Source of the DNA: Phenylobacterium haematophilum
Lineage (GTDB): Bacteria > Pseudomonadota > Alphaproteobacteria > Caulobacterales > Caulobacteraceae
Direction: 5' to 3'
Length of the DNA: 64,000 nt
NCBI RefSeq assembly: GCF_014196295.1
Contig: NZ_JACIDK010000002.1
Span: forward strand, 186,001-250,000
Both the position numbers and the translations under genes were made by a program. Positions within the stretch are counted from its first letter, which is position 1; each line of letters opens with the position of its first letter. The notes below the pieces were generated by a model that had not been told where the DNA came from, ran no database searches, and saw nothing but the letters and a program-made list of their open reading frames with translations. Below, piece by piece: positions 1 through 64,000 of this stretch.

Positions 1-82
1 CAAGGTGGTGGAGGTCGGTCAGACCCTGGCCGAGCTCGCCGCCGCCACGGGCCTCAGTTTCGAGGAAGAGGAGTTGGCGTGA
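1..82 (+). CDS. C-terminal tail of an unidentified protein (cut by window edge)
   Basis: Only the last 26 codons are present, read from base 2 to a TGA at 80-82. The tail is acidic and ends FEEEELA. It cannot be assigned to a family from so little. Its stop overlaps the GTG start of the next gene (GTGA), so the two are probably translationally coupled in one operon. Confidence 0.55.
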
Positions 83-387
83 CGCGCCCCACCAAGATCG
101 GCGTCGAGGCGGCGCTGGCCAAGCTGCAGGGTTGGACCCGCGCGCCGGGTGATCGCGAAGCGATCGCTCGCACCTATCGGTTCGCCGATTTCAACATCGC
201 GTTCGCGTTCATGACGCGGGTGGCGATCCGCGCCGAGCAGCTGGACCATCATCCGGAATGGTTCAATGTCTACAACCGCGTCGAAGTGCTGTTGACTACC
301 CATGACGCCGACGGCGTCACCGAGCTCGACCTGACCATGGCGGGCTTCATGGACGAGGCGGCGAAGGCGGCCGGCGCGAAGGACTAG
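79..387 (+). CDS. phhB: Pterin-4a-carbinolamine dehydratase
   Basis: Dehydrates 4a-hydroxytetrahydropterin to regenerate the cofactor of aromatic amino acid hydroxylases (EC 4.2.1.96). The 102-residue length is normal for this single-domain family. The active-site region is clear: the [12 protein letters not shown] helix, then [15 protein letters not shown] with the paired histidines and the following Trp, and a C-terminal [11 protein letters not shown] segment. The GTG start overlaps the upstream stop by four bases. No phenylalanine hydroxylase gene is visible nearby, so the partner enzyme must lie elsewhere or the protein serves another pterin. Confidence 0.93.
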
Positions 388-406
388 ACGCCGAAGGGAG
401 GAGACC

Positions 407-1183
407 ATGGCGGGACGGGTCGCGGGCAAGAAGGCGTTCATCACTGGGGGCGCCCAGGGCCTGGGCGCGGCCATCGCCCGCAAGCTGGCGGCCGAGGGCG
501 CCGTGGTCTCGATCGCCGACATCAACTACGCCGGGGCCCAGGCCGTGGCCGCCGAGATTGTCGCCGAGCACGGCGAGGGCGCGGCCTTCGCCTTCCCGCT
601 GGACGTCACCCGGGAAGACCAGTGGATCTACGCCCTGGAGGAGGCCGACGCGGCGATGGGCGGCATCTCGGTGCTGGTCAACAACGCCGGGATCAGCCGC
701 GGCGGGAACATCGAGCAGCTTTCCTTCGAGGACTGGAAGCTGGTGATGAGCGTCAATGTCGACTCGGTCTTCCTGGGGACCAAGCACGCGCTGAAGTATA
801 TGCGCCAGAACCAGCCGGGCTCAATCGTCAACATCTCCTCGATCGCCGGCCTGATCGCCGCCCACAACTCGCCGGTCTACAACGCCTCCAAGGCCGGGGT
901 CTGGCTGCTCAGCAAGGGCATCGCCCTGCACTGCGCCAAGCAGGGGCTGGAGATCCGCTCCAATTCGGTCCACCCGACCTTCATCGACACCCCGATCCTC
1001 GACCCGATCCGCCAGCAGCTCGGCAAGGATGTCGCCGAGGGTAAGCTGGCGCGGCAGATCCCGCTCGGCCACATCGGCGAGCCGGACGACGTCGCCAACG
1101 CCGTGCTCTACCTGGCCAGCGATGAGAGCAAGTTCATGACCGGGGCGGAGCTCAAGCTCGACGGCGGAATTTCGGCGATGTGA
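407..1183 (+). CDS. Short-chain dehydrogenase/reductase, classical SDR
   Basis: A 258-residue NAD(P)-dependent oxidoreductase with all classical SDR signatures: TGGAQGLG nucleotide-binding loop at residues 13-20, Asp39 after the second beta strand (favouring NAD), NNAG at 92-95, and the catalytic Ser144/Tyr158/Lys162 set in NISS...YNASK. The C-terminus (GGISAM) fits the 3-alpha(or 17-beta)-hydroxysteroid/cyclohexanol dehydrogenase-like branch. The ATG follows GGGAGGAG with good spacing and lies 19 bases after phhB, so the two may be co-transcribed. The substrate cannot be read from the sequence. Confidence 0.9.
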   Translation: MAGRVAGKKAFITGGAQGLGAAIARKLAAEGAVVSIADINYAGAQAVAAEIVAEHGEGAAFAFPLDVTREDQWIYALEEADAAMGGISVLVNNAGISRGGNIEQLSFEDWKLVMSVNVDSVFLGTKHALKYMRQNQPGSIVNISSIAGLIAAHNSPVYNASKAGVWLLSKGIALHCAKQGLEIRSNSVHPTFIDTPILDPIRQQLGKDVAEGKLARQIPLGHIGEPDDVANAVLYLASDESKFMTGAELKLDGGISAM

Positions 1184-1355
1184 GGCGGCGGCGGGCTGCA
1201 GCGTCCCGCGCGTGTCCGGTTCCGACTCGCTACCCGGGCGCCCCACCTGGCTTGATTATGACGCGTGTCTGATGCGATAGCGGCACCGGGTGCCCGGCTG
1301 TTTTGGCCGGTCAGGGTTTTTCGTTGGTCGGGCCGCCAGCGCGGAGACCCGCGCC

Positions 1356-2543
1356 ATGTCGCCAGCCACCCGCCGCCCTTCCGTCCTGCGAGAGTTGCTA
1401 GACAGCGGCGCTGCAGGCGGTTTGCTCCTGATGGCCGCCGCCGTGCTGGCGCTGTTCGTCGCCAACTCGCCCCTGGCCGATAAGTACTTCGCGCTGCTGC
1501 ATGAGCCTCTGGGCGGCCTCGATGTCCTGCACTGGATCAATGACGGGCTCATGGCCCTGTTCTTCTTGTTCGTGGGGCTGGAGATCAAACGGGAGTTTCT
1601 GGACGGCCAGCTATCGACCTGGGCCAACAGAAGCCTGCCGGGATTCGCCGCGGCGGGCGGGGTCGTCGTCCCGGGTCTCCTCTATGCGGCTATCAATTTT
1701 GGCCAGGGCGAAACGCTGCGCGGATGGGCCATCCCAACGGCCACCGACATCGCCTTCGCCCTGGGCGTGCTGTCTCTCCTCGGCTCACGGGTCCCAACAA
1801 GCCTGAAGGTATTCCTCGCCACCCTGGCGATTATCGACGACCTGGTCGCCGTGCTGGTGATCGCGGTGTTCTACACCGCGGAGCTGAACCTGGCGGCGCT
1901 TGCAGGTGCGGCCGTCGCCACCTTGCTGCTGATCGGGCTCAACCGACTGAAGGTCATGCGGCTCGCGCCTTACCTCATGCTCGGCGCCGCCCTCTGGTGG
2001 CTGGTGCTGCTGTCGGGCGTCCACGCCACCATCGCCGGAGTGGTTTTGGCGCTGACAATCCCCCTACGCCGGTCCAAGGCCGCACCCGACGATATGACCT
2101 CGCCCCTGCACCGCCTGGAACATGGCTTGAGCGGGTGGGTGGCGTTCCTGATCGTGCCGGTCTTCGGCTTCGCCAACGCCGGCGTCTCGTTCGCCGGCAT
2201 GAGCGCGGCTGTTCTGCTGGAGCCGGTGACGCTGGGGGTGGCGCTCGGGCTGTTCCTCGGCAAACAGGTGGGCGTGTTCGGCGCCGCCGCCCTGGCGATC
2301 AAGTTGCGGTTGGCGAACCTGCCTGTCGCGGCCTCCTGGGCCCAGCTCTATGGCGTGGCCCTGCTCTGCGGCATCGGCTTCACCATGAGCCTCTTCATCG
2401 GTCTCCTTGCGTTCCCCGACCCGGCCCTGCAGGACGAAGTGAAAGTCGGGGTTCTGGCCGGTTCGCTTGTTTCCGCCCTTTGCGGCGCAGCACTGCTCAG
2501 CCTAGCCAAGCGTGAGCCGCGCAAGGCGTCTTACGGAGCCTGA
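1356..2543 (+). CDS. nhaA: Na+/H+ antiporter NhaA
   Basis: Inner-membrane electrogenic sodium/proton antiporter for pH and sodium homeostasis. About 395 residues and a dozen hydrophobic segments match the family. The ion-binding aspartates are visible: Asp131 in ATDIAFALG and the Asp161-Asp162 pair in IIDDLVAV, equivalent to E. coli D133 and D163/D164. The N-terminal [12 protein letters not shown] motif is also present. I chose the ATG at 1356 because GGAG lies about ten bases upstream and the N-terminus then matches the family; a GTG at 1290 would add 22 atypical residues. It converges with the next gene. Confidence 0.96.
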
Positions 2544-2563
2544 CGGGACGGCTCCATTCCGCT

Positions 2564-4119
<1,556 letters not shown>

Positions 4120-4123
4120 CGCC

Positions 4124-5275
4124 ATGCTGCCCTACGGCCGCCAGACCATCGAGGAGGACGACATCGCCGCGGTGGCCCAGGCGCTGCGCGGCGACTTCCT
4201 GACCACCGGGCCGACGGTCGAGGCGTTCGAGACCGCCTTCGCCCAGAAGGTCGGCGCCCAGCACGCCGTGGCCTGTTCCAACGGCACGGCGGCGCTGCAC
4301 CTGGCGATGCTGGCGCTGGAGGTTCAGGAGGGCGAGGTGGTGATCGCCCCCTCGATCACCTTCCTGGCCACCGCCAACTGCGCGCGCTTCGTCGGCGCCG
4401 AGGTCGTGTTCGCCGACGTCGATCCGCAGACGGGACTGATGACCCCCGCGACCCTGGCCGAGGCTATGACCCGGCTGGAGGGACGGCGGCTGCGCGCGGT
4501 TCTGCCGGTGCATCTGCGCGGCGACACCGCCGAGCTGCCGGCGCTGGAGGCCCTGGCCAAGACCGCCGGCGCGGTGCTGGTCGAGGATGCGCCGCACGCC
4601 CTGGGCTCGACCCTGAAATTCGGCAATAGCGCTGAGCAGGTCGGCGACTGCGCGCACTCGGCGATGGCCACCTTCTCGTTCCACCCGGTCAAGACCATCG
4701 CCACCGGCGAAGGCGGCATGGTGACGACCAACGACTCGCGGCTGGCCGAACGCCTGCGCCGGCTGCGCAGCCACGGCATGATCCGGCCGGCCGGCGGCGA
4801 TCCGTGGTGGTACGAGATGCCGGAGATCGGCTTCAACTACCGGCTTCCCGACATCCTCTGCGCGCTGGGGATCTCGCAACTGGGCAAGCTGGACGCCTTC
4901 GCTGCGCGCCGGCGGATCCTGGCGGCCCGGTACGAGGCGGCGCTCAAGCCGCTCGCGCCACTGGTCGTCCAGGCGACGCGGCCCGACTGGAGCGATCCGG
5001 TCCTGCACCTGATGGTGGCGCTGATCGACTTCGAGGCGGTGGGCCGCTCGCGCCGCGAGGTAGTCGAAGCCTTGCGTGAGCGCGGCGTCGGCACCCAGGT
5101 CCACTATATCCCAGTCCACACCCAGCCCTATTACCGCGAGCGCTACGGCGAGCGGGAGCTGCCGGGCGCCAACGCCTGGTACGAGCGCTGCCTGTCGCTG
5201 CCGCTCTATCCGGGCATGGCCGACGAGGACGTCGACCGGGTGGCCGCAGCGCTGGCGGACGTGCTCGGGCTCTAA
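4124..5275 (+). CDS. pseC: UDP-4-amino-4,6-dideoxy-N-acetyl-beta-L-altrosamine transaminase, PseC/FlmB
   Basis: PLP-dependent aminotransferase acting directly on the PseB product. The 383-residue DegT/DnrJ/EryC1-fold protein shows GDFLTTGP near the N-terminus, the SNGTAALHLA cofactor phosphate loop, VEDAPHALGS (Asp155 bonding the pyridine nitrogen) and the PLP lysine at residue 190 in FSFHPVKTIATGEGG. LRSHGM and the GFNYRLPDILCALG stretch are also typical. It is cotranscribed with pseB (four-base gap). Note VEDAPHALG rather than the more usual VEDAAHALG, probably neutral. Confidence 0.93.
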   Translation: MLPYGRQTIEEDDIAAVAQALRGDFLTTGPTVEAFETAFAQKVGAQHAVACSNGTAALHLAMLALEVQEGEVVIAPSITFLATANCARFVGAEVVFADVDPQTGLMTPATLAEAMTRLEGRRLRAVLPVHLRGDTAELPALEALAKTAGAVLVEDAPHALGSTLKFGNSAEQVGDCAHSAMATFSFHPVKTIATGEGGMVTTNDSRLAERLRRLRSHGMIRPAGGDPWWYEMPEIGFNYRLPDILCALGISQLGKLDAFAARRRILAARYEAALKPLAPLVVQATRPDWSDPVLHLMVALIDFEAVGRSRREVVEALRERGVGTQVHYIPVHTQPYYRERYGERELPGANAWYERCLSLPLYPGMADEDVDRVAAALADVLGL

Positions 5276-5399
5276 GCGCGGGGCGTCCGATCTCCGCGCA
5301 TCGCCGGCGAAATCCGCTTGCCCGGCGGCGCGGGGGGCCTAGGTAAGGCGGCCCGACCGGTCTCTGCCGGTTCCAAGCTCATTCCGACCGGCGCAGCCC

Positions 5400-6314
5400 A
5401 TGGCCCAGGACGATTCCGCCCGCATCAACGGTTCCGCGCTTGCGGTCGGGGCCGGCTGCTACCTGATCTGGGGGCTGGTGCCGCTGGCCTTCCAGATCAT
5501 GGGCCGAATGGGCATCGGGGCCTGGGAGCTCCTCGCCCACCGCACGCTCTGGGCGGCGCCGACCGCCTTCCTGTTCGTGGCGATGGCGGGCCAGACCAAG
5601 CAATTGGCGGGCGTGCTGCGCAACGGCCGCACCATGGCCTGGCTGGCGCTGTCGGCGGGGATCATCGCGGTCAACTGGCTGGTGTTCATCTGGGCGGTGA
5701 ACAACGGCCGGGTGCTGGAAACCAGCCTCGGCTACTTCATCAATCCGCTAATGGCGATGGCGGCCGGCGCCGTGATCTTCCGTGAGCGGATGGACGCCAT
5801 CGGCAAGGGCGCGATAGCCCTGGCTGGGGTCGGGGTGGTGATCCAGACCTGCGCCCTGGGCCACCTGCCGATCATCTCGCTGACCCTGGCGACGAGCTTT
5901 TGCGCCTATGGAATCATCCGCAAGCGGGTGGCGGCCGAGGCGCAGACCGGCCTCTTGATCGAGTGCCTGATCCTCGGCCTGCCCGGCGCGGTGCTGATCG
6001 CCTGGCTGCAGAGCCAGGGTCAGGGCCACTTCACGGCCAGTCCGGCGGCGGCGGCCTGGCTGCTGGCCTGCGGGCCGATGACGGCGCTGCCGCTGATGAT
6101 GTTCTCGTGGGCGGCGCGGCGGATTCCGTTCTCGGCCATGGGCTTTTTGCAGTTCATCGCCCCCAGCATGACCTTCGTGATGGGGGTGATGCAGGGCGAG
6201 CCGTTCACCCCGCTGCGGGGCGTCTCATTCGCCTTCATCTGGGGCGGGGCGGCGGTGTTCGCGTTCGGCGCCTGGCGGCGCAGCCGCATCTTGGCCGCTC
6301 AGAGCGCGGCGTAG
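5400..6314 (+). CDS. rarD: EamA-family transporter, RarD type
   Basis: Inner-membrane protein of 304 residues with about ten hydrophobic segments, made of two EamA halves. The N-terminal GCYLIWGLVPLAFQ, the HRTLWAAP turn after the second helix and the YFINPLMAM segment are the RarD (chloramphenicol-sensitivity protein) pattern. The physiological substrate of this family is not settled; amino acids or other small metabolites are likely. It is a single gene 124 bases after pseC, and its last 16 bases overlap the end of the convergent serine hydrolase. Confidence 0.88.
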   Translation: MAQDDSARINGSALAVGAGCYLIWGLVPLAFQIMGRMGIGAWELLAHRTLWAAPTAFLFVAMAGQTKQLAGVLRNGRTMAWLALSAGIIAVNWLVFIWAVNNGRVLETSLGYFINPLMAMAAGAVIFRERMDAIGKGAIALAGVGVVIQTCALGHLPIISLTLATSFCAYGIIRKRVAAEAQTGLLIECLILGLPGAVLIAWLQSQGQGHFTASPAAAAWLLACGPMTALPLMMFSWAARRIPFSAMGFLQFIAPSMTFVMGVMQGEPFTPLRGVSFAFIWGGAAVFAFGAWRRSRILAAQSAA

Positions 6315-7426
6315 GCGGCCTCGATCAGCCGCTTGGCGCGGGCGTCGCCGATCAGGTCGGTGGACTGCTTGTTCATGACATAGGCCCCGGCCAGGCCGGT
6401 CTCCGGATCGGCGAAGGCGCAGGAGCCGCCCCAGCCGGAATGGCCGAAGGTCTGCTCGCCCGGACCCCATACCTTGACGGCGCTGTTGCGCATGAAGCCG
6501 GCGCCCCAGCTCATCACGAACGGCAGCACCAGGTCCTGGCCGTGGATGCGCTCGCGCGAGGCCTCGGCGATCAGGGCCGGCGAGAGGATGGTCTCGCCGT
6601 CGAGCCAGCCGTCGTTGGCCAGCGCGCCGATCAGCCGCGCCAGGGCCGGGGCGGTGGCGTGTCCGTTGGCGGAGGGGATCTCGATGCGCCGCCACTCGGC
6701 CTGGCCGCGGCCGGCGGGCGAGGACCACGGCGTCAGGAACGCAGCCTTGGTCGCAGCATTGATTTCGCCGAAGTTCGGCAGGCCGTTCGGTCGCTGCAGG
6801 TCGGCGACGCGCCCGTGCTCGGCGTCCGGCAGGCCGATCCAGAGGTCGAGGCCGAAGGGCCGCGCCAGGTCCTCGCGCAGGGCGGTCCCCATGGTCCGTC
6901 CGTCGACCCGGCGGAAGATCTCGCCGGCCAGGTAGCCGAAGGTGATCGGGTGGTAGCCGCTGGCGGTCCCGGGCGGCCACAGCGGGGCCATGGCGGCGAG
7001 CTTGGCGCAGACGGCGTCCCAGTCGAACCACAACGAGGGCTCCATCTCGTCAGGGAAGCCGGAGAGACCCTCCTGGTGGCTCATCACCTGTTCAATGGTG
7101 ATCGCCGCCTTTCCGGCCTGGGCGAACTCCGGCCAGACGTCGGCTACGCGTTGGGCGTAGTCGAGCTTTCCGGCGTCGACCAGCCGCGCGATCAGCAGCG
7201 CGGCGATCGCCTTGGTGGTCGAGAACACCGGCGTCAGGGTGCGCTCGTCGAAGGGCTTGGCGCGCTGGCGGTCGGCGAAGCCGGCCCAGAGATCGACGAC
7301 CAGCTCGCCGCGCTCGACCAGCGAGAAACGCGCGCCGAGCTCTTGGCCGGCAGCGAAGTTGTCCTCGAAGGCGGCGCGGACGCCAGAGAAGCGCTCGGGA
7401 CAGAGGCCGTGAATCTCGGGGGTCAT
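6299..7426 (-). CDS. Serine hydrolase of the class C beta-lactamase/esterase fold
   Basis: A 375-residue cytoplasmic protein without an obvious signal peptide. The nucleophile motif S-x-x-K is STTK at residues 69-72, followed by the SHQEGLSGF helix, a SGYHPITFGYLAGE segment that supplies the tyrosine base, and a C-terminal GHSGWGGS motif in place of KTG. These mark EstB-like esterases/D-peptidases rather than true beta-lactamases. Its ATG overlaps the pdxY stop (ATGA), so it is the last gene of a leftward operon. A clear paralogue with the motif at the same residue numbers lies at 46263-47390. Confidence 0.87.
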   Translation of the reverse strand: MTPEIHGLCPERFSGVRAAFEDNFAAGQELGARFSLVERGELVVDLWAGFADRQRAKPFDERTLTPVFSTTKAIAALLIARLVDAGKLDYAQRVADVWPEFAQAGKAAITIEQVMSHQEGLSGFPDEMEPSLWFDWDAVCAKLAAMAPLWPPGTASGYHPITFGYLAGEIFRRVDGRTMGTALREDLARPFGLDLWIGLPDAEHGRVADLQRPNGLPNFGEINAATKAAFLTPWSSPAGRGQAEWRRIEIPSANGHATAPALARLIGALANDGWLDGETILSPALIAEASRERIHGQDLVLPFVMSWGAGFMRNSAVKVWGPGEQTFGHSGWGGSCAFADPETGLAGAYVMNKQSTDLIGDARAKRLIEAAYAAL

Positions 7427-8280
7427 GCCAATCGCTCCAAACGCACGCTGGGGGAGGTCGCCTTCAGCCGCTGGGCCATGGCGACGATGGGAAGTTCGGC
7501 CGCGCTTGCGGCATGGGCCGCGGCGACGGTCTCGGCCACGCCGCCGACCGCGCGGCCCAGCGCATAGGAGCCGGACAGGCCGTCGAGGATCGCCGCGCCG
7601 AACAGGGCGCTGAGCAGGTCGCCGGTGCCCTTGGGGGCCGAGGGCAGCCGCGGATGGGCGGCCATCCAGGCTTCGCCCGGCTGCGCATAGATCACCCCGA
7701 TCTCCTTGCCGCGTCCGACCGAGGAGACCAGGGCCGGCTTGCCCAGGCGCTGGGCGGCGACCAGCACGTCCTGCGGCGTGCGGGTCGGCAGGCCGCTCAG
7801 GTGGGCCAGCTCCCAGGCGTTGGGGGCCAGGACGTCGGCGCGCGGGACCAAGTGCTCGGCGATCGCCGCGGCGACCTCGGCCGGGACGTAGAGGCCTTTG
7901 CCGGCGTCGCCGATGGTCGGGTCGACGATGACCACCGGCGCGCGCGGAGCCTCTCCGCCGTAGCCGCTGCGCTTGGCGCCGCGGACCGCGTCGATGGCCT
8001 GGGCGGCGGCGAGCACCTGTTCAGGGAAGGCGAAGTAGCCGGTCAGCACCAGATCGGTCTGGCCGAACAGCTTGTTGGCTTCGATGCCGGCCAGCACGCC
8101 CTCGAGCACGGCCGGTTCGATCTTGGCGCCGCCGGGCGGGCCCCAGCCGGGATGGCGGCCGTAGAGCACGGTCGGCGCGACCATGGTGTCGATGCGCAGG
8201 ATCGAGAGGGCGCTGGCCTGGGCCGTTCCGCCGACATGGCTGGCGGCGACGTGGCTGGAGATGATCAGCGCGAGCGGCAT
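7423..8280 (-). CDS. pdxY: Pyridoxal kinase PdxY
   Basis: A ribokinase-fold enzyme of 285 residues that phosphorylates pyridoxal in the PLP salvage pathway. Visible features are the N-terminal ISSHVAASHVGG substrate region, VLYGRHPGWGPPGG, VIVDPTIGD, LAPNAWELAHLSG, and the ATP/anion-hole motif PKGTGDLLSALFG. The ATG at 8280 is chosen because the protein aligns with the family from there. The same frame stays open upstream to 9018 only because of the frameshift in the preceding SDR gene, so the apparent 531-codon fusion is probably not real. Followed by the serine hydrolase with an ATGA overlap. Confidence 0.9.
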   Translation of the reverse strand: MPLALIISSHVAASHVGGTAQASALSILRIDTMVAPTVLYGRHPGWGPPGGAKIEPAVLEGVLAGIEANKLFGQTDLVLTGYFAFPEQVLAAAQAIDAVRGAKRSGYGGEAPRAPVVIVDPTIGDAGKGLYVPAEVAAAIAEHLVPRADVLAPNAWELAHLSGLPTRTPQDVLVAAQRLGKPALVSSVGRGKEIGVIYAQPGEAWMAAHPRLPSAPKGTGDLLSALFGAAILDGLSGSYALGRAVGGVAETVAAAHAASAAELPIVAMAQRLKATSPSVRLERLA

Positions 8281-8326
8281 GGCCGCCCTGCTTAGCCGAG
8301 CGCCCCCGATCCCGACAAGCTGGGCG

Positions 8327-9018
8327 CTACCAGGTCTCGCGGAACGGCCGCACTTCGGCGAGGAACGACCAAGCGCTCTTGGGCTGGTGGGCCAGGTGGA
8401 AGACCTCGCCGGCGCAGGGGCGATGAAGAAGTCGTCGGGCGCCTCTTTGTAGCGCTCGCGGGTCCACGGCACGTCGATCACCGCGTCGATCACCAGATAG
8501 GCGACGTGCACGCCCTTGGGGCCGACCTCGCGCGCGATGGCTTCGGCCAGGATGCGCTGAGCGGCCTTGGTCGGAGCGAAGCCGGCGAAATTGGCCTTGC
8601 CCCGCAGGGCCGAGGTGTTGCCGGTGACGATCAGCGCGCCGCCGCCGGCCTCGATCATCTTCGGCGCGGCCAGGCGGGCGAGGTGGTGCAGGGCCATGAC
8701 GTTGGTCGCGAAATTCTGCTCCAACACCGACGGGTCGATGTCGAGGAAGTTGCCGAAGGCGCCGCCGACGGCGTTGTGCACCACCACCTTGGGCGTTCCG
8801 AAGCGGACGATCAGGTCCTCGACGGCGGCGATCAGCGCCCCGGCGTCGGAGACGTCGACCGGCACGGCGACCGCGTCGGGGATCTCCTGGGCCAGGGCGG
8901 CGAGCCGGTCGAAGTTCCGGGCCAGCATGGCCACGCGGTAGCCGTGGGCGGCGAACCTGCGGACGATCGAGGACCCAGTCCCGGGGCCGACCCCGGTGAC
9001 GATGGCGAGCGGTTTCAT
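8327..9018 (-). pseudogene. SDR-family oxidoreductase interrupted by a frameshift
   Basis: From ATG 9018 the protein reads as an SDR with TGVGPGTG at residues 8-15, a NAVGG variant of NNAG, and an APTKAAQR segment where YxxxK would lie, so the catalytic tyrosine looks absent. The reading frame breaks at about 8405-8420. The expected family C-terminus (EVFHLAHQPKSAWSF...RETW, stop TAG at 8327-8329) is in another frame. The total of 692 bases is one short of a codon multiple. Alignment to the usual DDFF...P..IA.EV pattern suggests about seven bases are missing. It is either a real mutation or a sequencing error. Confidence 0.75.
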
Positions 9019-9042
9019 CTGGCGTTCCTTGTGGCGAGAGGG

Positions 9043-9618
9043 TCAGGCCGCGAGCGCGCGGCGCAGGAAGTCGAGGCGGTCGTTGCCGAAGAACAGCAGG
9101 CCGCCCTCCGTGACGAAGCTGGGGGCGCCGAAGACGCCGGCCTCGACCGCCTGGGCGACATTGGCTTCGAGCTCGGCGGCGCGCTCGGGGGCGTCGATCA
9201 ACTCGGCGGTGACGCCGAGATCGGCGAGCAGGGCGGCGACGTCGGTGCTGGAACCGAGCGGCGCATCGCCCGCCCACATTGCGCGGAACAGCCGGTCGGC
9301 GGCCGCAGGACCGTGGCCGAGCTTTATGGCCGCGAGCGCCGCATGCAGCAGGCGCGGGCCCTCAATGCTGCTCATGGCCGGATTTGGGCTGAGCGGGGCG
9401 CCGTAGAGCTGCGCCCAGCGGCCGAGGTCGGCGCGGGCATAGGTCTGCTTGGGCTTGCAGATGATGGTGGTCGGCACGTTGCCGACCCGCTTCATCACCT
9501 CAAGCACGTCGATCGGCTTGTAGGCGAACTCGCCCGGCAGGCCCGGGAGCTGGGTGCTGGCCAGGTAGGAATAGGGGCTGCGAAAGTCGAAGTAGAAGGT
9601 GGTGCGGGTCAGGCTCAT
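9043..9618 (-). CDS. 2-hydroxychromene-2-carboxylate isomerase / DsbA-fold protein
   Basis: A 191-residue thioredoxin-like kappa-GST/DsbA-fold protein. It opens TTFYFDFRSPYSYLA, the hallmark SPYSYL motif where the catalytic Ser replaces the DsbA cysteine pair, and has a near-C-terminal GVFGAPSFV cis-proline loop and FFGNDRLDFL. Family members isomerise 2-hydroxychromene-2-carboxylate in naphthalene catabolism or conjugate glutathione, but many act on unknown substrates. Its start overlaps the stop of the HxlR regulator (ATGA), and the SDR follows 24 bases later, so regulator, isomerase and SDR form one operon. Confidence 0.88.
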   Translation of the reverse strand: MSLTRTTFYFDFRSPYSYLASTQLPGLPGEFAYKPIDVLEVMKRVGNVPTTIICKPKQTYARADLGRWAQLYGAPLSPNPAMSSIEGPRLLHAALAAIKLGHGPAAADRLFRAMWAGDAPLGSSTDVAALLADLGVTAELIDAPERAAELEANVAQAVEAGVFGAPSFVTEGGLLFFGNDRLDFLRRALAA

Positions 9619-10106
9619 GGGCGGCTTCCTCCAAGCAGCTTGCGGACATTGGCGTCGGCGGCGGGGCCAGGACGCAGGCGGGCGCGTCCGCGCGGGACGG
9701 GCTGACCGGTTTCCTGGTCGACGAGAGCCAGGACCAGCGGTCGGCCGCTGGCTGCGTCGACGAGTTCGATGGTCGGGGCGCCGAGGCCGTTGGTGTCCCA
9801 GCGGTCGCCCCACTCGCGCAGCGCCGTCGTGACCTTCCAGAGGTCGCGACCCTTGTCGGTCAGGCGATATTCGTGACGCGGCGGGTTGTCCTGGTAGGGG
9901 CGGCGCTCGACCAGGCCTGAGCTTTCCAGGTGCTTGAGGCGGGTCGAGAGCGTGGTGGTCGGCATGCCGGTCGAGGCCTGCAGTTCGTCGTACCTCGACA
10001 GGCCCAGCGACAGGTCGCGCAGCAGCAGCACCGCCCAACGGTCGCCGATCGCCTCAAGGGCGCCGGCGACGGAACAGGTCATGCCGGCGAAGGACTTGGC
10101 GCGCAT
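9615..10106 (-). CDS. HxlR-family winged-helix transcriptional regulator
   Basis: About 163 residues from the ATG at 10106, which has GGGAG upstream; an upstream extension to 10193 lacks family similarity. The HxlR/MarR-like domain shows CSVAGALEAIGDRWAVLLLRDL, then the recognition part MPTTTLSTRLKHLESSGLVERR and the wing PPRHEYRLTDKG. The C-terminal third is a less conserved effector or dimer part. It is the first gene of the leftward operon. A 21-bp palindrome at 10123-10143 just ahead of its start suggests it represses itself and the operon. Confidence 0.9.
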   Translation of the reverse strand: MRAKSFAGMTCSVAGALEAIGDRWAVLLLRDLSLGLSRYDELQASTGMPTTTLSTRLKHLESSGLVERRPYQDNPPRHEYRLTDKGRDLWKVTTALREWGDRWDTNGLGAPTIELVDAASGRPLVLALVDQETGQPVPRGRARLRPGPAADANVRKLLGGSRP

Positions 10107-10122
10107 GGCGAGGGCTCCCCAG

Positions 10123-10143
10123 TAACTCTTATTATTAGAGTTA
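10123..10143 (-). promoter_or_regulatory. Candidate HxlR operator overlapping the promoter
   Basis: The palindrome TAACTCT-N7-AGAGTTA has perfect seven-base arms around an AT-only centre. It is the most AT-rich spot in the neighbourhood and sits 17 bases before the regulator's ATG, where a -10 element would lie. HxlR regulators bind such short inverted repeats and are usually autoregulated. That this protein binds this site is inference. Confidence 0.6.
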
Positions 10144-10233
10144 GCGGGCGCGCGGCGGGGCGCAAGGGGGTGTTGGGTTTTCCTCTCCCCCAAAGGGGCG
10201 AGGGAGCGGTCGAGGGGCAGACTGCAAACGAAA

Positions 10234-10261
10234 ACGGCGGCCGTGTCGCCACGGCCGCCGT
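10234..10261 (-). terminator. Terminator of the trmD-rplS transcript
   Basis: Perfect 12-bp stem ACGGCGGCCGTG / CACGGCCGCCGT with a four-base loop, 26 bases beyond the rplS stop. In the leftward direction it is followed by TTTTCGTTTG, giving the U-rich run of an intrinsic terminator. Confidence 0.8.
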
Positions 10262-10286
10262 CTGAAGTCTCGTGAAACCTGGAAGC

Positions 10287-10673
10287 TTAGGCTTCGGTCG
10301 TCTCGGTGTTGCGAGCGGTCTGGCGCTCGGCGATCCGGGCCGACTTACCGCGACGGTCGCGCAGGTAGTAGAGCTTGGCGCGACGGACGACGCCGCGACG
10401 CTTCACTTCGATGGAGTCGATGTTCGGGGAGTAGAGCGGGAACACGCGTTCCACGCCTTCGCCGAACGAAATCTTGCGGACGGTGAAGCTCTCGTTCACG
10501 CCGCCGCCTTGACGGCCGATGCAGACGCCTTCGTAGGCCTGGACGCGTTCACGGTCGCCTTCCTTGATCTTCACGTTGACGCGAAGGGTGTCGCCGGCCT
10601 GGAAGTCCGGGATCGCACGGGTGGCGGCGAGGCGGTCGAGCTCTTCTTTTTCGAGCTGCTGGATGATGTTCAT
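10287..10673 (-). CDS. rplS: 50S ribosomal protein L19
   Basis: A 128-residue ribosomal protein located at the 30S-50S interface. It starts [15 protein letters not shown] and carries [16 protein letters not shown], the [13 protein letters not shown] loop and the [22 protein letters not shown] stretch that defines L19, followed by [16 protein letters not shown]. The start follows an AAGGAC-like site, and the gene lies 26 bases after trmD, the usual order. The Thr/Glu-rich tail (NTETTEA) is a small extension common in alphaproteobacteria. A strong terminator follows. Confidence 0.98.
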
Positions 10674-10699
10674 ATCGGTCGTCCTTGTCCTACTGGGCT

Positions 10700-11410
10700 T
10701 TACTCGCCCTTTGCCTGTTGATTGGCGAGATGCGCCGCCCAGAGGTCCGGACGTCGTTCCCGCGTGGCCGCTTCGCGCTGCGCTTTGCGCCACTTGCCAA
10801 TATCGGCGTGGTGACCGCTGAGCAGCACGGGCGGTATCTCAAGTCCCTCGAATTCCCGCGGTCTGGTGTACTGCGGGTGCTCCAGGAGCCCGTCCTCGAA
10901 ACTCTCTTCACTCAAGCTCTCCGCCTGGCCGAGGACGCCGGGCACGAGCCTTACGCACGCTTCGATCGCCACCAGGGAGGCCGCCTCGCCGCCGGCGAGG
11001 ACCGCGTCTCCGACGCTGATCTCCTCGAACCCCCGGGCGTCGAGCACCCGCTGGTCCACCCCTTCGAACCGTCCGGCCAGGACGATCAGTCCCGGACCCT
11101 TGGCCCATTCACTCACGCGCGCCTGGGTCAGGGGCCGACCCCGTGCGCTCATGTACAAAAGCGGCCGTCCCCGCCGCTCCACGCTGTCCAGCGCGGCTGC
11201 GATGACGTCCGCCCGCATAACCTGTCCAGGACCGCCACCCGCAGGGGTGTCGTCGAGGAAGCCGCGCTTATCCTTGGAAAATTGGCGAATGTCCACTGTT
11301 TCCAATGTCCAAAGCCCATGCTCGCGCCAAGCCGTGCCGATCAGCGAGACGCCGAGCGGGCCGGGATAGGCCTCGGGAAACATGGTCAGGACGGTGGCGT
11401 CGAAGGACAT
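10700..11410 (-). CDS. trmD: tRNA (guanine-37-N1)-methyltransferase
   Basis: Methylates G37 next to the anticodon to prevent frameshifting. The 236-residue SPOUT protein starts [20 protein letters not shown] and has the trefoil-knot motifs [32 protein letters not shown] and the C-terminal [13 protein letters not shown]. The much longer open frame extending upstream through tesB is an artefact. It heads the trmD-rplS transcript, with its promoter in the 135-base divergent gap shared with tesB. Unusually, it is separated from rimM by two genes on the opposite strand. Confidence 0.97.
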
Positions 11411-11545
11411 GGGGCGGCTTTTGGACCAAACGCCGCAGGTTTTCCACGGTCGCCTTAAGAGAACGTCGCTCCCTGGCCGCTTGCGGGGCGTGCGCCATGG
11501 GCGTAATCCGGCTCCTTTCGCACGTGCAGCATTTTTAGAGATCCC

Positions 11546-12406
11546 ATGGAAACGCCCGAAATCCTCACCGAGTCCCTGGCCCTCGAACGTATCGAGGTGA
11601 ACACCTTCCGCGGCGTTTCGCCCGAGGACGGTCCGGGCCGGATCTTCGGCGGCCAGGTGATCGCCCAGTCGCTGCTGGCGGCGTATGAGACGGTTGAGGA
11701 CCGGATCTGCCACTCGCTGCACTGCTACTTCATCCGCCCGGGCGACCCCCGGATCCCGATCCTGTTCGAGGTCGACCGCTCGCGCGACGGCGGCACCTTC
11801 ACCACCCGCCGGGTGATCGCCGTGCAGAACGGCAAGCAGATCTTCAACCTGGCCGCTTCGTTCCAGGTCGCCGAAGACGGCTTCGAGCATCAGGCGCCGA
11901 TGCCGGCGGTGCGCAGCCCCGACGACATGGCCGCCGAGGCCGAGGCGGCCAAGAAGGCCGTCCAAGACGGCATGAGCGAAGAGATGCGCCGGATGATGAA
12001 CCGGCCGCGTCCGATCGAGATGATCGGCCGCGACAACTACGGCTTCGGGCGCAAGCCCAAGCCGAGCGAGCCCAAGAGCGACACCTGGATGCGGGCCGTC
12101 GCTCCGATCGGCGACGACGCGCGCATGCACCAGGTGATCCTGGCCTACGCCTCGGACATGAACCTGCTCTCGACGGCGATGCGGCCGCACGGCGTCGCCT
12201 GGCAGACGCCGGGGCTGCAGTCGGCCAGCCTTGACCACGCCATGTGGTTCCACAAGGCCTCGAACTTCAACGACTGGCATCTGTATACCCAGGACAGCCC
12301 CAGCGCCTCGGGCGGCCGTGGCTTCGTGCGCGGCGCGATTTACGGCCAGGACGGCACCCTGGTCGCCTCGGTGGCCCAAGAAGGCCTGATGCGGTTGAAG
12401 AAGTAG
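11546..12406 (+). CDS. tesB: Acyl-CoA thioesterase II, TesB family
   Basis: A double hot-dog thioesterase of 286 residues that hydrolyses acyl-CoA to free fatty acid and CoA. The first half has NTFRGVSPEDGPGRIFGGQVIAQ and HSLHCYFIRPGDP; the second has YASDMNLL with the catalytic-type Asp, SLDHAMWFH and a terminal GRGFVRGAIYGQDG stretch, as in E. coli TesB. The ATG is preceded by a weak purine-rich region. It is a single gene with its own intrinsic terminator. It lies between trmD and rimM in the opposite orientation, interrupting a normally continuous cluster. Confidence 0.94.
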   Translation: METPEILTESLALERIEVNTFRGVSPEDGPGRIFGGQVIAQSLLAAYETVEDRICHSLHCYFIRPGDPRIPILFEVDRSRDGGTFTTRRVIAVQNGKQIFNLAASFQVAEDGFEHQAPMPAVRSPDDMAAEAEAAKKAVQDGMSEEMRRMMNRPRPIEMIGRDNYGFGRKPKPSEPKSDTWMRAVAPIGDDARMHQVILAYASDMNLLSTAMRPHGVAWQTPGLQSASLDHAMWFHKASNFNDWHLYTQDSPSASGGRGFVRGAIYGQDGTLVASVAQEGLMRLKK

Positions 12407-12410
12407 TTTC

Positions 12411-12449
12411 AGGCGGCGGCAGGCCCCGGCTTGCCGCCTTTCTTTTTTG
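12411..12449 (+). terminator. Rho-independent terminator after tesB
   Basis: An AGGCGGC ... GCCGCCT stem with an inner GC-rich loop is followed directly by TTTCTTTTTT, just after the tesB stop codon and before the next gene's Shine-Dalgarno sequence. Confidence 0.85.
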
Positions 12450-12481
12450 ACTGTTAGGCTCGACGCTTCCTCGGAGGGGGC

Positions 12482-14656
12482 GTGCGAGTGTTCGGACAGT
12501 TCCTCAGTGAGTTGAAGCGTCGAAACGTCATTCGTGTGGCGGCTGTCTACACGGTGACTGCCTGGGCGATTTTCCAGGTCGCCAAGACGATCTTCGAAAC
12601 GCTCGAATTTCCCAAGTGGACAAGTCAGGCGGCGCTGATCGTCCTGGCGCTGGGTCTGCCGATCGCGATCGTCATCGCCTGGGCGTTCGAGCGCGCGCCG
12701 GACGGTTCCATCCACAGGACCAAGACGCCGGAGGGCGCGGAGGCGCCGGCCAGGACCGGTCTCACGCGGCTGGACGTGCTGCTGCTGGGCGGTCTTGGCC
12801 TGGTGCTCGGCGTCACCGCCGCGCAGGTCAGCGGCGTGCTGCGCGGCCCAATGCAGATGCTGGGCGGCGGACCTCCGGAAAAGTCGGTGGCGGTGCTGCC
12901 GTTCGAGACCTTCAGCCAGGCCCAGGACGCCGAGTACTTCGCCGACGGCCTGACCGAGGAGGTGATCAACAGCCTCGCCCAGTCGCCAGAGCTGAAGGTC
13001 GCCGGCCGCACCTCGAGCTTCTATTTCAAGGGCAAGAACGAGGACCTGCGCGAGGTCGGCAAGAAGCTGGGCGTGGCGCACGTGGTCGAAGGCAGCGTGC
13101 GGCGCGAGGGCGATCGCCTGCGGGTCACGTGCCAGCTTGTGGCCTGCAAGGACGGCTTTCACTTGTGGTCGGAGACCTATGACCGCCAGATGGTCGACGC
13201 GCTGGACCTGCAGACCGAGATCGGCGAGGCGGTCGCCGAGGCGATGAAGGTCAAGCTGGCCTTGCGCAGCGCGCGCCCTGCCGACGAGACGCCGCGCGAT
13301 CCGGCCGCCTACACGCTGCAGCTCACCTCGATGGCGCAGCTTCGCCGCCAGGATCCGGACTCGCTGAAGGCCGCGCGGGCCGGCTTCGAACAGCTGATGG
13401 ACCTGGAGCCGCGAAACGCCGCGGCCTTCGCCGGCTACGCCCAGGCGACGATGGTGCTGGCCCAGCAGGGGCTGGCGATGGACATCGGCGAGGCGGGCCG
13501 CGTCGCCCAGGGCGCGATCGACAAGGCGGTGCAGCTTGATCCGGACTCGCCCGACGTCTGGATGGCCAAGGCGATGATCGCCCGGGTGCAGAGCATCCGG
13601 ATCGGCGGGCCGCAGTATGAGCGCGCCTTCGACGAGGCGATCGCACGCACCTTGAAGCTGGCGCCCAACAAGCCCGAGGCGCTGAGCGCCAAGGCCTCGC
13701 GGCTGAACGACCTAGGCCAGTCGGGGCAGGCGGTGGCCTTCGGCCGCAAGGCGCTGGCCCTCGATCCGCTGAACCGCTCGACGATCATGACCTACGGCAA
13801 GGCGCTGATGAACGTCGGCCAGCTGGACGAGTCCGAGCGTCAGTTCCATTCGGCGACCGAGCTCTATCCGGAATACGAACAGGCCAAGTACCAGCTGGCC
13901 ATGGTGCTGGCCGAGAAGGGCCGGTTTGACGAGGCCGAGCCCTGGCTAAAGGCCATCGCCACCGGCCAGGACCCGTTCATCTCGCTGCAGACCTCCTGGG
14001 TCTACATGAACCTCGGCCTGCGCGAGGACGCCGATGCGGTGCTGCGGGCGATCAGCGAGTCGCCGGCCAAGGAGCTCGGCGAGGTCACTATCCTTTGCTA
14101 CGACGGCGACTGGAGCGGCGCGCTGGCCATGGGCCGCTCGCTAATGGCCAAGGACGACGAGCCGTTCTGGCCGATGGTGGTGTTCCAGACCTCGGTGATG
14201 ACCGGCAAGTACGCCGAGGGCGTGGCGGCGCTGAAGACCCTGCGGCCCGACATCTTCTCGCCGGAGCCGGCGGTCACCGGGCTGGATCTGGCCATGCCGA
14301 CGGTGGCGGCCCACGCGCTGAACCGACTGGGAGATCGGGCGCAGGCCAAGCGATTGCTCGACGAGGTGCTGAAGGTGACCGCGCCGACGCCTGGTCAGCG
14401 GCCGCCGAACGACTGGCTGGTCGCCCGCGCAAAGGTGTTCGCTGAAAAAGGCATGCGGAACGAGGCGGTCGCCGCACTGGAGTCCGCCTACCAGAACGGT
14501 TGGCGCGGCGTTTTCCTGTGGGACGAGAGCCTGTGGCTGGACCAGCAGCCGAACATGCTGGTGCTGCGCGACGATCCGGCGATCAAGGCGCTGATGGCGA
14601 AGGCGCGCGCCGATCTCGCCCGCCAGCGCGAGGCGGTGCTCGCCCAGCGAGCCTAG
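12482..14656 (+). CDS. Membrane-anchored TolB-N/FlgO-domain protein with TPR repeats
   Basis: A 724-residue protein starting with GTG after a CGGAGGGGG ribosome-binding site. Three hydrophobic segments occupy about residues 18-40, 50-68 and 97-118. A TolB N-terminal/FlgO-like domain covers roughly 134-240 (KSVAVLPFETFS, YFADGLTEEVINSLAQ, VVEGSVRREGDRLRV). Tetratricopeptide-type helices then run from about 260 to 700. Database relatives are often called adenylate cyclase-like because this module is joined to cyclase or winged-helix domains elsewhere; neither is present here. Its role is unknown and may be protein-protein scaffolding. Its stop overlaps the rimM stop. Confidence 0.8.
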   Translation: MRVFGQFLSELKRRNVIRVAAVYTVTAWAIFQVAKTIFETLEFPKWTSQAALIVLALGLPIAIVIAWAFERAPDGSIHRTKTPEGAEAPARTGLTRLDVLLLGGLGLVLGVTAAQVSGVLRGPMQMLGGGPPEKSVAVLPFETFSQAQDAEYFADGLTEEVINSLAQSPELKVAGRTSSFYFKGKNEDLREVGKKLGVAHVVEGSVRREGDRLRVTCQLVACKDGFHLWSETYDRQMVDALDLQTEIGEAVAEAMKVKLALRSARPADETPRDPAAYTLQLTSMAQLRRQDPDSLKAARAGFEQLMDLEPRNAAAFAGYAQATMVLAQQGLAMDIGEAGRVAQGAIDKAVQLDPDSPDVWMAKAMIARVQSIRIGGPQYERAFDEAIARTLKLAPNKPEALSAKASRLNDLGQSGQAVAFGRKALALDPLNRSTIMTYGKALMNVGQLDESERQFHSATELYPEYEQAKYQLAMVLAEKGRFDEAEPWLKAIATGQDPFISLQTSWVYMNLGLREDADAVLRAISESPAKELGEVTILCYDGDWSGALAMGRSLMAKDDEPFWPMVVFQTSVMTGKYAEGVAALKTLRPDIFSPEPAVTGLDLAMPTVAAHALNRLGDRAQAKRLLDEVLKVTAPTPGQRPPNDWLVARAKVFAEKGMRNEAVAALESAYQNGWRGVFLWDESLWLDQQPNMLVLRDDPAIKALMAKARADLARQREAVLAQRA

Positions 14657-15201
14657 TCTTCGCCTTCCTCGTGACCCTCGTTGGGGTCGGCTTCGATGAC
14701 GGCGGGAGGCTCGGCGATGAGTTTGCCCTGGGCGATGCGCACCTCGGGCACCGCCTCGCGGGTGAAGGCCAGCCACCAGCTGGCGCCGACCTTGGGCTGG
14801 ATTTCGAGCAGGTCGCCGGCGCCGAAATCCTGGACGGTCTTGACCGTGCCCAGCAGTTCGCCAGCGGCGGTCTCGACGGTCAGGCCGATGAGGTCGGCGA
14901 GATAGAACTCGTCCTCCTCCGGCTCGGGCAGGCTGTCGCGGGAAATATAGAGCTTGAGGCCGCGCAGGGCCTCGGCCGCGTTGCGGTCGTCCACGCCCTT
15001 GAGGCGGGCGACGATCCCGCCCTTGGTCGGGCGGGCCGATGCGATGGTCAGGGCGGGCGAGCCGTCCTGACGCATCAAGGTCTTGTAGCTCACCAGCGCC
15101 ATGGGGTCGGCGGTGAAGGTGGTGACCTTCACCTCGCCTCGCACGCCGTGGGCGGCGCCGACCTGGGCGACGAAAATCAGATTGTGCGTTTCGTCGCCCA
15201 T
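14653..15201 (-). CDS. rimM: Ribosome maturation factor RimM
   Basis: Binds ribosomal protein S19 and helps late 30S assembly around the 16S rRNA 3' domain. The 182-residue protein has the N-terminal RimM beta-barrel (LIFVAQVGAAHGVRGEVKV) and the C-terminal PRC barrel (DEFYLADLIGLTVET, GTVKTVQDFGAGDLLEI). An acidic tail (EGHEEGED) closes it. It lies 59 bases downstream of rpsP, the conserved order. Normally trmD would follow, but here convergent genes intervene, so rimM is probably the last gene of the ffh transcript. Confidence 0.95.
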   Translation of the reverse strand: MGDETHNLIFVAQVGAAHGVRGEVKVTTFTADPMALVSYKTLMRQDGSPALTIASARPTKGGIVARLKGVDDRNAAEALRGLKLYISRDSLPEPEEDEFYLADLIGLTVETAAGELLGTVKTVQDFGAGDLLEIQPKVGASWWLAFTREAVPEVRIAQGKLIAEPPAVIEADPNEGHEEGED

Positions 15202-15260
15202 GTCGGTCGAACCAAGGCCAGCTCACCCCATCCCGAAGGCCGCGGTGAGCGGCGCTGGAC

Positions 15261-15758
15261 TTAGCCTTCGGTCTTTTCGGCGTCGCCTTCGGCGGCCGGA
15301 GCTTCTTCAGCAGCCGGAGCTTCAGCGGCGGCCTCGGCGGCCGGGGCTTCCTCGGCCGGAGCGGCTTCGGGTTCCGGCTCCGGAGCCGGCTGGGCGGCGG
15401 CTTCGGCCGCGGCGGCGGCGCGGTCAGCTTCGCGTTGAGCGCGCTCTTCAGCGCGTTCCTTGGCCTTGCGGCCCGGCTCGGCCTTGCTCGGGTTGTTGCC
15501 GGCTTCCCACTTCACCAGGCCTTCGTTGGCCAGGAAACGCGCGACGCGGTCGGTCGGCTGGGCGCCCTTCTTGAGCCACGCCTGGATCGACTCGACCTTC
15601 AGGGTGACGCGCGCCGGGTCGTCCTTCTTGAGCATCGGGTTGTAGGCGCCGACCTTCTCGATGAAGCGGCCGTCGCGCGGCGAGTGCGAGTCGGCGATGA
15701 CGATGTTGTAGTAGGGGCGCTTCTTGGCGCCGCCACGGGCGAGACGGATCTTGAGCAT
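15261..15758 (-). CDS. rpsP: 30S ribosomal protein S16 with long Ala/Glu/Pro tail
   Basis: The first 85 residues are a complete S16 ([46 protein letters not shown]). The protein then continues for about 80 residues: a charged K/E/R helix (about 92-115), then a low-complexity Ala-Glu-Pro tract to residue 165. S16 is usually 80-90 residues. Alphaproteobacterial versions often have tails, but this one doubles the protein. The tail probably projects from the 30S body. ffh ends 20 bases upstream. No frameshift is needed to explain the tail. Confidence 0.95.
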
Positions 15759-15778
15759 GGGTTAGTCCTTTGTAAGCT

Positions 15779-17302
15779 CTAGGATTTCTTGAAGGGGTTG
15801 AAGCCGGGCGGCAGATTGCCGAGGCCAGGAAGCTTCCCGGGGCCGCCGAGGCCGGGCAGACCGCCCCCTTGGCTGGCCAGCTTGCCGAGTTCTTCCAGTT
15901 GTTTGGGATCGGGCGCGGGCATCTTGCCGCCGCCCAGGGCCTTGAGACGGTCCATGCCGCCGCCGCCCATCATGCCGGCCATGCGGGCGAAGCCCTTGCC
16001 GCCGTCGCGGCTCATCATCTTGAAGGCGTCCGCCATCTGGCGATGCTGCTTCAGGAGCCGGTTGATCTCGGCCACGTCGACGCCGGCGCCGGCGGCGATG
16101 CGGCGCTTGCGCGAGGCCTGCAGGATGTCGGGCTTCTTGCGCTCGGCCTTGGTCATCGAGGAGATGATCGCCATCTGGCGGTCGATCATCTTGTCGGAGA
16201 CGTTGGCTTCGGAGAGCTGTTTCTTGACCTTTTGGACGCCCGGCAGCAGGCCCATCAGGCCTTCCATGCCGCCCATGCGCTTCATCTGGTTGAACTGCTC
16301 GGCCATCATGTCGAGGTCGAACTGGCCTTTGGCCAGCTTCTTGGCCATCGCCTCGGTCTTGGCCACGTCCAGGTCCTGGGCGGCCTTCTCGACCAGGGCG
16401 ACGACGTCGCCCTGACCCAGGATGCGGCCGGCCACGCGGCGGGCGTCGAAGACGTCGAGGCCTTCGATCTTTTCCGACACGCCGAGGAACTTGATCGGCA
16501 GGCCGGTGACCGCGCGCATCGACAGCGCCGCGCCGCCGCGGCCGTCGCCGTCGGCCCGCGTCAGCACCAGGCCGGTCAGCGGCAGGCGTTCGTGGAAGGC
16601 GGTGGCGGTGCGCACCGCGTCCTGGCCGGTCAGGCTGTCGGCGACCAGCAGGGTTTCGGTGGGCGAGGCGATCTTCGCGATCTCGGCCGCTTCGGCCATC
16701 ATCGCTTCGTCGATGGTGGTGCGGCCGGCGGTGTCGAGGATGACGACGTCGAAGCCCTGGAGCTTGGCCGCGGACATGGCCCGGCGGGCGATGTCCGGCG
16801 CGGCCTGGCCGGCTACGATCGGCAGGCTCTCGACGCCCGCCTGCTTGGCCAGCAGGGCCAGCTGCTCCATGGCGGCGGGGCGGCGGGTGTCGAGCGAGGC
16901 CAGCAAGACCTTCTTGCGGTCCTTGGCGAGTTTCAGCGCCAGCTTGCCGGCGGTGGTGGTCTTACCCGAGCCCTGCAGGCCGGCCATCATGATGACCGTC
17001 GGCGGGTTGAGCGCGAGGTTCAGGCCCTCGGCAGTCTCGCCGCCCAGCATCTCGACCAGGCCGTCATAGGTGATCTTCACCACCTGGTCGGCGGGGCGGA
17101 TCGAGCGGATCACCTCCTCGCCGGCGGCCCGTTCCTTGGCCTTGGAGATGAACTCGCGGACGACGGGCAGCGCGACGTCGGCCTCGAGCAGGGCGACACG
17201 CACCTCGCGCAGGGCTTCGTCGATGTCCTTTTCCGAGAGCACGCCCCGCCCGGAGAGGCGGTCGAAGACCCCGGAAAGCCGATCTGTCAGTGCGTCAAAC
17301 AC
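15779..17302 (-). CDS. ffh: Signal recognition particle protein Ffh (SRP54)
   Basis: GTPase that binds 4.5S RNA and signal sequences and delivers ribosomes to FtsY. From a GTG at 17302 (GGAG seven bases upstream) it is 507 residues. The N domain covers about residues 1-90. The G domain has GLQGSGKT at 108-115, DTRRPAA, DTAGR and TRADGDGRGG. The methionine-rich M domain covers about 300-430 (QFNQMKRMGGMEGLMGLLPG, RKRRIAAGAGV). A Gly/Met/Pro-rich tail of about 70 residues follows. The longer frame starting at 17461 is not family-like. It is the first gene of ffh-rpsP-rimM. Confidence 0.96.
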   Translation of the reverse strand: MFDALTDRLSGVFDRLSGRGVLSEKDIDEALREVRVALLEADVALPVVREFISKAKERAAGEEVIRSIRPADQVVKITYDGLVEMLGGETAEGLNLALNPPTVIMMAGLQGSGKTTTAGKLALKLAKDRKKVLLASLDTRRPAAMEQLALLAKQAGVESLPIVAGQAAPDIARRAMSAAKLQGFDVVILDTAGRTTIDEAMMAEAAEIAKIASPTETLLVADSLTGQDAVRTATAFHERLPLTGLVLTRADGDGRGGAALSMRAVTGLPIKFLGVSEKIEGLDVFDARRVAGRILGQGDVVALVEKAAQDLDVAKTEAMAKKLAKGQFDLDMMAEQFNQMKRMGGMEGLMGLLPGVQKVKKQLSEANVSDKMIDRQMAIISSMTKAERKKPDILQASRKRRIAAGAGVDVAEINRLLKQHRQMADAFKMMSRDGGKGFARMAGMMGGGGMDRLKALGGGKMPAPDPKQLEELGKLASQGGGLPGLGGPGKLPGLGNLPPGFNPFKKS

Positions 17303-17313
17303 GCGAGACTCCA

Positions 17314-17342
17314 CCCCAATTTTCCCGAGGAGGGAAAATGGG
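17314..17342 (-). promoter_or_regulatory. Hairpin in the ffh 5' leader, next to the Shine-Dalgarno site
   Basis: On the ffh mRNA a TTTTCCC / GGGAAAA stem, extended by flanking CCC/GGG, closes a small loop, TCCTC, immediately upstream of the GGTGGAG ribosome-binding region. The loop is complementary to GGAG. Modulation of ffh translation is speculation; the base pairing itself is visible. Confidence 0.45.
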
Positions 17343-17354
17343 AAGAAAGGGTTT

Positions 17355-17389
17355 GAGACATTTTCGATCCTGCGGACCGCAAATGTCTC
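17355..17389. repeat. Nine-base inverted repeat upstream of ffh
   Basis: GAGACATTT and AAATGTCTC are perfect inverted copies separated by 17 bases, 53-87 bases ahead of the ffh start. The position suits either an operator or an RNA stem in the leader. I cannot match it to a known regulator. Confidence 0.5.
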
Positions 17390-17601
17390 GGGAGGCCCAA
17401 ACGCAATCGACCCCCGTGGACGATCACGTCGACGGGGGGCCTCGCCGCCCTCGTCCCACATCAGTCGTGGGGGTCGTGGCGGTGGAGGGCGCGAATGCTA
17501 TGCGCCAGAAGGGGGCGCTTATGCCCCTGTGGATGCTTTAGGTCAAGGATTTGAAGGGTCGACGCCACATATCATGTGGTGACGCCGACCCGTGCGCGGA
17601 C

Positions 17602-18411
17602 TCAGCCTTGCACCACCCACTGGCCGTCGGCGCCCTTGCAGGCGGTGTGGCGCGAGGTTTCCGGAGCGCCGTTCGAGGTGCGGATGGTCTGCTCGAAGGT
17701 GCGGCAGACCGAATTGCCGCCGGCGTACTGGGCGCCGCCGGCCGGGCGCACCACGGTGTCCGAAACGTAGCCGATCGCCTGGCCGTTGCGGCCCGCCAGC
17801 AGCCACGGCGTTCCGCTGACCCGCGCCAGGGCGTCGAAGCTCTGGCCGCCGTTCAGCTTGCCGACCACCGGCGCGGAGGTGGTCGGGCGGGCGCGGATGT
17901 TGACAGTCTTGGGCGCGGTGTAGAGACCGGAGGCGGACTCGTAGGCTGAGGCCGGCTCGACGCCCTTCGCAAAGCGCAGTCCGCTCAGCGAGACCGGCTG
18001 GCCCCCGCCGCCGTTCGAGGTCGAGACGACGCGGACGTCGCCCGAGGCGCCGGTCTCCGGGTTGGACCAGGATTGCGAGCCGCCGCGGTCGAGGGCGTTC
18101 TGGGCTGCGTATTGGGCCTTCTGCTGGTCGCTGCGCTGCATCCGGCAGCCGATGTAGGAGCCGGCCGCCGCGCCGGCCGCGGCGCCGAGCACGGTGCCCA
18201 GCGTGCGCTCGTTCTTGGCGAGGTTGCTTCCGACCACGCCGCCGACCAGGCCGCCGATGACCGCCCCGCCGGCCTGTTTGTTGCCACCGGCGTCGCAGCC
18301 GAAGATCGAGGAGAGGGGACTGCCCTGGCGCAGGGTCGGCTGCGCGCCCGCGGTCGCGGGCATGGCGAGAGCGACGGCGACGAGGGCCGCGGTGACTTGT
18401 GAAGGACGCAT
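17602..18411 (-). CDS. Exported glycine-zipper protein with SH3-like domain (17-kDa antigen type)
   Basis: A 269-residue protein from the ATG at 18411, with a cleavable signal peptide (MRPSQVTAALVAVALAMPAT, then AGA-Q). Residues about 50-100 form a glycine zipper (GGAVIGGLVGGVVGSNLAKN, VLGAAAGAAAGSYIG) like the Rickettsia 17-kDa surface antigen family. A bacterial SH3-like repeat follows (VNIRARPTTSAPVVGKL...SFDALARVSGTPWLL). The C-terminal part has two Cys (VCRTF, HTACKG). It is probably periplasmic or outer-membrane associated and envelope-stabilising. The extended frame upstream to 18627 is non-family. Confidence 0.82.
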   Translation of the reverse strand: MRPSQVTAALVAVALAMPATAGAQPTLRQGSPLSSIFGCDAGGNKQAGGAVIGGLVGGVVGSNLAKNERTLGTVLGAAAGAAAGSYIGCRMQRSDQQKAQYAAQNALDRGGSQSWSNPETGASGDVRVVSTSNGGGGQPVSLSGLRFAKGVEPASAYESASGLYTAPKTVNIRARPTTSAPVVGKLNGGQSFDALARVSGTPWLLAGRNGQAIGYVSDTVVRPAGGAQYAGGNSVCRTFEQTIRTSNGAPETSRHTACKGADGQWVVQG

Positions 18412-18625
18412 ATCGGGTTTCCTGGACGGGTCGGGGCCCAATTCGGGGCGAACAAGCTGTGCCGGAAAAATGCGTCTGCGCCCGCTTCCGTTCCATACCG
18501 GGGCGCTATCAACAATTGTACTGAACCGGCCGCCCGCTGCCGCCACGGCGCCCTTGACCTGACCCCCTGCGCGGGCGGGTAATCCCGCCGAGCGTCGGAG
18601 ACACGGCGGCACAAGGGAGAACGCC

Positions 18626-20365
18626 ATGGAAAGGGCCTATGACCTCGTGATCCGGGGCGGCACGCTGGCGGACGGATCGGGCGGCCCGGCGTTCGTGGCC
18701 GACGTCGCGGTCAAGGACGGGCTGATCGTCGCGGTCGGCCAGGTGAGCGGCGCCGGGATCGAGGAGATCGACGCCCGCGGCAAGCTGGTCACGCCGGGCT
18801 TCGTCGACATTCACACCCACTACGATGGCCAGGCGACCTGGGATCAGCGGATGCAGCCCTCGTCTTGGCACGGGGTGACCACGGTGGTGATGGGCAATTG
18901 CGGGGTCGGCTTCGCGCCCTGCAAGCCCGCTGATCACGACCGCCTGGTGCGGCTGATGGAAGGGGTGGAGGACATTCCCTTCCCGGTGCTGACCGAGGGC
19001 CTGCCCTGGAACTGGGAGAGCTTCCCCGACTATCTCGACAGCCTGGAGGGCCGGAGCTTCGACGTCGACATCGGCGCCCAGCTGCCGCACGCGGCGCTGC
19101 GGGTGTTCGTGATGGGCGAACGTGGCGCCAATCGCGAGGACGCCACCCCGGACGACATCGCCGCGATGGCCGCCATCGCCAAGGGCGCGGTCGAGGCCGG
19201 GGCGCTGGGCTTTTCGACCTCGCGCACGCTGAACCATCGCACCAGCGACGGCCAGCCGACCCCCACCCTGACCGCGTCCGAGGCCGAGCTGACCGGCATC
19301 GCCATGGGGCTGGCGGCGGCCGGCAAGGGCGCGCTGCAGTTCGTCTCCGACTTCGGTGACCCGGAAGCCGAGTTCGCGATGCTGCGGCGGATCGTCGAGG
19401 CCTCCGGGCGGCCGCTGTCGTTCTCCCTGGTGCAGAGCCCGATTCAGCCGGCCCAGTGGCGGTTGCTGCTCGACCGCCTGGAAGAGGCGAGCGGGGCGGG
19501 TCTGCCGATGCGGGCTCAGGTCTGCGGGCGGCCGGTGGGGGTGCTGTTCGGCCTGGAGCTGACGCTCAATCCGTTCACACACTATCCGAGCTACAAGGCG
19601 ATCGCGGCGCTGCCGCTGGCCGAGCGCGCGGCCAAGCTGGCCGATCCGGCGTTCCGCGCCCAGCTGCTGAGCGAAGGAAACGAGGCCTCGGCCGCCTTCG
19701 CCGCCAACATGACCCAGAACTGGAAGGTCATGTTCCTAATGGGCGAGACGCCGGACTACGAGCAGACGCCCGACCGCACGGTGCTGGCCCTGGCGGTCGC
19801 CAAGGGCGTGCGCCCAGAGGAACTGGCGCTGGACCACATGCTGACCAATGGCGGGCGCGGGATGCTGTACCTGCCGTTCCTCAACTACGCGAACGGCTCG
19901 CTTGACCCCTCGTTCGAGATGCTGAACCACCCGGACACGGTGCCGGGGCTGTCGGACGGCGGGGCGCACGTGGGGATGATCTGCGACGGCTCGTTCCCGA
20001 CCTCGAACCTGACGCTGTGGACCCGCGACCGAACCCGTGGCCCAAAGTTGCCCCTGGAGACGATGGTGCGGATGCAGAGCCACGACACTGCCGCGGCGCT
20101 GGGCCTGCACGACCGGGGCGTGGTGGCGCCCGGGTACCGGGCCGACCTCAATGTCATCGACTATGAGGGCCTGACCCTGGGCGCGCCGAGCGTCGCCTAC
20201 GACCTGCCGGCCGGCGGGCGACGGCTGGTGCAGCGGGCCGACGGCTATGTGGCGACCATCGTGGCGGGCCAGGTCACCTATCGCGACGGGCAGCCGACCG
20301 GCGCCCTGCCGGGCAGGCTGCTGCGCGGGGCGCGGGCGGCGCCGGCGGCGATCGCGGCGGAATAG
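18626..20365 (+). CDS. D-aminoacylase-type amidohydrolase
   Basis: A 579-residue metal-dependent amidohydrolase of the N-acyl-D-amino-acid deacylase group. The N-terminal small domain begins YDLVIRGGTLADGSGGPAFVADVAVKDG; the metal-binding motif is PGFVDIHTHYDGQ (HxH). GVTTVVMGNCGVGFAPC carries the cysteine typical of this group. LSDGGAHVGMICDG contains the late metal-ligand Asp, and the protein ends with a composite small domain (GYRADLNVIDYEGL). Substrates may be N-acyl-D-amino acids or related amides. No operon partner is evident; recQ follows 39 bases later. Confidence 0.87.
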   Translation: MERAYDLVIRGGTLADGSGGPAFVADVAVKDGLIVAVGQVSGAGIEEIDARGKLVTPGFVDIHTHYDGQATWDQRMQPSSWHGVTTVVMGNCGVGFAPCKPADHDRLVRLMEGVEDIPFPVLTEGLPWNWESFPDYLDSLEGRSFDVDIGAQLPHAALRVFVMGERGANREDATPDDIAAMAAIAKGAVEAGALGFSTSRTLNHRTSDGQPTPTLTASEAELTGIAMGLAAAGKGALQFVSDFGDPEAEFAMLRRIVEASGRPLSFSLVQSPIQPAQWRLLLDRLEEASGAGLPMRAQVCGRPVGVLFGLELTLNPFTHYPSYKAIAALPLAERAAKLADPAFRAQLLSEGNEASAAFAANMTQNWKVMFLMGETPDYEQTPDRTVLALAVAKGVRPEELALDHMLTNGGRGMLYLPFLNYANGSLDPSFEMLNHPDTVPGLSDGGAHVGMICDGSFPTSNLTLWTRDRTRGPKLPLETMVRMQSHDTAAALGLHDRGVVAPGYRADLNVIDYEGLTLGAPSVAYDLPAGGRRLVQRADGYVATIVAGQVTYRDGQPTGALPGRLLRGARAAPAAIAAE

Positions 20366-20404
20366 CGCTTTGGCCTGAGCGCCGACGCAGGCCATAAGCC
20401 CCGG

Positions 20405-22270
<1,866 letters not shown>

Positions 22271-22273
<3 letters not shown>

Positions 22274-22320
22274 AGCCTTTTCCCTTCAAACGGAGTCGTT
22301 TGAAGGGAAAAAAGGCTCTA
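22271..22320. terminator. Long palindrome acting as terminator after recQ (dispersed repeat-like)
   Basis: TAGAGCCTTTT-CCCTTCAAACG and its near-perfect complement flank a four-base loop, GAGT. The stem is about 22 bp and ends in CTCTA. The recQ stop codon is the TAG of the left arm. Similar TAGAGC...TTCAAACG...GCTCTA hairpins occur repeatedly between convergent genes in Caulobacter relatives, as I recall; copy number here cannot be counted from one window. Confidence 0.8.
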
Positions 22321-22332
22321 CTTCGAAAAGTC

Positions 22333-22382
22333 AGAGCGTGATGACCGCCGTAACCGGCTGCCACTTCCAGCTATCACGCTCT
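22333..22382. repeat. Second palindromic element, AGAGCGTGAT...ATCACGCTCT
   Basis: Ten-base perfect inverted arms 30 bases apart lie just after the recQ terminator. The right arm supplies the stop codon (CTA on this strand) of the convergent methyltransferase. The inner sequence holds weaker GC pairing. It is probably the terminator of the leftward gene and one of a dispersed family. Confidence 0.65.
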
Positions 22383-23250
22383 AGGCCGGCTGCAGGAAGA
22401 CGTAGCGCTGGTAGGGGTCGGCCAGGGCCCAGTCCGAGCCGGCGATCTTCCAGTCCGGATAGTTGGCTGTGATGAAGTCCAGGGTCAACGAGGTGTCGCC
22501 GTAGGTGGCCTCGCCCTCGACGGTGTCGCGCTGGTGCGGCACGAAGGCGAAGCCGTCGCGGGCGTGCAGCGCCTTGTAGGCCTCGGCCTTGTCGGCGTAG
22601 TCCGGATTGACGTCCCAGTACTCGGGCGCGCGGATGGTGATGGCCAGCAGGCCGTCGTCGGCGATGTGGCGGCGCAGGGCGCCGAGCGCCGCGTCGGTGG
22701 CCGAGCGCGAGGTGTGGGTGAACACCGAGAAGGCGAAGGCGACGTCGATCGCCCGTTCCGGCGCCGGCAGCGACTTGGGCAGATAGTCCGACTGCGCCAG
22801 GTTGCCGATCAGGCCGGCCTCGCGGCAGAGGCCGACCGCGAAGTCCCAGGGGTCCATGGCCCAGATGCTGGCGGGGTCGGTGTAGTAGTACATCATCCGG
22901 GTGATGCGTCCGTAGCCGCAGCCGTAGTCGAGGACGCGCGCCTGCGAGAGCGAGCGGTTGCGGACGGCGGCGTAGTTGTAGGCCAGGGCGCGGACGAAGC
23001 TGACCGTCTCGCGCAGCAGGGTCAGGCCGGCGTTGCCGGTGAAGTTGCGCTGGGTCTCGTCGCTGGCCATGCGCGGCAGCAGGCGCGACAGGTGCGGTAG
23101 GTCCTCGCGCGGCAAGTCGATGATCAGCATCCCGAAGGCGTCGAGCGAAAGCGTTGCGCGCAGCTGGGCCAGCACCTGGTCCACGCCGGCCCCGGAGGCG
23201 GCGAGAGTTTCGGCGGCGGCGACCGCCTTGGCGTCGTCGGGAGGCAACAT
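22381..23250 (-). CDS. Class I SAM-dependent methyltransferase
   Basis: A 289-residue protein. The N-terminal 100 residues are helical and lack a recognisable domain. A Rossmann methyltransferase then begins with ARVLDYGCGYGRITRMM (motif I), followed by WAMDPWDFAVGL, FSVFTHTSRSATDAAL (motif IV region) and DDGLLAITIRAPEYW. The target is unknown. It diverges from the pseF-like gene 137 bases away and borders the nonulosonic-acid locus, which makes a sugar or glycoprotein substrate plausible. The ATG follows a GGGAGGC ribosome-binding site. Confidence 0.82.
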   Translation of the reverse strand: MLPPDDAKAVAAAETLAASGAGVDQVLAQLRATLSLDAFGMLIIDLPREDLPHLSRLLPRMASDETQRNFTGNAGLTLLRETVSFVRALAYNYAAVRNRSLSQARVLDYGCGYGRITRMMYYYTDPASIWAMDPWDFAVGLCREAGLIGNLAQSDYLPKSLPAPERAIDVAFAFSVFTHTSRSATDAALGALRRHIADDGLLAITIRAPEYWDVNPDYADKAEAYKALHARDGFAFVPHQRDTVEGEATYGDTSLTLDFITANYPDWKIAGSDWALADPYQRYVFLQPA

Positions 23251-23386
23251 GAAAGACTACCTGAGCGAAAGGGAAGCACGGCTCATAGCCTTGTCCGCCG
23301 CCCATTGGCTACCCGCCTGCGGGCCGCACGGTTAAGACCGGCGAAAGGCTCTGGCCCTAACGTCGCGGCAGTCGAGGGGAACGGGC

Positions 23387-24082
23387 ATGGCGGTCGCGAT
23401 CCTGCAGGCGCGGATGAGTTCGTCGCGGCTGCCGGGCAAGGTGATGAAGCCGCTGGCGGGACGGCCGATGGTCGAGCGCCAGATCGAGCGCCTGCGCCGC
23501 TGCGAGACCCTGACCCGGCTGGTCGTGGCGACCAGCAAGGACGCCAGCGACGACGTGCTGGCCAGCCTTCTCCTAAGCATCGGCGTCGAAGTCTATCGCG
23601 GTCCGCTGGCCGACGTGCTGGGGCGCTATGTCGGGGCGATCGAAGCGCTGGGCGTGACCGGTCAGGTCGTGCGGCTGACCGCCGACTGCCCGCTGGCCGA
23701 TCCGGGGGTGATCGACGACTGCGTGCGGCTGCAGACCAAGCTGGGCGTCGACTACTGTTCCAACGGCCGCAACCGCACCTATCCGCGCGGGCTGGACGTC
23801 GAGTCGTTCGACGCCGAGGACCTGCTGACCGCCGGGCGTGAGGCGACCGACCCCTACGACCGCGAGCACGTGACGCCGTTCCTCTATCGCTCTGGCGCGC
23901 CGTTCACCCAGGGCGAGCTGGTCCAGGCCCGCGACGAGAGCGCCCTGCGCTGGACCGTCGACACGCCGGAGGACTACGCCTTCGTCGAGAAGGTCTATGC
24001 CGCGCTCTATCCGACCAAGCCGGACTTCACGTCCGACGACATCCGGGCCCTGCCCTTTTCCCATTTCGAACCCGCCACCTAG
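23387..24082 (+). CDS. pseF: Cytidylyltransferase of the PseF/SpsF type
   Basis: Nucleotidyltransferase of 231 residues expected to activate a nonulosonic acid such as pseudaminic acid to its CMP form. The N-terminus AVAILQARMSSSRLPGKVM is the conserved nucleotide-binding loop with the RLPGK signature. RLTADCPLADP carries the metal-binding Asp. The late TVDTPEDYAFVEKVY motif is typical of COG1861. It is followed nine bases later by the Pse-associated methylase. The exact sugar is inferred from neighbours (pseI, pseB and pseC in this window). Confidence 0.8.
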   Translation: MAVAILQARMSSSRLPGKVMKPLAGRPMVERQIERLRRCETLTRLVVATSKDASDDVLASLLLSIGVEVYRGPLADVLGRYVGAIEALGVTGQVVRLTADCPLADPGVIDDCVRLQTKLGVDYCSNGRNRTYPRGLDVESFDAEDLLTAGREATDPYDREHVTPFLYRSGAPFTQGELVQARDESALRWTVDTPEDYAFVEKVYAALYPTKPDFTSDDIRALPFSHFEPAT

Positions 24083-24091
24083 GAGCCTCCC

Positions 24092-24724
24092 ATGACCGGC
24101 ACGCCGGCCGACCCGAAATCCGCCTGGGCGGGAGACTTCGGCGCCGAATACACGCAGCGCAATGTCGCCTCGGACGAGGCGCTACGGGCGCGCACCTTCA
24201 TGTGGGGCCGCTTCGCCGAAGCCTTCGCCGGCGACCCGCCGAAGACCATCCTGGAGGTCGGCTGCAATCTCGGCCTCAACCTGCGGGTCATGCCGCGGCT
24301 GCTGGGCGCCGAACTCTCGGCCATCGAGCCGAACGCCACGGCGCGGGCGCGGGTGCTGGCCGACGGCATCCTGCCGGCCGAACGGCTTTACGAGGGTTTC
24401 GGCGACAAGATCCCGCTGGCCGACGGGGCGGTGGAGATGGCGTTCACGACCGGGGTGCTGATCCATGTCGACCCGTCTCGGCTGCCGGCGACCATGGACG
24501 AGATCCACCGGGTGTCGTCGAAGTACGTGCTGTGCGCCGAGTACTTCTCGCCGCGGCCCGAGACGCTGAGCTATCGCGGCCACGAGGGCCTGCTGTTCAA
24601 GAACGACTTCGGCGGCCTCTACATGGACCGGTTCCCGGACCTGCAGCTGGTCGACTACGGGTTCTTCTGGAAGCGGGCGACGGGCCTGGACGACGCGACT
24701 TGGTGGCTGTTCCGGAAGGGTTAG
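24092..24724 (+). CDS. Pseudaminic acid biosynthesis-associated methylase
   Basis: A 210-residue SAM methyltransferase. The pattern LEVGCNLGLNLRVMPRLLGA (motif I), ELSAIEPNATA, FTTGVLIHVDPSRLPATMDE and YVLCAEYFSPRPETLSYRGH closely fits the small methylase family that travels with pseudaminic-acid genes. It starts with ATG after AGGAG and is nine bases from pseF, so the two are one operon. The methyl acceptor, on the sugar or on its acyl group, has not been established for the family as far as I know. Confidence 0.85.
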   Translation: MTGTPADPKSAWAGDFGAEYTQRNVASDEALRARTFMWGRFAEAFAGDPPKTILEVGCNLGLNLRVMPRLLGAELSAIEPNATARARVLADGILPAERLYEGFGDKIPLADGAVEMAFTTGVLIHVDPSRLPATMDEIHRVSSKYVLCAEYFSPRPETLSYRGHEGLLFKNDFGGLYMDRFPDLQLVDYGFFWKRATGLDDATWWLFRKG

Positions 24725-24738
24725 GTCCTACAGCAAGA

Positions 24739-24876
24739 TGTCATCCCGGTTTCGGCGCAGCCGAAGACCGGGACCCATTCGCGCCGTCCACTCAAAATTT
24801 GGCGCCCCCCCCCCGCCGCATCCTGCCCCATCTGGTGTTCATGGGTCCCGGTCTTGCTTCGCAAACCGGGATGACA
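24739..24876. repeat. Nested inverted repeat (TGTCATCCCGG family) between convergent genes
   Basis: Outer arms TGTCATCCCGGTTT (24739-24752) and AAACCGGGATGACA (24863-24876) and inner arms GACCGGGACCCAT (24766-24778) and ATGGGTCCCGGTC (24841-24853) are all perfect. Between them lies a ten-base run of C (24805-24814). The element fills the gap between convergent operons. It looks like a dispersed, possibly non-autonomous mobile repeat that also terminates transcription. Confidence 0.75.
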
Positions 24877-24902
24877 CGGTGGTGCGTGGATTGGCGCGCC
24901 GC

Positions 24903-25955
24903 CTACTCCACCATCGACCAGTCGAGCGGGGCGCCGCGGGGCAGGGCCCGGGCCGCCTTGCGGCCGAGGACCTCTGGCAAATGCTTGGGCGGCAGGCCGA
25001 AGCCCGGGCGGATCGAGCGGACGTTGGTCGCCGTGAGCGCCTCGCCGGCGGCGACGTCGGCGACCACGTAGAGCGATCGGCGGTGGTCGCGGCTGGAGGC
25101 CTCGGACGGGGCCTCGTCATAGCGGACCGAGCCGAGCGCCAGCCAGGCGTCGCGGCATTCGACGACCAGCCGCTCCAGCTCGGCCGGCTCCAGCGAGAAG
25201 TCGGAATCGACCCCGCCCTCGGCGCGGCTGAGGGTGAAGTGCTTTTCGATGAAGCAGGCGCCGAGGGCCACGGCCGCCACCGAGGCGGTGACGCCCATGG
25301 TGTGGTCCGAGAGGCCGGTGACGACCCCGTGCTGGGCGGCCAGGTGCGGCAGGGTCAGCAGGTTCATGTCCGACGGCGGGGTCGGATAGCCGCTGTTGCA
25401 GTGGAGCACGATGATCTCGCTGGCCCCCGCGCCGCGGGCGGCGGCCACCGCCTCGGCGATCTCGGCGGGCGAGGCCAGGCCCGTCGACATGATCAGCGGC
25501 TTGCCGGTGCGGGCGCAGAGCTCGATCAGCGGAATGTCGACCAGCTCGAACGAGGCGATCTTGTAGGCCGGGGCGCCGAGGCTCTCGAGCAACTCGACGG
25601 CGGTGGGGTCGAACGGTGAGGAGAAGACCGTGATGCCGATCTCGCGGGCGTGGGCGAACAGCCGTGCGTGCCAGTCCCAGGGGGTGTGGGCTTCCTCATA
25701 GAGGTCGTAGAGCCGCCGCCCGTCCCAGAGGCCGCCGTGCACGGTGAAGCCGGGGCCGTCGTGGTCGATGGTGATGGTGTCAGCGGTGTAAGTCTGCAGC
25801 TTGACCGCGTCGGCGCCAGCCGCCTTGGCCGCGTCGATCAGGGCCAGGGCGCGCTCGATCTCGCCGTTATGGTTCCCCGACATCTCGGCGACGATGTAGG
25901 GCGGATGGCCGGGGCCGATCTTGCGGCCGGCGATGGTGACGAGGGGTTGGCTCAC
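24903..25955 (-). CDS. pseI: Pseudaminic acid synthase (NeuB family)
   Basis: Condenses a 6-deoxy-2,4-diacetamido hexose with phosphoenolpyruvate to give pseudaminic acid. The 350-residue protein has the NeuB TIM barrel (PYIVAEMSGNHNGEIERAL, DAVKLQTYTADT, VFSSPFDPTAVELLE, KIASFELVD, GLSDHTMG, ACFIEKHFTL) and a C-terminal antifreeze-like SAF domain (RSLYVVADVAAGEALTATNV, RSIRPGFGLPPKHL). The KIASFELVD and HFTLSRAEGGVDSDFSLEP strings fit PseI better than NeuB sialate synthases. It starts with GTG overlapping the HAD gene's stop (GTGA). Last gene of a four-gene leftward operon. Confidence 0.92.
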   Translation of the reverse strand: MSQPLVTIAGRKIGPGHPPYIVAEMSGNHNGEIERALALIDAAKAAGADAVKLQTYTADTITIDHDGPGFTVHGGLWDGRRLYDLYEEAHTPWDWHARLFAHAREIGITVFSSPFDPTAVELLESLGAPAYKIASFELVDIPLIELCARTGKPLIMSTGLASPAEIAEAVAAARGAGASEIIVLHCNSGYPTPPSDMNLLTLPHLAAQHGVVTGLSDHTMGVTASVAAVALGACFIEKHFTLSRAEGGVDSDFSLEPAELERLVVECRDAWLALGSVRYDEAPSEASSRDHRRSLYVVADVAAGEALTATNVRSIRPGFGLPPKHLPEVLGRKAARALPRGAPLDWSMVE

Positions 25956-26638
25956 GCGCCGTCTCCAGGTTCGAGCCGCGCCAGCACCGGCGCGATCTCC
26001 ACGAAACTCGGCGCCTCGGCGTCGGGCGGGAAGCCGCCGTCGCCAAGGGCCGCAAACTTGCCGGTCCGCACCCGCACCGAGCGGCAGCCGACGGAGGCGG
26101 CGGCGGCCATGTCGTGGCCGGGATTGTCGCCGATCACCACGGCCTGGGCCGGGAAGGCGTCCATCCGGCGCAGGGCCTCAAGATAGCAGGCCGGGTCGGG
26201 CTTGGGCGCCTCGTGCTCCCAGCACAGCAGCACCTCGTCGACCAGGTCGGCGACGCCGAGCGCCTCGACCTTGCGCGACTGCATCAGGGCCAGGCCGTCG
26301 GTGACGACGGCCAGCCGATAGGACTTCGCGAGCGCGGCGAGGGTGTCGGCGACGCCGGGCCACAGGCTGATCGTCGGGCGGTGGTCGCGGTAGATCCCCA
26401 CCAGTTCGCCGACCAACCCCGGACTGGCCGGCAGTCCGGCCTGGGCGAGGACGACGTCGAAGATGCGGCCGCGACCGTGGGCGTCGAGCTCGGCCTCCAT
26501 GCCGGCGGCCAGCGCGGCGGCGTCGAGGCGCGGATGACGCTGGGCGAGCTCTTCGGCCACGGCGCGGAAGCCCGACAGCACGTAGGTGCGCTCGTCGTAG
26601 AGCGTGTCGTCGAGGTCGATGAGCAGGGCGCTGATCAC
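25952..26638 (-). CDS. HAD-superfamily phosphatase in the nonulosonate operon
   Basis: A 228-residue haloacid-dehalogenase-like hydrolase. Motif I is DLDDT (nucleophile Asp8, acid Asp10), then a helical cap, motif II VVTDG, the motif III lysine in EAPKPDP and motif IV VVIGDNPGHDMAAA. Overlaps at both ends (GTGA) tie it to the ATP-grasp gene and pseI. The standard pseudaminic route needs no phosphatase. Known parallels are the sialate/Kdn-9-phosphate phosphatases of other nonulosonate pathways, which also belong to this superfamily. Function here is unproven. Confidence 0.82.
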   Translation of the reverse strand: MISALLIDLDDTLYDERTYVLSGFRAVAEELAQRHPRLDAAALAAGMEAELDAHGRGRIFDVVLAQAGLPASPGLVGELVGIYRDHRPTISLWPGVADTLAALAKSYRLAVVTDGLALMQSRKVEALGVADLVDEVLLCWEHEAPKPDPACYLEALRRMDAFPAQAVVIGDNPGHDMAAAASVGCRSVRVRTGKFAALGDGGFPPDAEAPSFVEIAPVLARLEPGDGA

Positions 26639-27582
26639 AGGGCGGCCAGTTCGGCGTCGGTGACGATGCGGTCCTGGGAATAGCGCAGCATAGTCAGGCC
26701 GTAGGCGATCGCCCGCGGGCGGGCGGCCTCGACGTCCTGGCCGCGGGCCATCTGCAGGATGCGTTCTGGCGAGGCCAGGCCCGCCTGGATCGAGAGGTTC
26801 GAGGCGCCGCCGAAGCGCGGGTTGATCTCGATGAAGCGAGTCCCGGCGTCGTCGTGAAAAGCCTGGACAACGTTGTGGCCGACGAGACCGAGCGCGGCGC
26901 AGAGCTTCAGCGCCTGGTCGGTCAGGGCAGGGACGTCCTGCGTACGCGACTTGGTCGCCTCGCCGTCCTGAACCTGCAGCCGGCGGCGGGCCACGGCCTG
27001 CAGCGGCGCGCCGTCCAGGCTCATCAGCACGTCGACCGTGTACTCCGGTCCGTCGTCGAACGCCTGGACGAGCAGGGTCTCATCGGCCGGAAGATCGGTC
27101 GGATCGTCGATCCGGCGCGCGCCGGCGCCGCCGGCCCCGTCGACTGGACGGACAAAGACCGGAAAGGCGTCCGGGGTCTGGCCCGGCGCATAGGTGCGCG
27201 GCGTGCCCAGGCCAAGGTCGTGGCAGGCCTGGGTGAAGCGGCGTTTGTCGCGGCAGATCGCAAGCGCCTCAGGCGCGGGGACAAGCACCGCGACTCCGGC
27301 CTCGGCGAGGCGCGGGCGCAGGTGCGCCAGGGTCGCCAGTTCGCCGTCGCGGGTCGGGACGATGAGGCCGACGGCATGGCGGGCGCAGGCCTCGATGAGG
27401 GCGCCCGCGAACTGCGGAGCATCGCTGCGCGGCAGGATCAGCGCCTGGTCGGCGGCGAACAGGGCGGCGTTGTCGGACGCGATGTCGGCGGCCAGCACCC
27501 GCCCGCCCAGCGGATGGGCGGCGGCCTGGAAGGCCTGGACCAGCAAGACCTTGGCGGCGGCGCTGAGGATGAGGACGTTCAT
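26635..27582 (-). CDS. ATP-grasp ligase in the nonulosonate operon
   Basis: A 315-residue protein resembling a carbamoyl-phosphate-synthase-type ATP-grasp domain. A Rossmann-like pre-domain (MNVLILSAAAKVLLVQAF...VPTRDGELATLAH) precedes the ATP-binding part (FPVFVRPVDGAGGAGARRI, LLVQAFDDGPEYTVDVLM) and the metal-binding FIEINPRFGGASNLSIQAG. Such enzymes join a carboxylate to an amine or thiol through an acyl-phosphate. Nestled between a methyltransferase (21 bases upstream) and the HAD gene (4-base overlap), it may add an amino acid or similar group to the sugar. That is inference. Confidence 0.82.
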   Translation of the reverse strand: MNVLILSAAAKVLLVQAFQAAAHPLGGRVLAADIASDNAALFAADQALILPRSDAPQFAGALIEACARHAVGLIVPTRDGELATLAHLRPRLAEAGVAVLVPAPEALAICRDKRRFTQACHDLGLGTPRTYAPGQTPDAFPVFVRPVDGAGGAGARRIDDPTDLPADETLLVQAFDDGPEYTVDVLMSLDGAPLQAVARRRLQVQDGEATKSRTQDVPALTDQALKLCAALGLVGHNVVQAFHDDAGTRFIEINPRFGGASNLSIQAGLASPERILQMARGQDVEAARPRAIAYGLTMLRYSQDRIVTDAELAAL

Positions 27583-27603
27583 CGCCGCCCGCCGATCCCG
27601 CGC

Positions 27604-28476
27604 CTAGACCGGCCGGGCGTAGGCGGTCTGATTGCGGCCGACGCCGGCCCGCGCGCAGCCGCGACGGAACTCGACGACCGCTTCCAGCGACCGTTCGCGC
27701 CAGAGGCCCATCTCGAAGGCGACGCGGGTGAAGTGGCAGTTCCGCCCCTTCGAACGATCGCGCATGTAGCCGGTGTCCGGGTTGAGCAGGAAGATGTCGA
27801 TCGGGAACTCGCCCAGGTGTTCGACCACCTCCCAGCCGTGGGCGGCCAAGGCGCGCGGCAGGGTGTCGGTGTTGAAGTAGTTGAGGTGATCGGGCGCCGC
27901 GATCCAGAACTGCGGGTCGGCCAGACCGCGGCCGACGATCTGGTCCTGCAGCCAGGAGCCGTCGTTCGGGACGGCGACGCGCAGCAGGCCGCCCGGCGCG
28001 ACGATGGCGCGCAGCCGCTGCAGCAGGCCCATCGGGTCGATGACGTGTTCGAGGACATTGTTGCAGATCACCAGGTCGTAGACCTCGCCCTTGGCGATCT
28101 CCTCGTCGAGCAGGGCGAAGGCGTCGCCCAGCATCAGGTGCTCGGCCAGGTGCGGATGGAACTCGCGCACGCCGTCGTCGGTGAAGTCCAGGCCCTTGGC
28201 CTGCCAGCCGCGCTTCAGGAAATAGTCGAGTGTGAAGCCTTCGCCGACCCCGACCTCGAGCATGCGGCCGGGCGCGCGGCCCCAGACCAGCTCGGTCTCG
28301 GCCGGCTGCAGCAGTTTGTGCTCGAGTTCCTCGGCCGTGTAGCCGTGGGCGTAGGGCGTGCGCCCGTCGGTCGCGCCGAAATACTTGTCGCGGTAGTAGG
28401 CGGCGAGTTCGTCCGGCGTCGGGCGCGGTTCGATCTCGTAATAGCCCTCGGGCCGTTCGACCAGTTTGAGGCTCAA
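27604..28476 (-). CDS. Class I SAM-dependent methyltransferase heading the nonulosonate operon
   Basis: About 290 residues. Motif I is RMLEVGVGEGFTLDYFLKRG; then KGLDFTDDGVREFHPHLAEH, VICNNVLEHVIDPMGLLQRL and APGGLLRVAVPNDGSWLQ, the C-methyltransferase style seen in sugar-modifying clusters. The N-terminal ~50 residues (YYEIEPRPTPDELAAYYRDKYF) are typical of methyltransferases that follow a small Zn or helical leader. I prefer the TTG at 28476, with AGGAG seven bases upstream; the ATG at 28503 adds nine Arg/Ser-rich residues. First gene of the methyltransferase / ATP-grasp / HAD / pseI operon. Confidence 0.82.
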   Translation of the reverse strand: MSLKLVERPEGYYEIEPRPTPDELAAYYRDKYFGATDGRTPYAHGYTAEELEHKLLQPAETELVWGRAPGRMLEVGVGEGFTLDYFLKRGWQAKGLDFTDDGVREFHPHLAEHLMLGDAFALLDEEIAKGEVYDLVICNNVLEHVIDPMGLLQRLRAIVAPGGLLRVAVPNDGSWLQDQIVGRGLADPQFWIAAPDHLNYFNTDTLPRALAAHGWEVVEHLGEFPIDIFLLNPDTGYMRDRSKGRNCHFTRVAFEMGLWRERSLEAVVEFRRGCARAGVGRNQTAYARPV

Positions 28477-28543
28477 GGCAACGCTCCTACTTCGACGCGC
28501 CATCTGCCCCTGAGCGTAGTTAAGGCTCCGTCAATCGGGATGC

Positions 28544-28565
28544 GGCGAGGGGTCGCCCCCTCGCC
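28544..28565. terminator. Hairpin between TonB receptor and methyltransferase
   Basis: A nine-bp GC stem (GGCGAGGGG / CCCCTCGCC) with a four-base loop is followed by TTTT on the + side and preceded by AAAA on the other. It lies in the gap after the receptor's stop and likely insulates the nonulosonate operon from read-through. Confidence 0.6.
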
Positions 28566-28576
28566 TTTTGCGCGCC

Positions 28577-30817
28577 TTAGAACCGGGTCTTCAGCTCGAC
28601 GCCGATGGTCCGCGGGTCGTTCACGAAGCCGGTCAGGTTGTTGAAGTCGATGCCGCCTTCCAGGCTTTCGTCGTCGGTGATGTTGCGGCCGAAGATCGCC
28701 GCGTCCCACTTGCCGTCGGCGGTGACGTAGCCGAGCCGCAGGCCGCCCTCGAGCAGCTTGTCGTCGGTGAATTCGACCGAGCGATAGAGGAAGAAGTTGA
28801 TCTTCGAGCGGTAGGCCCAGTCGGTGTAGGCGTAGAACTCGCCGTCGCGGAACGGGATCGCGTAGCGGGCGGTGATGTTGGCGATCCAGCGCGGGGCGTT
28901 GGGCAGGCTGTTGCCGTCGACCAGCACCGTGCCGGGGGCGCCGGCCGGGTCGAGCACGGTGCAGGGCGCGCCGCACGGCTGGATGGCCAGGTTCGGATCC
29001 TGGATCTCGGTGTGGCTGTACGAGAGGCCCGCGGTCAGCAGCAGGTGCTCGATGGGGTTGGCCTCGCCATTGAACTCGAAGCCGTAGCCCTCGGCGTGCT
29101 CGGCGTTGACCAGCCGGTTGAAGTTGGCGCCGCCGCCGACCGCGGTCAGCTGCATGTCGTCGACCTTGTAGTAGTAGACAGCCGCGTCGATGCGGGCGCG
29201 GCGGTCGAAGAGATCGGCCTTGAAGCCGGCCTCGTAGGACATCAGCGTCTCCGTGTCGGCGACCGAGATGGTCGAGCCGAACAGCAGCCGGCCCTGGATC
29301 GACGGGGCGCGATAGCCCTTGGCGATGCGGGCGTAGAGGTTGACGTCGTCGTTCACCGCATAGGTGGCGTTGAGGTTGAAGCTGACGTCGTCGCTCTCCG
29401 GATCGGCGGACAGGATCGGGGTCGGCGGCAGGCCGATCGGCGAGATCGTCTGCTGGGCGATGAACTCCTTCTTGTCGTTGGAGTAGCGGATGCCGCCCCC
29501 GACCGTCAGCTGGTCGGTCAGCTTGTAGTCGGCGTTGGCGAACAGCGCCCAGGCCTTGGTCTTCTGGTGCTGATAGGCGTAGCCGTTGCGGGTTCCGCCG
29601 GCCAGGGTGTCGAAGTTGATGCTGTCGATCTTCAGGTCTTCGAAGAAGTAGAAGGCGCCGACCGTATAGTTCACCCCGCCGTAGTCGCCGGCCAGGCGGA
29701 ACTCCTGGCTCCACTGGGCGTGATAGGGCACGCCGTCGGCGCTCTCGGCCGTGAACGGGATCAGGCCCGGGCCCGAAGGCGGCGCGAACACCGCGCCAAA
29801 GCCGCCGTCGACGTCGCCGCGCGAGTAGGCGGTCACGTGCTCGTAGGCGGTGATCGAGGTCAGGGTCGGCCCTTCGTCGCCGAAGTCGTAGGTCAGCTTC
29901 ACGTTGGCGCCCGAGCCTTCCATGGTCTGGCCGGTGCGCGGCTGGGCGTCCTGGTAGATCTTCTCGCGATCGAAGCCGGAGACGAAGTCATTGGTCCCCT
30001 GCTGGATGATGTTGGCGCGGAAGATCTGCGGCGAACCGTCGAGCTTGGTGTAGTGCAGGTTCAGCAGGGCGCTGAACGCCTCGGTCGGCGTGTAGAGCAG
30101 CTGGCCGCGGATGGCGCTCTGGTCATAGCCGCCGGTGACGTCGTCCTTGCCGGTGAAGCCGTTGTCGATCCAGTCGTCGCGGTGCATCCAGATGCCCGAC
30201 AGGCGGCCCGCCAGCACGCCGTCGATGATCGGGCCCGACACTGCGCCCTGCAGGTTAACCGTGCCGAAGGTGGCGTAGGAAGCCTGGGCGAAACCGCCGA
30301 CGCTCTGGGTCGGCTTGGCGCTGTCGAACTTCAGCACGCCGGCCGGGGTGTTGCGGCCGAACAGCGTGCCCTGCGGCCCGCGCAGGGCCTCGACCTGGTC
30401 GATGTCGAACAGCGGGAAGCTCTTCAGCACCGGGTTCTCCATCACCACCTCGTCGTAGACGAAGGAGACGGGCTGCGAGGCGTTGAAGTCGAAATCGGTG
30501 TTGCCGAGGCCGCGGATGTAGGGCCGCGGGAAGATCCGCGCGTAGCTGGATTCCAGCGTCACGTTCGGGATGCGGGCCGAGAACACCCGGATGTCGCCGC
30601 CGGACGACTGAATCACGTCCAGCTTCTCGGCCGAGATGGCGGTCACCGACACCGGGACGTCGTTGAGGTTCTCTGACCGCTTCTGGGCGGTGACGACGAC
30701 CTCGCCGAGCTCGGTGTCCTGGGCGAGGGCGTGGGCCGGCGCGAAGACCGCCAGGCCGGCGGCGGCGACCAGCGCAGCATGCGCGGCCCTGTTCAAGAAA
30801 CGCGTACGCACGGTCAT
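28577..30817 (-). CDS. TonB-dependent outer-membrane receptor
   Basis: About 746 residues from the ATG at 30817 after a signal peptide (HAALVAAAGLAVFAPAHALAQ). The TonB box region is ELGEVVVTAQKRSENLNDVPVSV, followed by a plug domain (PRPYIRGLGNTDFDFNASQP, VEALRGPQGTLFGRNTPAGVLKF) and a 22-strand barrel ending in Phe. The QKRSE/QxVPxSV type of plug is the large expanded group in Caulobacterales and Sphingomonadales, associated with uptake of plant-derived or complex organic compounds rather than siderophores. No ligand can be assigned. It is a single leftward gene with its own upstream gap. Confidence 0.9.
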   Translation of the reverse strand: MTVRTRFLNRAAHAALVAAAGLAVFAPAHALAQDTELGEVVVTAQKRSENLNDVPVSVTAISAEKLDVIQSSGGDIRVFSARIPNVTLESSYARIFPRPYIRGLGNTDFDFNASQPVSFVYDEVVMENPVLKSFPLFDIDQVEALRGPQGTLFGRNTPAGVLKFDSAKPTQSVGGFAQASYATFGTVNLQGAVSGPIIDGVLAGRLSGIWMHRDDWIDNGFTGKDDVTGGYDQSAIRGQLLYTPTEAFSALLNLHYTKLDGSPQIFRANIIQQGTNDFVSGFDREKIYQDAQPRTGQTMEGSGANVKLTYDFGDEGPTLTSITAYEHVTAYSRGDVDGGFGAVFAPPSGPGLIPFTAESADGVPYHAQWSQEFRLAGDYGGVNYTVGAFYFFEDLKIDSINFDTLAGGTRNGYAYQHQKTKAWALFANADYKLTDQLTVGGGIRYSNDKKEFIAQQTISPIGLPPTPILSADPESDDVSFNLNATYAVNDDVNLYARIAKGYRAPSIQGRLLFGSTISVADTETLMSYEAGFKADLFDRRARIDAAVYYYKVDDMQLTAVGGGANFNRLVNAEHAEGYGFEFNGEANPIEHLLLTAGLSYSHTEIQDPNLAIQPCGAPCTVLDPAGAPGTVLVDGNSLPNAPRWIANITARYAIPFRDGEFYAYTDWAYRSKINFFLYRSVEFTDDKLLEGGLRLGYVTADGKWDAAIFGRNITDDESLEGGIDFNNLTGFVNDPRTIGVELKTRF

Positions 30818-30950
30818 TGGCTGGATCCCCCAAACAGCGATTGTGCTGCGTTTTAGGGGGCTTAGGAGCGTAGCGAAAGTGCAACACAAGCGTCATCGAT
30901 ACGACACGCCGCCCCTGTGGCGCCGACGCCTCGCTATCAGCCTGCGGCGC

Positions 30951-31448
30951 CTAGATGCCGGTCGCCATGGCCGCGGCGGCCTGCCCGATCTTTTCCGGAC
31001 GGCGGCGCGGTGGGGTGTCGGCCGGCGCGCTCCATAGCGGGCGCAGCCCCTTGGGCAGGTTGGCGCGCACCTTGTCGATCTGGCCGGGGGCCAGATGGCG
31101 CGACAGCACGTGGCAGACGGCCTCGATCGCCCGGCGTGGATCGACGCTGTGGGCGTCGGTCAGCCAGTCGCCGACGTCGGCGACGAACTCGTCCAGACTG
31201 CTGCAGCGGTTCGGCTGCTTGGCCGGCTGGTACTGGTCGTAATAGACACCGCGGATCAACAGCGGCAGCTGCGAGCCGAGGTGCGCCGACAGGTCCACGG
31301 GCAGTCGATCGCGCAGTTTGTGCAGGACGACGCTGAGCACTTTCCAGGCGCCGTGCCGATCGACGTCCAGCTCCTCGGACAGCTCCTTGAGCCAGGCGTT
31401 GGTCGTGTGCAGGGTCCTGTCGAAAACGTCCAGGCCGTTGACGCTCAT
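30951..31448 (-). CDS. DUF2267 protein
   Basis: A 165-residue soluble protein starting MSVNGLDVFDRTLHTTNAWL at an ATG preceded by GGAGG. LSVVLHKLRDRLPVDLSAHLGSQLPLLIRGVYYDQY is the conserved core of the DUF2267 family. The family is known structurally as a helical bundle but has no assigned activity; it is frequent in stress-related loci. The C-terminal tail is Pro/Arg-rich. It lies downstream of the monooxygenase in the same orientation but separated by a hairpin. Confidence 0.85.
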   Translation of the reverse strand: MSVNGLDVFDRTLHTTNAWLKELSEELDVDRHGAWKVLSVVLHKLRDRLPVDLSAHLGSQLPLLIRGVYYDQYQPAKQPNRCSSLDEFVADVGDWLTDAHSVDPRRAIEAVCHVLSRHLAPGQIDKVRANLPKGLRPLWSAPADTPPRRRPEKIGQAAAAMATGI

Positions 31449-31459
31449 GGCAGCCTCCT

Positions 31460-31495
31460 TCGATGGCGGACGATCAGCCAACCGTCCGCCATCGA
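31460..31495 (-). terminator. 13-bp hairpin between the monooxygenase and the DUF2267 gene
   Basis: TCGATGGCGGACG and CGTCCGCCATCGA are perfect complements around a ten-base loop. The hairpin ends just upstream of the DUF2267 ribosome-binding site. It has no U-run, so it may be a terminator for the upstream gene or a stabilising leader structure. Confidence 0.6.
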
Positions 31496-31530
31496 GGCTG
31501 GTTCCAGTCCGCGCGCGTTCGTGATCCCCG

Positions 31531-33354
<1,824 letters not shown>

Positions 33355-33503
33355 TGATGCCTCCCGAAACGTACCACTTTATCGGATTTGGGTTCCCCCG
33401 GCGGAAGGCAAGGGGAAGCCGATGTTTGCGAGGTGACACCGCTCGTCGGAAAGTTGATGTTGCGCGTCAGCCAGGGGCCACCGGCCCGGCGGATGAAGGT
33501 TAC

Positions 33504-34502
33504 ATGTCGGCGCTGACCATCGCTTCGGTCTGGATCAACGCGGTGCTCGACGGTCTGGTCCGCGAGGGACTGGATCGCTCCGCCCTGACCCGCGGACTGC
33601 GCGGGGTGGTCGATGGCCGCGTGCCAGACGCCGGCCAGATCGAGGTCAGCCTGGCGCGGCGCGTATGGCGGCGCGCGCGGGCGCTCAGCGACGATCCGCT
33701 GCTGGGGCTGAAAGTCGGATCGCGGCTGCCGGTCCAGGCCGCGAACGTGGTCAGCGTGGTGCGGGCCCACAGCCAGACCTTAGAAGAGTCGCTGCGCCAC
33801 ATGGCGCGCTACCAGGTGCTGCTCAGCGACAGCGGCCGGTTCGTCCCGACCGCGCGGGACGGCGGGCTGCGCCTGACCTACGAGCCCAGCAAGGCGGCGG
33901 TCGGCATCGACCCCTTGCAGATCGACTCGGTGGTGGCCGCGGCGGGTGGACGCCGGCCGCATCCGACCCTGGTGCAACTGGTGGGACGCGCCGAGGCCGA
34001 TGCGGCCCCGTTCGCGGCGCTGCTCGGCTGTCCGGTGCGGATGGGCGCGGTCCAGGCGACCATCGACTTCGACGCCGCCGCCCTGGCCGCGCCGATCCCG
34101 GGCACCGATCCGGCCCTTCGCGACCTCAACCTGGCCTATGCAGAGTCCCTGCTGGCCGGCCGACGACGGATGGATGGCCTGCGTCAGAACGTGCGTGCGG
34201 CGATCGGCAAGCTGGGGCCGGGCGCGGCGGACGTCGCCTCGGTCGCCGTCGAAGTCGGCTGTTCGCCGCGCACGCTGCAGCGGCGATTGGCCGAGGCGGG
34301 AGCCAGCTTCAAGGCGTTGCTCGAAGGCTACCGGATGGAGGAGGCGCTGATCCTGCTGGTCGACTCCCAGGCCAGCATCGCCCAGATCGGCCGGCTGCTC
34401 GGCTATTCGCAGACCAGCGCCTTTTCGCGCGCGGTCACGCACTGGTGGGGCGCCTCGCCGCGGGCGCTGCGTCAGGCGCGGGGCGTGGGTCCGCTGCGCT
34501 AA
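33504..34502 (+). CDS. AraC-family transcriptional regulator
   Basis: A 332-residue protein from the ATG at 33504; the open frame upstream to 33354 lies over the divergent promoter. The N-terminal ~190 residues match the arabinose-binding-like domain of OruR/ArgR-type AraC proteins (ARALSDDPLLGLKVGSRLP, VVRAHSQTLEESLRHMARYQ). The C-terminal HTH_18 domain contains EVGCSPRTLQRRLAEAGASF, then IGRLLGYSQTSAFSRAVTHWWGASP. It is divergent from the Baeyer-Villiger monooxygenase gene and most likely activates it in response to substrate. Confidence 0.9.
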   Translation: MSALTIASVWINAVLDGLVREGLDRSALTRGLRGVVDGRVPDAGQIEVSLARRVWRRARALSDDPLLGLKVGSRLPVQAANVVSVVRAHSQTLEESLRHMARYQVLLSDSGRFVPTARDGGLRLTYEPSKAAVGIDPLQIDSVVAAAGGRRPHPTLVQLVGRAEADAAPFAALLGCPVRMGAVQATIDFDAAALAAPIPGTDPALRDLNLAYAESLLAGRRRMDGLRQNVRAAIGKLGPGAADVASVAVEVGCSPRTLQRRLAEAGASFKALLEGYRMEEALILLVDSQASIAQIGRLLGYSQTSAFSRAVTHWWGASPRALRQARGVGPLR

Positions 34503-34568
34503 GGGTTGCGGTGCGGGGTTTTTGCGCTCCAGGTTGCCGAAGGGCGATCTGCGAGGTCAACTGCCGCT

Positions 34569-35024
34569 ATGGCGTCGTCACAGGACATGCTGGACTCGCG
34601 GGCGGGGCAGTTCCTCAACCTGTCCGGCCTGATGCTGGTCATCCTCGCTGTCCCGACCCTCTCGATCTACGAGACCTGGTCCGAACAGGCCGCCATGCGT
34701 CGGGCCTGGAACATCGCGGGTCCTGCGTGTCCGGTGGTCGAGCCCTCCGCAACCTTTTTCGGCGCCAAGGGACCGAAGGGGTTCGACTATGGCGGGATCC
34801 GCTTCGAACGCCGCTACGGTCATGTAAGCTGCGTGGCGCCGGCCAAGCGCGGCATGGTCGGGGGCGAGGTCTACCGGGTCTGCCAGTTCACTGCGCCGGC
34901 GGCGCTCGCGGTGACGGCGGATGGCCGCACGCACCTCTACAAGACCGGCGTCGGCCAGCGCGCCACGGTCACCGTCCGCGACGGCCAGGTCAGTTGCGTG
35001 CTCGGCGGCTGGTTCTCCGGCTGA
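34569..35024 (+). CDS. Membrane-anchored hypothetical protein with four cysteines
   Basis: About 151 residues, not recognised. One hydrophobic segment lies near the N-terminus (LSGLMLVILAVPTLSIYET), so it is probably inserted with its C-terminal domain in the periplasm. The domain has four Cys (GPACPV, HVSCVA, YRVCQF, QVSCVLG), possibly two disulfides, and ends in a beta-rich segment. The start is uncertain: ATG at 34569 or 34587. It precedes the TonB receptor/PepSY pair by 107 bases and may belong to iron uptake, but nothing in the sequence proves that. Confidence 0.6.
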   Translation: MASSQDMLDSRAGQFLNLSGLMLVILAVPTLSIYETWSEQAAMRRAWNIAGPACPVVEPSATFFGAKGPKGFDYGGIRFERRYGHVSCVAPAKRGMVGGEVYRVCQFTAPAALAVTADGRTHLYKTGVGQRATVTVRDGQVSCVLGGWFSG

Positions 35025-35066
35025 GCCTCGCGACATGCCGCCAGGACGTTTTCGCGCATAAGTCTG

Positions 35067-35096
35067 TTGAGATTAATTCGCAGTCGCTGCTATAGA
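35067..35096 (+). promoter_or_regulatory. Candidate sigma70 promoter upstream of TonB receptor
   Basis: TTGAGA and TATAGA are separated by 18 bases and lie 36 bases before the receptor's ATG. The spacer is unusually AT-rich for this genome (TTGAGATTAATTCGCA). It has a partial dyad (five of seven pairs) loosely like iron-responsive Fur/RirA-type sites. The regulator assignment is weak. Confidence 0.5.
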
Positions 35097-35131
35097 GCGC
35101 GCGTCATAGGTGTGTGCGTGTCGGGGACTGC

Positions 35132-37291
35132 ATGGCGATTTTCGGTGAGGCGCGGATCGCGCGTGGAGATCTGTTGGCGGCGGGCGTGAGCCTGCTGGCC
35201 CTGAGCGTCGCGGGCGCGGCCCAGGCGCAGGACGTGCAGAGCGGCCCCACGGATGTGTCCGAGCTGGTGATCACCGCCGCGCGAACCACCTTGCCGGCCA
35301 GCGCCCTGCCGATGACGGTGGACGTGGTCAATTCCGAGGACTTGGCCCAACAGGTGTCGATCAGCGGCTCGATCGTCGATGCGGTGTCGTCGCTGTCGCC
35401 CTCGTTCTCGCCGACCCGCCAGAAGCTCTCGGGCAGCGGCGAGACGCTGCGCGGCCGCTCGCCGCTCTATGCGATCAACGGCATCCCGCAATCGACCCCG
35501 ATCCGCGACGGCTCGCGCGACGGGTTCACCATCGACGCCTTCTTCATCGACCATGTCGAGTTGATCTACGGCTCGAACGCCCTGCAGGGCATCGGCGCCA
35601 CCGGCGGGGTGGTCAACCAGGTGACGGTCGGCCCGCCGAAGGAAGACGGTCTGTCGGGCCGCGTCCTGGTTCAGGCCAGCACCGACGCGCGCGCCCACGG
35701 CGACGGTCTCGGCTGGAAGACTGCTGCCCTCGGCGCCTGGCGCAGCGGCGCTTTCGACGCGACCCTGGGCCTGTCCTACGAGGCGCGCGGCGCCTTCTAT
35801 GACGGCCGGGGAAACCGCGTCGCCGTCGACAACACCCAAGGCGAGATCCAGGACTCGACCAGCACCTCGATCTTCGGCCGCTTCGGCTGGCAGATCGACG
35901 AGAGCCTCCGACTGGACCTGATCGCCAACCGCTTCGAGCTGAAGGGCGATGGCGACTATGTGATCGTGGCCGGCGACCGCACCAGGAACCGCCCGGCCAG
36001 CTCGATGCGCGGTTCGCCCGAGGGCCGCACCGCCGCCAACCGCGTCGAGACGGTGTCGCTGGCTCTGACCGACGACGACCTGTGGGGCGGCGACCTTAAC
36101 GCCCAGCTGTTCTACAACCGCTCGCGCGACACCTTCGGCGGCGATCGCAGCGCCACGTTCCAGGACGTGCGCCTGGCTCCGATCGGCACGCTGTTCGACC
36201 AGTCGTCCAACGAGTCCGAGAAGCTCGGCGCCCGCGCCAGCTACGAGCGCGAAGTCCCGTTTGTGCCGGGCCTGACCGGCACGCTCGGTCTCGACACCCT
36301 GCGTGACGAAACCGCCCAGACCCTGATCGCCACCAACCGAGTCTGGGTGCCGCCGACGGAGTTCCGTAGCGTCGCGCCGTTCGTGCAGGCCAACTTCGCC
36401 CTGTTCGGCGACAGGGTGCACCTGGCCGGCGGCGCCCGCTATGAATCGGTGACCTTGAAGGTCGGCGACTACACGACCCTGGCGAGCTACGGCTCGCGGG
36501 CGGTCGGCGGCGGCGAGCCGAGCTTCGACGCCACCCTGGTCAACGGCGGGATCGTCGTGAACCCGATCGAGGGTCTGCGGCTCTACGCCAGCTACGCCGA
36601 GGGCTACACGGTGCCGGACGTCGGCCGTATCCTGCGCGGCGTGAACCGCGACGGCATCGACGTGGACAGCTTCCTCGACATCAGCCCGGTGGTCTCCGAC
36701 AACCAGGAGATCGGCGCGGAGTGGAAGCGCGGACCGATCGAGGCCACCGCTGCCTATTTCTGGTCGAAGTCCAAGCTCGGTCAGCTGCTGGTGCTGAACC
36801 CGGCGACCAATGTCTACGACGTGCAGCGCCAGCGTGTGGAGATCGAGGGTCTGGAACTGAACGTCTCGGCCAGGACCCCGGTCCCCGGCGTCAGCGTCAC
36901 CGCCGGCTACGCCAAGCTGAAGGGCCGCGCCGATAGCAACGGGGACGGCAAGGTCGACATCGACCTGGACGGAGCCAACATCTCCCCCGACCGCTTCAAC
37001 TTCGCCCTGATCTATCAGGAGGGCCCGCTGTCGGCGCGCCTGCAGAGCCAATCCTACCTCGAGCGCGACTTCGACGGCGCCGATCCGCGCAACAGCTTCG
37101 GCGGCTACACGCTGGTCGACGCCTCGGTCCGCTATGAGGCTGGCTTCGGCGACGTGGTCCTCAGCGTGCAGAACCTGATGGACGAGTACTATCTGAGCTA
37201 CGCCTCGGACACGAGCAACCCGACGGACAACCTGCGTTACTTCGCGGGCCGCGGGCGGGTCTTTACGCTGGGCCTGGAGCGCAGGTTCTGA
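35132..37291 (+). CDS. TonB-dependent siderophore-type receptor
   Basis: About 719 residues from the ATG at 35132 (GGGG upstream), with a signal peptide ending AAQAQ. The plug contains ELVITAARTTLPASALPMTV, LRGRSPLYAINGIPQSTPIRDG and the VELIYGSNALQGIGATGGVVNQV signature of siderophore receptors. The barrel ends with VFTLGLERRF (terminal Phe). The last base of its TGA is the first base of the ATG of a PepSY membrane protein, a pairing typical of ferric-siderophore uptake with periplasmic or inner-membrane reduction. Probable iron regulation is inferred from the partner and promoter. Confidence 0.9.
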   Translation: MAIFGEARIARGDLLAAGVSLLALSVAGAAQAQDVQSGPTDVSELVITAARTTLPASALPMTVDVVNSEDLAQQVSISGSIVDAVSSLSPSFSPTRQKLSGSGETLRGRSPLYAINGIPQSTPIRDGSRDGFTIDAFFIDHVELIYGSNALQGIGATGGVVNQVTVGPPKEDGLSGRVLVQASTDARAHGDGLGWKTAALGAWRSGAFDATLGLSYEARGAFYDGRGNRVAVDNTQGEIQDSTSTSIFGRFGWQIDESLRLDLIANRFELKGDGDYVIVAGDRTRNRPASSMRGSPEGRTAANRVETVSLALTDDDLWGGDLNAQLFYNRSRDTFGGDRSATFQDVRLAPIGTLFDQSSNESEKLGARASYEREVPFVPGLTGTLGLDTLRDETAQTLIATNRVWVPPTEFRSVAPFVQANFALFGDRVHLAGGARYESVTLKVGDYTTLASYGSRAVGGGEPSFDATLVNGGIVVNPIEGLRLYASYAEGYTVPDVGRILRGVNRDGIDVDSFLDISPVVSDNQEIGAEWKRGPIEATAAYFWSKSKLGQLLVLNPATNVYDVQRQRVEIEGLELNVSARTPVPGVSVTAGYAKLKGRADSNGDGKVDIDLDGANISPDRFNFALIYQEGPLSARLQSQSYLERDFDGADPRNSFGGYTLVDASVRYEAGFGDVVLSVQNLMDEYYLSYASDTSNPTDNLRYFAGRGRVFTLGLERRF

Positions 37292-38391
37292 TGCCGACCC
37301 TGCGGCTGCTGCACCGGTGGGCCGGAGGCCTGATCGGCCTCTTCCTGGCGGTGCTCGGCCTATCGGGGGCGCTGCTCGTCCACAAGGACGCCTATCTGCG
37401 CGCCGTACTGCCGCACGCGGCCGACCCGCAGGTACAGGACGTGGAAAGCATCGCGGCGGCGGCGGAGAAGATCTTCGCTGCCCCCGACGCGCCGCGCTCG
37501 ATCATCCTGGCCAGCGAGCGGCTGGGCCTGCATCGGCTGAACTATGGCGACGGCGATCGCGGCGCCTATGCGGACCAGACCGGCGAGATCGTCGCGACCT
37601 GGACCGCGAAGTGGGAGCGGCCGGAGATCTGGCTGTTCGACCTGCACCACCACCTCCTGACCGGCGACGCCGGCGAGCTGGCGGCCGGGATCATGGCGCT
37701 GGTCGGGCTTGGCTTCGTGGTCACCGGGGTGATCCTCTGGTGGCCTGCGCGGCGGCTGTTCGCCCTGCGCGCCTGGCCCGCGAACATGAGCCGGAATGCG
37801 GTGGTGCGCCAGCACCGCGACCTCGGCGTGGTGGCCGCGCCGCTGCTGTTCGTCTCGCTGCTGACCGGGGTGATGATGACCCTGCCGGCGGTCGAGGACG
37901 TGCTGCTGGCGCCTTTCACCTCGCCGGCGGCGATGGCGGCGGCGTCGAAGCCGCCCATTGAAAAGGGCGGGCCGCGCGGCGCCGACCTCGACGTCGCCGC
38001 GCTGCTGAGCGCGGCGCGCGCCAAGCACCCGGACGGCGAGCTGCGGATCATCAGCCTCTCCGCCACGCCGGGCGGGCTGATTTCGCTGCGCATGCGCCAG
38101 CAGGCCGAGTGGCTGCCTAACGGCCGCACCATGTTCTGGTTCGATCCGGCCGACGGGCGGCTGGTGGCCAGCCGCGACGCCCAGGCTCTGCCGCTGGGCC
38201 TGCGGATCGCCAACGCCGAATATCCGATCCACGCCGCCAAGGTCGGCGGCCTGCCCTATCGGCTGGTGATGACGGCCTCGGGCCTCACCCTGGCGCTGCT
38301 CGGCTCGCTGGCGGTGTGGAGTTTCTGGGCCGGGCCGAAGACCCAGAAGCGCAAGCGGCCCAAGGGCGCGCCCACCACCAAGATCGCGTGA
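37291..38391 (+). CDS. PepSY-associated membrane protein, siderophore reductase type
   Basis: A 366-residue inner-membrane protein with four main hydrophobic segments (about residues 10-30, 130-155, 185-205 and 325-345). The N-terminal LHRWAGGLIGLFLAVLGLSGALL, the FDLHHHLLTGDAGELAAG segment with conserved histidines for haem, and VLWWPAR-like ILWWPARRL are the PepSY_TM pattern. Related FsrB/FoxB/PiuB-type proteins reduce ferric siderophores at the inner membrane. The one-base overlap with the receptor shows translational coupling. A Lys/Arg-rich tail ends it. Confidence 0.88.
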   Translation: MPTLRLLHRWAGGLIGLFLAVLGLSGALLVHKDAYLRAVLPHAADPQVQDVESIAAAAEKIFAAPDAPRSIILASERLGLHRLNYGDGDRGAYADQTGEIVATWTAKWERPEIWLFDLHHHLLTGDAGELAAGIMALVGLGFVVTGVILWWPARRLFALRAWPANMSRNAVVRQHRDLGVVAAPLLFVSLLTGVMMTLPAVEDVLLAPFTSPAAMAAASKPPIEKGGPRGADLDVAALLSAARAKHPDGELRIISLSATPGGLISLRMRQQAEWLPNGRTMFWFDPADGRLVASRDAQALPLGLRIANAEYPIHAAKVGGLPYRLVMTASGLTLALLGSLAVWSFWAGPKTQKRKRPKGAPTTKIA

Positions 38392-38582
38392 CAGCATTTT
38401 CGATCATCGATCGGGGCTAACCTTTTCAACCAGGCCGGTGTGCAGGCCAGGTCCTGGCGGCGCTCGACGCGCTCGGCGCACATCAGGACAGGCTGGCCGC
38501 CGGACGGTAATGCGACGGGTTCGACGAACGACGCTCGCAAATGTCTGGCGGGCGGTATGCTGGCGCGGCTAAGCTCGGCCGC

Positions 38583-39746
38583 ATGAATCCGCGTATTTTC
38601 GTTCTGACCATGGTGACGTTCGCGTTCGGGTCAGGCGCCTTCATCTTCGCTGGTCTGCTGGAGACCCTGGCCGCCGACCTCGGCGTCACCACTGCCGTGG
38701 CCGGCCAGCTGCAGACGGTGTTCGTGCTGACCTCGGCGGTGCTAGGACCCGTCGCCGCCTGGCTGTTCGCGCGGGTCGACCGGAAGGTCATGGTGATCGT
38801 GGGCCTCAGCCTTGGCCTGCTGCTGCACATCGCGTGCGCCCTGACCCCGAACTTCGAGACGCTGATGGTGCTGCGGGCGCTCGCCGGCCTGGCCGGAGCG
38901 ATGTCGGGCCCGGCCGCCAGCGTCGCGGCCGCCTCGCTGGCCCCGCCCGAGCGGCGCGGGTCCGCCCTGGCCATGGTTTCGGGCGGCATGACCCTGGCCT
39001 TCGTGGTCGGCATTCCGATCGGCAGCGTGGTCGGGGACCTGTTCGGATGGCGCGCGACCTTCATCACCGCCGCCGTGCTGTCGGCCATCGCCCTGGCCGG
39101 CGTGCTGCTGTTCCTGCCGCGGGTCCCGGCGCCGCCGAAGCGCGCGGGCGGCAGCCTCGATCTGCCGGCGATCTGGCCGCTTTACCTGACCACGTTCCTC
39201 GCCTTCGCGGCCAACATGACCCTGAACCTCTACATCGCGCCGATCGTGCGGGTGGGGGCGGGTGTCACCGGGGCCGGCGTGGGCGCCTTCCAGTCGATGA
39301 TCGGCTTCGGGTCCATCGTCGGTCTTTGGCTGGGCGCTCGCGCCGCCAATCGTGACCTCGGCCGCAGCTGGATCCTTATCGGCTTTGCGATCCAGGCGAC
39401 GGCGATGAGCATCCACTTCGCCGCCACGCACCAGGTCGCTCCGGCCGGCTGGCCCAGCGCCGCGTTGGTCGCCCTGGGCATCTTCGTGGCCGCCACGGCG
39501 CTGTTCTCGATCACGCCGGTGATCCAGGCGCGGCTGATCTCGATGACCGAAGGCGCGCCGGTGGCGCTGGCCCTGAACGGCTCGGTTATCTCGGTGGGCC
39601 AAGCGCTGGGCTCGACCATGGGCGGGTTGGCGCTGGCCACCTACGGCGTGCCGGCGATCCCGGCGGCGGCGCTCGGCATGTCGCTGGCGGCGCTTATGAC
39701 GCTGGCCTTCGTGTTCCCCCGGCCCAAGCCGGTGGCGGCGGAGTAA
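38583..39746 (+). CDS. MFS transporter, DHA1-like drug/sugar efflux
   Basis: About 387 residues and 12 hydrophobic segments. The start MNPRIFVLTMVTFAFGSGAF is family-like; an ATG at 38541 would add 14 residues. The VFVLTSAVLGPVAAWLFARVDRK stretch contains the MFS motif A region, and PPERRGSALAMVSGGMTLAFVVGIPIGS carries the motif C-like Gly/Pro turn. It resembles arabinose/chloramphenicol efflux permeases. It is a single gene converging with gyrB. The 190 bases upstream hold no gene I can support. Confidence 0.87.
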   Translation: MNPRIFVLTMVTFAFGSGAFIFAGLLETLAADLGVTTAVAGQLQTVFVLTSAVLGPVAAWLFARVDRKVMVIVGLSLGLLLHIACALTPNFETLMVLRALAGLAGAMSGPAASVAAASLAPPERRGSALAMVSGGMTLAFVVGIPIGSVVGDLFGWRATFITAAVLSAIALAGVLLFLPRVPAPPKRAGGSLDLPAIWPLYLTTFLAFAANMTLNLYIAPIVRVGAGVTGAGVGAFQSMIGFGSIVGLWLGARAANRDLGRSWILIGFAIQATAMSIHFAATHQVAPAGWPSAALVALGIFVAATALFSITPVIQARLISMTEGAPVALALNGSVISVGQALGSTMGGLALATYGVPAIPAAALGMSLAALMTLAFVFPRPKPVAAE

Positions 39747-39779
39747 CCCCGCCGCCCGCCTTCGTTTCCGGCGAGGGCG

Positions 39780-43345
<3,566 letters not shown>

Positions 43346-43428
43346 CGCTGCGTCATAGCGGGTTTCGCAGCCTGGGGCGAAGGCTTGAGGCGCCCCCGGA
43401 TTTCGTTAGAGTACAGCCGGGGGTTGCG

Positions 43429-43838
43429 ATGAGCTTGAAATACTTGATCTGCATCGGCGCTTTGGCGCTTGCGGCGTCGCCGTGGCCAACCTTCGACGCC
43501 GATGCGACAGATCTCCTGGCCGTCGATGACGCGGGTCTGGGGCCGGGGGTCAAGGGCGATGCCATCGTCGCCTTGCGCCGCGGCCGAGAGACATGGCGGC
43601 AGCACGCCATTGAGCTCGAGGCCGCCACCTACCCGACCGCTACACCGAAGCCGAGCTCCGCCAGCTCCTGGCCTTCCGGGAGAGCCCCGCAGGCCGGAAG
43701 TGGAACCGAGCGGACACCTACGAAAAGCTCGCCCCGGTGTTCGCCGGTGCAGCGGTCGCTGCGCAAAAGCAGGCTCGCGCCCAGTTTTGCAGTTCGCGCG
43801 AGTGCGAGAGGCAGCCGGCGCCAGGCGCCAGCCGCTAG
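43429..43838 (+). pseudogene. DUF2059-family exported protein with apparent one-base frameshift
   Basis: The ATG at 43429 opens a signal peptide (MSLKYLICIGALALAASPWP) and continues in frame to about 43633 (ELEAATYP). The C-terminal half of a DUF2059 protein (PDRYTEAELRQLLAFRESPA, GRKWN) is then found in another frame, ending at TAG 43836-43838. Adding one base in the short C run near 43632 (TACCC to TACCCC) would join them into a protein of about 136 residues. Either the gene is disrupted or the assembly lost a base. The C-terminal domain function is unknown. Confidence 0.7.
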
Positions 43839-43839
43839 C

Positions 43840-43860
43840 GCTGCGGGTCAGACCCGCAGC
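43840..43860. terminator. Ten-bp hairpin at the dnaN / DUF2059 convergence
   Basis: GCTGCGGGTC and GACCCGCAGC are perfect inverted arms with a one-base centre; any RNA hairpin would open a few pairs. It overlaps the last codons of dnaN and sits just after the DUF2059 stop, so it could end both transcripts. No T-run follows. Confidence 0.45.
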
Positions 43861-44966
43861 GGCATCAGCACGTACTGGACGTCGGCGTCGATCGGGTCGA
43901 GGACCAGGGCCGGATCGTTCGGGCCGCCGAAGCGGAATTCGGCGATCTCGCCGGCGATCTGGTCGGTGACGTCGAGCAGGTAGCGGGCGTTGAACGACAG
44001 CTCGAAGGCCTCGCCGCCGTAGTCGACCTCGATCTCCTCGACGGCCTGGCCGGCTTCCATGTTGCGCACGGTCAGGATCACCCGGCCCGGCTCGATGGCC
44101 ATACGCACAGAACGGCTCTTTTCGGCCGAAATGGTGGCGACGCGGTCGACCGCCTTGGCGAACAGCTTGTTGTCGACCAGCATGATGCGGTCGTTGCCCT
44201 GCGGGATCACGCGGCTGTAGTCGGGGAACGAGCCGTCGATGACCTTGGAGGTCAGGGCCGCGCCGTTGAAGTCCAGGCGGATCTTCTGCGCGCTGACCTG
44301 CAGGTCGACGTTCTCGCCGGCGTCTTCGAGCAGGCGGCGGGCTTCGCCGATGGTCTTGCGCGGGACGATCACGCCAGGGGTTCCGGCCGAGCCCTCGGGG
44401 GCCGGCATTTCGGCCAGGGCCAGGCGGTGGCCGTCGGTGGCCACGGCGCGCAGCTTCTGGACGCCGCCATCGACCACGGTGTGGAGGTAGAGGCCGTTGA
44501 GGTAGTACCGGGTCTCTTCGGTCGAGATCGCGAACCGGGTCTTGTCGATCAGCCGGATCAGGTCGCCGACGTCTACGCCTACGCGCCCGGAGAGGCCGTC
44601 CGAGGACATCACTGGGAAGTCGCCAGCGGGCAGCACCGGCAGGTTGAACCGCGAGCGGCCGGCGGCCACGGTCAGGCGCGGATCCTCGCCGGTGAACGAC
44701 AGCGACACGTCCGCGCCCTCGGGCAACTTGCGGACGATCTCGTAAAGGGTGTGGGCCGGGGCGGTGATCTGGCCCGGCTGGTCGACCTGGGCCAGGGCCT
44801 CGTCAATGATTTCCATGTCGAGGTCGGTGGCCGAGAAGGTCAGCCGGTCGCGCTCCGCCGACAGCAGGACGTTCGACAGGATCGGGATGGTGTTGCGACG
44901 CTCGACCGCGCTCTGCACATGCCCCAGCGCCTTCATGAGCGCCGCCCGTTCAATCGTAAGCTTCAT
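43848..44966 (-). CDS. dnaN: DNA polymerase III beta sliding clamp
   Basis: Dimeric processivity ring of the replicase, 372 residues, three repeated clamp domains. It starts MKLTIERAALMKALGHVQSA with NTIPILSNVLLSA; the conserved FEISFNARYLLD-like segment appears as AFELSFNARYLLDV. FGGPNDPALV and a terminal YVLMPLRV close the hydrophobic pocket that binds polymerase and Hda/MutS peptides. A GAATC sequence (GANTC, the CcrM methylation motif of this group) lies 11 bases before the ATG. Upstream is a retropepsin-like gene in the same direction. Confidence 0.98.
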   Translation of the reverse strand: MKLTIERAALMKALGHVQSAVERRNTIPILSNVLLSAERDRLTFSATDLDMEIIDEALAQVDQPGQITAPAHTLYEIVRKLPEGADVSLSFTGEDPRLTVAAGRSRFNLPVLPAGDFPVMSSDGLSGRVGVDVGDLIRLIDKTRFAISTEETRYYLNGLYLHTVVDGGVQKLRAVATDGHRLALAEMPAPEGSAGTPGVIVPRKTIGEARRLLEDAGENVDLQVSAQKIRLDFNGAALTSKVIDGSFPDYSRVIPQGNDRIMLVDNKLFAKAVDRVATISAEKSRSVRMAIEPGRVILTVRNMEAGQAVEEIEVDYGGEAFELSFNARYLLDVTDQIAGEIAEFRFGGPNDPALVLDPIDADVQYVLMPLRV

Positions 44967-45079
44967 TTTCCGGTCCGAATCTCTCCAAGCGTCGACGCAG
45001 GCCGCGCCGTCGCCCCCTGCGCTGGAGGGACCTGCGACATTAGCCGAAATGCGGCCGGGTTAAAGGGGGGCAAACCATT

Positions 45080-45101
45080 CTGAACGGCGGAAACCGTTCA
45101 G
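45080..45101 (-). terminator. Hairpin at the 3' end of the retropepsin-like gene
   Basis: CTGAACGG / CCGTTCAG arms with a six-base loop overlap the stop codon of the leftward protease gene. They lie 114 bases ahead of dnaN and may end the protease transcript, leaving dnaN on its own promoter in the gap. Confidence 0.5.
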
Positions 45102-46045
45102 GCGGAGGCGATGTCGAAGCGCACGGCTGAGCGGCCGAAGTCGACCGAGACGGTCTCGAACTGGGTCAGCAGGTCGATGCCGATCATGATCGTCGGGGTC
45201 TCGTGCAGGTCCCAGAGCTTGAAGATCGGCATGTCCGAAAACACCACCGGGACGTTGCCCAGGTTGAGGCCGCCGAGGCGGATGAAAGGCAGGTAGAGCT
45301 GCTCGCCGCTGAACCTCTCGCCGGCGATGGAGATCAGCCCGACATGGCTGGCGCGCTGGGCGGCGGTGGGGTCCAGCCGCATGATCAGCCGCCGCAGCGC
45401 CGCGTTGCCGAGCGAGAACTGCGAGCCGGAATCGATCATCGCGCTGATCGAGCGGCCGCTGATGTCGGCGTCGACGATGGTCAGCTGGCCGGACTTGCGT
45501 CGGGCGGGCACGACGACCTTGCCCTTGGCGCTGGCCTCCTGTTTGGACTTGGTGATTTCCAAGGTGTTGCCGGCGAATCCCATGACCAGCCGCTGGCCCT
45601 TCAGCCAGTCGATTCCGAGCACGCCGTCGATGTCGAAGGACGTCATCGGCAGCACCGGCGCCTGGACTTTCTTGCGGACCCGCGTGCCGATTTCGAGCCG
45701 GTCGAGCACCACGCTGGGGCGGCCGCGGGCGCCGACGATCGTGTGCACCCGCAGCTCGCGGCCGGCTGGCAGGGCGAGCTTTTCGGCCAACTCGGCCGAG
45801 ACGCAGGAGACGTTGGCTCCGGTGTCGACCATGAAGCGGTAGGGGCCCAGGCCGTTGATCGTCACCGGGGCGGTGATGTGCTCGAAAAGCTGCCGGGTGA
45901 TGGCGATGGAGGTGGGTTCATCGTCAGGTTCTGCGGCCGGCGCCTCAGGAACCTGCCCGAATGCGGAGGGCGCGGTGAACAGCAGTCCGCCGGCGGCGGC
46001 GAGCCTGCCGAGCGCGAGGCGGCGAGTCTGTGACCCGACCAGCAC
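45098..46045 (-). CDS. Exported protein with two retropepsin-like aspartic protease domains
   Basis: 315 residues from a GTG at 46045 with GGGAG upstream. The N-terminus has a twin-arginine-type leader (TRRLALGRLAAAGGLLFTAP). Two aspartic-protease half-domains follow: FMVDTGANVSCVS near residue 75 and AMIDSGSQFSLGN near residue 200, each with the D-T/S-G triplet. Each also has a partner hydrophobic strand (GVLGIDWLKGQ and IMIGIDLLTQF). One chain thus carries both catalytic aspartates, like pepsin rather than dimeric retropepsins. It is probably periplasmic; substrate unknown. Confidence 0.82.
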   Translation of the reverse strand: MLVGSQTRRLALGRLAAAGGLLFTAPSAFGQVPEAPAAEPDDEPTSIAITRQLFEHITAPVTINGLGPYRFMVDTGANVSCVSAELAEKLALPAGRELRVHTIVGARGRPSVVLDRLEIGTRVRKKVQAPVLPMTSFDIDGVLGIDWLKGQRLVMGFAGNTLEITKSKQEASAKGKVVVPARRKSGQLTIVDADISGRSISAMIDSGSQFSLGNAALRRLIMRLDPTAAQRASHVGLISIAGERFSGEQLYLPFIRLGGLNLGNVPVVFSDMPIFKLWDLHETPTIMIGIDLLTQFETVSVDFGRSAVRFDIASA

Positions 46046-46211
46046 GTTATGCTCCCTGATGTTCCGGCGAAGCCTACGCCCGATGCGAGAAACCGTCAAT
46101 TTTCCAGGGGTTTGGCGGCGATCTGGGGTTGCAGCTGCGCGGCCGGCGCCCGCGGCGTCCGCCGAGCATCGAGGGTGCGACCCGAAAAGGCGACGATAGG
46201 GCGGTCCAGAC

Positions 46212-46246
46212 GCTATCGGCAGGGAGACCAGAAACCTGCCGATAGC
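46212..46246 (-). terminator. 12-bp perfect hairpin after the serine hydrolase
   Basis: GCTATCGGCAGG and CCTGCCGATAGC flank an 11-base loop, 17 bases beyond the hydrolase stop in the leftward direction. There is no U-run, but the stem is long and GC-rich. The rest of the 217-base gap (46046-46262) shows no gene I can support. Confidence 0.6.
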
Positions 46247-46262
46247 CTCCAGCAATTTGCCG

Positions 46263-47390
46263 TCAGGCGGTCGCGGCCAGGCCCTCGTAGGCCGCCGCGA
46301 TCAGGGCGACGTCGCGCGGGTCGCCGACCAAGTCGGTCCCCATGCGGTTCATCGTGTAGGACAGCGCGACCTTGCGGTCCGGATCGACCATGGCGAACGA
46401 GCCGCCCCAGCCGGAGTGCCCGAAGGCCGCCTCCGACGGACCGTAGAGCCCGTCGGTGTTGAGGAGGAAGCCAGCGGCCCAGCGGGCTGGCACCCCGAGC
46501 ACCTCGTCGACGCCGCTGATCCGCAGGGCGGTCGCCTGGGCCAGGGTCTGCGGCGACAGAAGTCGGCCGGCCGCGACCTCGCCGAACAGCCGGGCCAGCG
46601 AGCGGGCGTTGGAGAAGCCGTTGGCCGAGACCAGTTCGCAGGCGCGCCAGGCCGCCGTGTTGGGCAGCAGCGGCTCGATCACCGGGTTCAGATAGGCCGC
46701 CGCCTGCGAGGGGTTGAGGTCGGTGGTCATGTTCGAGGTCGCCAGCTCGGGCGGGGCGATCATCTCGGCGCGGCGGGCCTCTTCCGAAGCCGGCAGGCCG
46801 AGGGTGAGGTTTAGGCCGAGCGGGGCCGACAGCTCGGCAGCGATGAAGGCGCCCAGGCTGCGGCCCTCGATGCGGCGAAACAGCTCGCCGGCCAGCACCC
46901 CGATCGAGATGGCGTGATAGCCCGAGCGCGAGCCCGGCGGCCACAGCGGCTCGCTGGCGGCGAGCCGCGCGGCGGCGGCCGGCTGATCGTAGAAGTCCTC
47001 GACCACGGCCGGGTCGCGGAAGCTGCACAGTCCGGCCTGGTGGGAGAGCAGCATGGCGATGGTGACGCCGTCCTTTCCGTGGGCGGCGAACTCCGGCCAC
47101 CAGCGGGCGACGAGGTCGTCGTAGGCGCAGGCGCCCCGGTCGACCAGCATGGCGAAGCAGAGCGCGCCGATCGCCTTGGTCGTCGACCAGACGTTGACCA
47201 CCGAGTCGGCGGCCCAGGGCCGGGTGCGGGCGGCGTCGAGACTGCCGGCCCAGAGATCGACGACAGGGGCGCCGTCGATCACCAGGGAGAGGGCGGCGCC
47301 GACGTCGCCGCGTTCGGCGAAGTTGCGTTCGAACTCGGCCGTCAGGGCGGCGAAGGCGGGGTCGGCGGAGCCGTGAATCTGGATGCTCAT
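46263..47390 (-). CDS. Serine hydrolase of the class C beta-lactamase/esterase fold (paralogue)
   Basis: 375 residues, no signal peptide. STTK nucleophile motif at residues 69-72, LLSHQAGLCSF, the SGYHAISIGVLAGELFRRIEGR block and GHSGWGGSFAMVDP near the end. Length, motif positions and most of these strings match the hydrolase at 6299-7426, so the two are paralogues. The ATG overlaps the stop of the upstream TonB receptor (ATGA). Coupling of an importer and a hydrolase suggests the enzyme acts on the imported compound, for example an ester or amide. Confidence 0.88.
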   Translation of the reverse strand: MSIQIHGSADPAFAALTAEFERNFAERGDVGAALSLVIDGAPVVDLWAGSLDAARTRPWAADSVVNVWSTTKAIGALCFAMLVDRGACAYDDLVARWWPEFAAHGKDGVTIAMLLSHQAGLCSFRDPAVVEDFYDQPAAAARLAASEPLWPPGSRSGYHAISIGVLAGELFRRIEGRSLGAFIAAELSAPLGLNLTLGLPASEEARRAEMIAPPELATSNMTTDLNPSQAAAYLNPVIEPLLPNTAAWRACELVSANGFSNARSLARLFGEVAAGRLLSPQTLAQATALRISGVDEVLGVPARWAAGFLLNTDGLYGPSEAAFGHSGWGGSFAMVDPDRKVALSYTMNRMGTDLVGDPRDVALIAAAYEGLAATA

Positions 47391-49621
47391 TTGAAAGCCT
47401 TGGAGACGGTGACGCCGAAGGTGCGCGGGGCGCCGTAGACGCGGAAGCCGAAGCCGAGGGGCAGGTTGTTCACCCCCTGGGTGACGTATTCCTCGTCGGC
47501 GAGGTTCTTGCCCCAGACGGCCACTTCCCAGTCGTTCGGCAGGGCGACGCTGGCGCGGGCGTTCCACACCCAATAGGCGTCGGTGGCGATGAGCGGATCG
47601 TTGAGCGCGTCCTTGAACATGTCGTCGGCGTAGCGGCCGTCGACCTGGAGGCGGCCGGTGGCGTCCTGGCCGAGGTCGAAGCTGTAGGCGGCCGAGACCG
47701 TGAGGCTGACTTCCGGCGCGTCGGGGAGCTTATTGCCCTTGGGCACGGCGCCGTTCGACGAGGCGAAGGCCCCGAGCTCGGTGTGCAGCAGGCCAAGGCC
47801 CGCGATCAGGTCGAGGCCGGGCAGGGCGGCCGGCGACCACATGGCGTCGAGGTCCAGGCCGTAGATCGAGGCTTCGTCGACATTCCCCAGCCGCTGGATC
47901 GGCAGTCCGCCGGAGGTGTCGCGGATGAAGGTCTGCACGTCGGAATAGTCGTAGAAGAAGGCGCTGGCCGACCAGGAGAGGCCAAGTTCCGGCAGCCGCT
48001 GCTTCACCCCGACCTCGTAGTCGATGAGGGTCTCGGGTTCGTAGGGCTGGAGCTGGGCGGTGGTGGTGGCCACGCCCGAGAAGAAGCCGCCGCTCTTCAC
48101 GCCCTGGCTGATCGAGCCGTAGACCAGGGTCAGAGGGTTCGGCTTCCAGTTGAGGCCGAGCTTCCAGGACCAGTTGGTGTCGTCGATGGTCGTATCGATG
48201 AAGGCCAGGGTGACCGGGCCGGCGCCGCAGGGAACCATCGAGAGGAAGCTGGCCGGGCAGTTCGGGACCAGGTCGAGGTCGCCGCCGACATTGGCCTTTT
48301 CTTCCCAGGTGTAGCGCAGGCCGGCGATCAGGCTGAGGTCCTGGGCGAAGCGCCATTCGAGATTGCCGAAGGCGGCGGCCGACTTGGCGGTCTGGTCGGT
48401 GAAGGTCAGGAGCTTGGTGTTGAACAGGTCCTGCAGCGAGCCGTCATAGGTCATCTTCACCCGGTCGCGGGAGGCGAACACCCCGACGATCCAGTCGGTG
48501 GCCTCGGTGGAGCCGGAGAGCCGCAGCTCCTGGGAGATCTGCTCGATCTGGTCGCGCTCGACGAAGTCGGTCTGGCGATAGGGGCCGCCGTCGGTGTCGG
48601 CGCCCCACTGGCGCTTGAAGTCGACATAGCCGGTGATCGAGGTCAGGTCCGCCCAGCCGAGGTCGGCGGTCAGCCGCACGGTGGCCGCGCGCTGGTCGAC
48701 GTCATAGGTCGGGTCGACCGACCAGGCACCGGCGAACGGATTCCCATCGGTGTCGGTGTAGCCCTGGAAGTCCATGCAGGCCGGCGAGCCGGGGCAGACC
48801 AGGCCGGCGGGGGCGCCGGGCGGGGTCAGGGCGCCGAAGAACTCCGGCCCGCCGACCTCGGAACGGCCTTTCTGGACCTCGAGCTTGATCAGCACCTCGA
48901 CGTCGTCGGTGGCGGCCCACAGCGCCTGGGCGCGGGCGAGGCCCACCTCGCGGCGGCCGATGTCGCGGCCGAGCAGGCGGTTGTCGAAGAAGCCTTCGTC
49001 CTGCTTCACCGCCTTGCCCGCGAAGCGCAGGGCGAAGGTGTCGGAGACCGGCAGGTTGACCATGCCCTCGATCTCGGCGGTCTGATAATTGGCGTAGCCG
49101 GCGGCCAGTCGCCCTTCGACGCCGCCGAAGCTGGGCTTGGCGGTGACGATGTTGATGGCCCCGGCGGTGGAGTTGCGGCCGTAGAGCGTGCCCTGCGGCC
49201 CCTTCAGCGCCTCCATCCGCTCCAGGTCGAAGAGGTCGAAGTTCATCAGCGCCAGCGAGCTTAGGTAGACCTCGTCGACATAGACTCCGGCGCTGGGATT
49301 GTTGGTCGCCGAGAAGTCGTTGAGGCCGACGCCGCGGATGGTCACCACCGGCAGCACGCCGGGCATGTTCTCCTTGATGTCGACGTTGGGGGTGAAGGCG
49401 ACGAGGTCGCTGACCTGGGCCACGCGGCGGTCGGCCAGCTCCTGGGCGCCGACCACGGCGACGTTGAGGCCGACGTCGAGGGTGTCCTGGGTGCGCTTCT
49501 GGGCGGTGACGGTGACCGCCTCGATCTCGACCGGCTCGGCGGCCTGCGCCAGCCCGCCGCTCAGGGCCAGCGCCCCGGCCCCGCCCAAAAGCCGCAGCCG
49601 CATCGTCCTGGAAATACGCAT
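47387..49621 (-). CDS. TonB-dependent outer-membrane receptor coupled to a hydrolase
   Basis: A 744-residue receptor starting at ATG 49621 after GGAGGGAG, with a signal peptide (LRLLGGAGALALSGGLAQA). The TonB-box/plug start is IEAVTVTAQKRTQDTLDVGL, followed by VVTIRGVGLNDFSATNNPSA and ALKGPQGTLYGRNSTAGAIN. The barrel ends APRTFGVTVSKAFK; the terminal residue is Lys rather than the usual Phe, a small oddity. It belongs to the QKR-type receptors and is co-translated with the serine hydrolase. Divergent from a tandem-TetR regulator, which probably controls both. Confidence 0.9.
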   Translation of the reverse strand: MRISRTMRLRLLGGAGALALSGGLAQAAEPVEIEAVTVTAQKRTQDTLDVGLNVAVVGAQELADRRVAQVSDLVAFTPNVDIKENMPGVLPVVTIRGVGLNDFSATNNPSAGVYVDEVYLSSLALMNFDLFDLERMEALKGPQGTLYGRNSTAGAINIVTAKPSFGGVEGRLAAGYANYQTAEIEGMVNLPVSDTFALRFAGKAVKQDEGFFDNRLLGRDIGRREVGLARAQALWAATDDVEVLIKLEVQKGRSEVGGPEFFGALTPPGAPAGLVCPGSPACMDFQGYTDTDGNPFAGAWSVDPTYDVDQRAATVRLTADLGWADLTSITGYVDFKRQWGADTDGGPYRQTDFVERDQIEQISQELRLSGSTEATDWIVGVFASRDRVKMTYDGSLQDLFNTKLLTFTDQTAKSAAAFGNLEWRFAQDLSLIAGLRYTWEEKANVGGDLDLVPNCPASFLSMVPCGAGPVTLAFIDTTIDDTNWSWKLGLNWKPNPLTLVYGSISQGVKSGGFFSGVATTTAQLQPYEPETLIDYEVGVKQRLPELGLSWSASAFFYDYSDVQTFIRDTSGGLPIQRLGNVDEASIYGLDLDAMWSPAALPGLDLIAGLGLLHTELGAFASSNGAVPKGNKLPDAPEVSLTVSAAYSFDLGQDATGRLQVDGRYADDMFKDALNDPLIATDAYWVWNARASVALPNDWEVAVWGKNLADEEYVTQGVNNLPLGFGFRVYGAPRTFGVTVSKAFK

Positions 49622-49790
49622 CGCGCTCCCTCCCCTTGATTTCGGCGTCGCTCGTTGGCGCGCCGTTTTTCGACATTCAAGTTTGGCGGAGTAACGACAC
49701 GTCTAGAACTGGCCGTCAAGCAAACTTCGACACTTGCGTATGTCTGGTGTACGGATTGACGAAGGGCGGCGGAGGCGCGACGAACGGCCG

Positions 49791-51053
49791 ATGGCGGCGA
49801 CTGGCAATGAGACGGGGGGCGGCAAGCCGGCGCGCAAGCGCGCGGCCAAGCGCGACCTGCTGTTTGCGGAGGCGGCCCGCGAGATCAACGCCATGGGCGC
49901 CGGCGGCATCGTCATCAACGACGTGGCCGAACGCGTCGGGCTGTCGCGCAACGCCCTCTACTACTACGTCGCCGACCGCACCGACCTGGTGTTCGGCGCC
50001 TACCAGCGGGCCTGCGAGGCGAGCGCCGACGACCTGGCCGCCGCCGCGGAGGCCAGCGAGGATCCGCGCGAGCGGCTGCGCCTCCTGGTGGAAGCGCAGC
50101 TGGCCTATGAGCGGCCGCCGCAGGCGGTGCTCAGCGACGTCGACTTCCTGCCCGACGCCCAGCGGCGGGTGATCCGCGAGCTGCAGGCGCGCAACGTCGC
50201 GCGGCTGCGCGGCTGGCTGGAGGAGGGGGCGGCGGCCGGGATCCTGCGGCCCTGCAACAGCGAGATCGCCGCCCAGGCCCTGGTCGGGATGATCTCCTGG
50301 GGCCGGCTGTCGGCCGGCTGGCTCGGCTATCGCGACGGGCGCGCGGCGCGGCGGCGGATCGCCCAGGCGATCGTCGACCTGATGCTGAACGGGTTCGCCA
50401 CGCGGCCCCGCGAGACCCCGCTGTGCGCGCTGGACATGGAGGCGCTGACCGCCCGCTCGTTCAACGCCTTCGACCGCCAGCAGACCAACGAGGTGAAGAT
50501 CGGCCAGCTGATCGCGGCGGCCTCGAAGCTGTTCAACCAGCGCGGCATCGACGGCGCTTCGCTGGACGATATCGGGGCCGAGGTCGGGGCGACCAAGGGC
50601 GCGGTCTACCACTACTTCGACGACAAGGCCGACCTGGTCACCCGCTGCTACCGGCGCGCCTTCGAGGTCTACGACCTGATCATGGACACCGCCGTCGCCC
50701 AAGGCCGCGACGGCTTCGACAAGGCGATGATCGCCCTGCACCTGAACGTCCAGGCCCAGGCCGGGCCGGCCTCGCCGCTCATGCTGCAGCCGGGCCGGCT
50801 GGCGCTGGCGGAAGGCGACCGGGCGGCCTTCGAGCGGGCCGGCCAGCGGCTGCGGATGACCTCGAACCGCAGCCTGCGCCAGGGGATCGCCGACGGTTCG
50901 GTGCGGCCGTGCGACACGGTGTTCGTCGGCCAGGTCTCGGCCGGGATCTTCCTCTGGCTGCCGAAATGGCTGCCGGCCGACTACCCACTCAGCCCCCGGC
51001 AGATCGCCGAGGAGATCTGCGACGTGGTCGCATATGGGTTGGCGGTGAGGTAG
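49791..51053 (+). CDS. Regulator with two TetR-type DNA-binding domains in one chain
   Basis: About 420 residues from ATG 49791; upstream in-frame starts (49734, 49740) pass through codons unlike the rest. The first TetR unit has AKRDLLFAEAAREINAMGAG and the recognition helix VGLSRNALYYYVADRTDLV (about 49-67), plus a ligand domain to about 205. A second starts near 232 with KIGQLIAAASKLFNQRGIDG and VGATKGAVYHYFDDKADLV (about 265-283). Normal TetR proteins are about 200 residues and dimerise; this looks like a covalent dimer. It diverges from the receptor/hydrolase operon. Confidence 0.88.
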   Translation: MAATGNETGGGKPARKRAAKRDLLFAEAAREINAMGAGGIVINDVAERVGLSRNALYYYVADRTDLVFGAYQRACEASADDLAAAAEASEDPRERLRLLVEAQLAYERPPQAVLSDVDFLPDAQRRVIRELQARNVARLRGWLEEGAAAGILRPCNSEIAAQALVGMISWGRLSAGWLGYRDGRAARRRIAQAIVDLMLNGFATRPRETPLCALDMEALTARSFNAFDRQQTNEVKIGQLIAAASKLFNQRGIDGASLDDIGAEVGATKGAVYHYFDDKADLVTRCYRRAFEVYDLIMDTAVAQGRDGFDKAMIALHLNVQAQAGPASPLMLQPGRLALAEGDRAAFERAGQRLRMTSNRSLRQGIADGSVRPCDTVFVGQVSAGIFLWLPKWLPADYPLSPRQIAEEICDVVAYGLAVR

Positions 51054-51058
51054 GGGGC

Positions 51059-52270
51059 TCAGGTTTCGACGGGGCGTGCGGCCGATGCGCGGGCTTGTAC
51101 TGCGTAGAGGACCAACGCCGCGGCGATCGCCAATGCGGCCGCGCTGGCGCCGATCGGCCAGCCCAGCGTCGAGACGATCGGGCCGCCGGCGGCGGCGCCA
51201 AGGCTGCCGCCGACGAAGTAGATGACCATGTAGGTGCTGTTCAGCTGGGCCGGTCGCAGAGGGTCCAGGCGAATGATTCGGGCCTGGTTGGCGACCTGCG
51301 CGGCGAAGAGCCCGGCGTCAAAGAGCGCCAGGGCGACCAGCGTCAGCGGCGGGGAACCGAGGCCGGGGGCGATCGCAAGGGTGCAGGCGATCGCCAGGAC
51401 CAGACCGCCGATCACGACCGGGCGGGTTCCGAAACGGTCGGCAAGCCGTCCGGCCAGCGGGGGCGCGGCCATGCCTGCGAGCCCCGCCAGGGAGTAGAGC
51501 CCGACCGTCGTCGGCGATAGGCTGTAAGGTGGCAGGGAGAGCGTGAGCGAAACGCCCGCCCAGACGAGACTGAAGGCGAAGAACCACAGCGCGCCCGCCA
51601 TGGCCGCGATCAGCAGGTCGGGGTGGGCGCGCAAGAGCTGCGGCGTAGAGAGCAGTCCACCGAGCCATGCCCCCAATGCGCGCGGGACCTGCCGCGGCAG
51701 CAGCGCGCGGCCGACCACGGCGCAGAGCAGGCAGGCCCCGGCGACGATGAGCAGCATCGCCCGCCAGCCGACCGCGTCGGTAAGGCCGCCGCCGACCAGC
51801 CGGCCGAGCAGGATCCCTGCCGATATGCCGGCAGTGACGGCTCCCAAGGCGCGACCCTGGCGATCAGGCGCGGCGTGCTTTGCCGCCAGGGTGCTCATCT
51901 GTGCGCCAGTGCTTGCGAAGACCCCCGACAACAGAAGGCCTGCTCCGAAGACTTCCACCGAGGTCGCCGCCGACGTCAGGATCAAGGCTCCGGCGAGCGC
52001 GGCGAGCTGGGCGGGGACGAGGGCGTGCGCGGAAGTGCGATCGACCAGCGGCACCAACAGCGCCAGTCCCAGCATGTAGCCTACGATCGGCAGGCCCGCG
52101 GCGGCGCTGGTGGCGACGAGCGAGGCGTCGATGTCCGCGGCGATCAGGCCGAGCTCCGGTTGGACGAGGTAGCTCGTCGAGGTGGCGACGGCGGCAGCCA
52201 ATGCCAGGAACAGGATCCGGGCGGCGTCCAGGTGCGGGACGGCGTCTTCGGGGTTTTGAACTTGGGTCAT
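51059..52270 (-). CDS. MFS transporter
   Basis: 403 residues, 12 hydrophobic segments. PIVGYMLGLALLVPLVDRTSAHAL contains the motif A-like loop between helices 2 and 3; the second half repeats it at LAGMAAPPLAGRLADRFGTRP. The pattern fits DHA1-type transporters such as the YgaY/NepI-like group that export drugs or small metabolites. It converges with the tandem-TetR gene (five-base gap), so that protein is unlikely to be co-transcribed with it. The 88 bases upstream separate it from the DUF1275 gene in the same orientation. Confidence 0.86.
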   Translation of the reverse strand: MTQVQNPEDAVPHLDAARILFLALAAAVATSTSYLVQPELGLIAADIDASLVATSAAAGLPIVGYMLGLALLVPLVDRTSAHALVPAQLAALAGALILTSAATSVEVFGAGLLLSGVFASTGAQMSTLAAKHAAPDRQGRALGAVTAGISAGILLGRLVGGGLTDAVGWRAMLLIVAGACLLCAVVGRALLPRQVPRALGAWLGGLLSTPQLLRAHPDLLIAAMAGALWFFAFSLVWAGVSLTLSLPPYSLSPTTVGLYSLAGLAGMAAPPLAGRLADRFGTRPVVIGGLVLAIACTLAIAPGLGSPPLTLVALALFDAGLFAAQVANQARIIRLDPLRPAQLNSTYMVIYFVGGSLGAAAGGPIVSTLGWPIGASAAALAIAAALVLYAVQARASAARPVET

Positions 52271-52358
52271 GGGGCCGGTTTAGCGGCTGCCCGCGTGCGC
52301 ATCTGGCGCATTCCGGACCCGGCCAGAACCGGTGTCTCCGGGCTTCCCTAGACTGGGA

Positions 52359-53006
52359 TCACGCCGCCGCTGGCGCCAGGTCGAGCCGCGCGGCGAGCGC
52401 GGCCAGCGCCGCCATGACCGCGGCTGCGATCCAGAGGGCGGCTGGGCCGAGCGCATTGAAGGCCACGGCGCCCAGCGCGGCGCCGGCGACGAGGCCGAGC
52501 CAGAGCAGCAGGTGCGGGGCCCAGCCGAAGCGGTCCTCGCCGAGCAGGGCGGCGGTGATCGCCTTGCCGAGCTTGACCAGGGCGCCGGTCATGTAGGTGA
52601 GGCCGAGGCGGACCTCGCCGGCCTGGGCGAAGACGGTGTTCTCGGCCCCCATGGCGAAGGCCAGGACCAGGATCGCGGCGGGCAGCGGCGCGACTATGGC
52701 CAGGACGGCGGCGAGCGCCAGCGCCAGGGCGACGAAGGCCAGCACCGCCGGCCCGCGGCGGGACCCGGCCTTGCGGCCGATCAGGGCCCCGGTCGTGACT
52801 CCGGCGACGAAGGCGGCGATCAGCGCGAACGCCAGGCCGGCGTAGCTGGCGCCCTCGGCCAGGCCGACCGACAGGCGGGTCGAGTTGCCGCTCATGAAGG
52901 AGACGAAGAAGCCGCCGGTCAGCAGGAAGCCGATGGCGTCCACGAAGCCGGCGACGGCCGAGAGGCTGGCCGCCAGCAGTCGGACCTGGCCGTTGAGATG
53001 CTTCAG
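52359..53006 (-). CDS. DUF1275 (YoaK-type) membrane protein, probable CTG start
   Basis: About 215 residues with six hydrophobic segments. GFVDAIGFLLTGGFFVSFMSGNSTRL is the signature of the DUF1275 family; function unknown, possibly small-molecule transport. The first standard start in frame is a GTG at 52943, but that cuts into the signature. Coding similarity extends upstream (LLAASLSAVAGF) to a CTG at 53004-53006. An AGGAGG at 53014-53019 lies seven bases ahead of it. No ATG, GTG or TTG lies between. It follows grpE by 20 bases. Confidence 0.8.
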   Translation of the reverse strand: MKHLNGQVRLLAASLSAVAGFVDAIGFLLTGGFFVSFMSGNSTRLSVGLAEGASYAGLAFALIAAFVAGVTTGALIGRKAGSRRGPAVLAFVALALALAAVLAIVAPLPAAILVLAFAMGAENTVFAQAGEVRLGLTYMTGALVKLGKAITAALLGEDRFGWAPHLLLWLGLVAGAALGAVAFNALGPAALWIAAAVMAALAALAARLDLAPAAA

Positions 53007-53026
53007 GTCGCCCCCTCCTCTAAGCC

Positions 53027-53641
53027 CTAAGCCTTGGTGTCGACCGAACCGCCGGCCTCGCCGTCATTGGCGGCGTAGGGATTGGCGGCCGGAGCCGCCT
53101 CGGCCGCGGCGGGCGGCAGGTCGGCGCCGGAGCCCTTGGCGGCGACCACGACCATGGCCGGACGGATCAGGCGGCCGAGCAGTTCGTAGCCCGGCTGCAG
53201 CACCTGGATGACGCCGCCGGCGGCGACGTCGGGGGCGGCCTGCTCCATCATCGCCTGATGCTGGTGCGGGTCGAACTTCTCGCCCTTCGGCGGGTCGATC
53301 TTCATGAGGCCGTTGTTCTCGAAAGCGCTCATCAGCGACTTCTGGGTCATCTCCATGCCGACGACGAAGTTCTTCACCGCCGGGTCGTCGACCGGCGCGG
53401 CCAGGGCGCGGTCGAGGGTGTCGGCGACGGTCAGCAGGTCGCGGCCGAACTTCTGGATCGCGAAGGCCCGCGCGTCGTTGGCCTCGCGCTCGGCGCGGCG
53501 CTTGGCGTTTTCGGCGTCGGCGGCGACGCGCAGCATCTGATCCTTCAGCGCCTGGACCTCGGCCTTCAGGGCGATGATCTCGTCGACGGCCGCGTCGGCG
53601 ACTTCGTTGAATTCTTCGGCCGGCGTTTGATCGTCGGACAT
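53027..53641 (-). CDS. grpE: Nucleotide exchange factor GrpE
   Basis: Releases ADP from DnaK; 204 residues. A long N-terminal coiled coil (about 15-75: ADAAVDEIIALKAEVQALKD...ADAENAKRRAEREANDARAF) leads to a four-helix segment and the beta-wing domain (MEMTQKSLMSAFENNGLMKIDPPKGEKFDPHQHQAMM) and a GVIQVLQPGYELLGRLIRPAMV strand. A variable acidic tail ends it. It follows hrcA by 11 bases, a conserved heat-shock pairing. Confidence 0.97.
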   Translation of the reverse strand: MSDDQTPAEEFNEVADAAVDEIIALKAEVQALKDQMLRVAADAENAKRRAEREANDARAFAIQKFGRDLLTVADTLDRALAAPVDDPAVKNFVVGMEMTQKSLMSAFENNGLMKIDPPKGEKFDPHQHQAMMEQAAPDVAAGGVIQVLQPGYELLGRLIRPAMVVVAAKGSGADLPPAAAEAAPAANPYAANDGEAGGSVDTKA

Positions 53642-53652
53642 CTTGTAATCCT

Positions 53653-54720
53653 CTAAGCGTTCGTCACCTGGGACAGCACGCGGGCGGTATAGTCCACCAG
53701 CGGGATGACCCGGGCATAGTTTAGGCGGGCGGGACCGATGACTCCGATCGCGCCCAGCACCTTCTGCCGGCCCGTCATATAGGGCGCGGCGATGACGGCG
53801 GAACCCGAAAGGGAAAAGAGTCGCGTTTCGGCGCCGATATAGATCCGCACGCCCTGGGCGTCCCGCACGTCGTCGAGCAAACCGATCAACTGCTCCTTTT
53901 GTTCGAGGTCGTCGAACAGCATCCGCACGCGTTCGAGGTCGTCGAGGGTCTCGCGGTCGCCGAGCAGGTTGGCGCGGCCGCGGACGATCAGGGCGCGGTC
54001 GGCGCCCTCGCCGCCGCTCCAGGCGGCCATGCCGTCCTCGACCAGGCGAGCGGCGGCTTCATTGAGTTGGCGGCGGGCGGCCTCCAGCTCGTTGCGGATC
54101 TCCAGCCCCGCCTCGCCCAGGGTGCGGCCGCGCAGCCGGGCGTTCATGAAGTTGGACGCCTCCTGCAGCGAGGAGGGCGTGACGCCGGCGGCCAGCCGCA
54201 TCAGGCGGTTCTCGACGACGCCGTCCTCGAACACCATGACCGCCAGGGCCTGGTCGGCCGACAGCGCCACGAACTCGACGTGCTTGACCCCGGCGTCGCG
54301 GACCGGGGTGACGACGATGCCGGCCCCGCCGGCCAGGCCGGAGAGGATGGCGGAGGCCTCGTTCAGCGCCTCTTCGAAGTTGCGGCCCTTGGCCGAGAGC
54401 CGGGCCTCGATGTTGCGGCGGTCCTCCTCGGCGACGTCGCCGACTTCCAGCAGGCCGTCGACGAACAGCCGCAGGCCGGCGTGGGTCGGCACGCGGCCGG
54501 CGCTGACGTGCGGCGCGCCCAGCAGACCCAGCTGTGTCAGGTCCTGCATGGTGTTGCGGATCGAAGCGGGCGACAGGTGGACGCCGCCCTTGGAGAGCGT
54601 GCGCGAGCCGACCGGCTCGCCGGTTTCCAGGTAGCCCTCGACGACCCGGCGGAAAATCTCGCGGGCGCGTTCGTCGAGTTCGCCGAGCGACGGCCCGGGG
54701 GAAAGCAGCGGGCTGGTCAC
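53653..54720 (-). CDS. hrcA: Heat-inducible transcription repressor HrcA
   Basis: Represses CIRCE-containing chaperone operons; 355 residues from the first in-frame start, GTG 54720. The winged-helix domain reads [67 protein letters not shown]. The GAF-like domain follows, ending [27 protein letters not shown]. The start has no good Shine-Dalgarno sequence. No CIRCE element (TTAGCACTC-N9-GAGTGCTAA) is visible between it and divergent rph, so this operon is probably not autoregulated through CIRCE. Confidence 0.95.
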
Positions 54721-54822
54721 GACGGGCGGCGGTGCTCGGTCAGGGCCATGGACGGAACCTCTCTCATCTAGGATAAGCCGCCAAACGCAAGACGCCAGAC
54801 CCCATAGCTTCCAGGACCACCT

Positions 54823-55539
54823 ATGCGCCCCTCCGACCGCACGCCCGACATGCTCCGCACCGTCACCCTGGAGACCGGGGTGAACCGTTACGCCGAGGGA
54901 TCGTGCCTGGTCAGCTTCGGCCACACCAAGGTGCTGGTCACCGCCAGCGTGGAGGAACGGGTGCCGGGCTTCATGCGTGGGCGCGGCGTTGGCTGGGTGA
55001 CGGCTGAGTACGGCATGCTGCCCCGCGCCACCCACACCCGAGGCCGCCGCGAGGCCGCGGAAGGCAAGCAGTCGGGCCGCACCCAGGAGATCCAGCGGCT
55101 GATCGGCCGCTCGATGCGCGCGGTGGTCGATCCGGTCGCGCTGGGCGAGCGGCAGATCTCGATCGACTGCGACGTGATCCAGGCCGATGGCGGCACCCGC
55201 ACCGCGGCGATCACCGGCGCCTGGGTGGCGCTGCGGATGGCGACGCAATACCTGCTGGACGAGGGCGTGATCTCCAAGGACCCGATCGTCGACCAGGTCG
55301 CGGCGGTGTCGTGCGGCGTCTATGCGAACACCCCGGTGCTGGACCTGGAGTACGAAGAGGACTCCAACGCCGAGGCCGACGCCAACTTCGTGCTCACCGG
55401 CAAGGGCGACATCGTCGAGATCCAGGCGACCGGCGAGAAGCGCGGCTTCACCCAGGACGAATTCGAGGCGCTGTTCAGCCTGGCCCGCAAGGGCATCGGC
55501 GAGCTTTGCGAAGCCCAGCGCGCGGCGACCAGCAAGTAG
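54823..55539 (+). CDS. rph: Ribonuclease PH
   Basis: Phosphorolytic 3'-5' exoribonuclease that trims tRNA 3' ends; 238 residues. It starts [20 protein letters not shown] with the active-site strings [78 protein letters not shown] and [20 protein letters not shown]. It is divergent from hrcA (102-base gap), the standard arrangement in alphaproteobacteria, and is followed by a strong terminator. Confidence 0.98.
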
Positions 55540-55600
55540 GGCGTTGTTCTCCCTCCCCTTCGCGGGGAGGAAACTCCCTCGATCATGCCCGAAAACGAAA

Positions 55601-55631
55601 AACCCCGCCCCGGGGAGGACGGGGCGGGGTT
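55601..55631. terminator. Bidirectional terminator between rph and the small gene
   Basis: An 11-bp perfect stem AACCCCGCCCC / GGGGCGGGGTT with a nine-base loop. On the + strand TTCTCGTGT follows; on the - strand the preceding GAAAACGAAAAACC becomes a U-rich run. It can end rph and also the leftward 35-residue gene. Confidence 0.8.
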
Positions 55632-55679
55632 CTCGTGTCTAGACGGGCGGCAGGGGGAGGGAGGGGCGCCGCGGGTCGT

Positions 55680-55787
55680 CTAGAGGCCGTTCAGCAGATA
55701 GCGGAACGACGATGCCGGCATACGTGCAAGCTCGCGGGCGAACGGGCCCATGAGCCAGTCGATGACGCGTTCAATAGCTTGAGCCAT
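55680..55787 (-). CDS. 35-residue small protein, not recognised
   Basis: ATG 55787 has AGGAG six bases upstream, a near-ideal ribosome-binding site; another ATG at 55793 lies too close to it. The product MAQAIERVIDWLMGPFAREL continues ARMPASSFRYLLNGL. It is compact, with a hydrophobic/charged pattern compatible with an amphipathic membrane-surface helix, and two net positive charges. It has its own promoter-like elements, a 30-bp palindrome over the start region and a terminator downstream, so it appears to be a free-standing gene. I do not recognise a family; function unknown. Confidence 0.65.
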   Translation of the reverse strand: MAQAIERVIDWLMGPFARELARMPASSFRYLLNGL

Positions 55788-55801
55788 GTCCATCTCCTTT
55801 T

Positions 55802-55856
55802 TGTGCGACGCAGCAATTGTTGCGGTGCACATAAGGACATGTTTGCGACTACGCAA
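55802..55856 (-). promoter_or_regulatory. Promoter and 30-bp palindromic operator of the small gene
   Basis: Read leftward, TTGCGT (55856-55851) and TTATGT (55834-55829) are 16 bases apart. Overlapping the -10 and running to 55802 is an imperfect palindrome starting TGTGCGACGCAGCAATTG and ending TTGCGGTGCACA, with 24 of 30 positions matching their complement, centred on CAATTG. The placement suits repression by a dimeric or tetrameric regulator. The regulator is unknown. Confidence 0.55.
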
Positions 55857-55926
55857 TAGGCGGTGGGTGACTTTTAGCGCAAGATTCGCGAAGCCGGGGC
55901 ATAATCGTCCCGGTGCGACGAAAAGG

Positions 55927-56394
55927 TCACGTTTTCGGCGGCCATTCGGCGGTGTCGTGGTCGGGGTGCTGAAACGAGACGATGCCGGCGAGGTGTGCGG
56001 CGGCCTGCGGTTCGTCCGCCGGGTGAACCGGCAGCTTGGCCAGGTCGGCGAAGTAGGGAAGCTGATCCGGGGATGCGAGCTGTTCGCTCGGCCGCACGTC
56101 GCCAGGCCGGTCGAGCGCGCCGATGGCCAGGGCGACCAGCTTGTCGCCGTACTCGTAGGTGAGCGGCGTGCCGCAGTCGCCGCAGAACCCGCGCATCACC
56201 TTGTTCGAACTCTGGAAGCGTCTGGGCTGGCCGCGGGTCCAGATCAACGCCGCGACGGGCGCGCCGACATAGGGGCCGAAGAAGCCGCCGGTCGCCTTCT
56301 GGCACATGCGGCAATGGCAGATGGAGGCTTCGCCGAGTTCGCCCTCGACGCGGAAGCGCACCGCGCCGCACTGGCATCCGCCGCTGGCGCTCAT
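55927..56394 (-). CDS. GFA-family (glutathione-dependent formaldehyde-activating-like) protein
   Basis: A 155-residue zinc protein of the Gfa/CENP-V fold. The metal ligands are clear: GGCQCGAVRF, CHCRMCQKATG and GFCGDCGTPLTY. Most members have no demonstrated formaldehyde activity; they may be S-(hydroxymethyl)glutathione synthases or unrelated lyases. Its ATG overlaps the stop of the DUF2277 gene (ATGA). 133 bases separate its stop from the small gene downstream in the same orientation. Confidence 0.9.
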   Translation of the reverse strand: MSASGGCQCGAVRFRVEGELGEASICHCRMCQKATGGFFGPYVGAPVAALIWTRGQPRRFQSSNKVMRGFCGDCGTPLTYEYGDKLVALAIGALDRPGDVRPSEQLASPDQLPYFADLAKLPVHPADEPQAAAHLAGIVSFQHPDHDTAEWPPKT

Positions 56395-56666
56395 GCCGGG
56401 GCGCCGAAACGCTGGGCCGAACGGGCCTTGGCCTTGGCGGCCTCTTCCTCGCGGTCCTTGGGCCGCGCGGTGGTTTCGAGGTTTTCGAACAGCCGGCGGG
56501 CGACGCCCGCGACCTCGTCGACGGCCGCGTCGAAGGCCGCGCGGTTTGCCTTGGAGGGGGCGTTGAAGCCCGACAGCTTGCGTACGAACTGCAGCGCGGC
56601 GTCGCGGATCTCCTCGTCCGTGGCCGGCGGGTCGAAGTTGAACAGCGTCTTGATGTTACGGCACAT
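56391..56666 (-). CDS. DUF2277 protein
   Basis: 91 residues starting MCRNIKTLFNFDPPATDEEI, the hallmark of the DUF2277 family, which is widespread and of unknown function. LQFVRKLSGFNAPSKANRAAFDAAVDEVA follows, then a charged helix. The paired N-terminal Cys-Arg-Asn-Ile start suggests a metal or nucleic-acid contact, but this is only a guess. It is co-translated with the GFA gene, a pairing that may mean a shared stress role. Confidence 0.88.
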   Translation of the reverse strand: MCRNIKTLFNFDPPATDEEIRDAALQFVRKLSGFNAPSKANRAAFDAAVDEVAGVARRLFENLETTARPKDREEEAAKAKARSAQRFGAPA

Positions 56667-56836
56667 GGGCAGGCGTCTCCTTCCCTCGGTGTCTGCAAGA
56701 TAATCCGGGCAGGCGGCGGGCGCGAGCCTAGGGCGGCGCGCCGAACCGGAGCCAGGTGGTCGGGAAGTCTAGCATCCCCCTGGACTTCGCGGCGGCGCGG
56801 TTGCTTAAGACGCCAGCCTAAACGCGAGACCCGAGC

Positions 56837-57895
56837 ATGAGCCGCTTCTGGAGCGACCTGACCCACCAGCTGAAGCCCTATGTGCCAGGCGAGCAGCCGA
56901 AGATCGCGGACCTGGTCAAGCTGAACACCAACGAGAGCCCGACCGGGCCGTCGCCGAAAGCCATGGCGGCGATCGCGGCCGAGGCGGCGGACAGTCTGCG
57001 GCTCTACCCGGACCCCGAGGCGCGGGCGCTGCGCGAAACCCTGGCGCGCTATCACGGCGTCAGCCCTGAGCAGGTGTTCGTCGGCAACGGTTCGGACGAG
57101 GTGCTGGCCCACGCCTTCGCCGCGCTGCTGAAGCGCGACGCGCCTCTGCTGTTCCCGGACATCACCTACAGCTTCTATCCGGTCTATTGCGGGCTGTTCG
57201 GCATCGCTTTCGAGACCGTGCCGCTGGACGATGCGATGGCGGTGCGGGTCGAGGACTATCGGCGCCCGGCCGGGGCGATCATCCTGCCCAATCCCAACGC
57301 CCCGACCGGGGTGGCCTTGAGCCGCGCGCAGATCAAGCAGCTGCTGGACGAGCATCCCGACGTGCCGGTGGTGATCGACGAGGCCTATGTCGACTTCGGC
57401 GCCGAGAGCGCGATCCCGCTGGTGGCCGAGCATCCGAACCTGCTGGTCGTGCAGACCATGTCGAAGTCGCGGGCTCTGGCCGGGCTGCGGGTCGGCTACG
57501 CGATCGGCGACGCAGGCCTGATCGAGGGGCTGGCGCGGGTCAAGGACAGCTTCAACTCCTATCCGCTGGGCCGGCCGGCCCAGGCCGGGGCCATCGCCTC
57601 GGTCGAGGACGAGGCGTTCTTCCAGGCGTCGTGCGCGGCGGTGATCGCCGAACGGGGCCGGCTCACGGCGGGGCTGGAGGCGCTGGGCTTTGCGGTCCTG
57701 CCGTCGAGCGCCAACTTCGTATTCGCCCGGCATGGGGCGCGGGGCGGGGCGGAGCTGGCCGCGGCGCTGCGCGAGCGGGCGGTGATCGTGCGCCACTTCG
57801 GGGCGGCGCGCACGACCGACTATCTGCGCATCACGGTCGGGACGGATGCACAGACGCAGCGGCTGCTGACGGCGCTCGGGGAAATCCTCGGCTAG
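56837..57895 (+). CDS. hisC: Histidinol-phosphate aminotransferase
   Basis: PLP enzyme of histidine synthesis (may also transaminate aromatic amino acids), 352 residues. It has the [16 protein letters not shown]-terminal motif, GNGSDEVL phosphate-binding loop, [22 protein letters not shown] with Asp181/Tyr184, and the PLP lysine at 210 in [15 protein letters not shown]. The [26 protein letters not shown] end fits HisC2-type enzymes. It stands alone here, away from other his genes. A GC-rich perfect 16-bp palindrome (57899-57914) lies just after its stop. Confidence 0.93.
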
Positions 57896-57928
57896 CGCCC
57901 CCGCCGCGGCGGGGCCTAAGCTGGCGCC

Positions 57929-58201
57929 ATGAGATGGAGCCGGGTGCTGGCGGGCGTCTATGCGGCGCTGTGCCTTGGAGCGTTGGCGCTGATCCCGATC
58001 AGCTCGCGCGGCTGGTTCGGGGTCGAACCCGACCCCCTGGCCGGCGTGCTGGCGATCGTGCTGGCCATGCCCTGGAGCTTCGCCCTCCAGTGGCTGCCTG
58101 TCGGCGGGCCGTGGCCCGGCATGCTGGTGGTGCTGGTCGGGATGGCCGCCAATGTCGGGGTGATGCTCTGGCTCGGCCGGGTCTCGCGGCGGGGTCTTTA
58201 A
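57929..58201 (+). CDS. Small three-helix membrane protein
   Basis: 90 residues with three hydrophobic segments (about 6-24, 36-54 and 65-84) separated by short loops; the C-terminus is Arg-rich (GRVSRRGL). It resembles short integral-membrane proteins annotated only as hypothetical in Caulobacteraceae (for example the SCO4225-like group). No catalytic motif. It overlaps the convergent gmhB by four bases and lies 33 bases after hisC. The ribosome-binding site is weak. Confidence 0.6.
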   Translation: MRWSRVLAGVYAALCLGALALIPISSRGWFGVEPDPLAGVLAIVLAMPWSFALQWLPVGGPWPGMLVVLVGMAANVGVMLWLGRVSRRGL

Positions 58202-58713
58202 CCCACGGCCACCTCGGCTTTCAGGAACTCGGCGAGGTTTCCGCCGGTGAAATGCAGGGCGCGGACGCCGGCGCGGGCGGCGGCCTCCAGGTCGGACCCC
58301 TTGTCGCCGACCATCAGCGAGCGCGACAGGTCCACCGGCCATTCGGCGATCGCGCGCAGCAGCATGCCGGGGTTAGGCTTACGGTCCGGCGGGTCGGGGT
58401 GCCGGTAGACGTCGACCTGCGCTTCGGGATGTTGCGGGCAGTAGTAATAAGCGTCGATGCGCGCGCCGATCTCGCCCAGGCTCTCGCTCATCTTGGCGTG
58501 CAGGGCGATGACGTCGTCCTCGGCGTAGTAGCCGCGGCCGACCCCCGACTGGTTCGTGACCACGAACACCCACCAGCCGGCGGCGTTGAAGGCGGCGACG
58601 GCCTCGCGGGCGCCGGGAATCCAGTGGAAGTCCTCCCAGCGGTGCACGTAACCAGGGTCCTCGTTCAGGACTCCGTCGCGGTCGAGGAACAGGGCAGGGC
58701 GGGTGATACTCAT
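58198..58713 (-). CDS. gmhB: D-glycero-D-manno-heptose-1,7-bisphosphate 7-phosphatase
   Basis: HAD phosphatase of LPS heptose synthesis, about 171 residues. The nucleophile motif is ALFLDRDGVLNEDPGYV (Asp11, Asp13), then VVTNQSGVGRGYY, the zinc-binding-type segment YYCPQHPEAQVDVYRHPDPPDRKPNPGML (Cys/His ligands partly retained), and MVGDKGSDLEAAARAG. The Cys set is incomplete compared with canonical GmhB (only one clear Cys-x-His), so a related histidinol-phosphate or heptose phosphatase is possible. The start at 58713 fits the family; ATG 58746 adds 11 residues. Confidence 0.85.
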   Translation of the reverse strand: MSITRPALFLDRDGVLNEDPGYVHRWEDFHWIPGAREAVAAFNAAGWWVFVVTNQSGVGRGYYAEDDVIALHAKMSESLGEIGARIDAYYYCPQHPEAQVDVYRHPDPPDRKPNPGMLLRAIAEWPVDLSRSLMVGDKGSDLEAAARAGVRALHFTGGNLAEFLKAEVAVG

Positions 58714-58826
58714 CGGGACGCTCACGGTTCGCCATCGTATAGCCAAAGACTTGGGGCCCTGCGCGTGGTTTCGCCATGGCGCCGCAACAGTCTATGGTCG
58801 GCGCTTGTTTTCCTGCCGAGGTCGAG

Positions 58827-60626
58827 TTGGCCGAGCCTATCCTTTCCATCGACGATCTGAAGATCGACTTCCAAACCCATGATGGGATCGTCAGCGCGGT
58901 GCGCGGCGTCAGCTTGAGCGTCGCGCGCGGAGAGGTGCTGGGCGTGGTCGGTGAAAGCGGCTCGGGCAAGAGCCAGACCTTCATGGCCGCCATGGGCCTG
59001 CTGGCCGCCAACGGCCGGGCCAGCGGCTCGATCAAGTTCAAGGGCCAGGAGCTGCTGGGCCTGAAACCGCGGGCGCTGAACCGGGTCCGCGGCTCGAAGA
59101 TGACGATGATCTTCCAGGATCCGCTGACGGCGCTGACGCCGCACGTGCGGATCGGCGAGCAGATCGCCGAGCCGCTCCGGCTGCACCTGGGAATGAGCGA
59201 CAGGGACGCCAAGGCCAAGGCGCTGGAGTGGCTGAAGTACGTGCGCATTCCCGAGGCCGCGCGGCGGATGAATCAATATCCGCACGAGCTGTCGGGCGGC
59301 ATGCGCCAGCGGGTGATGATCGCCGCGGCCATGGCCTGCGCGCCCGAGCTGCTGATCGCCGACGAGCCGACCACGGCGCTGGACGTCACCGTGCAGGCCG
59401 AGATCCTCGACCTTATGGCCGAGCTGGGGCGCGAGACCGGCACGGCGATGGTGCTGATCACCCACGACATGGGCGTCATCGCCCGGCTAGCCGACCGGGT
59501 CTGCGTGATGAAAGACGGGGCCTATGTCGAGGAGGGCGAGGCGAAGGCCTTGTTCGCCGCGCCGAAGGATCCCTACACCCAGGCGCTGCTGGCGGCGATC
59601 CCCCGGCTGGACCGTGAAGGCCGCGGCGGCCGGCCGACCCTGGATCCGGTGGCGGCCGACGCCCCGGTGGTGGTCGAGGCCAAGGACGTCGAGGTCCATT
59701 TCCCGGTGCACCAGGGCATGTTCGGGACCAAGGCGTCGCTGCGCGCGGTCGACGGCGTTTCGTTCAAGGTGCGCCGGGGCGAGACCCTCGGCGTGGTCGG
59801 CGAGAGCGGCTGCGGCAAGTCCACCCTGTCGCGGGCGGTGCTGAACCTGATCCCGGCCACCGGGGGCGCGGTCAGCGTGCTGGGGCGCGACATCACCCAC
59901 GCCGACCGCGAGACGATGCGCGCCGCGCGCCGCGACCTGCAGATCGTGTTCCAGGACCCGCTGGCCAGCCTCGACCCGCGGATGACCATCGGCGACTCCA
60001 TAGCCGAGCCGTTGACCGTGTTCCGCCCCGACCTGAAGGGCGCGGCGCGCGAGGCGCAGGTGCGCGCGATGATGGAACGGGCGGGACTTTCGACCGCGCT
60101 GATCAACCGCTATCCGCACGAGCTGTCGGGCGGCCAGAACCAGCGGGTCGGCATCGCCCGGGCGATGATCCTGGAGCCGAGGCTGGTGATCTGCGACGAG
60201 GCGGTGTCGGCGCTCGACGTATCGATCCGCGCCCAGATCATCGACCTGCTGATCGACCTGCAGAAGCAGATGGGCATGGCGATGATCTTCATCAGCCACG
60301 ACCTGGCGGTGGTGCGCGAGATCAGCCACCGGGTGATGGTGCTGTACCTCGGCCGGGTGATGGAGGAGGCGAGCCGCGAGCAGCTCTACGCCGACCCGCA
60401 GCATCCCTATACCCGCGCGCTGCTGTCGGCCGCACCGATCCCCGATCCCGCCGCCGAGCGCAGCCGGGCGCGGATCAAGCTGATCGGCGAGCCGCCCTCG
60501 CCGATGGACCCGAAGAGCGCGCTGCGCTTCCTGCCCTCGAGGCTGACGGCTGACGGGCCGGTCTATGTTCCGCAGCTGAAGGAAGTGGCGCCCGGCCACC
60601 TGGTCAGCGAGTACGACCCGGCATGA
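58827..60626 (+). CDS. Oligopeptide-type ABC transporter protein with two fused ATPase domains
   Basis: About 599 residues, YejF/GsiA-like. Domain 1 has Walker A GESGSGKS, signature LSGGMRQRV and Walker [13 protein letters not shown]. Domain 2 (from about residue 285) has [17 protein letters not shown] and [12 protein letters not shown]; the DEA in place of DEP is common in OppF-like halves. The start is best placed at the TTG 58827 with GAGG upstream, since codons before it (from ATG 58776) are atypical. No permease or binding-protein gene is beside it in the window. Its stop overlaps the manC start. Confidence 0.9.
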
Positions 60627-61687
60627 CGACCAAGATCATTCCCGTCCTGATGTCGGGCGGCGCCGGCACGCGCCTGTGGCCGCTGTCGCGGACCGGGCGG
60701 CCCAAGCAGTTCCACCGGCTGGGCGGCGAGCACAGCCTGATCCAGGACACCGCGCTGCGGCTGACCGGCGAGGGATTCGCCGCCCCGGTGGTGGTCTGCG
60801 CGGCGGCGCACGCCGACCTGGCGCGCGAGCAACTGGCGGAGGTCGGGATCACGCCGGCGGCGCTGATCACCGAGCCGGGCCCGCGCAACACCGCCCCGGC
60901 CTCGGTGGCGGCGGCGGCGTTCGGCGCGGGGATCGACCCCGAGGCGCTGATGGTGCTGATGCACGCCGACAACCTGGTGGCCGACGTGGCGGCGCTGCAC
61001 GGCGCGATCGCGGCCGGCCGGGCGGCGGCGGAGAGCGGCGAGATCGTGCTGCTGGGCCTCAAGCCGACCGGGCCCTCGACGCTCTACGGCTACATCCAGG
61101 CCAAGGGCGCGGGTGCGGTCCGCAAGGTGGCGCGGTTCGTCGAAAAGCCGGACCTGGCGACCGCGCAGACGTTCGTGGCCGATCCGAACTTCACCTGGAA
61201 CGGCGGGATGTTCCTGTTCAAGGCCGGGGCGTTCCTGGACGAGGCGCGGCGGCTGGCGCCGGCGGTGACGGCGGCGGCGCAGGCGGCGGTCGAGGGCGCG
61301 GCGCGGACCGGCGACTTGGTGGCGCTCTCGCCCGCTTTCCTGGAGGCGCCGAGCATCGCCATCGACGTGGCGGTGATGGAGAAGACCGACCGGGCGAGCG
61401 TCGTCGAGGCCGACATTGGCTGGGCCGATGTCGGCAACTGGGGCGCGCTCTGGGAGCTGTCGCCGAAATCGCCGTCGGGCGACGCACTGGAGGGCGAGAT
61501 CGTCGCGGTGGAGACCCGCGACTGCCTGGCCCGCAGCGACGGGCCGGTGGTGGTCCTGGCCGGGGTCGAGGATCTGGTGGTGGTGGTCGAGAACGGCGTG
61601 GTGCTGGTCGCGCGCCGCGACGCGCCGGCCGCCGTGCGGGCCGGGGTCGATGCGCTCAAGGCCAAGGGGCGCGCCGACCTGCTCTAG
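60623..61687 (+). CDS. manC: Mannose-1-phosphate guanylyltransferase
   Basis: Makes GDP-mannose for polysaccharide or LPS; 354 residues. [20 protein letters not shown] at 11-30 is the nucleotide-binding motif. [15 protein letters not shown] and MHADNLVAD (metal Asp), FVEKPD and [10 protein letters not shown] follow. It lacks the C-terminal phosphomannose-isomerase domain of bifunctional AlgA/ManC enzymes. [16 protein letters not shown] is the conserved late motif. It overlaps the ABC transporter gene by four bases (ATGA), an unusual partner. Confidence 0.93.
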
Positions 61688-61689
61688 CT

Positions 61690-61706
61690 GAGGTTGCAGC
61701 AACCTC
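61690..61706. promoter_or_regulatory. 17-bp palindrome between manC and the acetyltransferase gene
   Basis: GAGGTTGC-A-GCAACCTC is a perfect inverted repeat right after the manC stop and 66 bases ahead of the next GTG start. It is too tight for a stable terminator without loop opening; a protein-binding site is equally possible. Confidence 0.4.
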
Positions 61707-61772
61707 CGAGAAAGACTTGTCGACTAGGGTGCCCGCGATTTCGGCGCCGCTCGCGCCGCCAGGATCGCGCCC

Positions 61773-62849
61773 GTGGACATCGACGTCGTCAGCCCGCAGG
61801 ACCTGTCGCCGGCCAGCCTCGACCGCTGGGCCGCGTTGCAGAACGGCGTGCTGGATTCGCCCTTCCTGTCGCCGCAATGGACCCGCGCCGTCGATCACGC
61901 CCAGCGCGGCGGACGGCGGTCTATTGAGGTCGCGGTGCTTAAGCAGGACGGCCGCGAGGTCGGCTATTTCCCTGCGCGGGTAGGCTCGGTCATCGCCATG
62001 CCGGTCGGGGCGCCGATGTGCGACTACCAAGGCCTGGTCGCCGAGCCCGGCGTGCAGGTCGATCCCAAGGCCCTCGTCCAGGCGCTGGGCGTTCAACGGC
62101 TCGACTTCACTCACATGCTGGAAGACCAGGCGAGCTTCGCCGGCCACGGCCGCGGCCGGGCGCTGTCGCACGTGGTCGACGTCAGGGGCGGCTACGGGGC
62201 CTATGAGGCCGAACGCAAGGCCGCCGGCAAGTCGGTCCTGAAGGACAGCGACAAGAAGCGCCGCAAGGTCGTTCGCGAGGTCGGCGAGGCCACGTTCCAG
62301 GCCTTCTCGCGCTCGCGCACCGACTTCGACCGGCTGCTGGCCTGGAAGAGCGCGCAGTACCGCGCCACCGGCCAGACCGACATCTTCCAGACCGAATGGA
62401 CGCTGGCGCTGCTGCGCGACCTGTTCGAGAGCCGTGACCCGGACTTCGGGGCGGCGCTGTTCACTCTGCACTTCGGCGACCGGCTGGCGGCGGTTCATCT
62501 GCACCTGCACGGGCGCCATACGATCCACGGTTGGCTGATCGCCCACGACCCGGAGTTCGAGCGCTATTCGCCGGGCATCCTGCTGTTCCAGGACATCCTG
62601 CGCTGGATGGACGACACGCCCTACAACCGGCTCGATCTCGGGGCCGGCGACTACCGGTTCAAGCGCGAGCTGGCGAATGACGGCCTGTGGGTGGTCGACG
62701 GCTTCGTCGGCGTGCCGTCGCCGGCGGCGTTGGCGCGGCGGGCGGCCTATGGCGTGCGGCGCGCGGCCGAAGCGCTGCCGCTTGGCCGGGCCTCGGCGCT
62801 GCCGGGCAAGGCGATGCGCCGGATGGACGTGTGGCGCGGGTTGCGCTGA
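61773..62849 (+). CDS. CelD/FemAB-type GNAT acetyltransferase
   Basis: 358 residues with the double-GNAT layout of the BcsL/CelD/FemAB family. LSPASLDRWAALQNGVLDSP...FLSPQWTRAV opens the N-terminal half. The acetyl-CoA-binding C-terminal half has DFDRLLAWKSAQYRATGQTD, ALFTLHFGDRLAAVHLHLHG and YSPGILLFQDILRWMDDTPYNRLDLGAGDYRFKREL. In Caulobacter a similar protein (HfsK) acetylates the holdfast polysaccharide; equivalence is a guess. The GTG start has no strong ribosome-binding site. The neighbouring manC supports a polysaccharide role. Confidence 0.8.
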   Translation: MDIDVVSPQDLSPASLDRWAALQNGVLDSPFLSPQWTRAVDHAQRGGRRSIEVAVLKQDGREVGYFPARVGSVIAMPVGAPMCDYQGLVAEPGVQVDPKALVQALGVQRLDFTHMLEDQASFAGHGRGRALSHVVDVRGGYGAYEAERKAAGKSVLKDSDKKRRKVVREVGEATFQAFSRSRTDFDRLLAWKSAQYRATGQTDIFQTEWTLALLRDLFESRDPDFGAALFTLHFGDRLAAVHLHLHGRHTIHGWLIAHDPEFERYSPGILLFQDILRWMDDTPYNRLDLGAGDYRFKRELANDGLWVVDGFVGVPSPAALARRAAYGVRRAAEALPLGRASALPGKAMRRMDVWRGLR

Positions 62850-62908
62850 GCCCCGCTTTACACCGCCAGGTCCGTGACCAATGCTCCGCCGATCATAAGG
62901 AGCATGCG

Positions 62909-63436
62909 ATGACCTCCAATCGACTGAGCCTGACCCTGGCCGCCGCAGCGGCGCTGGCCCTGGTCGGCTGCGGGCAGCAGGCGACCAAGCCAGCCGAGGC
63001 CCCGGCCGAAGCTCCCGCGGCTGCGCCCGCTCCCCCGCCCGCGCCGGTCGCCGTCGCGCCGGTGGTGGACCAGGCGGCGCTGAAGGCGCTGCTGAGCCCA
63101 GACGAGACGCTGGAAGTCGTGACCCTGGACCCGGCCGGCGCGGCCAGCGTCAGCGGCGAGGTGAAAGGCTACAAGGCGCCGGTCTACGCCGTGCCGGTCG
63201 CCGCCGCGCAGACCTTGATCGTCACCTTCGAGCCGTCGAACACCAACCTCTACGTCAATGTGGTCGACTCGGCTGACACCAGCGGCGCGGCCGTGCACCG
63301 CGGCGAGGTCGACGGGCCCAAGGCCAGGGTCAACGCCGCCAAGGCCGGGGTCTACCTGGTCAAGCCGTTCCAGCCGCGGGCCACCGCCCGCCGCGACGAG
63401 GCCGCAACCTTCAAGCTGACCATCGCGGTGAAATAG
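62909..63436 (+). CDS. Lipoprotein with Ala/Pro-rich linker
   Basis: 175 residues. AAGGAG lies seven bases before ATG 62909. The lipoprotein signal is SLTLAAAAALALVGC with the lipobox LVGC, so Cys near residue 21 is lipidated. An Ala/Pro/Glu-rich flexible linker (about 28-50) leads to a beta-rich domain (VSGEVKGYKAPVYAVPVAAAQ, TNLYVNVVDSAD, VYLVKPFQ) that may be a small periplasmic binding or inhibitor fold. I do not recognise the domain with certainty. Free-standing between GNAT and ilvA. Confidence 0.72.
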   Translation: MTSNRLSLTLAAAAALALVGCGQQATKPAEAPAEAPAAAPAPPPAPVAVAPVVDQAALKALLSPDETLEVVTLDPAGAASVSGEVKGYKAPVYAVPVAAAQTLIVTFEPSNTNLYVNVVDSADTSGAAVHRGEVDGPKARVNAAKAGVYLVKPFQPRATARRDEAATFKLTIAVK

Positions 63437-63565
63437 ACCCGCGCGCCGGTCTCGGATGGGCGGGCGCGGGCATATCGACCCACGGAACCGCTCATTCGCC
63501 CCGGCTCCATTGCCGTGGGGAGCCTGCGCCGCTAGACGTGGCCCATCTCCCACAACGGCTCTGAC

Positions 63566-64000
63566 ATGACGCTTTCCATCGACGACATCCGCGCCGCCGC
63601 AGACCGGCTGAAGGGGCACATCGAGCGCACGCCCTGCCGCCATTCGCGGACGCTGTCGGAGATTACCGGCGCCGAGGTGTGGGTGAAGTTCGAGAACCTG
63701 CAGTTCACGGCCGCCTACAAGGAGCGCGGGGCGCTCAACACCCTGCTGCAGCTGTCGGACAACGAGCGGGGGCGCGGGGTGATCGCCGCCTCCGCCGGCA
63801 ACCACAGCCAGGGCCTGGCCTATCACGCCGCGCGGCTGGGCATTCCGGTGACCATAGTGATGCCGCGCTCGACGCCGTTCGTGAAGGTGCAGCAGACCCG
63901 CGGCCACGGCGCCAACGTGGTGCTGGAAGGCGACAACTACGACGAGGCCTCGGCCGTCGCGATGAAGCTGTGCAACGAGCGGGACCTGGCCTTCATCCAC
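63566..64000 (+). CDS. ilvA: Threonine dehydratase (threonine ammonia-lyase), N-terminal part
   Basis: Reads 145 codons from ATG 63566 and runs off the window. MTLSIDDIRAAADRLKGHIE and the PLP lysine motif ENLQFTAAYKERGALN (Lys52) followed by VIAASAGNHSQGLAYHAARL (phosphate-binding loop) and GIPVTIVMPRSTPFVKVQQT identify a fold-type II PLP enzyme of the IlvA/TdcB class, deaminating threonine to 2-oxobutyrate. Whether the C-terminal ACT-like regulatory domain is present (biosynthetic) or absent (catabolic) lies outside this sequence. Confidence 0.93.
   Translation, partial: MTLSIDDIRAAADRLKGHIERTPCRHSRTLSEITGAEVWVKFENLQFTAAYKERGALNTLLQLSDNERGRGVIAASAGNHSQGLAYHAARLGIPVTIVMPRSTPFVKVQQTRGHGANVVLEGDNYDEASAVAMKLCNERDLAFIH

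What the first reader, a model, noticed from the sequence alone, without database searches (positions are those of the whole stretch)
22381..28503. Nonulosonic-acid locus with unexpected HAD phosphatase, ATP-grasp ligase and three methyltransferases
pseF-like and Pse-methylase genes face a tightly coupled leftward operon (methyltransferase, ATP-grasp, HAD, pseI; the last three overlap by four bases). The known pseudaminic route (PseB, C, H, G, I, F) needs neither a phosphatase nor an ATP-grasp ligase, and PseG and PseH are missing here. The overlaps mean HAD and ATP-grasp are made together with PseI. They may build a modified sugar, for example one carrying an amino-acyl or carbamoyl-type group and methyl marks, on flagellin or another surface glycan. 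PseB and PseC are present elsewhere in the window.
Basis: partly seen in the sequence, partly recalled or inferred. Interest (0 to 1): 0.62.

Follow-up and report, generated by a model that had tools for sequence, protein, structure and literature searches.

The report
ATP-grasp/phosphatase module replaces PseH step
A Phenylobacterium sugar-making locus carries a ligase and a phosphatase that turn up, in several unrelated bacteria, in pathways lacking the usual acetyl-adding enzyme, which suggests these cells put a different, so far unknown chemical group on the acidic sugar that probably coats their flagella.

Summary
The genes are as described: PseI, HAD and ATP-grasp overlap by 4 bp, with three methyltransferases and a cytidylyltransferase. 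Two corrections: the cytidylyltransferase is SpsF/KdsB-like, not PseF, and PseG is present elsewhere in the genome. PseB, PseC, PseG and PseI pass their cut-offs; PseH is not found anywhere in the genome.

The module is not random. ATP-grasp and HAD, usually with a methyltransferase, recur beside PseI in nine Phenylobacterium genomes, a related MAG, Sulfuricella, Solirubrobacter, a Polyangia, a delta-proteobacterium and one unnamed genus; a second unnamed genus has a metallophosphoesterase instead of the HAD. One genome fuses ATP-grasp and HAD. Among 31 PseI-bearing Phenylobacterium genomes, 18 have PseH, 6 a second GNAT ("PseH2"), 5 the cassette, 2 none, and none has two. In another genus one species has ATP-grasp/HAD where congeners have a GNAT.

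Best reading: ATP-grasp forms the amide at the amine that PseH would acetylate, using a non-acetyl acid; the phosphatase strips a phosphate; a methyltransferase often finishes it. Replacement is inferred from distribution, partly in incomplete genomes; the acyl group and all chemistry are untested. A new variant of the known pseudaminic pathway.

The parts
26635..27582 (-). ATP-grasp ligase (PRK12767/PylC-like), proposed amide-forming enzyme in place of PseH
   Evidence: Pfam PF02655, PF15632, PF21360; AF2 pLDDT 93.7, closest solved structure 2pn1 Z 34.2, then biotin carboxylases and PylC Z about 27; K113, E252, N254, R256 in 14 of 14 HAD-linked members
25952..26638 (-). HAD-IA phosphatase, partner of the ATP-grasp
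   Evidence: HAD_2 78.6 bits; DDT, TDG, KP and D171/D176 positions invariant in 9 aligned cassette HADs, one of which starts inside motif I; fused to ATP-grasp in L113; a metallophosphoesterase sits in the operon of L160, where no HAD match was seen
24903..25955 (-). PseI, pseudaminic acid synthase
   Evidence: TIGR03586 497.6 bits, cut-off 340.25; only NeuB-family match in the genome
27604..28503 (-). SAM methyltransferase MTb, first gene of the cassette operon
   Evidence: Methyltransf_23 73 bits; next to ATP-grasp in L035, L101, L102, L105, L106, L108 and after PseI in L113, but no match in L110 and L145
24092..24724 (+). Pse-associated methylase
   Evidence: TIGR03587 156.6 bits, cut-off 112.05
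23387..24082 (+). SpsF/KdsB-like cytidylyltransferase, presumed CMP-nonulosonate synthetase (not PseF by model)
   Evidence: CTP_transf_3 101 bits; PseF model only 26.6 of 205.7; beside PseI in cassette and non-cassette relatives
22381..23250 (-). SAM methyltransferase MTa, accessory restricted to the closest relatives
   Evidence: Methyltransf_25; found in L035, L101, L102, not in L081, L105, L106
3061..4119 (+). PseB, first pathway step
   Evidence: TIGR03589 509.2 bits, cut-off 407.75
4124..5275 (+). PseC, aminotransferase that makes the amine to be acylated
   Evidence: TIGR03588 491.9 bits, cut-off 423.5
28577..30889 (-). TonB-dependent receptor, travels with the cassette in the closest relatives; not thought to act in the pathway
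   Evidence: Pfam Plug and TonB barrel; present in L035, L101, L102, absent at the same site of G004 (L081)

Best explanation
The ATP-grasp/HAD pair is an alternative third step of pseudaminic-acid synthesis. PseB and PseC make the UDP-4-amino sugar; instead of PseH acetylating the amine from acetyl-CoA, the ATP-grasp enzyme activates the carboxylate of another small acid with ATP and joins it to the amine as an amide. The HAD phosphatase removes a phosphate, most simply one carried by that acid or by the adduct, and MTb, where present, methylates the new substituent. PseG, PseI and the SpsF-like enzyme then complete a CMP-pseudaminic acid with a non-acetyl N-acyl group (expected at N-7), probably for flagellin. 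Shown: gene content, order, recurrent linkage, natural fusion, no PseH found. Inferred: that the module fills the PseH step, the acceptor amine, the order of phosphatase and ligase. Unknown: the acyl group, the glycan.
For: PseB, PseC, PseG, PseI over cut-off, PseH and PseF models not. In 31 PseI-bearing congeners: 18 PseH, 6 PseH2, 5 cassette, 2 neither, 0 with two; GNAT in 0 of 5 cassette versus 24 of 26 other genomes, Fisher p 1.2e-4, kinship not corrected. Of 71 genomes, 0 of 12 cassette genomes had PseH over cut-off or a full-length match at E<=1e-10, versus 15 (over cut-off) and 33 (either) of 59 others. In one other genus G114 and G383 carry a sub-cut-off PseH-like GNAT right after PseG and G372 a PseH2 next to PseI, whereas G467 has ATP-grasp/HAD in its pse operon, beside a flagellin gene. 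The cassette label needs 6 changes on the PseI tree, at least 5 forced. ATP-grasp and HAD are fused in L113. Where no PseI is near, HAD and ATP-grasp still overlap and abut a DegT aminotransferase in L146. Other PseI loci fill the slot differently: PseG-GNAT fusions (6 of 8 long PseG ORFs tested), a formyltransferase-like pair in G201.
Against: No biochemistry. The five cassette genomes among the 31 are related, and three of them are incomplete (G011 and G017 83%, G035 74%; G052 outside the set 73%), so some absences may be gaps; G000, G022, G467 and G122 are rated 100%, the eight named-record genomes have no rating. Over-cut-off PseH alone gives only p 0.058. G002 and G031 have PseI with no PseH, PseH2 or cassette, so lack of PseH has other causes too. 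The own genome has a full-length but weak GNAT match (29.7 bits). In Solirubrobacter (L110) a GNAT sits inside the module; it matches no NCBIfam model at 1e-5, and a GNAT with the same Pfam domains accompanies PseH2 in G014, but it weakens the argument there. C. crescentus lacking flmH and two paralogues did not phenocopy the other pathway mutants (PMC7591256), so an unrecognised acetyltransferase can do step 3. PseG-GNAT fusions score 29-35 bits, under the 1e-10 threshold, so divergent GNATs could be missed in distant cassette genomes. MTb is missing from L110 and L145.
Confidence: 0.55

Rival explanations
1. Add-on decoration: step 3 is done by an unrecognised acetyltransferase, and the ATP-grasp/HAD/MTb trio attaches a further group elsewhere on the finished or nearly finished pseudaminic acid (for example at O-8 or N-5).
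For: C. crescentus shows redundancy or promiscuity at step 3 (PMC7591256); C. jejuni has glutaminyl and di-O-methylglyceroyl derivatives of N-acylated Pse (PMC3068675, passages); Shewanella SfmE (ATP-grasp_4) mutants still swim and show a slightly smaller flagellin mass shift than the other sfm mutants (PMC3765264); a GNAT is present in the L110 module.
Against: Does not explain why none of the 16 cassette genomes has PseH over cut-off or a PseH2 better than 43.5 bits, true PseH2 members scoring 98 or more, nor the swap inside one genus.
Confidence: 0.26
2. The HAD is a nonulosonate-9-phosphate phosphatase: PseI here uses a 6-phosphosugar as in animal sialic acid or bacterial KDN synthesis.
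For: After 2hoq, seven of the next eight Foldseek matches of the HAD model are human or mouse N-acylneuraminate-9-phosphatase (HDHD4/NANP) chains.
Against: PseB, PseC, PseG and PseI all pass pseudaminic equivalog cut-offs, and pseudaminic acid has no 9-hydroxyl (recalled chemistry); the ATP-grasp would be unexplained; identity to these phosphatases is only 20-21%.
Confidence: 0.05
3. The amine is acylated with an ordinary amino acid by the ATP-grasp, and the HAD serves only to make that amino acid or to recycle a nucleotide, not to dephosphorylate the adduct.
For: A methylated glutamyl legionaminic acid (Leg5GluNMe7Ac) decorates Clostridium botulinum flagella (stated in PMC13317340, passage); Leg5Ac7AcAla in Vibrio vulnificus (stated in PMC7371886, passage); ATP-grasp plus methyltransferase would suit such a group; PylC is among the near structural relatives.
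Against: HAD overlaps the ATP-grasp gene and is fused to it in L113, more than a remote supply role would need.
Confidence: 0.11
4. Chance neighbourhood: ATP-grasp and HAD have nothing to do with nonulosonic acids.
For: Both families are large; close relatives such as G004 have the same locus without them; most opened ATP-grasp relatives in the phylum scan are not beside PseI (18 of 20).
Against: Same gene set beside PseI in several phyla, with overlaps and a fusion.
Confidence: 0.03

Closest known systems
Canonical pseudaminic acid pathway PseB-C-H-G-I-F (Campylobacter, Helicobacter) and the Caulobacter Flm route (FlmA, FlmB, FlmH, FlmD, NeuB, FlmC)
   Same: PseB, PseC, PseG and PseI equivalogs; scattered genes; a cytidylyltransferase unlike PseF, as reported for FlmC (PMC7591256, passages; FlmC itself was not compared with the window's protein)
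   Different: No PseH/FlmH found; ATP-grasp, HAD and a methyltransferase overlap or adjoin PseI
Shewanella oneidensis sfmABCDE flagellin modification (PMC3765264, passages)
   Same: ATP-grasp and methyltransferase genes in an operon with a NeuB-type synthase, making a nonulosonic acid with an extra, partly methylated 236-Da group
   Different: ATP-grasp_4 rather than ATP-grasp_3/PylC-like; TPP enzyme and reductase, no HAD among the five genes; SfmA is 31% identical to PseI in its N-terminal domain according to that paper
Clostridium acetobutylicum CA_C2186-2199 cluster (PMC4000134, passages)
   Same: An ATP-grasp aminoacyl ligase, SpsE and SpsF in one surface-sugar cluster
   Different: No HAD in the table rows I saw (the passage was cut); an aminosugar N-acetyltransferase and acyl carrier protein are present; the role is a gene-neighbourhood prediction
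Campylobacter jejuni di-O-methylglyceroyl pseudaminic acid (PMC3068675, passages)
   Same: Methylated hydroxy-acid substituent on flagellar pseudaminic acid
   Different: Depends on Cj1295, a different gene; no ATP-grasp mentioned in the passages I read

Membership tests
Pseudaminic acid biosynthesis pathway | PseB, PseC, PseG, PseI equivalogs | tested here: met
   All four above NCBIfam cut-offs
Pseudaminic acid biosynthesis pathway | PseH acetyltransferase | tested here: not met
   Best match in own genome 51.8 bits, partial, cut-off 93.1; no PseH2 at E<=1e-8
Pseudaminic acid biosynthesis pathway | PseF-type CMP-Pse synthetase | tested here: not met
   26.6 bits vs 205.7; an SpsF/KdsB-like protein stands in
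Pseudaminic acid biosynthesis pathway | Product is a 5,7-diamido tetradeoxy nonulosonate | not testable with these tools
   Needs mass spectrometry or NMR
ATP-grasp carboxylate-amine ligases (PRK12767/PylC-like) | ATP-grasp fold and ATP/Mg residues | tested here: met
   Pfam above cut-off; model close to 2pn1 and PylC; K113, E252, N254, R256 all 14 of 14 in HAD-linked members; the PRK12767 NCBIfam models themselves are not reached (225.6 vs 390)
ATP-grasp carboxylate-amine ligases (PRK12767/PylC-like) | Amide formation activity | not testable with these tools
   No assay; for 2pn1 I saw only its title
HAD-IA phosphatases | DxD nucleophile pair and other HAD motifs | tested here: met
   IDLDDTLY, TDG, K146-P, D171/D176 conserved in the cassette HADs
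HAD-IA phosphatases, TIGR02253 (CTE7) subfamily | Score over curated cut-off | tested here: not met
   104 bits vs 169.75
N-acylneuraminate-9-phosphatase (NANP) | Fold and substrate | tested here: inconclusive
   Among the best Foldseek matches, 20-21% identity; substrate untested
Shewanella Sfm system | TPP enzyme and PtmA-like reductase with NeuB homologue | tested here: not met
   None among the seven genes of the finding; rest of the genome not tested for them

The most novel reading that the evidence does not exclude
The module is a 'ligate a phosphorylated acid, then dephosphorylate' route of sugar N-acylation: the ATP-grasp couples a phosphorylated metabolic acid (for example 3-phosphoglycerate) to the pathway amine, the HAD (or a metallophosphoesterase) then trims the phosphate, and the methyltransferase caps the freed hydroxyl, giving an N-(O-methyl)glyceroyl-type pseudaminic acid by a route unrelated to the Campylobacter one; and step 3 of nonulosonate synthesis is a freely exchanged slot (PseH, PseH2, PseG-GNAT fusions, formyltransferases, ATP-grasp) that sets the N-acyl chemistry of flagella.
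Probability: 0.2. Interest if true: 0.75.

Novelty: new variant of a known kind. Interest (0 to 1): 0.6.

Why it matters
N-acyl substituents of nonulosonic acids differ between bacteria, and the enzyme for the third step has been left open even in Caulobacter crescentus, where a triple mutant of flmH and two paralogues did not phenocopy loss of the other pathway genes (PMC7591256, passages). If the ATP-grasp/phosphatase pair fills this step, it gives a genetic handle on new nonulosonic acids in environmental bacteria from several phyla, a way to predict non-acetyl variants from genomes, and enzymes for making them in vitro.

Tried and rejected
Rejected: that PseG is missing; that the gene at 23387 is PseF; chance linkage; NANP-type 9-phosphatase.

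Led nowhere: literature searches for Treponema flagellin glycans and N-acyl pseudaminic variants gave nothing on a ligase; the PseI tree could not order gain and loss of the cassette (long branches meet); five opened ATP-grasp relatives (L156-L159, L163) had almost no pathway matches nearby. Of the 26 non-cassette PseI genomes without a full-length PseH match, five (G165, G239, G340, G428, G448) were not opened; 20 were opened and G372, and in the 20 I examined only selected ORFs. Residue comparison shows the HAD-linked ATP-grasps differ from others (E208 13 of 14 versus 0 of 18), but relatedness is not corrected and no substrate follows from it. That I know no paper on an ATP-grasp replacing PseH rests on the listings of searches in the open-access library; none of them used a phosphatase or HAD term, so novelty of the phosphatase pairing was not searched for.

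Full report
WHAT IS THERE. The seven genes sit at the stated coordinates. PseI (24903-25955), HAD (25952-26638) and ATP-grasp (26635-27582) overlap by four bases each, GTGA both times; MTb (27604-28503) lies 21 bases upstream of the ATP-grasp. Facing them are a CTP_transf_3 cytidylyltransferase and the Pse-associated methylase TIGR03587, and beyond these a third methyltransferase, MTa. PseB and PseC at 3061-5275 pass their cut-offs.

THE WHOLE GENOME. The window lies in a 4.43-Mb, 21-contig genome rated 100% complete. Its genus is Phenylobacterium: G011, reported as the same genus, has a contig of 4,809,436 bases, the same length as a contig of Phenylobacterium sp. J367. There is one NeuB-family match, the window's PseI, one PseG over cut-off on contig C4, four flagellin genes over cut-off, no PseF over cut-off and no PseH over cut-off. 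The best of the four PseH matches, 51.8 bits over model positions 60-155, reads to me as a generic GNAT (ORF); one match is full-length but weak (29.7 bits). So the pathway is present up to the amine and from the hydrolase on; the acetylation step is what is not found.

THE MODULE RECURS. Among 100 relatives, 63 had some ATP-grasp match; matches of 35% identity or more over most of the protein were in G000, G022, G035, G017 (cut by a contig end), G011 (frame-broken) and G052, all of this genus. A scan of GTDB genomes with an alignment of five of them gave 14 loci. In 10 of these 14 the ATP-grasp has HAD and PseI matches nearby, one of them (J367) in broken frames: six Phenylobacterium or unclassified Pseudomonadota records (L101, L102, L105, L106, L107, L109), Sulfuricella (L108), Solirubrobacter soli (L110), a Polyangia MAG (L111) and a delta-proteobacterial MAG (L113); two more (L103, L104, the records of G035 and G017) end before most of PseI, one (L112) ends inside the ATP-grasp, and one (L114) shows nothing. 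In 398 Pseudomonadota genomes, 44 had an ATP-grasp match at E<=1e-20, the window's genome among them; I opened the best place of 20 of these 44. Two had PseI beside it (G467, G122), and two more had a HAD without PseI (G358, and G168 on a 3.4-kb contig); 16 had neither. In all I count 16 cassette genomes: G000, G011, G017, G022, G035, G052, the genomes G488-G495 of L101, L102, L105, L106, L108, L110, L111, L113, and G467 and G122. A methyltransferase of the MTb kind is not matched in L110 and L145 (G467), nor on the short contigs L109 and L111.

MODULE LOGIC FROM FUSIONS AND SWAPS. In L113 ATP-grasp and HAD are one 562-residue protein, and in L110 an epimerase-type SDR is fused to the ATP-grasp. 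In G122 the operon order is PseG, SDR, MTb, calcineurin-like phosphoesterase, ATP-grasp, PseI, with no HAD match: an unrelated phosphatase type sits where the HAD would be. In G358, without PseI at that place, HAD and ATP-grasp overlap and abut a PseC-like (DegT) ORF; in 12 of the 20 opened phylum loci such an ORF lies within 3 kb of the ATP-grasp, in 5 of 20 within 100 bases (counted). This points to the amine made by the aminotransferase as the acceptor. It is context, not proof: polysaccharide loci are rich in such genes and no background rate was measured.

THE STEP-3 SLOT. Of 36 same-genus genomes, 31 have a PseI match of at least 60% identity. In these 31: PseH over cut-off in 18; a second GNAT family, PseH2, in 6 (G004, G006, G012, G014, G027, G028); the cassette in 5 (G000, G011, G017, G022, G035); neither in 2 (G002, G031); two of them together in 0. 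PseH2 lies between SpsF and PseI in G027 and beside SpsF in G012, which is why I read it as a PseH equivalent; it scores 42 bits with the PseH model in G004. Fisher tests, uncorrected for kinship: GNAT 0 of 5 versus 24 of 26, p 1.2e-4; PseH alone 0 of 5 versus 18 of 26, p 0.0076. Three of the five cassette genomes are only 74-83% complete, so their absences are weaker; G000 and G022 are rated 100%. G052, a sixth cassette Phenylobacterium outside that set (73% complete), has no PseH match at 1e-10 and no PseH2.

BEYOND THE GENUS. PseI is over cut-off in 62 of 398 Pseudomonadota genomes. I searched PseH in 71 genomes: these 62 plus nine others. Of 12 cassette genomes in it (G000, G052, G467, G122 and G488-G495) none has a match over cut-off or a full-length one at E<=1e-10; of the 59 others 15 are over cut-off and 18 more have a full-length match (my definition: from model position 10 or below to 135 or above), some of which may be unrelated GNATs. 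Fisher p is 0.058 for over-cut-off and 2.4e-4 for full-length. With the PseH2 model, 10 of 55 genomes score 98 bits or more; the 16 cassette genomes, all among the 55, reach at most 43.5 bits. PseG is a stand-alone protein of 351-374 residues where I saw it in cassette genomes (G000, L108, L113, whose PseG starts at the contig edge, L145, L160), so no GNAT is hidden in a PseG fusion in those five. Of the 26 remaining PseI genomes I opened 21: 6 of 8 long PseG proteins tested carry a GNAT domain, G372 and G115 have a PseH2-like GNAT next to PseI, G201 has two formyltransferase-like proteins between PseG and PseI, and G183 an ATP-grasp with an L-amino-acid-ligase domain about 7 kb from PseI. The step appears to be filled by exchangeable enzymes; for the other opened loci I did not establish what fills it.

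ONE GENUS, THREE SOLUTIONS. G114, G383, G372 and G467 belong to one genus. G114 has PseB, PseC, a cytidylyltransferase-like ORF, PseI, PseG and a GNAT in a row, and G383 the same with a gap before PseI; these GNATs are below the PseH cut-off (70.4 and 64.4 bits). G372 has a cytidylyltransferase-like ORF, PseG, PseI and PseH2; G467 has PseF, PseG, PseI, LicD-like, ATP-grasp, HAD, PseB, PseC beside a flagellin gene, with no PseH match at 1e-10 and no PseH2 at 1e-8. G467 and G372 are sisters on the PseI tree with 100/100 support. On that tree of 46 PseI proteins the cassette label needs six changes, at least five forced by well-supported branches; I labelled G114, G383 and G440 as PseH although their GNATs are under the cut-off, and several cassette rows have long branches.

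AN EMPTY SITE. G004, whose PseI is 87% identical, has RecQ-SpsF-PseMe-PseI-monooxygenase at the same site, without MTa, HAD, ATP-grasp, MTb, TonB receptor and the 176-residue ORF, and it has PseH2 elsewhere. The window, G022, L101 and L102 share the filled arrangement. Which state is older was not settled.

PROTEINS. The ATP-grasp model (pLDDT 93.7) matches 2pn1 best (Z 34.2, rmsd 1.9 over 280), then biotin carboxylases and PylC at Z about 27; 2pn1 is titled a carbamoyl-phosphate synthase subunit and I saw no tested function for it. HAD-linked ATP-grasps share residues that other relatives lack (E208 13 of 14 versus 0 of 18), so they may be a substrate-specific subfamily, or simply closer kin. 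The HAD model (pLDDT 93.6) matches 2hoq and then mostly animal N-acylneuraminate-9-phosphatases; its DxDDT motif is of the phosphatase rather than dehalogenase kind (recalled distinction).

MECHANISM AND LIMITS. ATP-grasp ligases join a carboxylate to an amine through an acyl phosphate (established knowledge of the family, recalled). With an aminotransferase product as the obvious amine and PseH not found, amide formation at that amine is the simplest reading. A phosphatase bound so closely to the ligase suggests a phosphorylated substrate or product; glycerate is one candidate because di-O-methylglyceroyl pseudaminic acid exists in Campylobacter jejuni (PMC3068675, passages), and amino acids are another because Leg5GluNMe7Ac (PMC13317340, passage) and Leg5Ac7AcAla (PMC7371886, passage) are reported. 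None of this was tested. The flagellin target is inferred from G467's gene order and from Caulobacter (PMC7591256, passages), not from this genome.

PRIOR ART. ATP-grasp genes in nonulosonate or flagellin clusters are known: Shewanella sfmE (PMC3765264, passages), Clostridium acetobutylicum CA_C2189 (PMC4000134, passages), C. difficile CDR20291_0245 in a different flagellin modification (PMC5207246, passages). In the listings of searches I saw no report of an ATP-grasp replacing PseH; the pairing with a phosphatase was not searched for by name. Hence a new variant of a known pathway.

Noticed in passing
L107 / L038 (Phenylobacterium sp. J367): MTb, ATP-grasp and PseI ORFs are broken by frame changes in this canu assembly; probably sequencing indels, but real decay is not excluded.
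   Followed up: no
L108:10652-11511 (Sulfuricella): A nucleotidyltransferase-like and a HEPN-like ORF sit between HAD and PseI, looking like a MNT/HEPN toxin-antitoxin pair inside a sugar operon (reading from the sequence, no family search).
   Followed up: no
L146:9167-12136 (G358): HAD, ATP-grasp and a DegT aminotransferase-like ORF overlap in a non-PseI polysaccharide locus, suggesting the pair also acylates other amino sugars.
   Followed up: partly
L186, L191, L194, L196, L199, L204: PseG proteins with a C-terminal GNAT domain next to PseI: apparent PseG-PseH fusions, scoring well below the PseH cut-off in the two of six tested (L186, L199).
   Followed up: partly
L185:7049-9119 (G201): Two formyltransferase-like proteins and an LmbE-like ORF (my reading of the sequence) between PseG and PseI, with no PseH match at E<=1e-10: possibly a formylated or re-acylated variant.
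   Followed up: partly
L160:14207-16246 (G122): A cytidylyltransferase-like region fused to a glutamate-1-semialdehyde aminomutase-like domain in the pse operon.
   Followed up: no
window 28577-31481: A TonB receptor and a 176-residue ORF travel with the cassette in four genomes (window, L035, L101, L102) and are absent at the empty site of G004.
   Followed up: partly
L169:5436-6095 and L110:7521-8042: A further GNAT type (Acetyltransf_4) occurs next to PseH2 in G014 and inside the Solirubrobacter ATP-grasp module; its role is unclear.
   Followed up: partly
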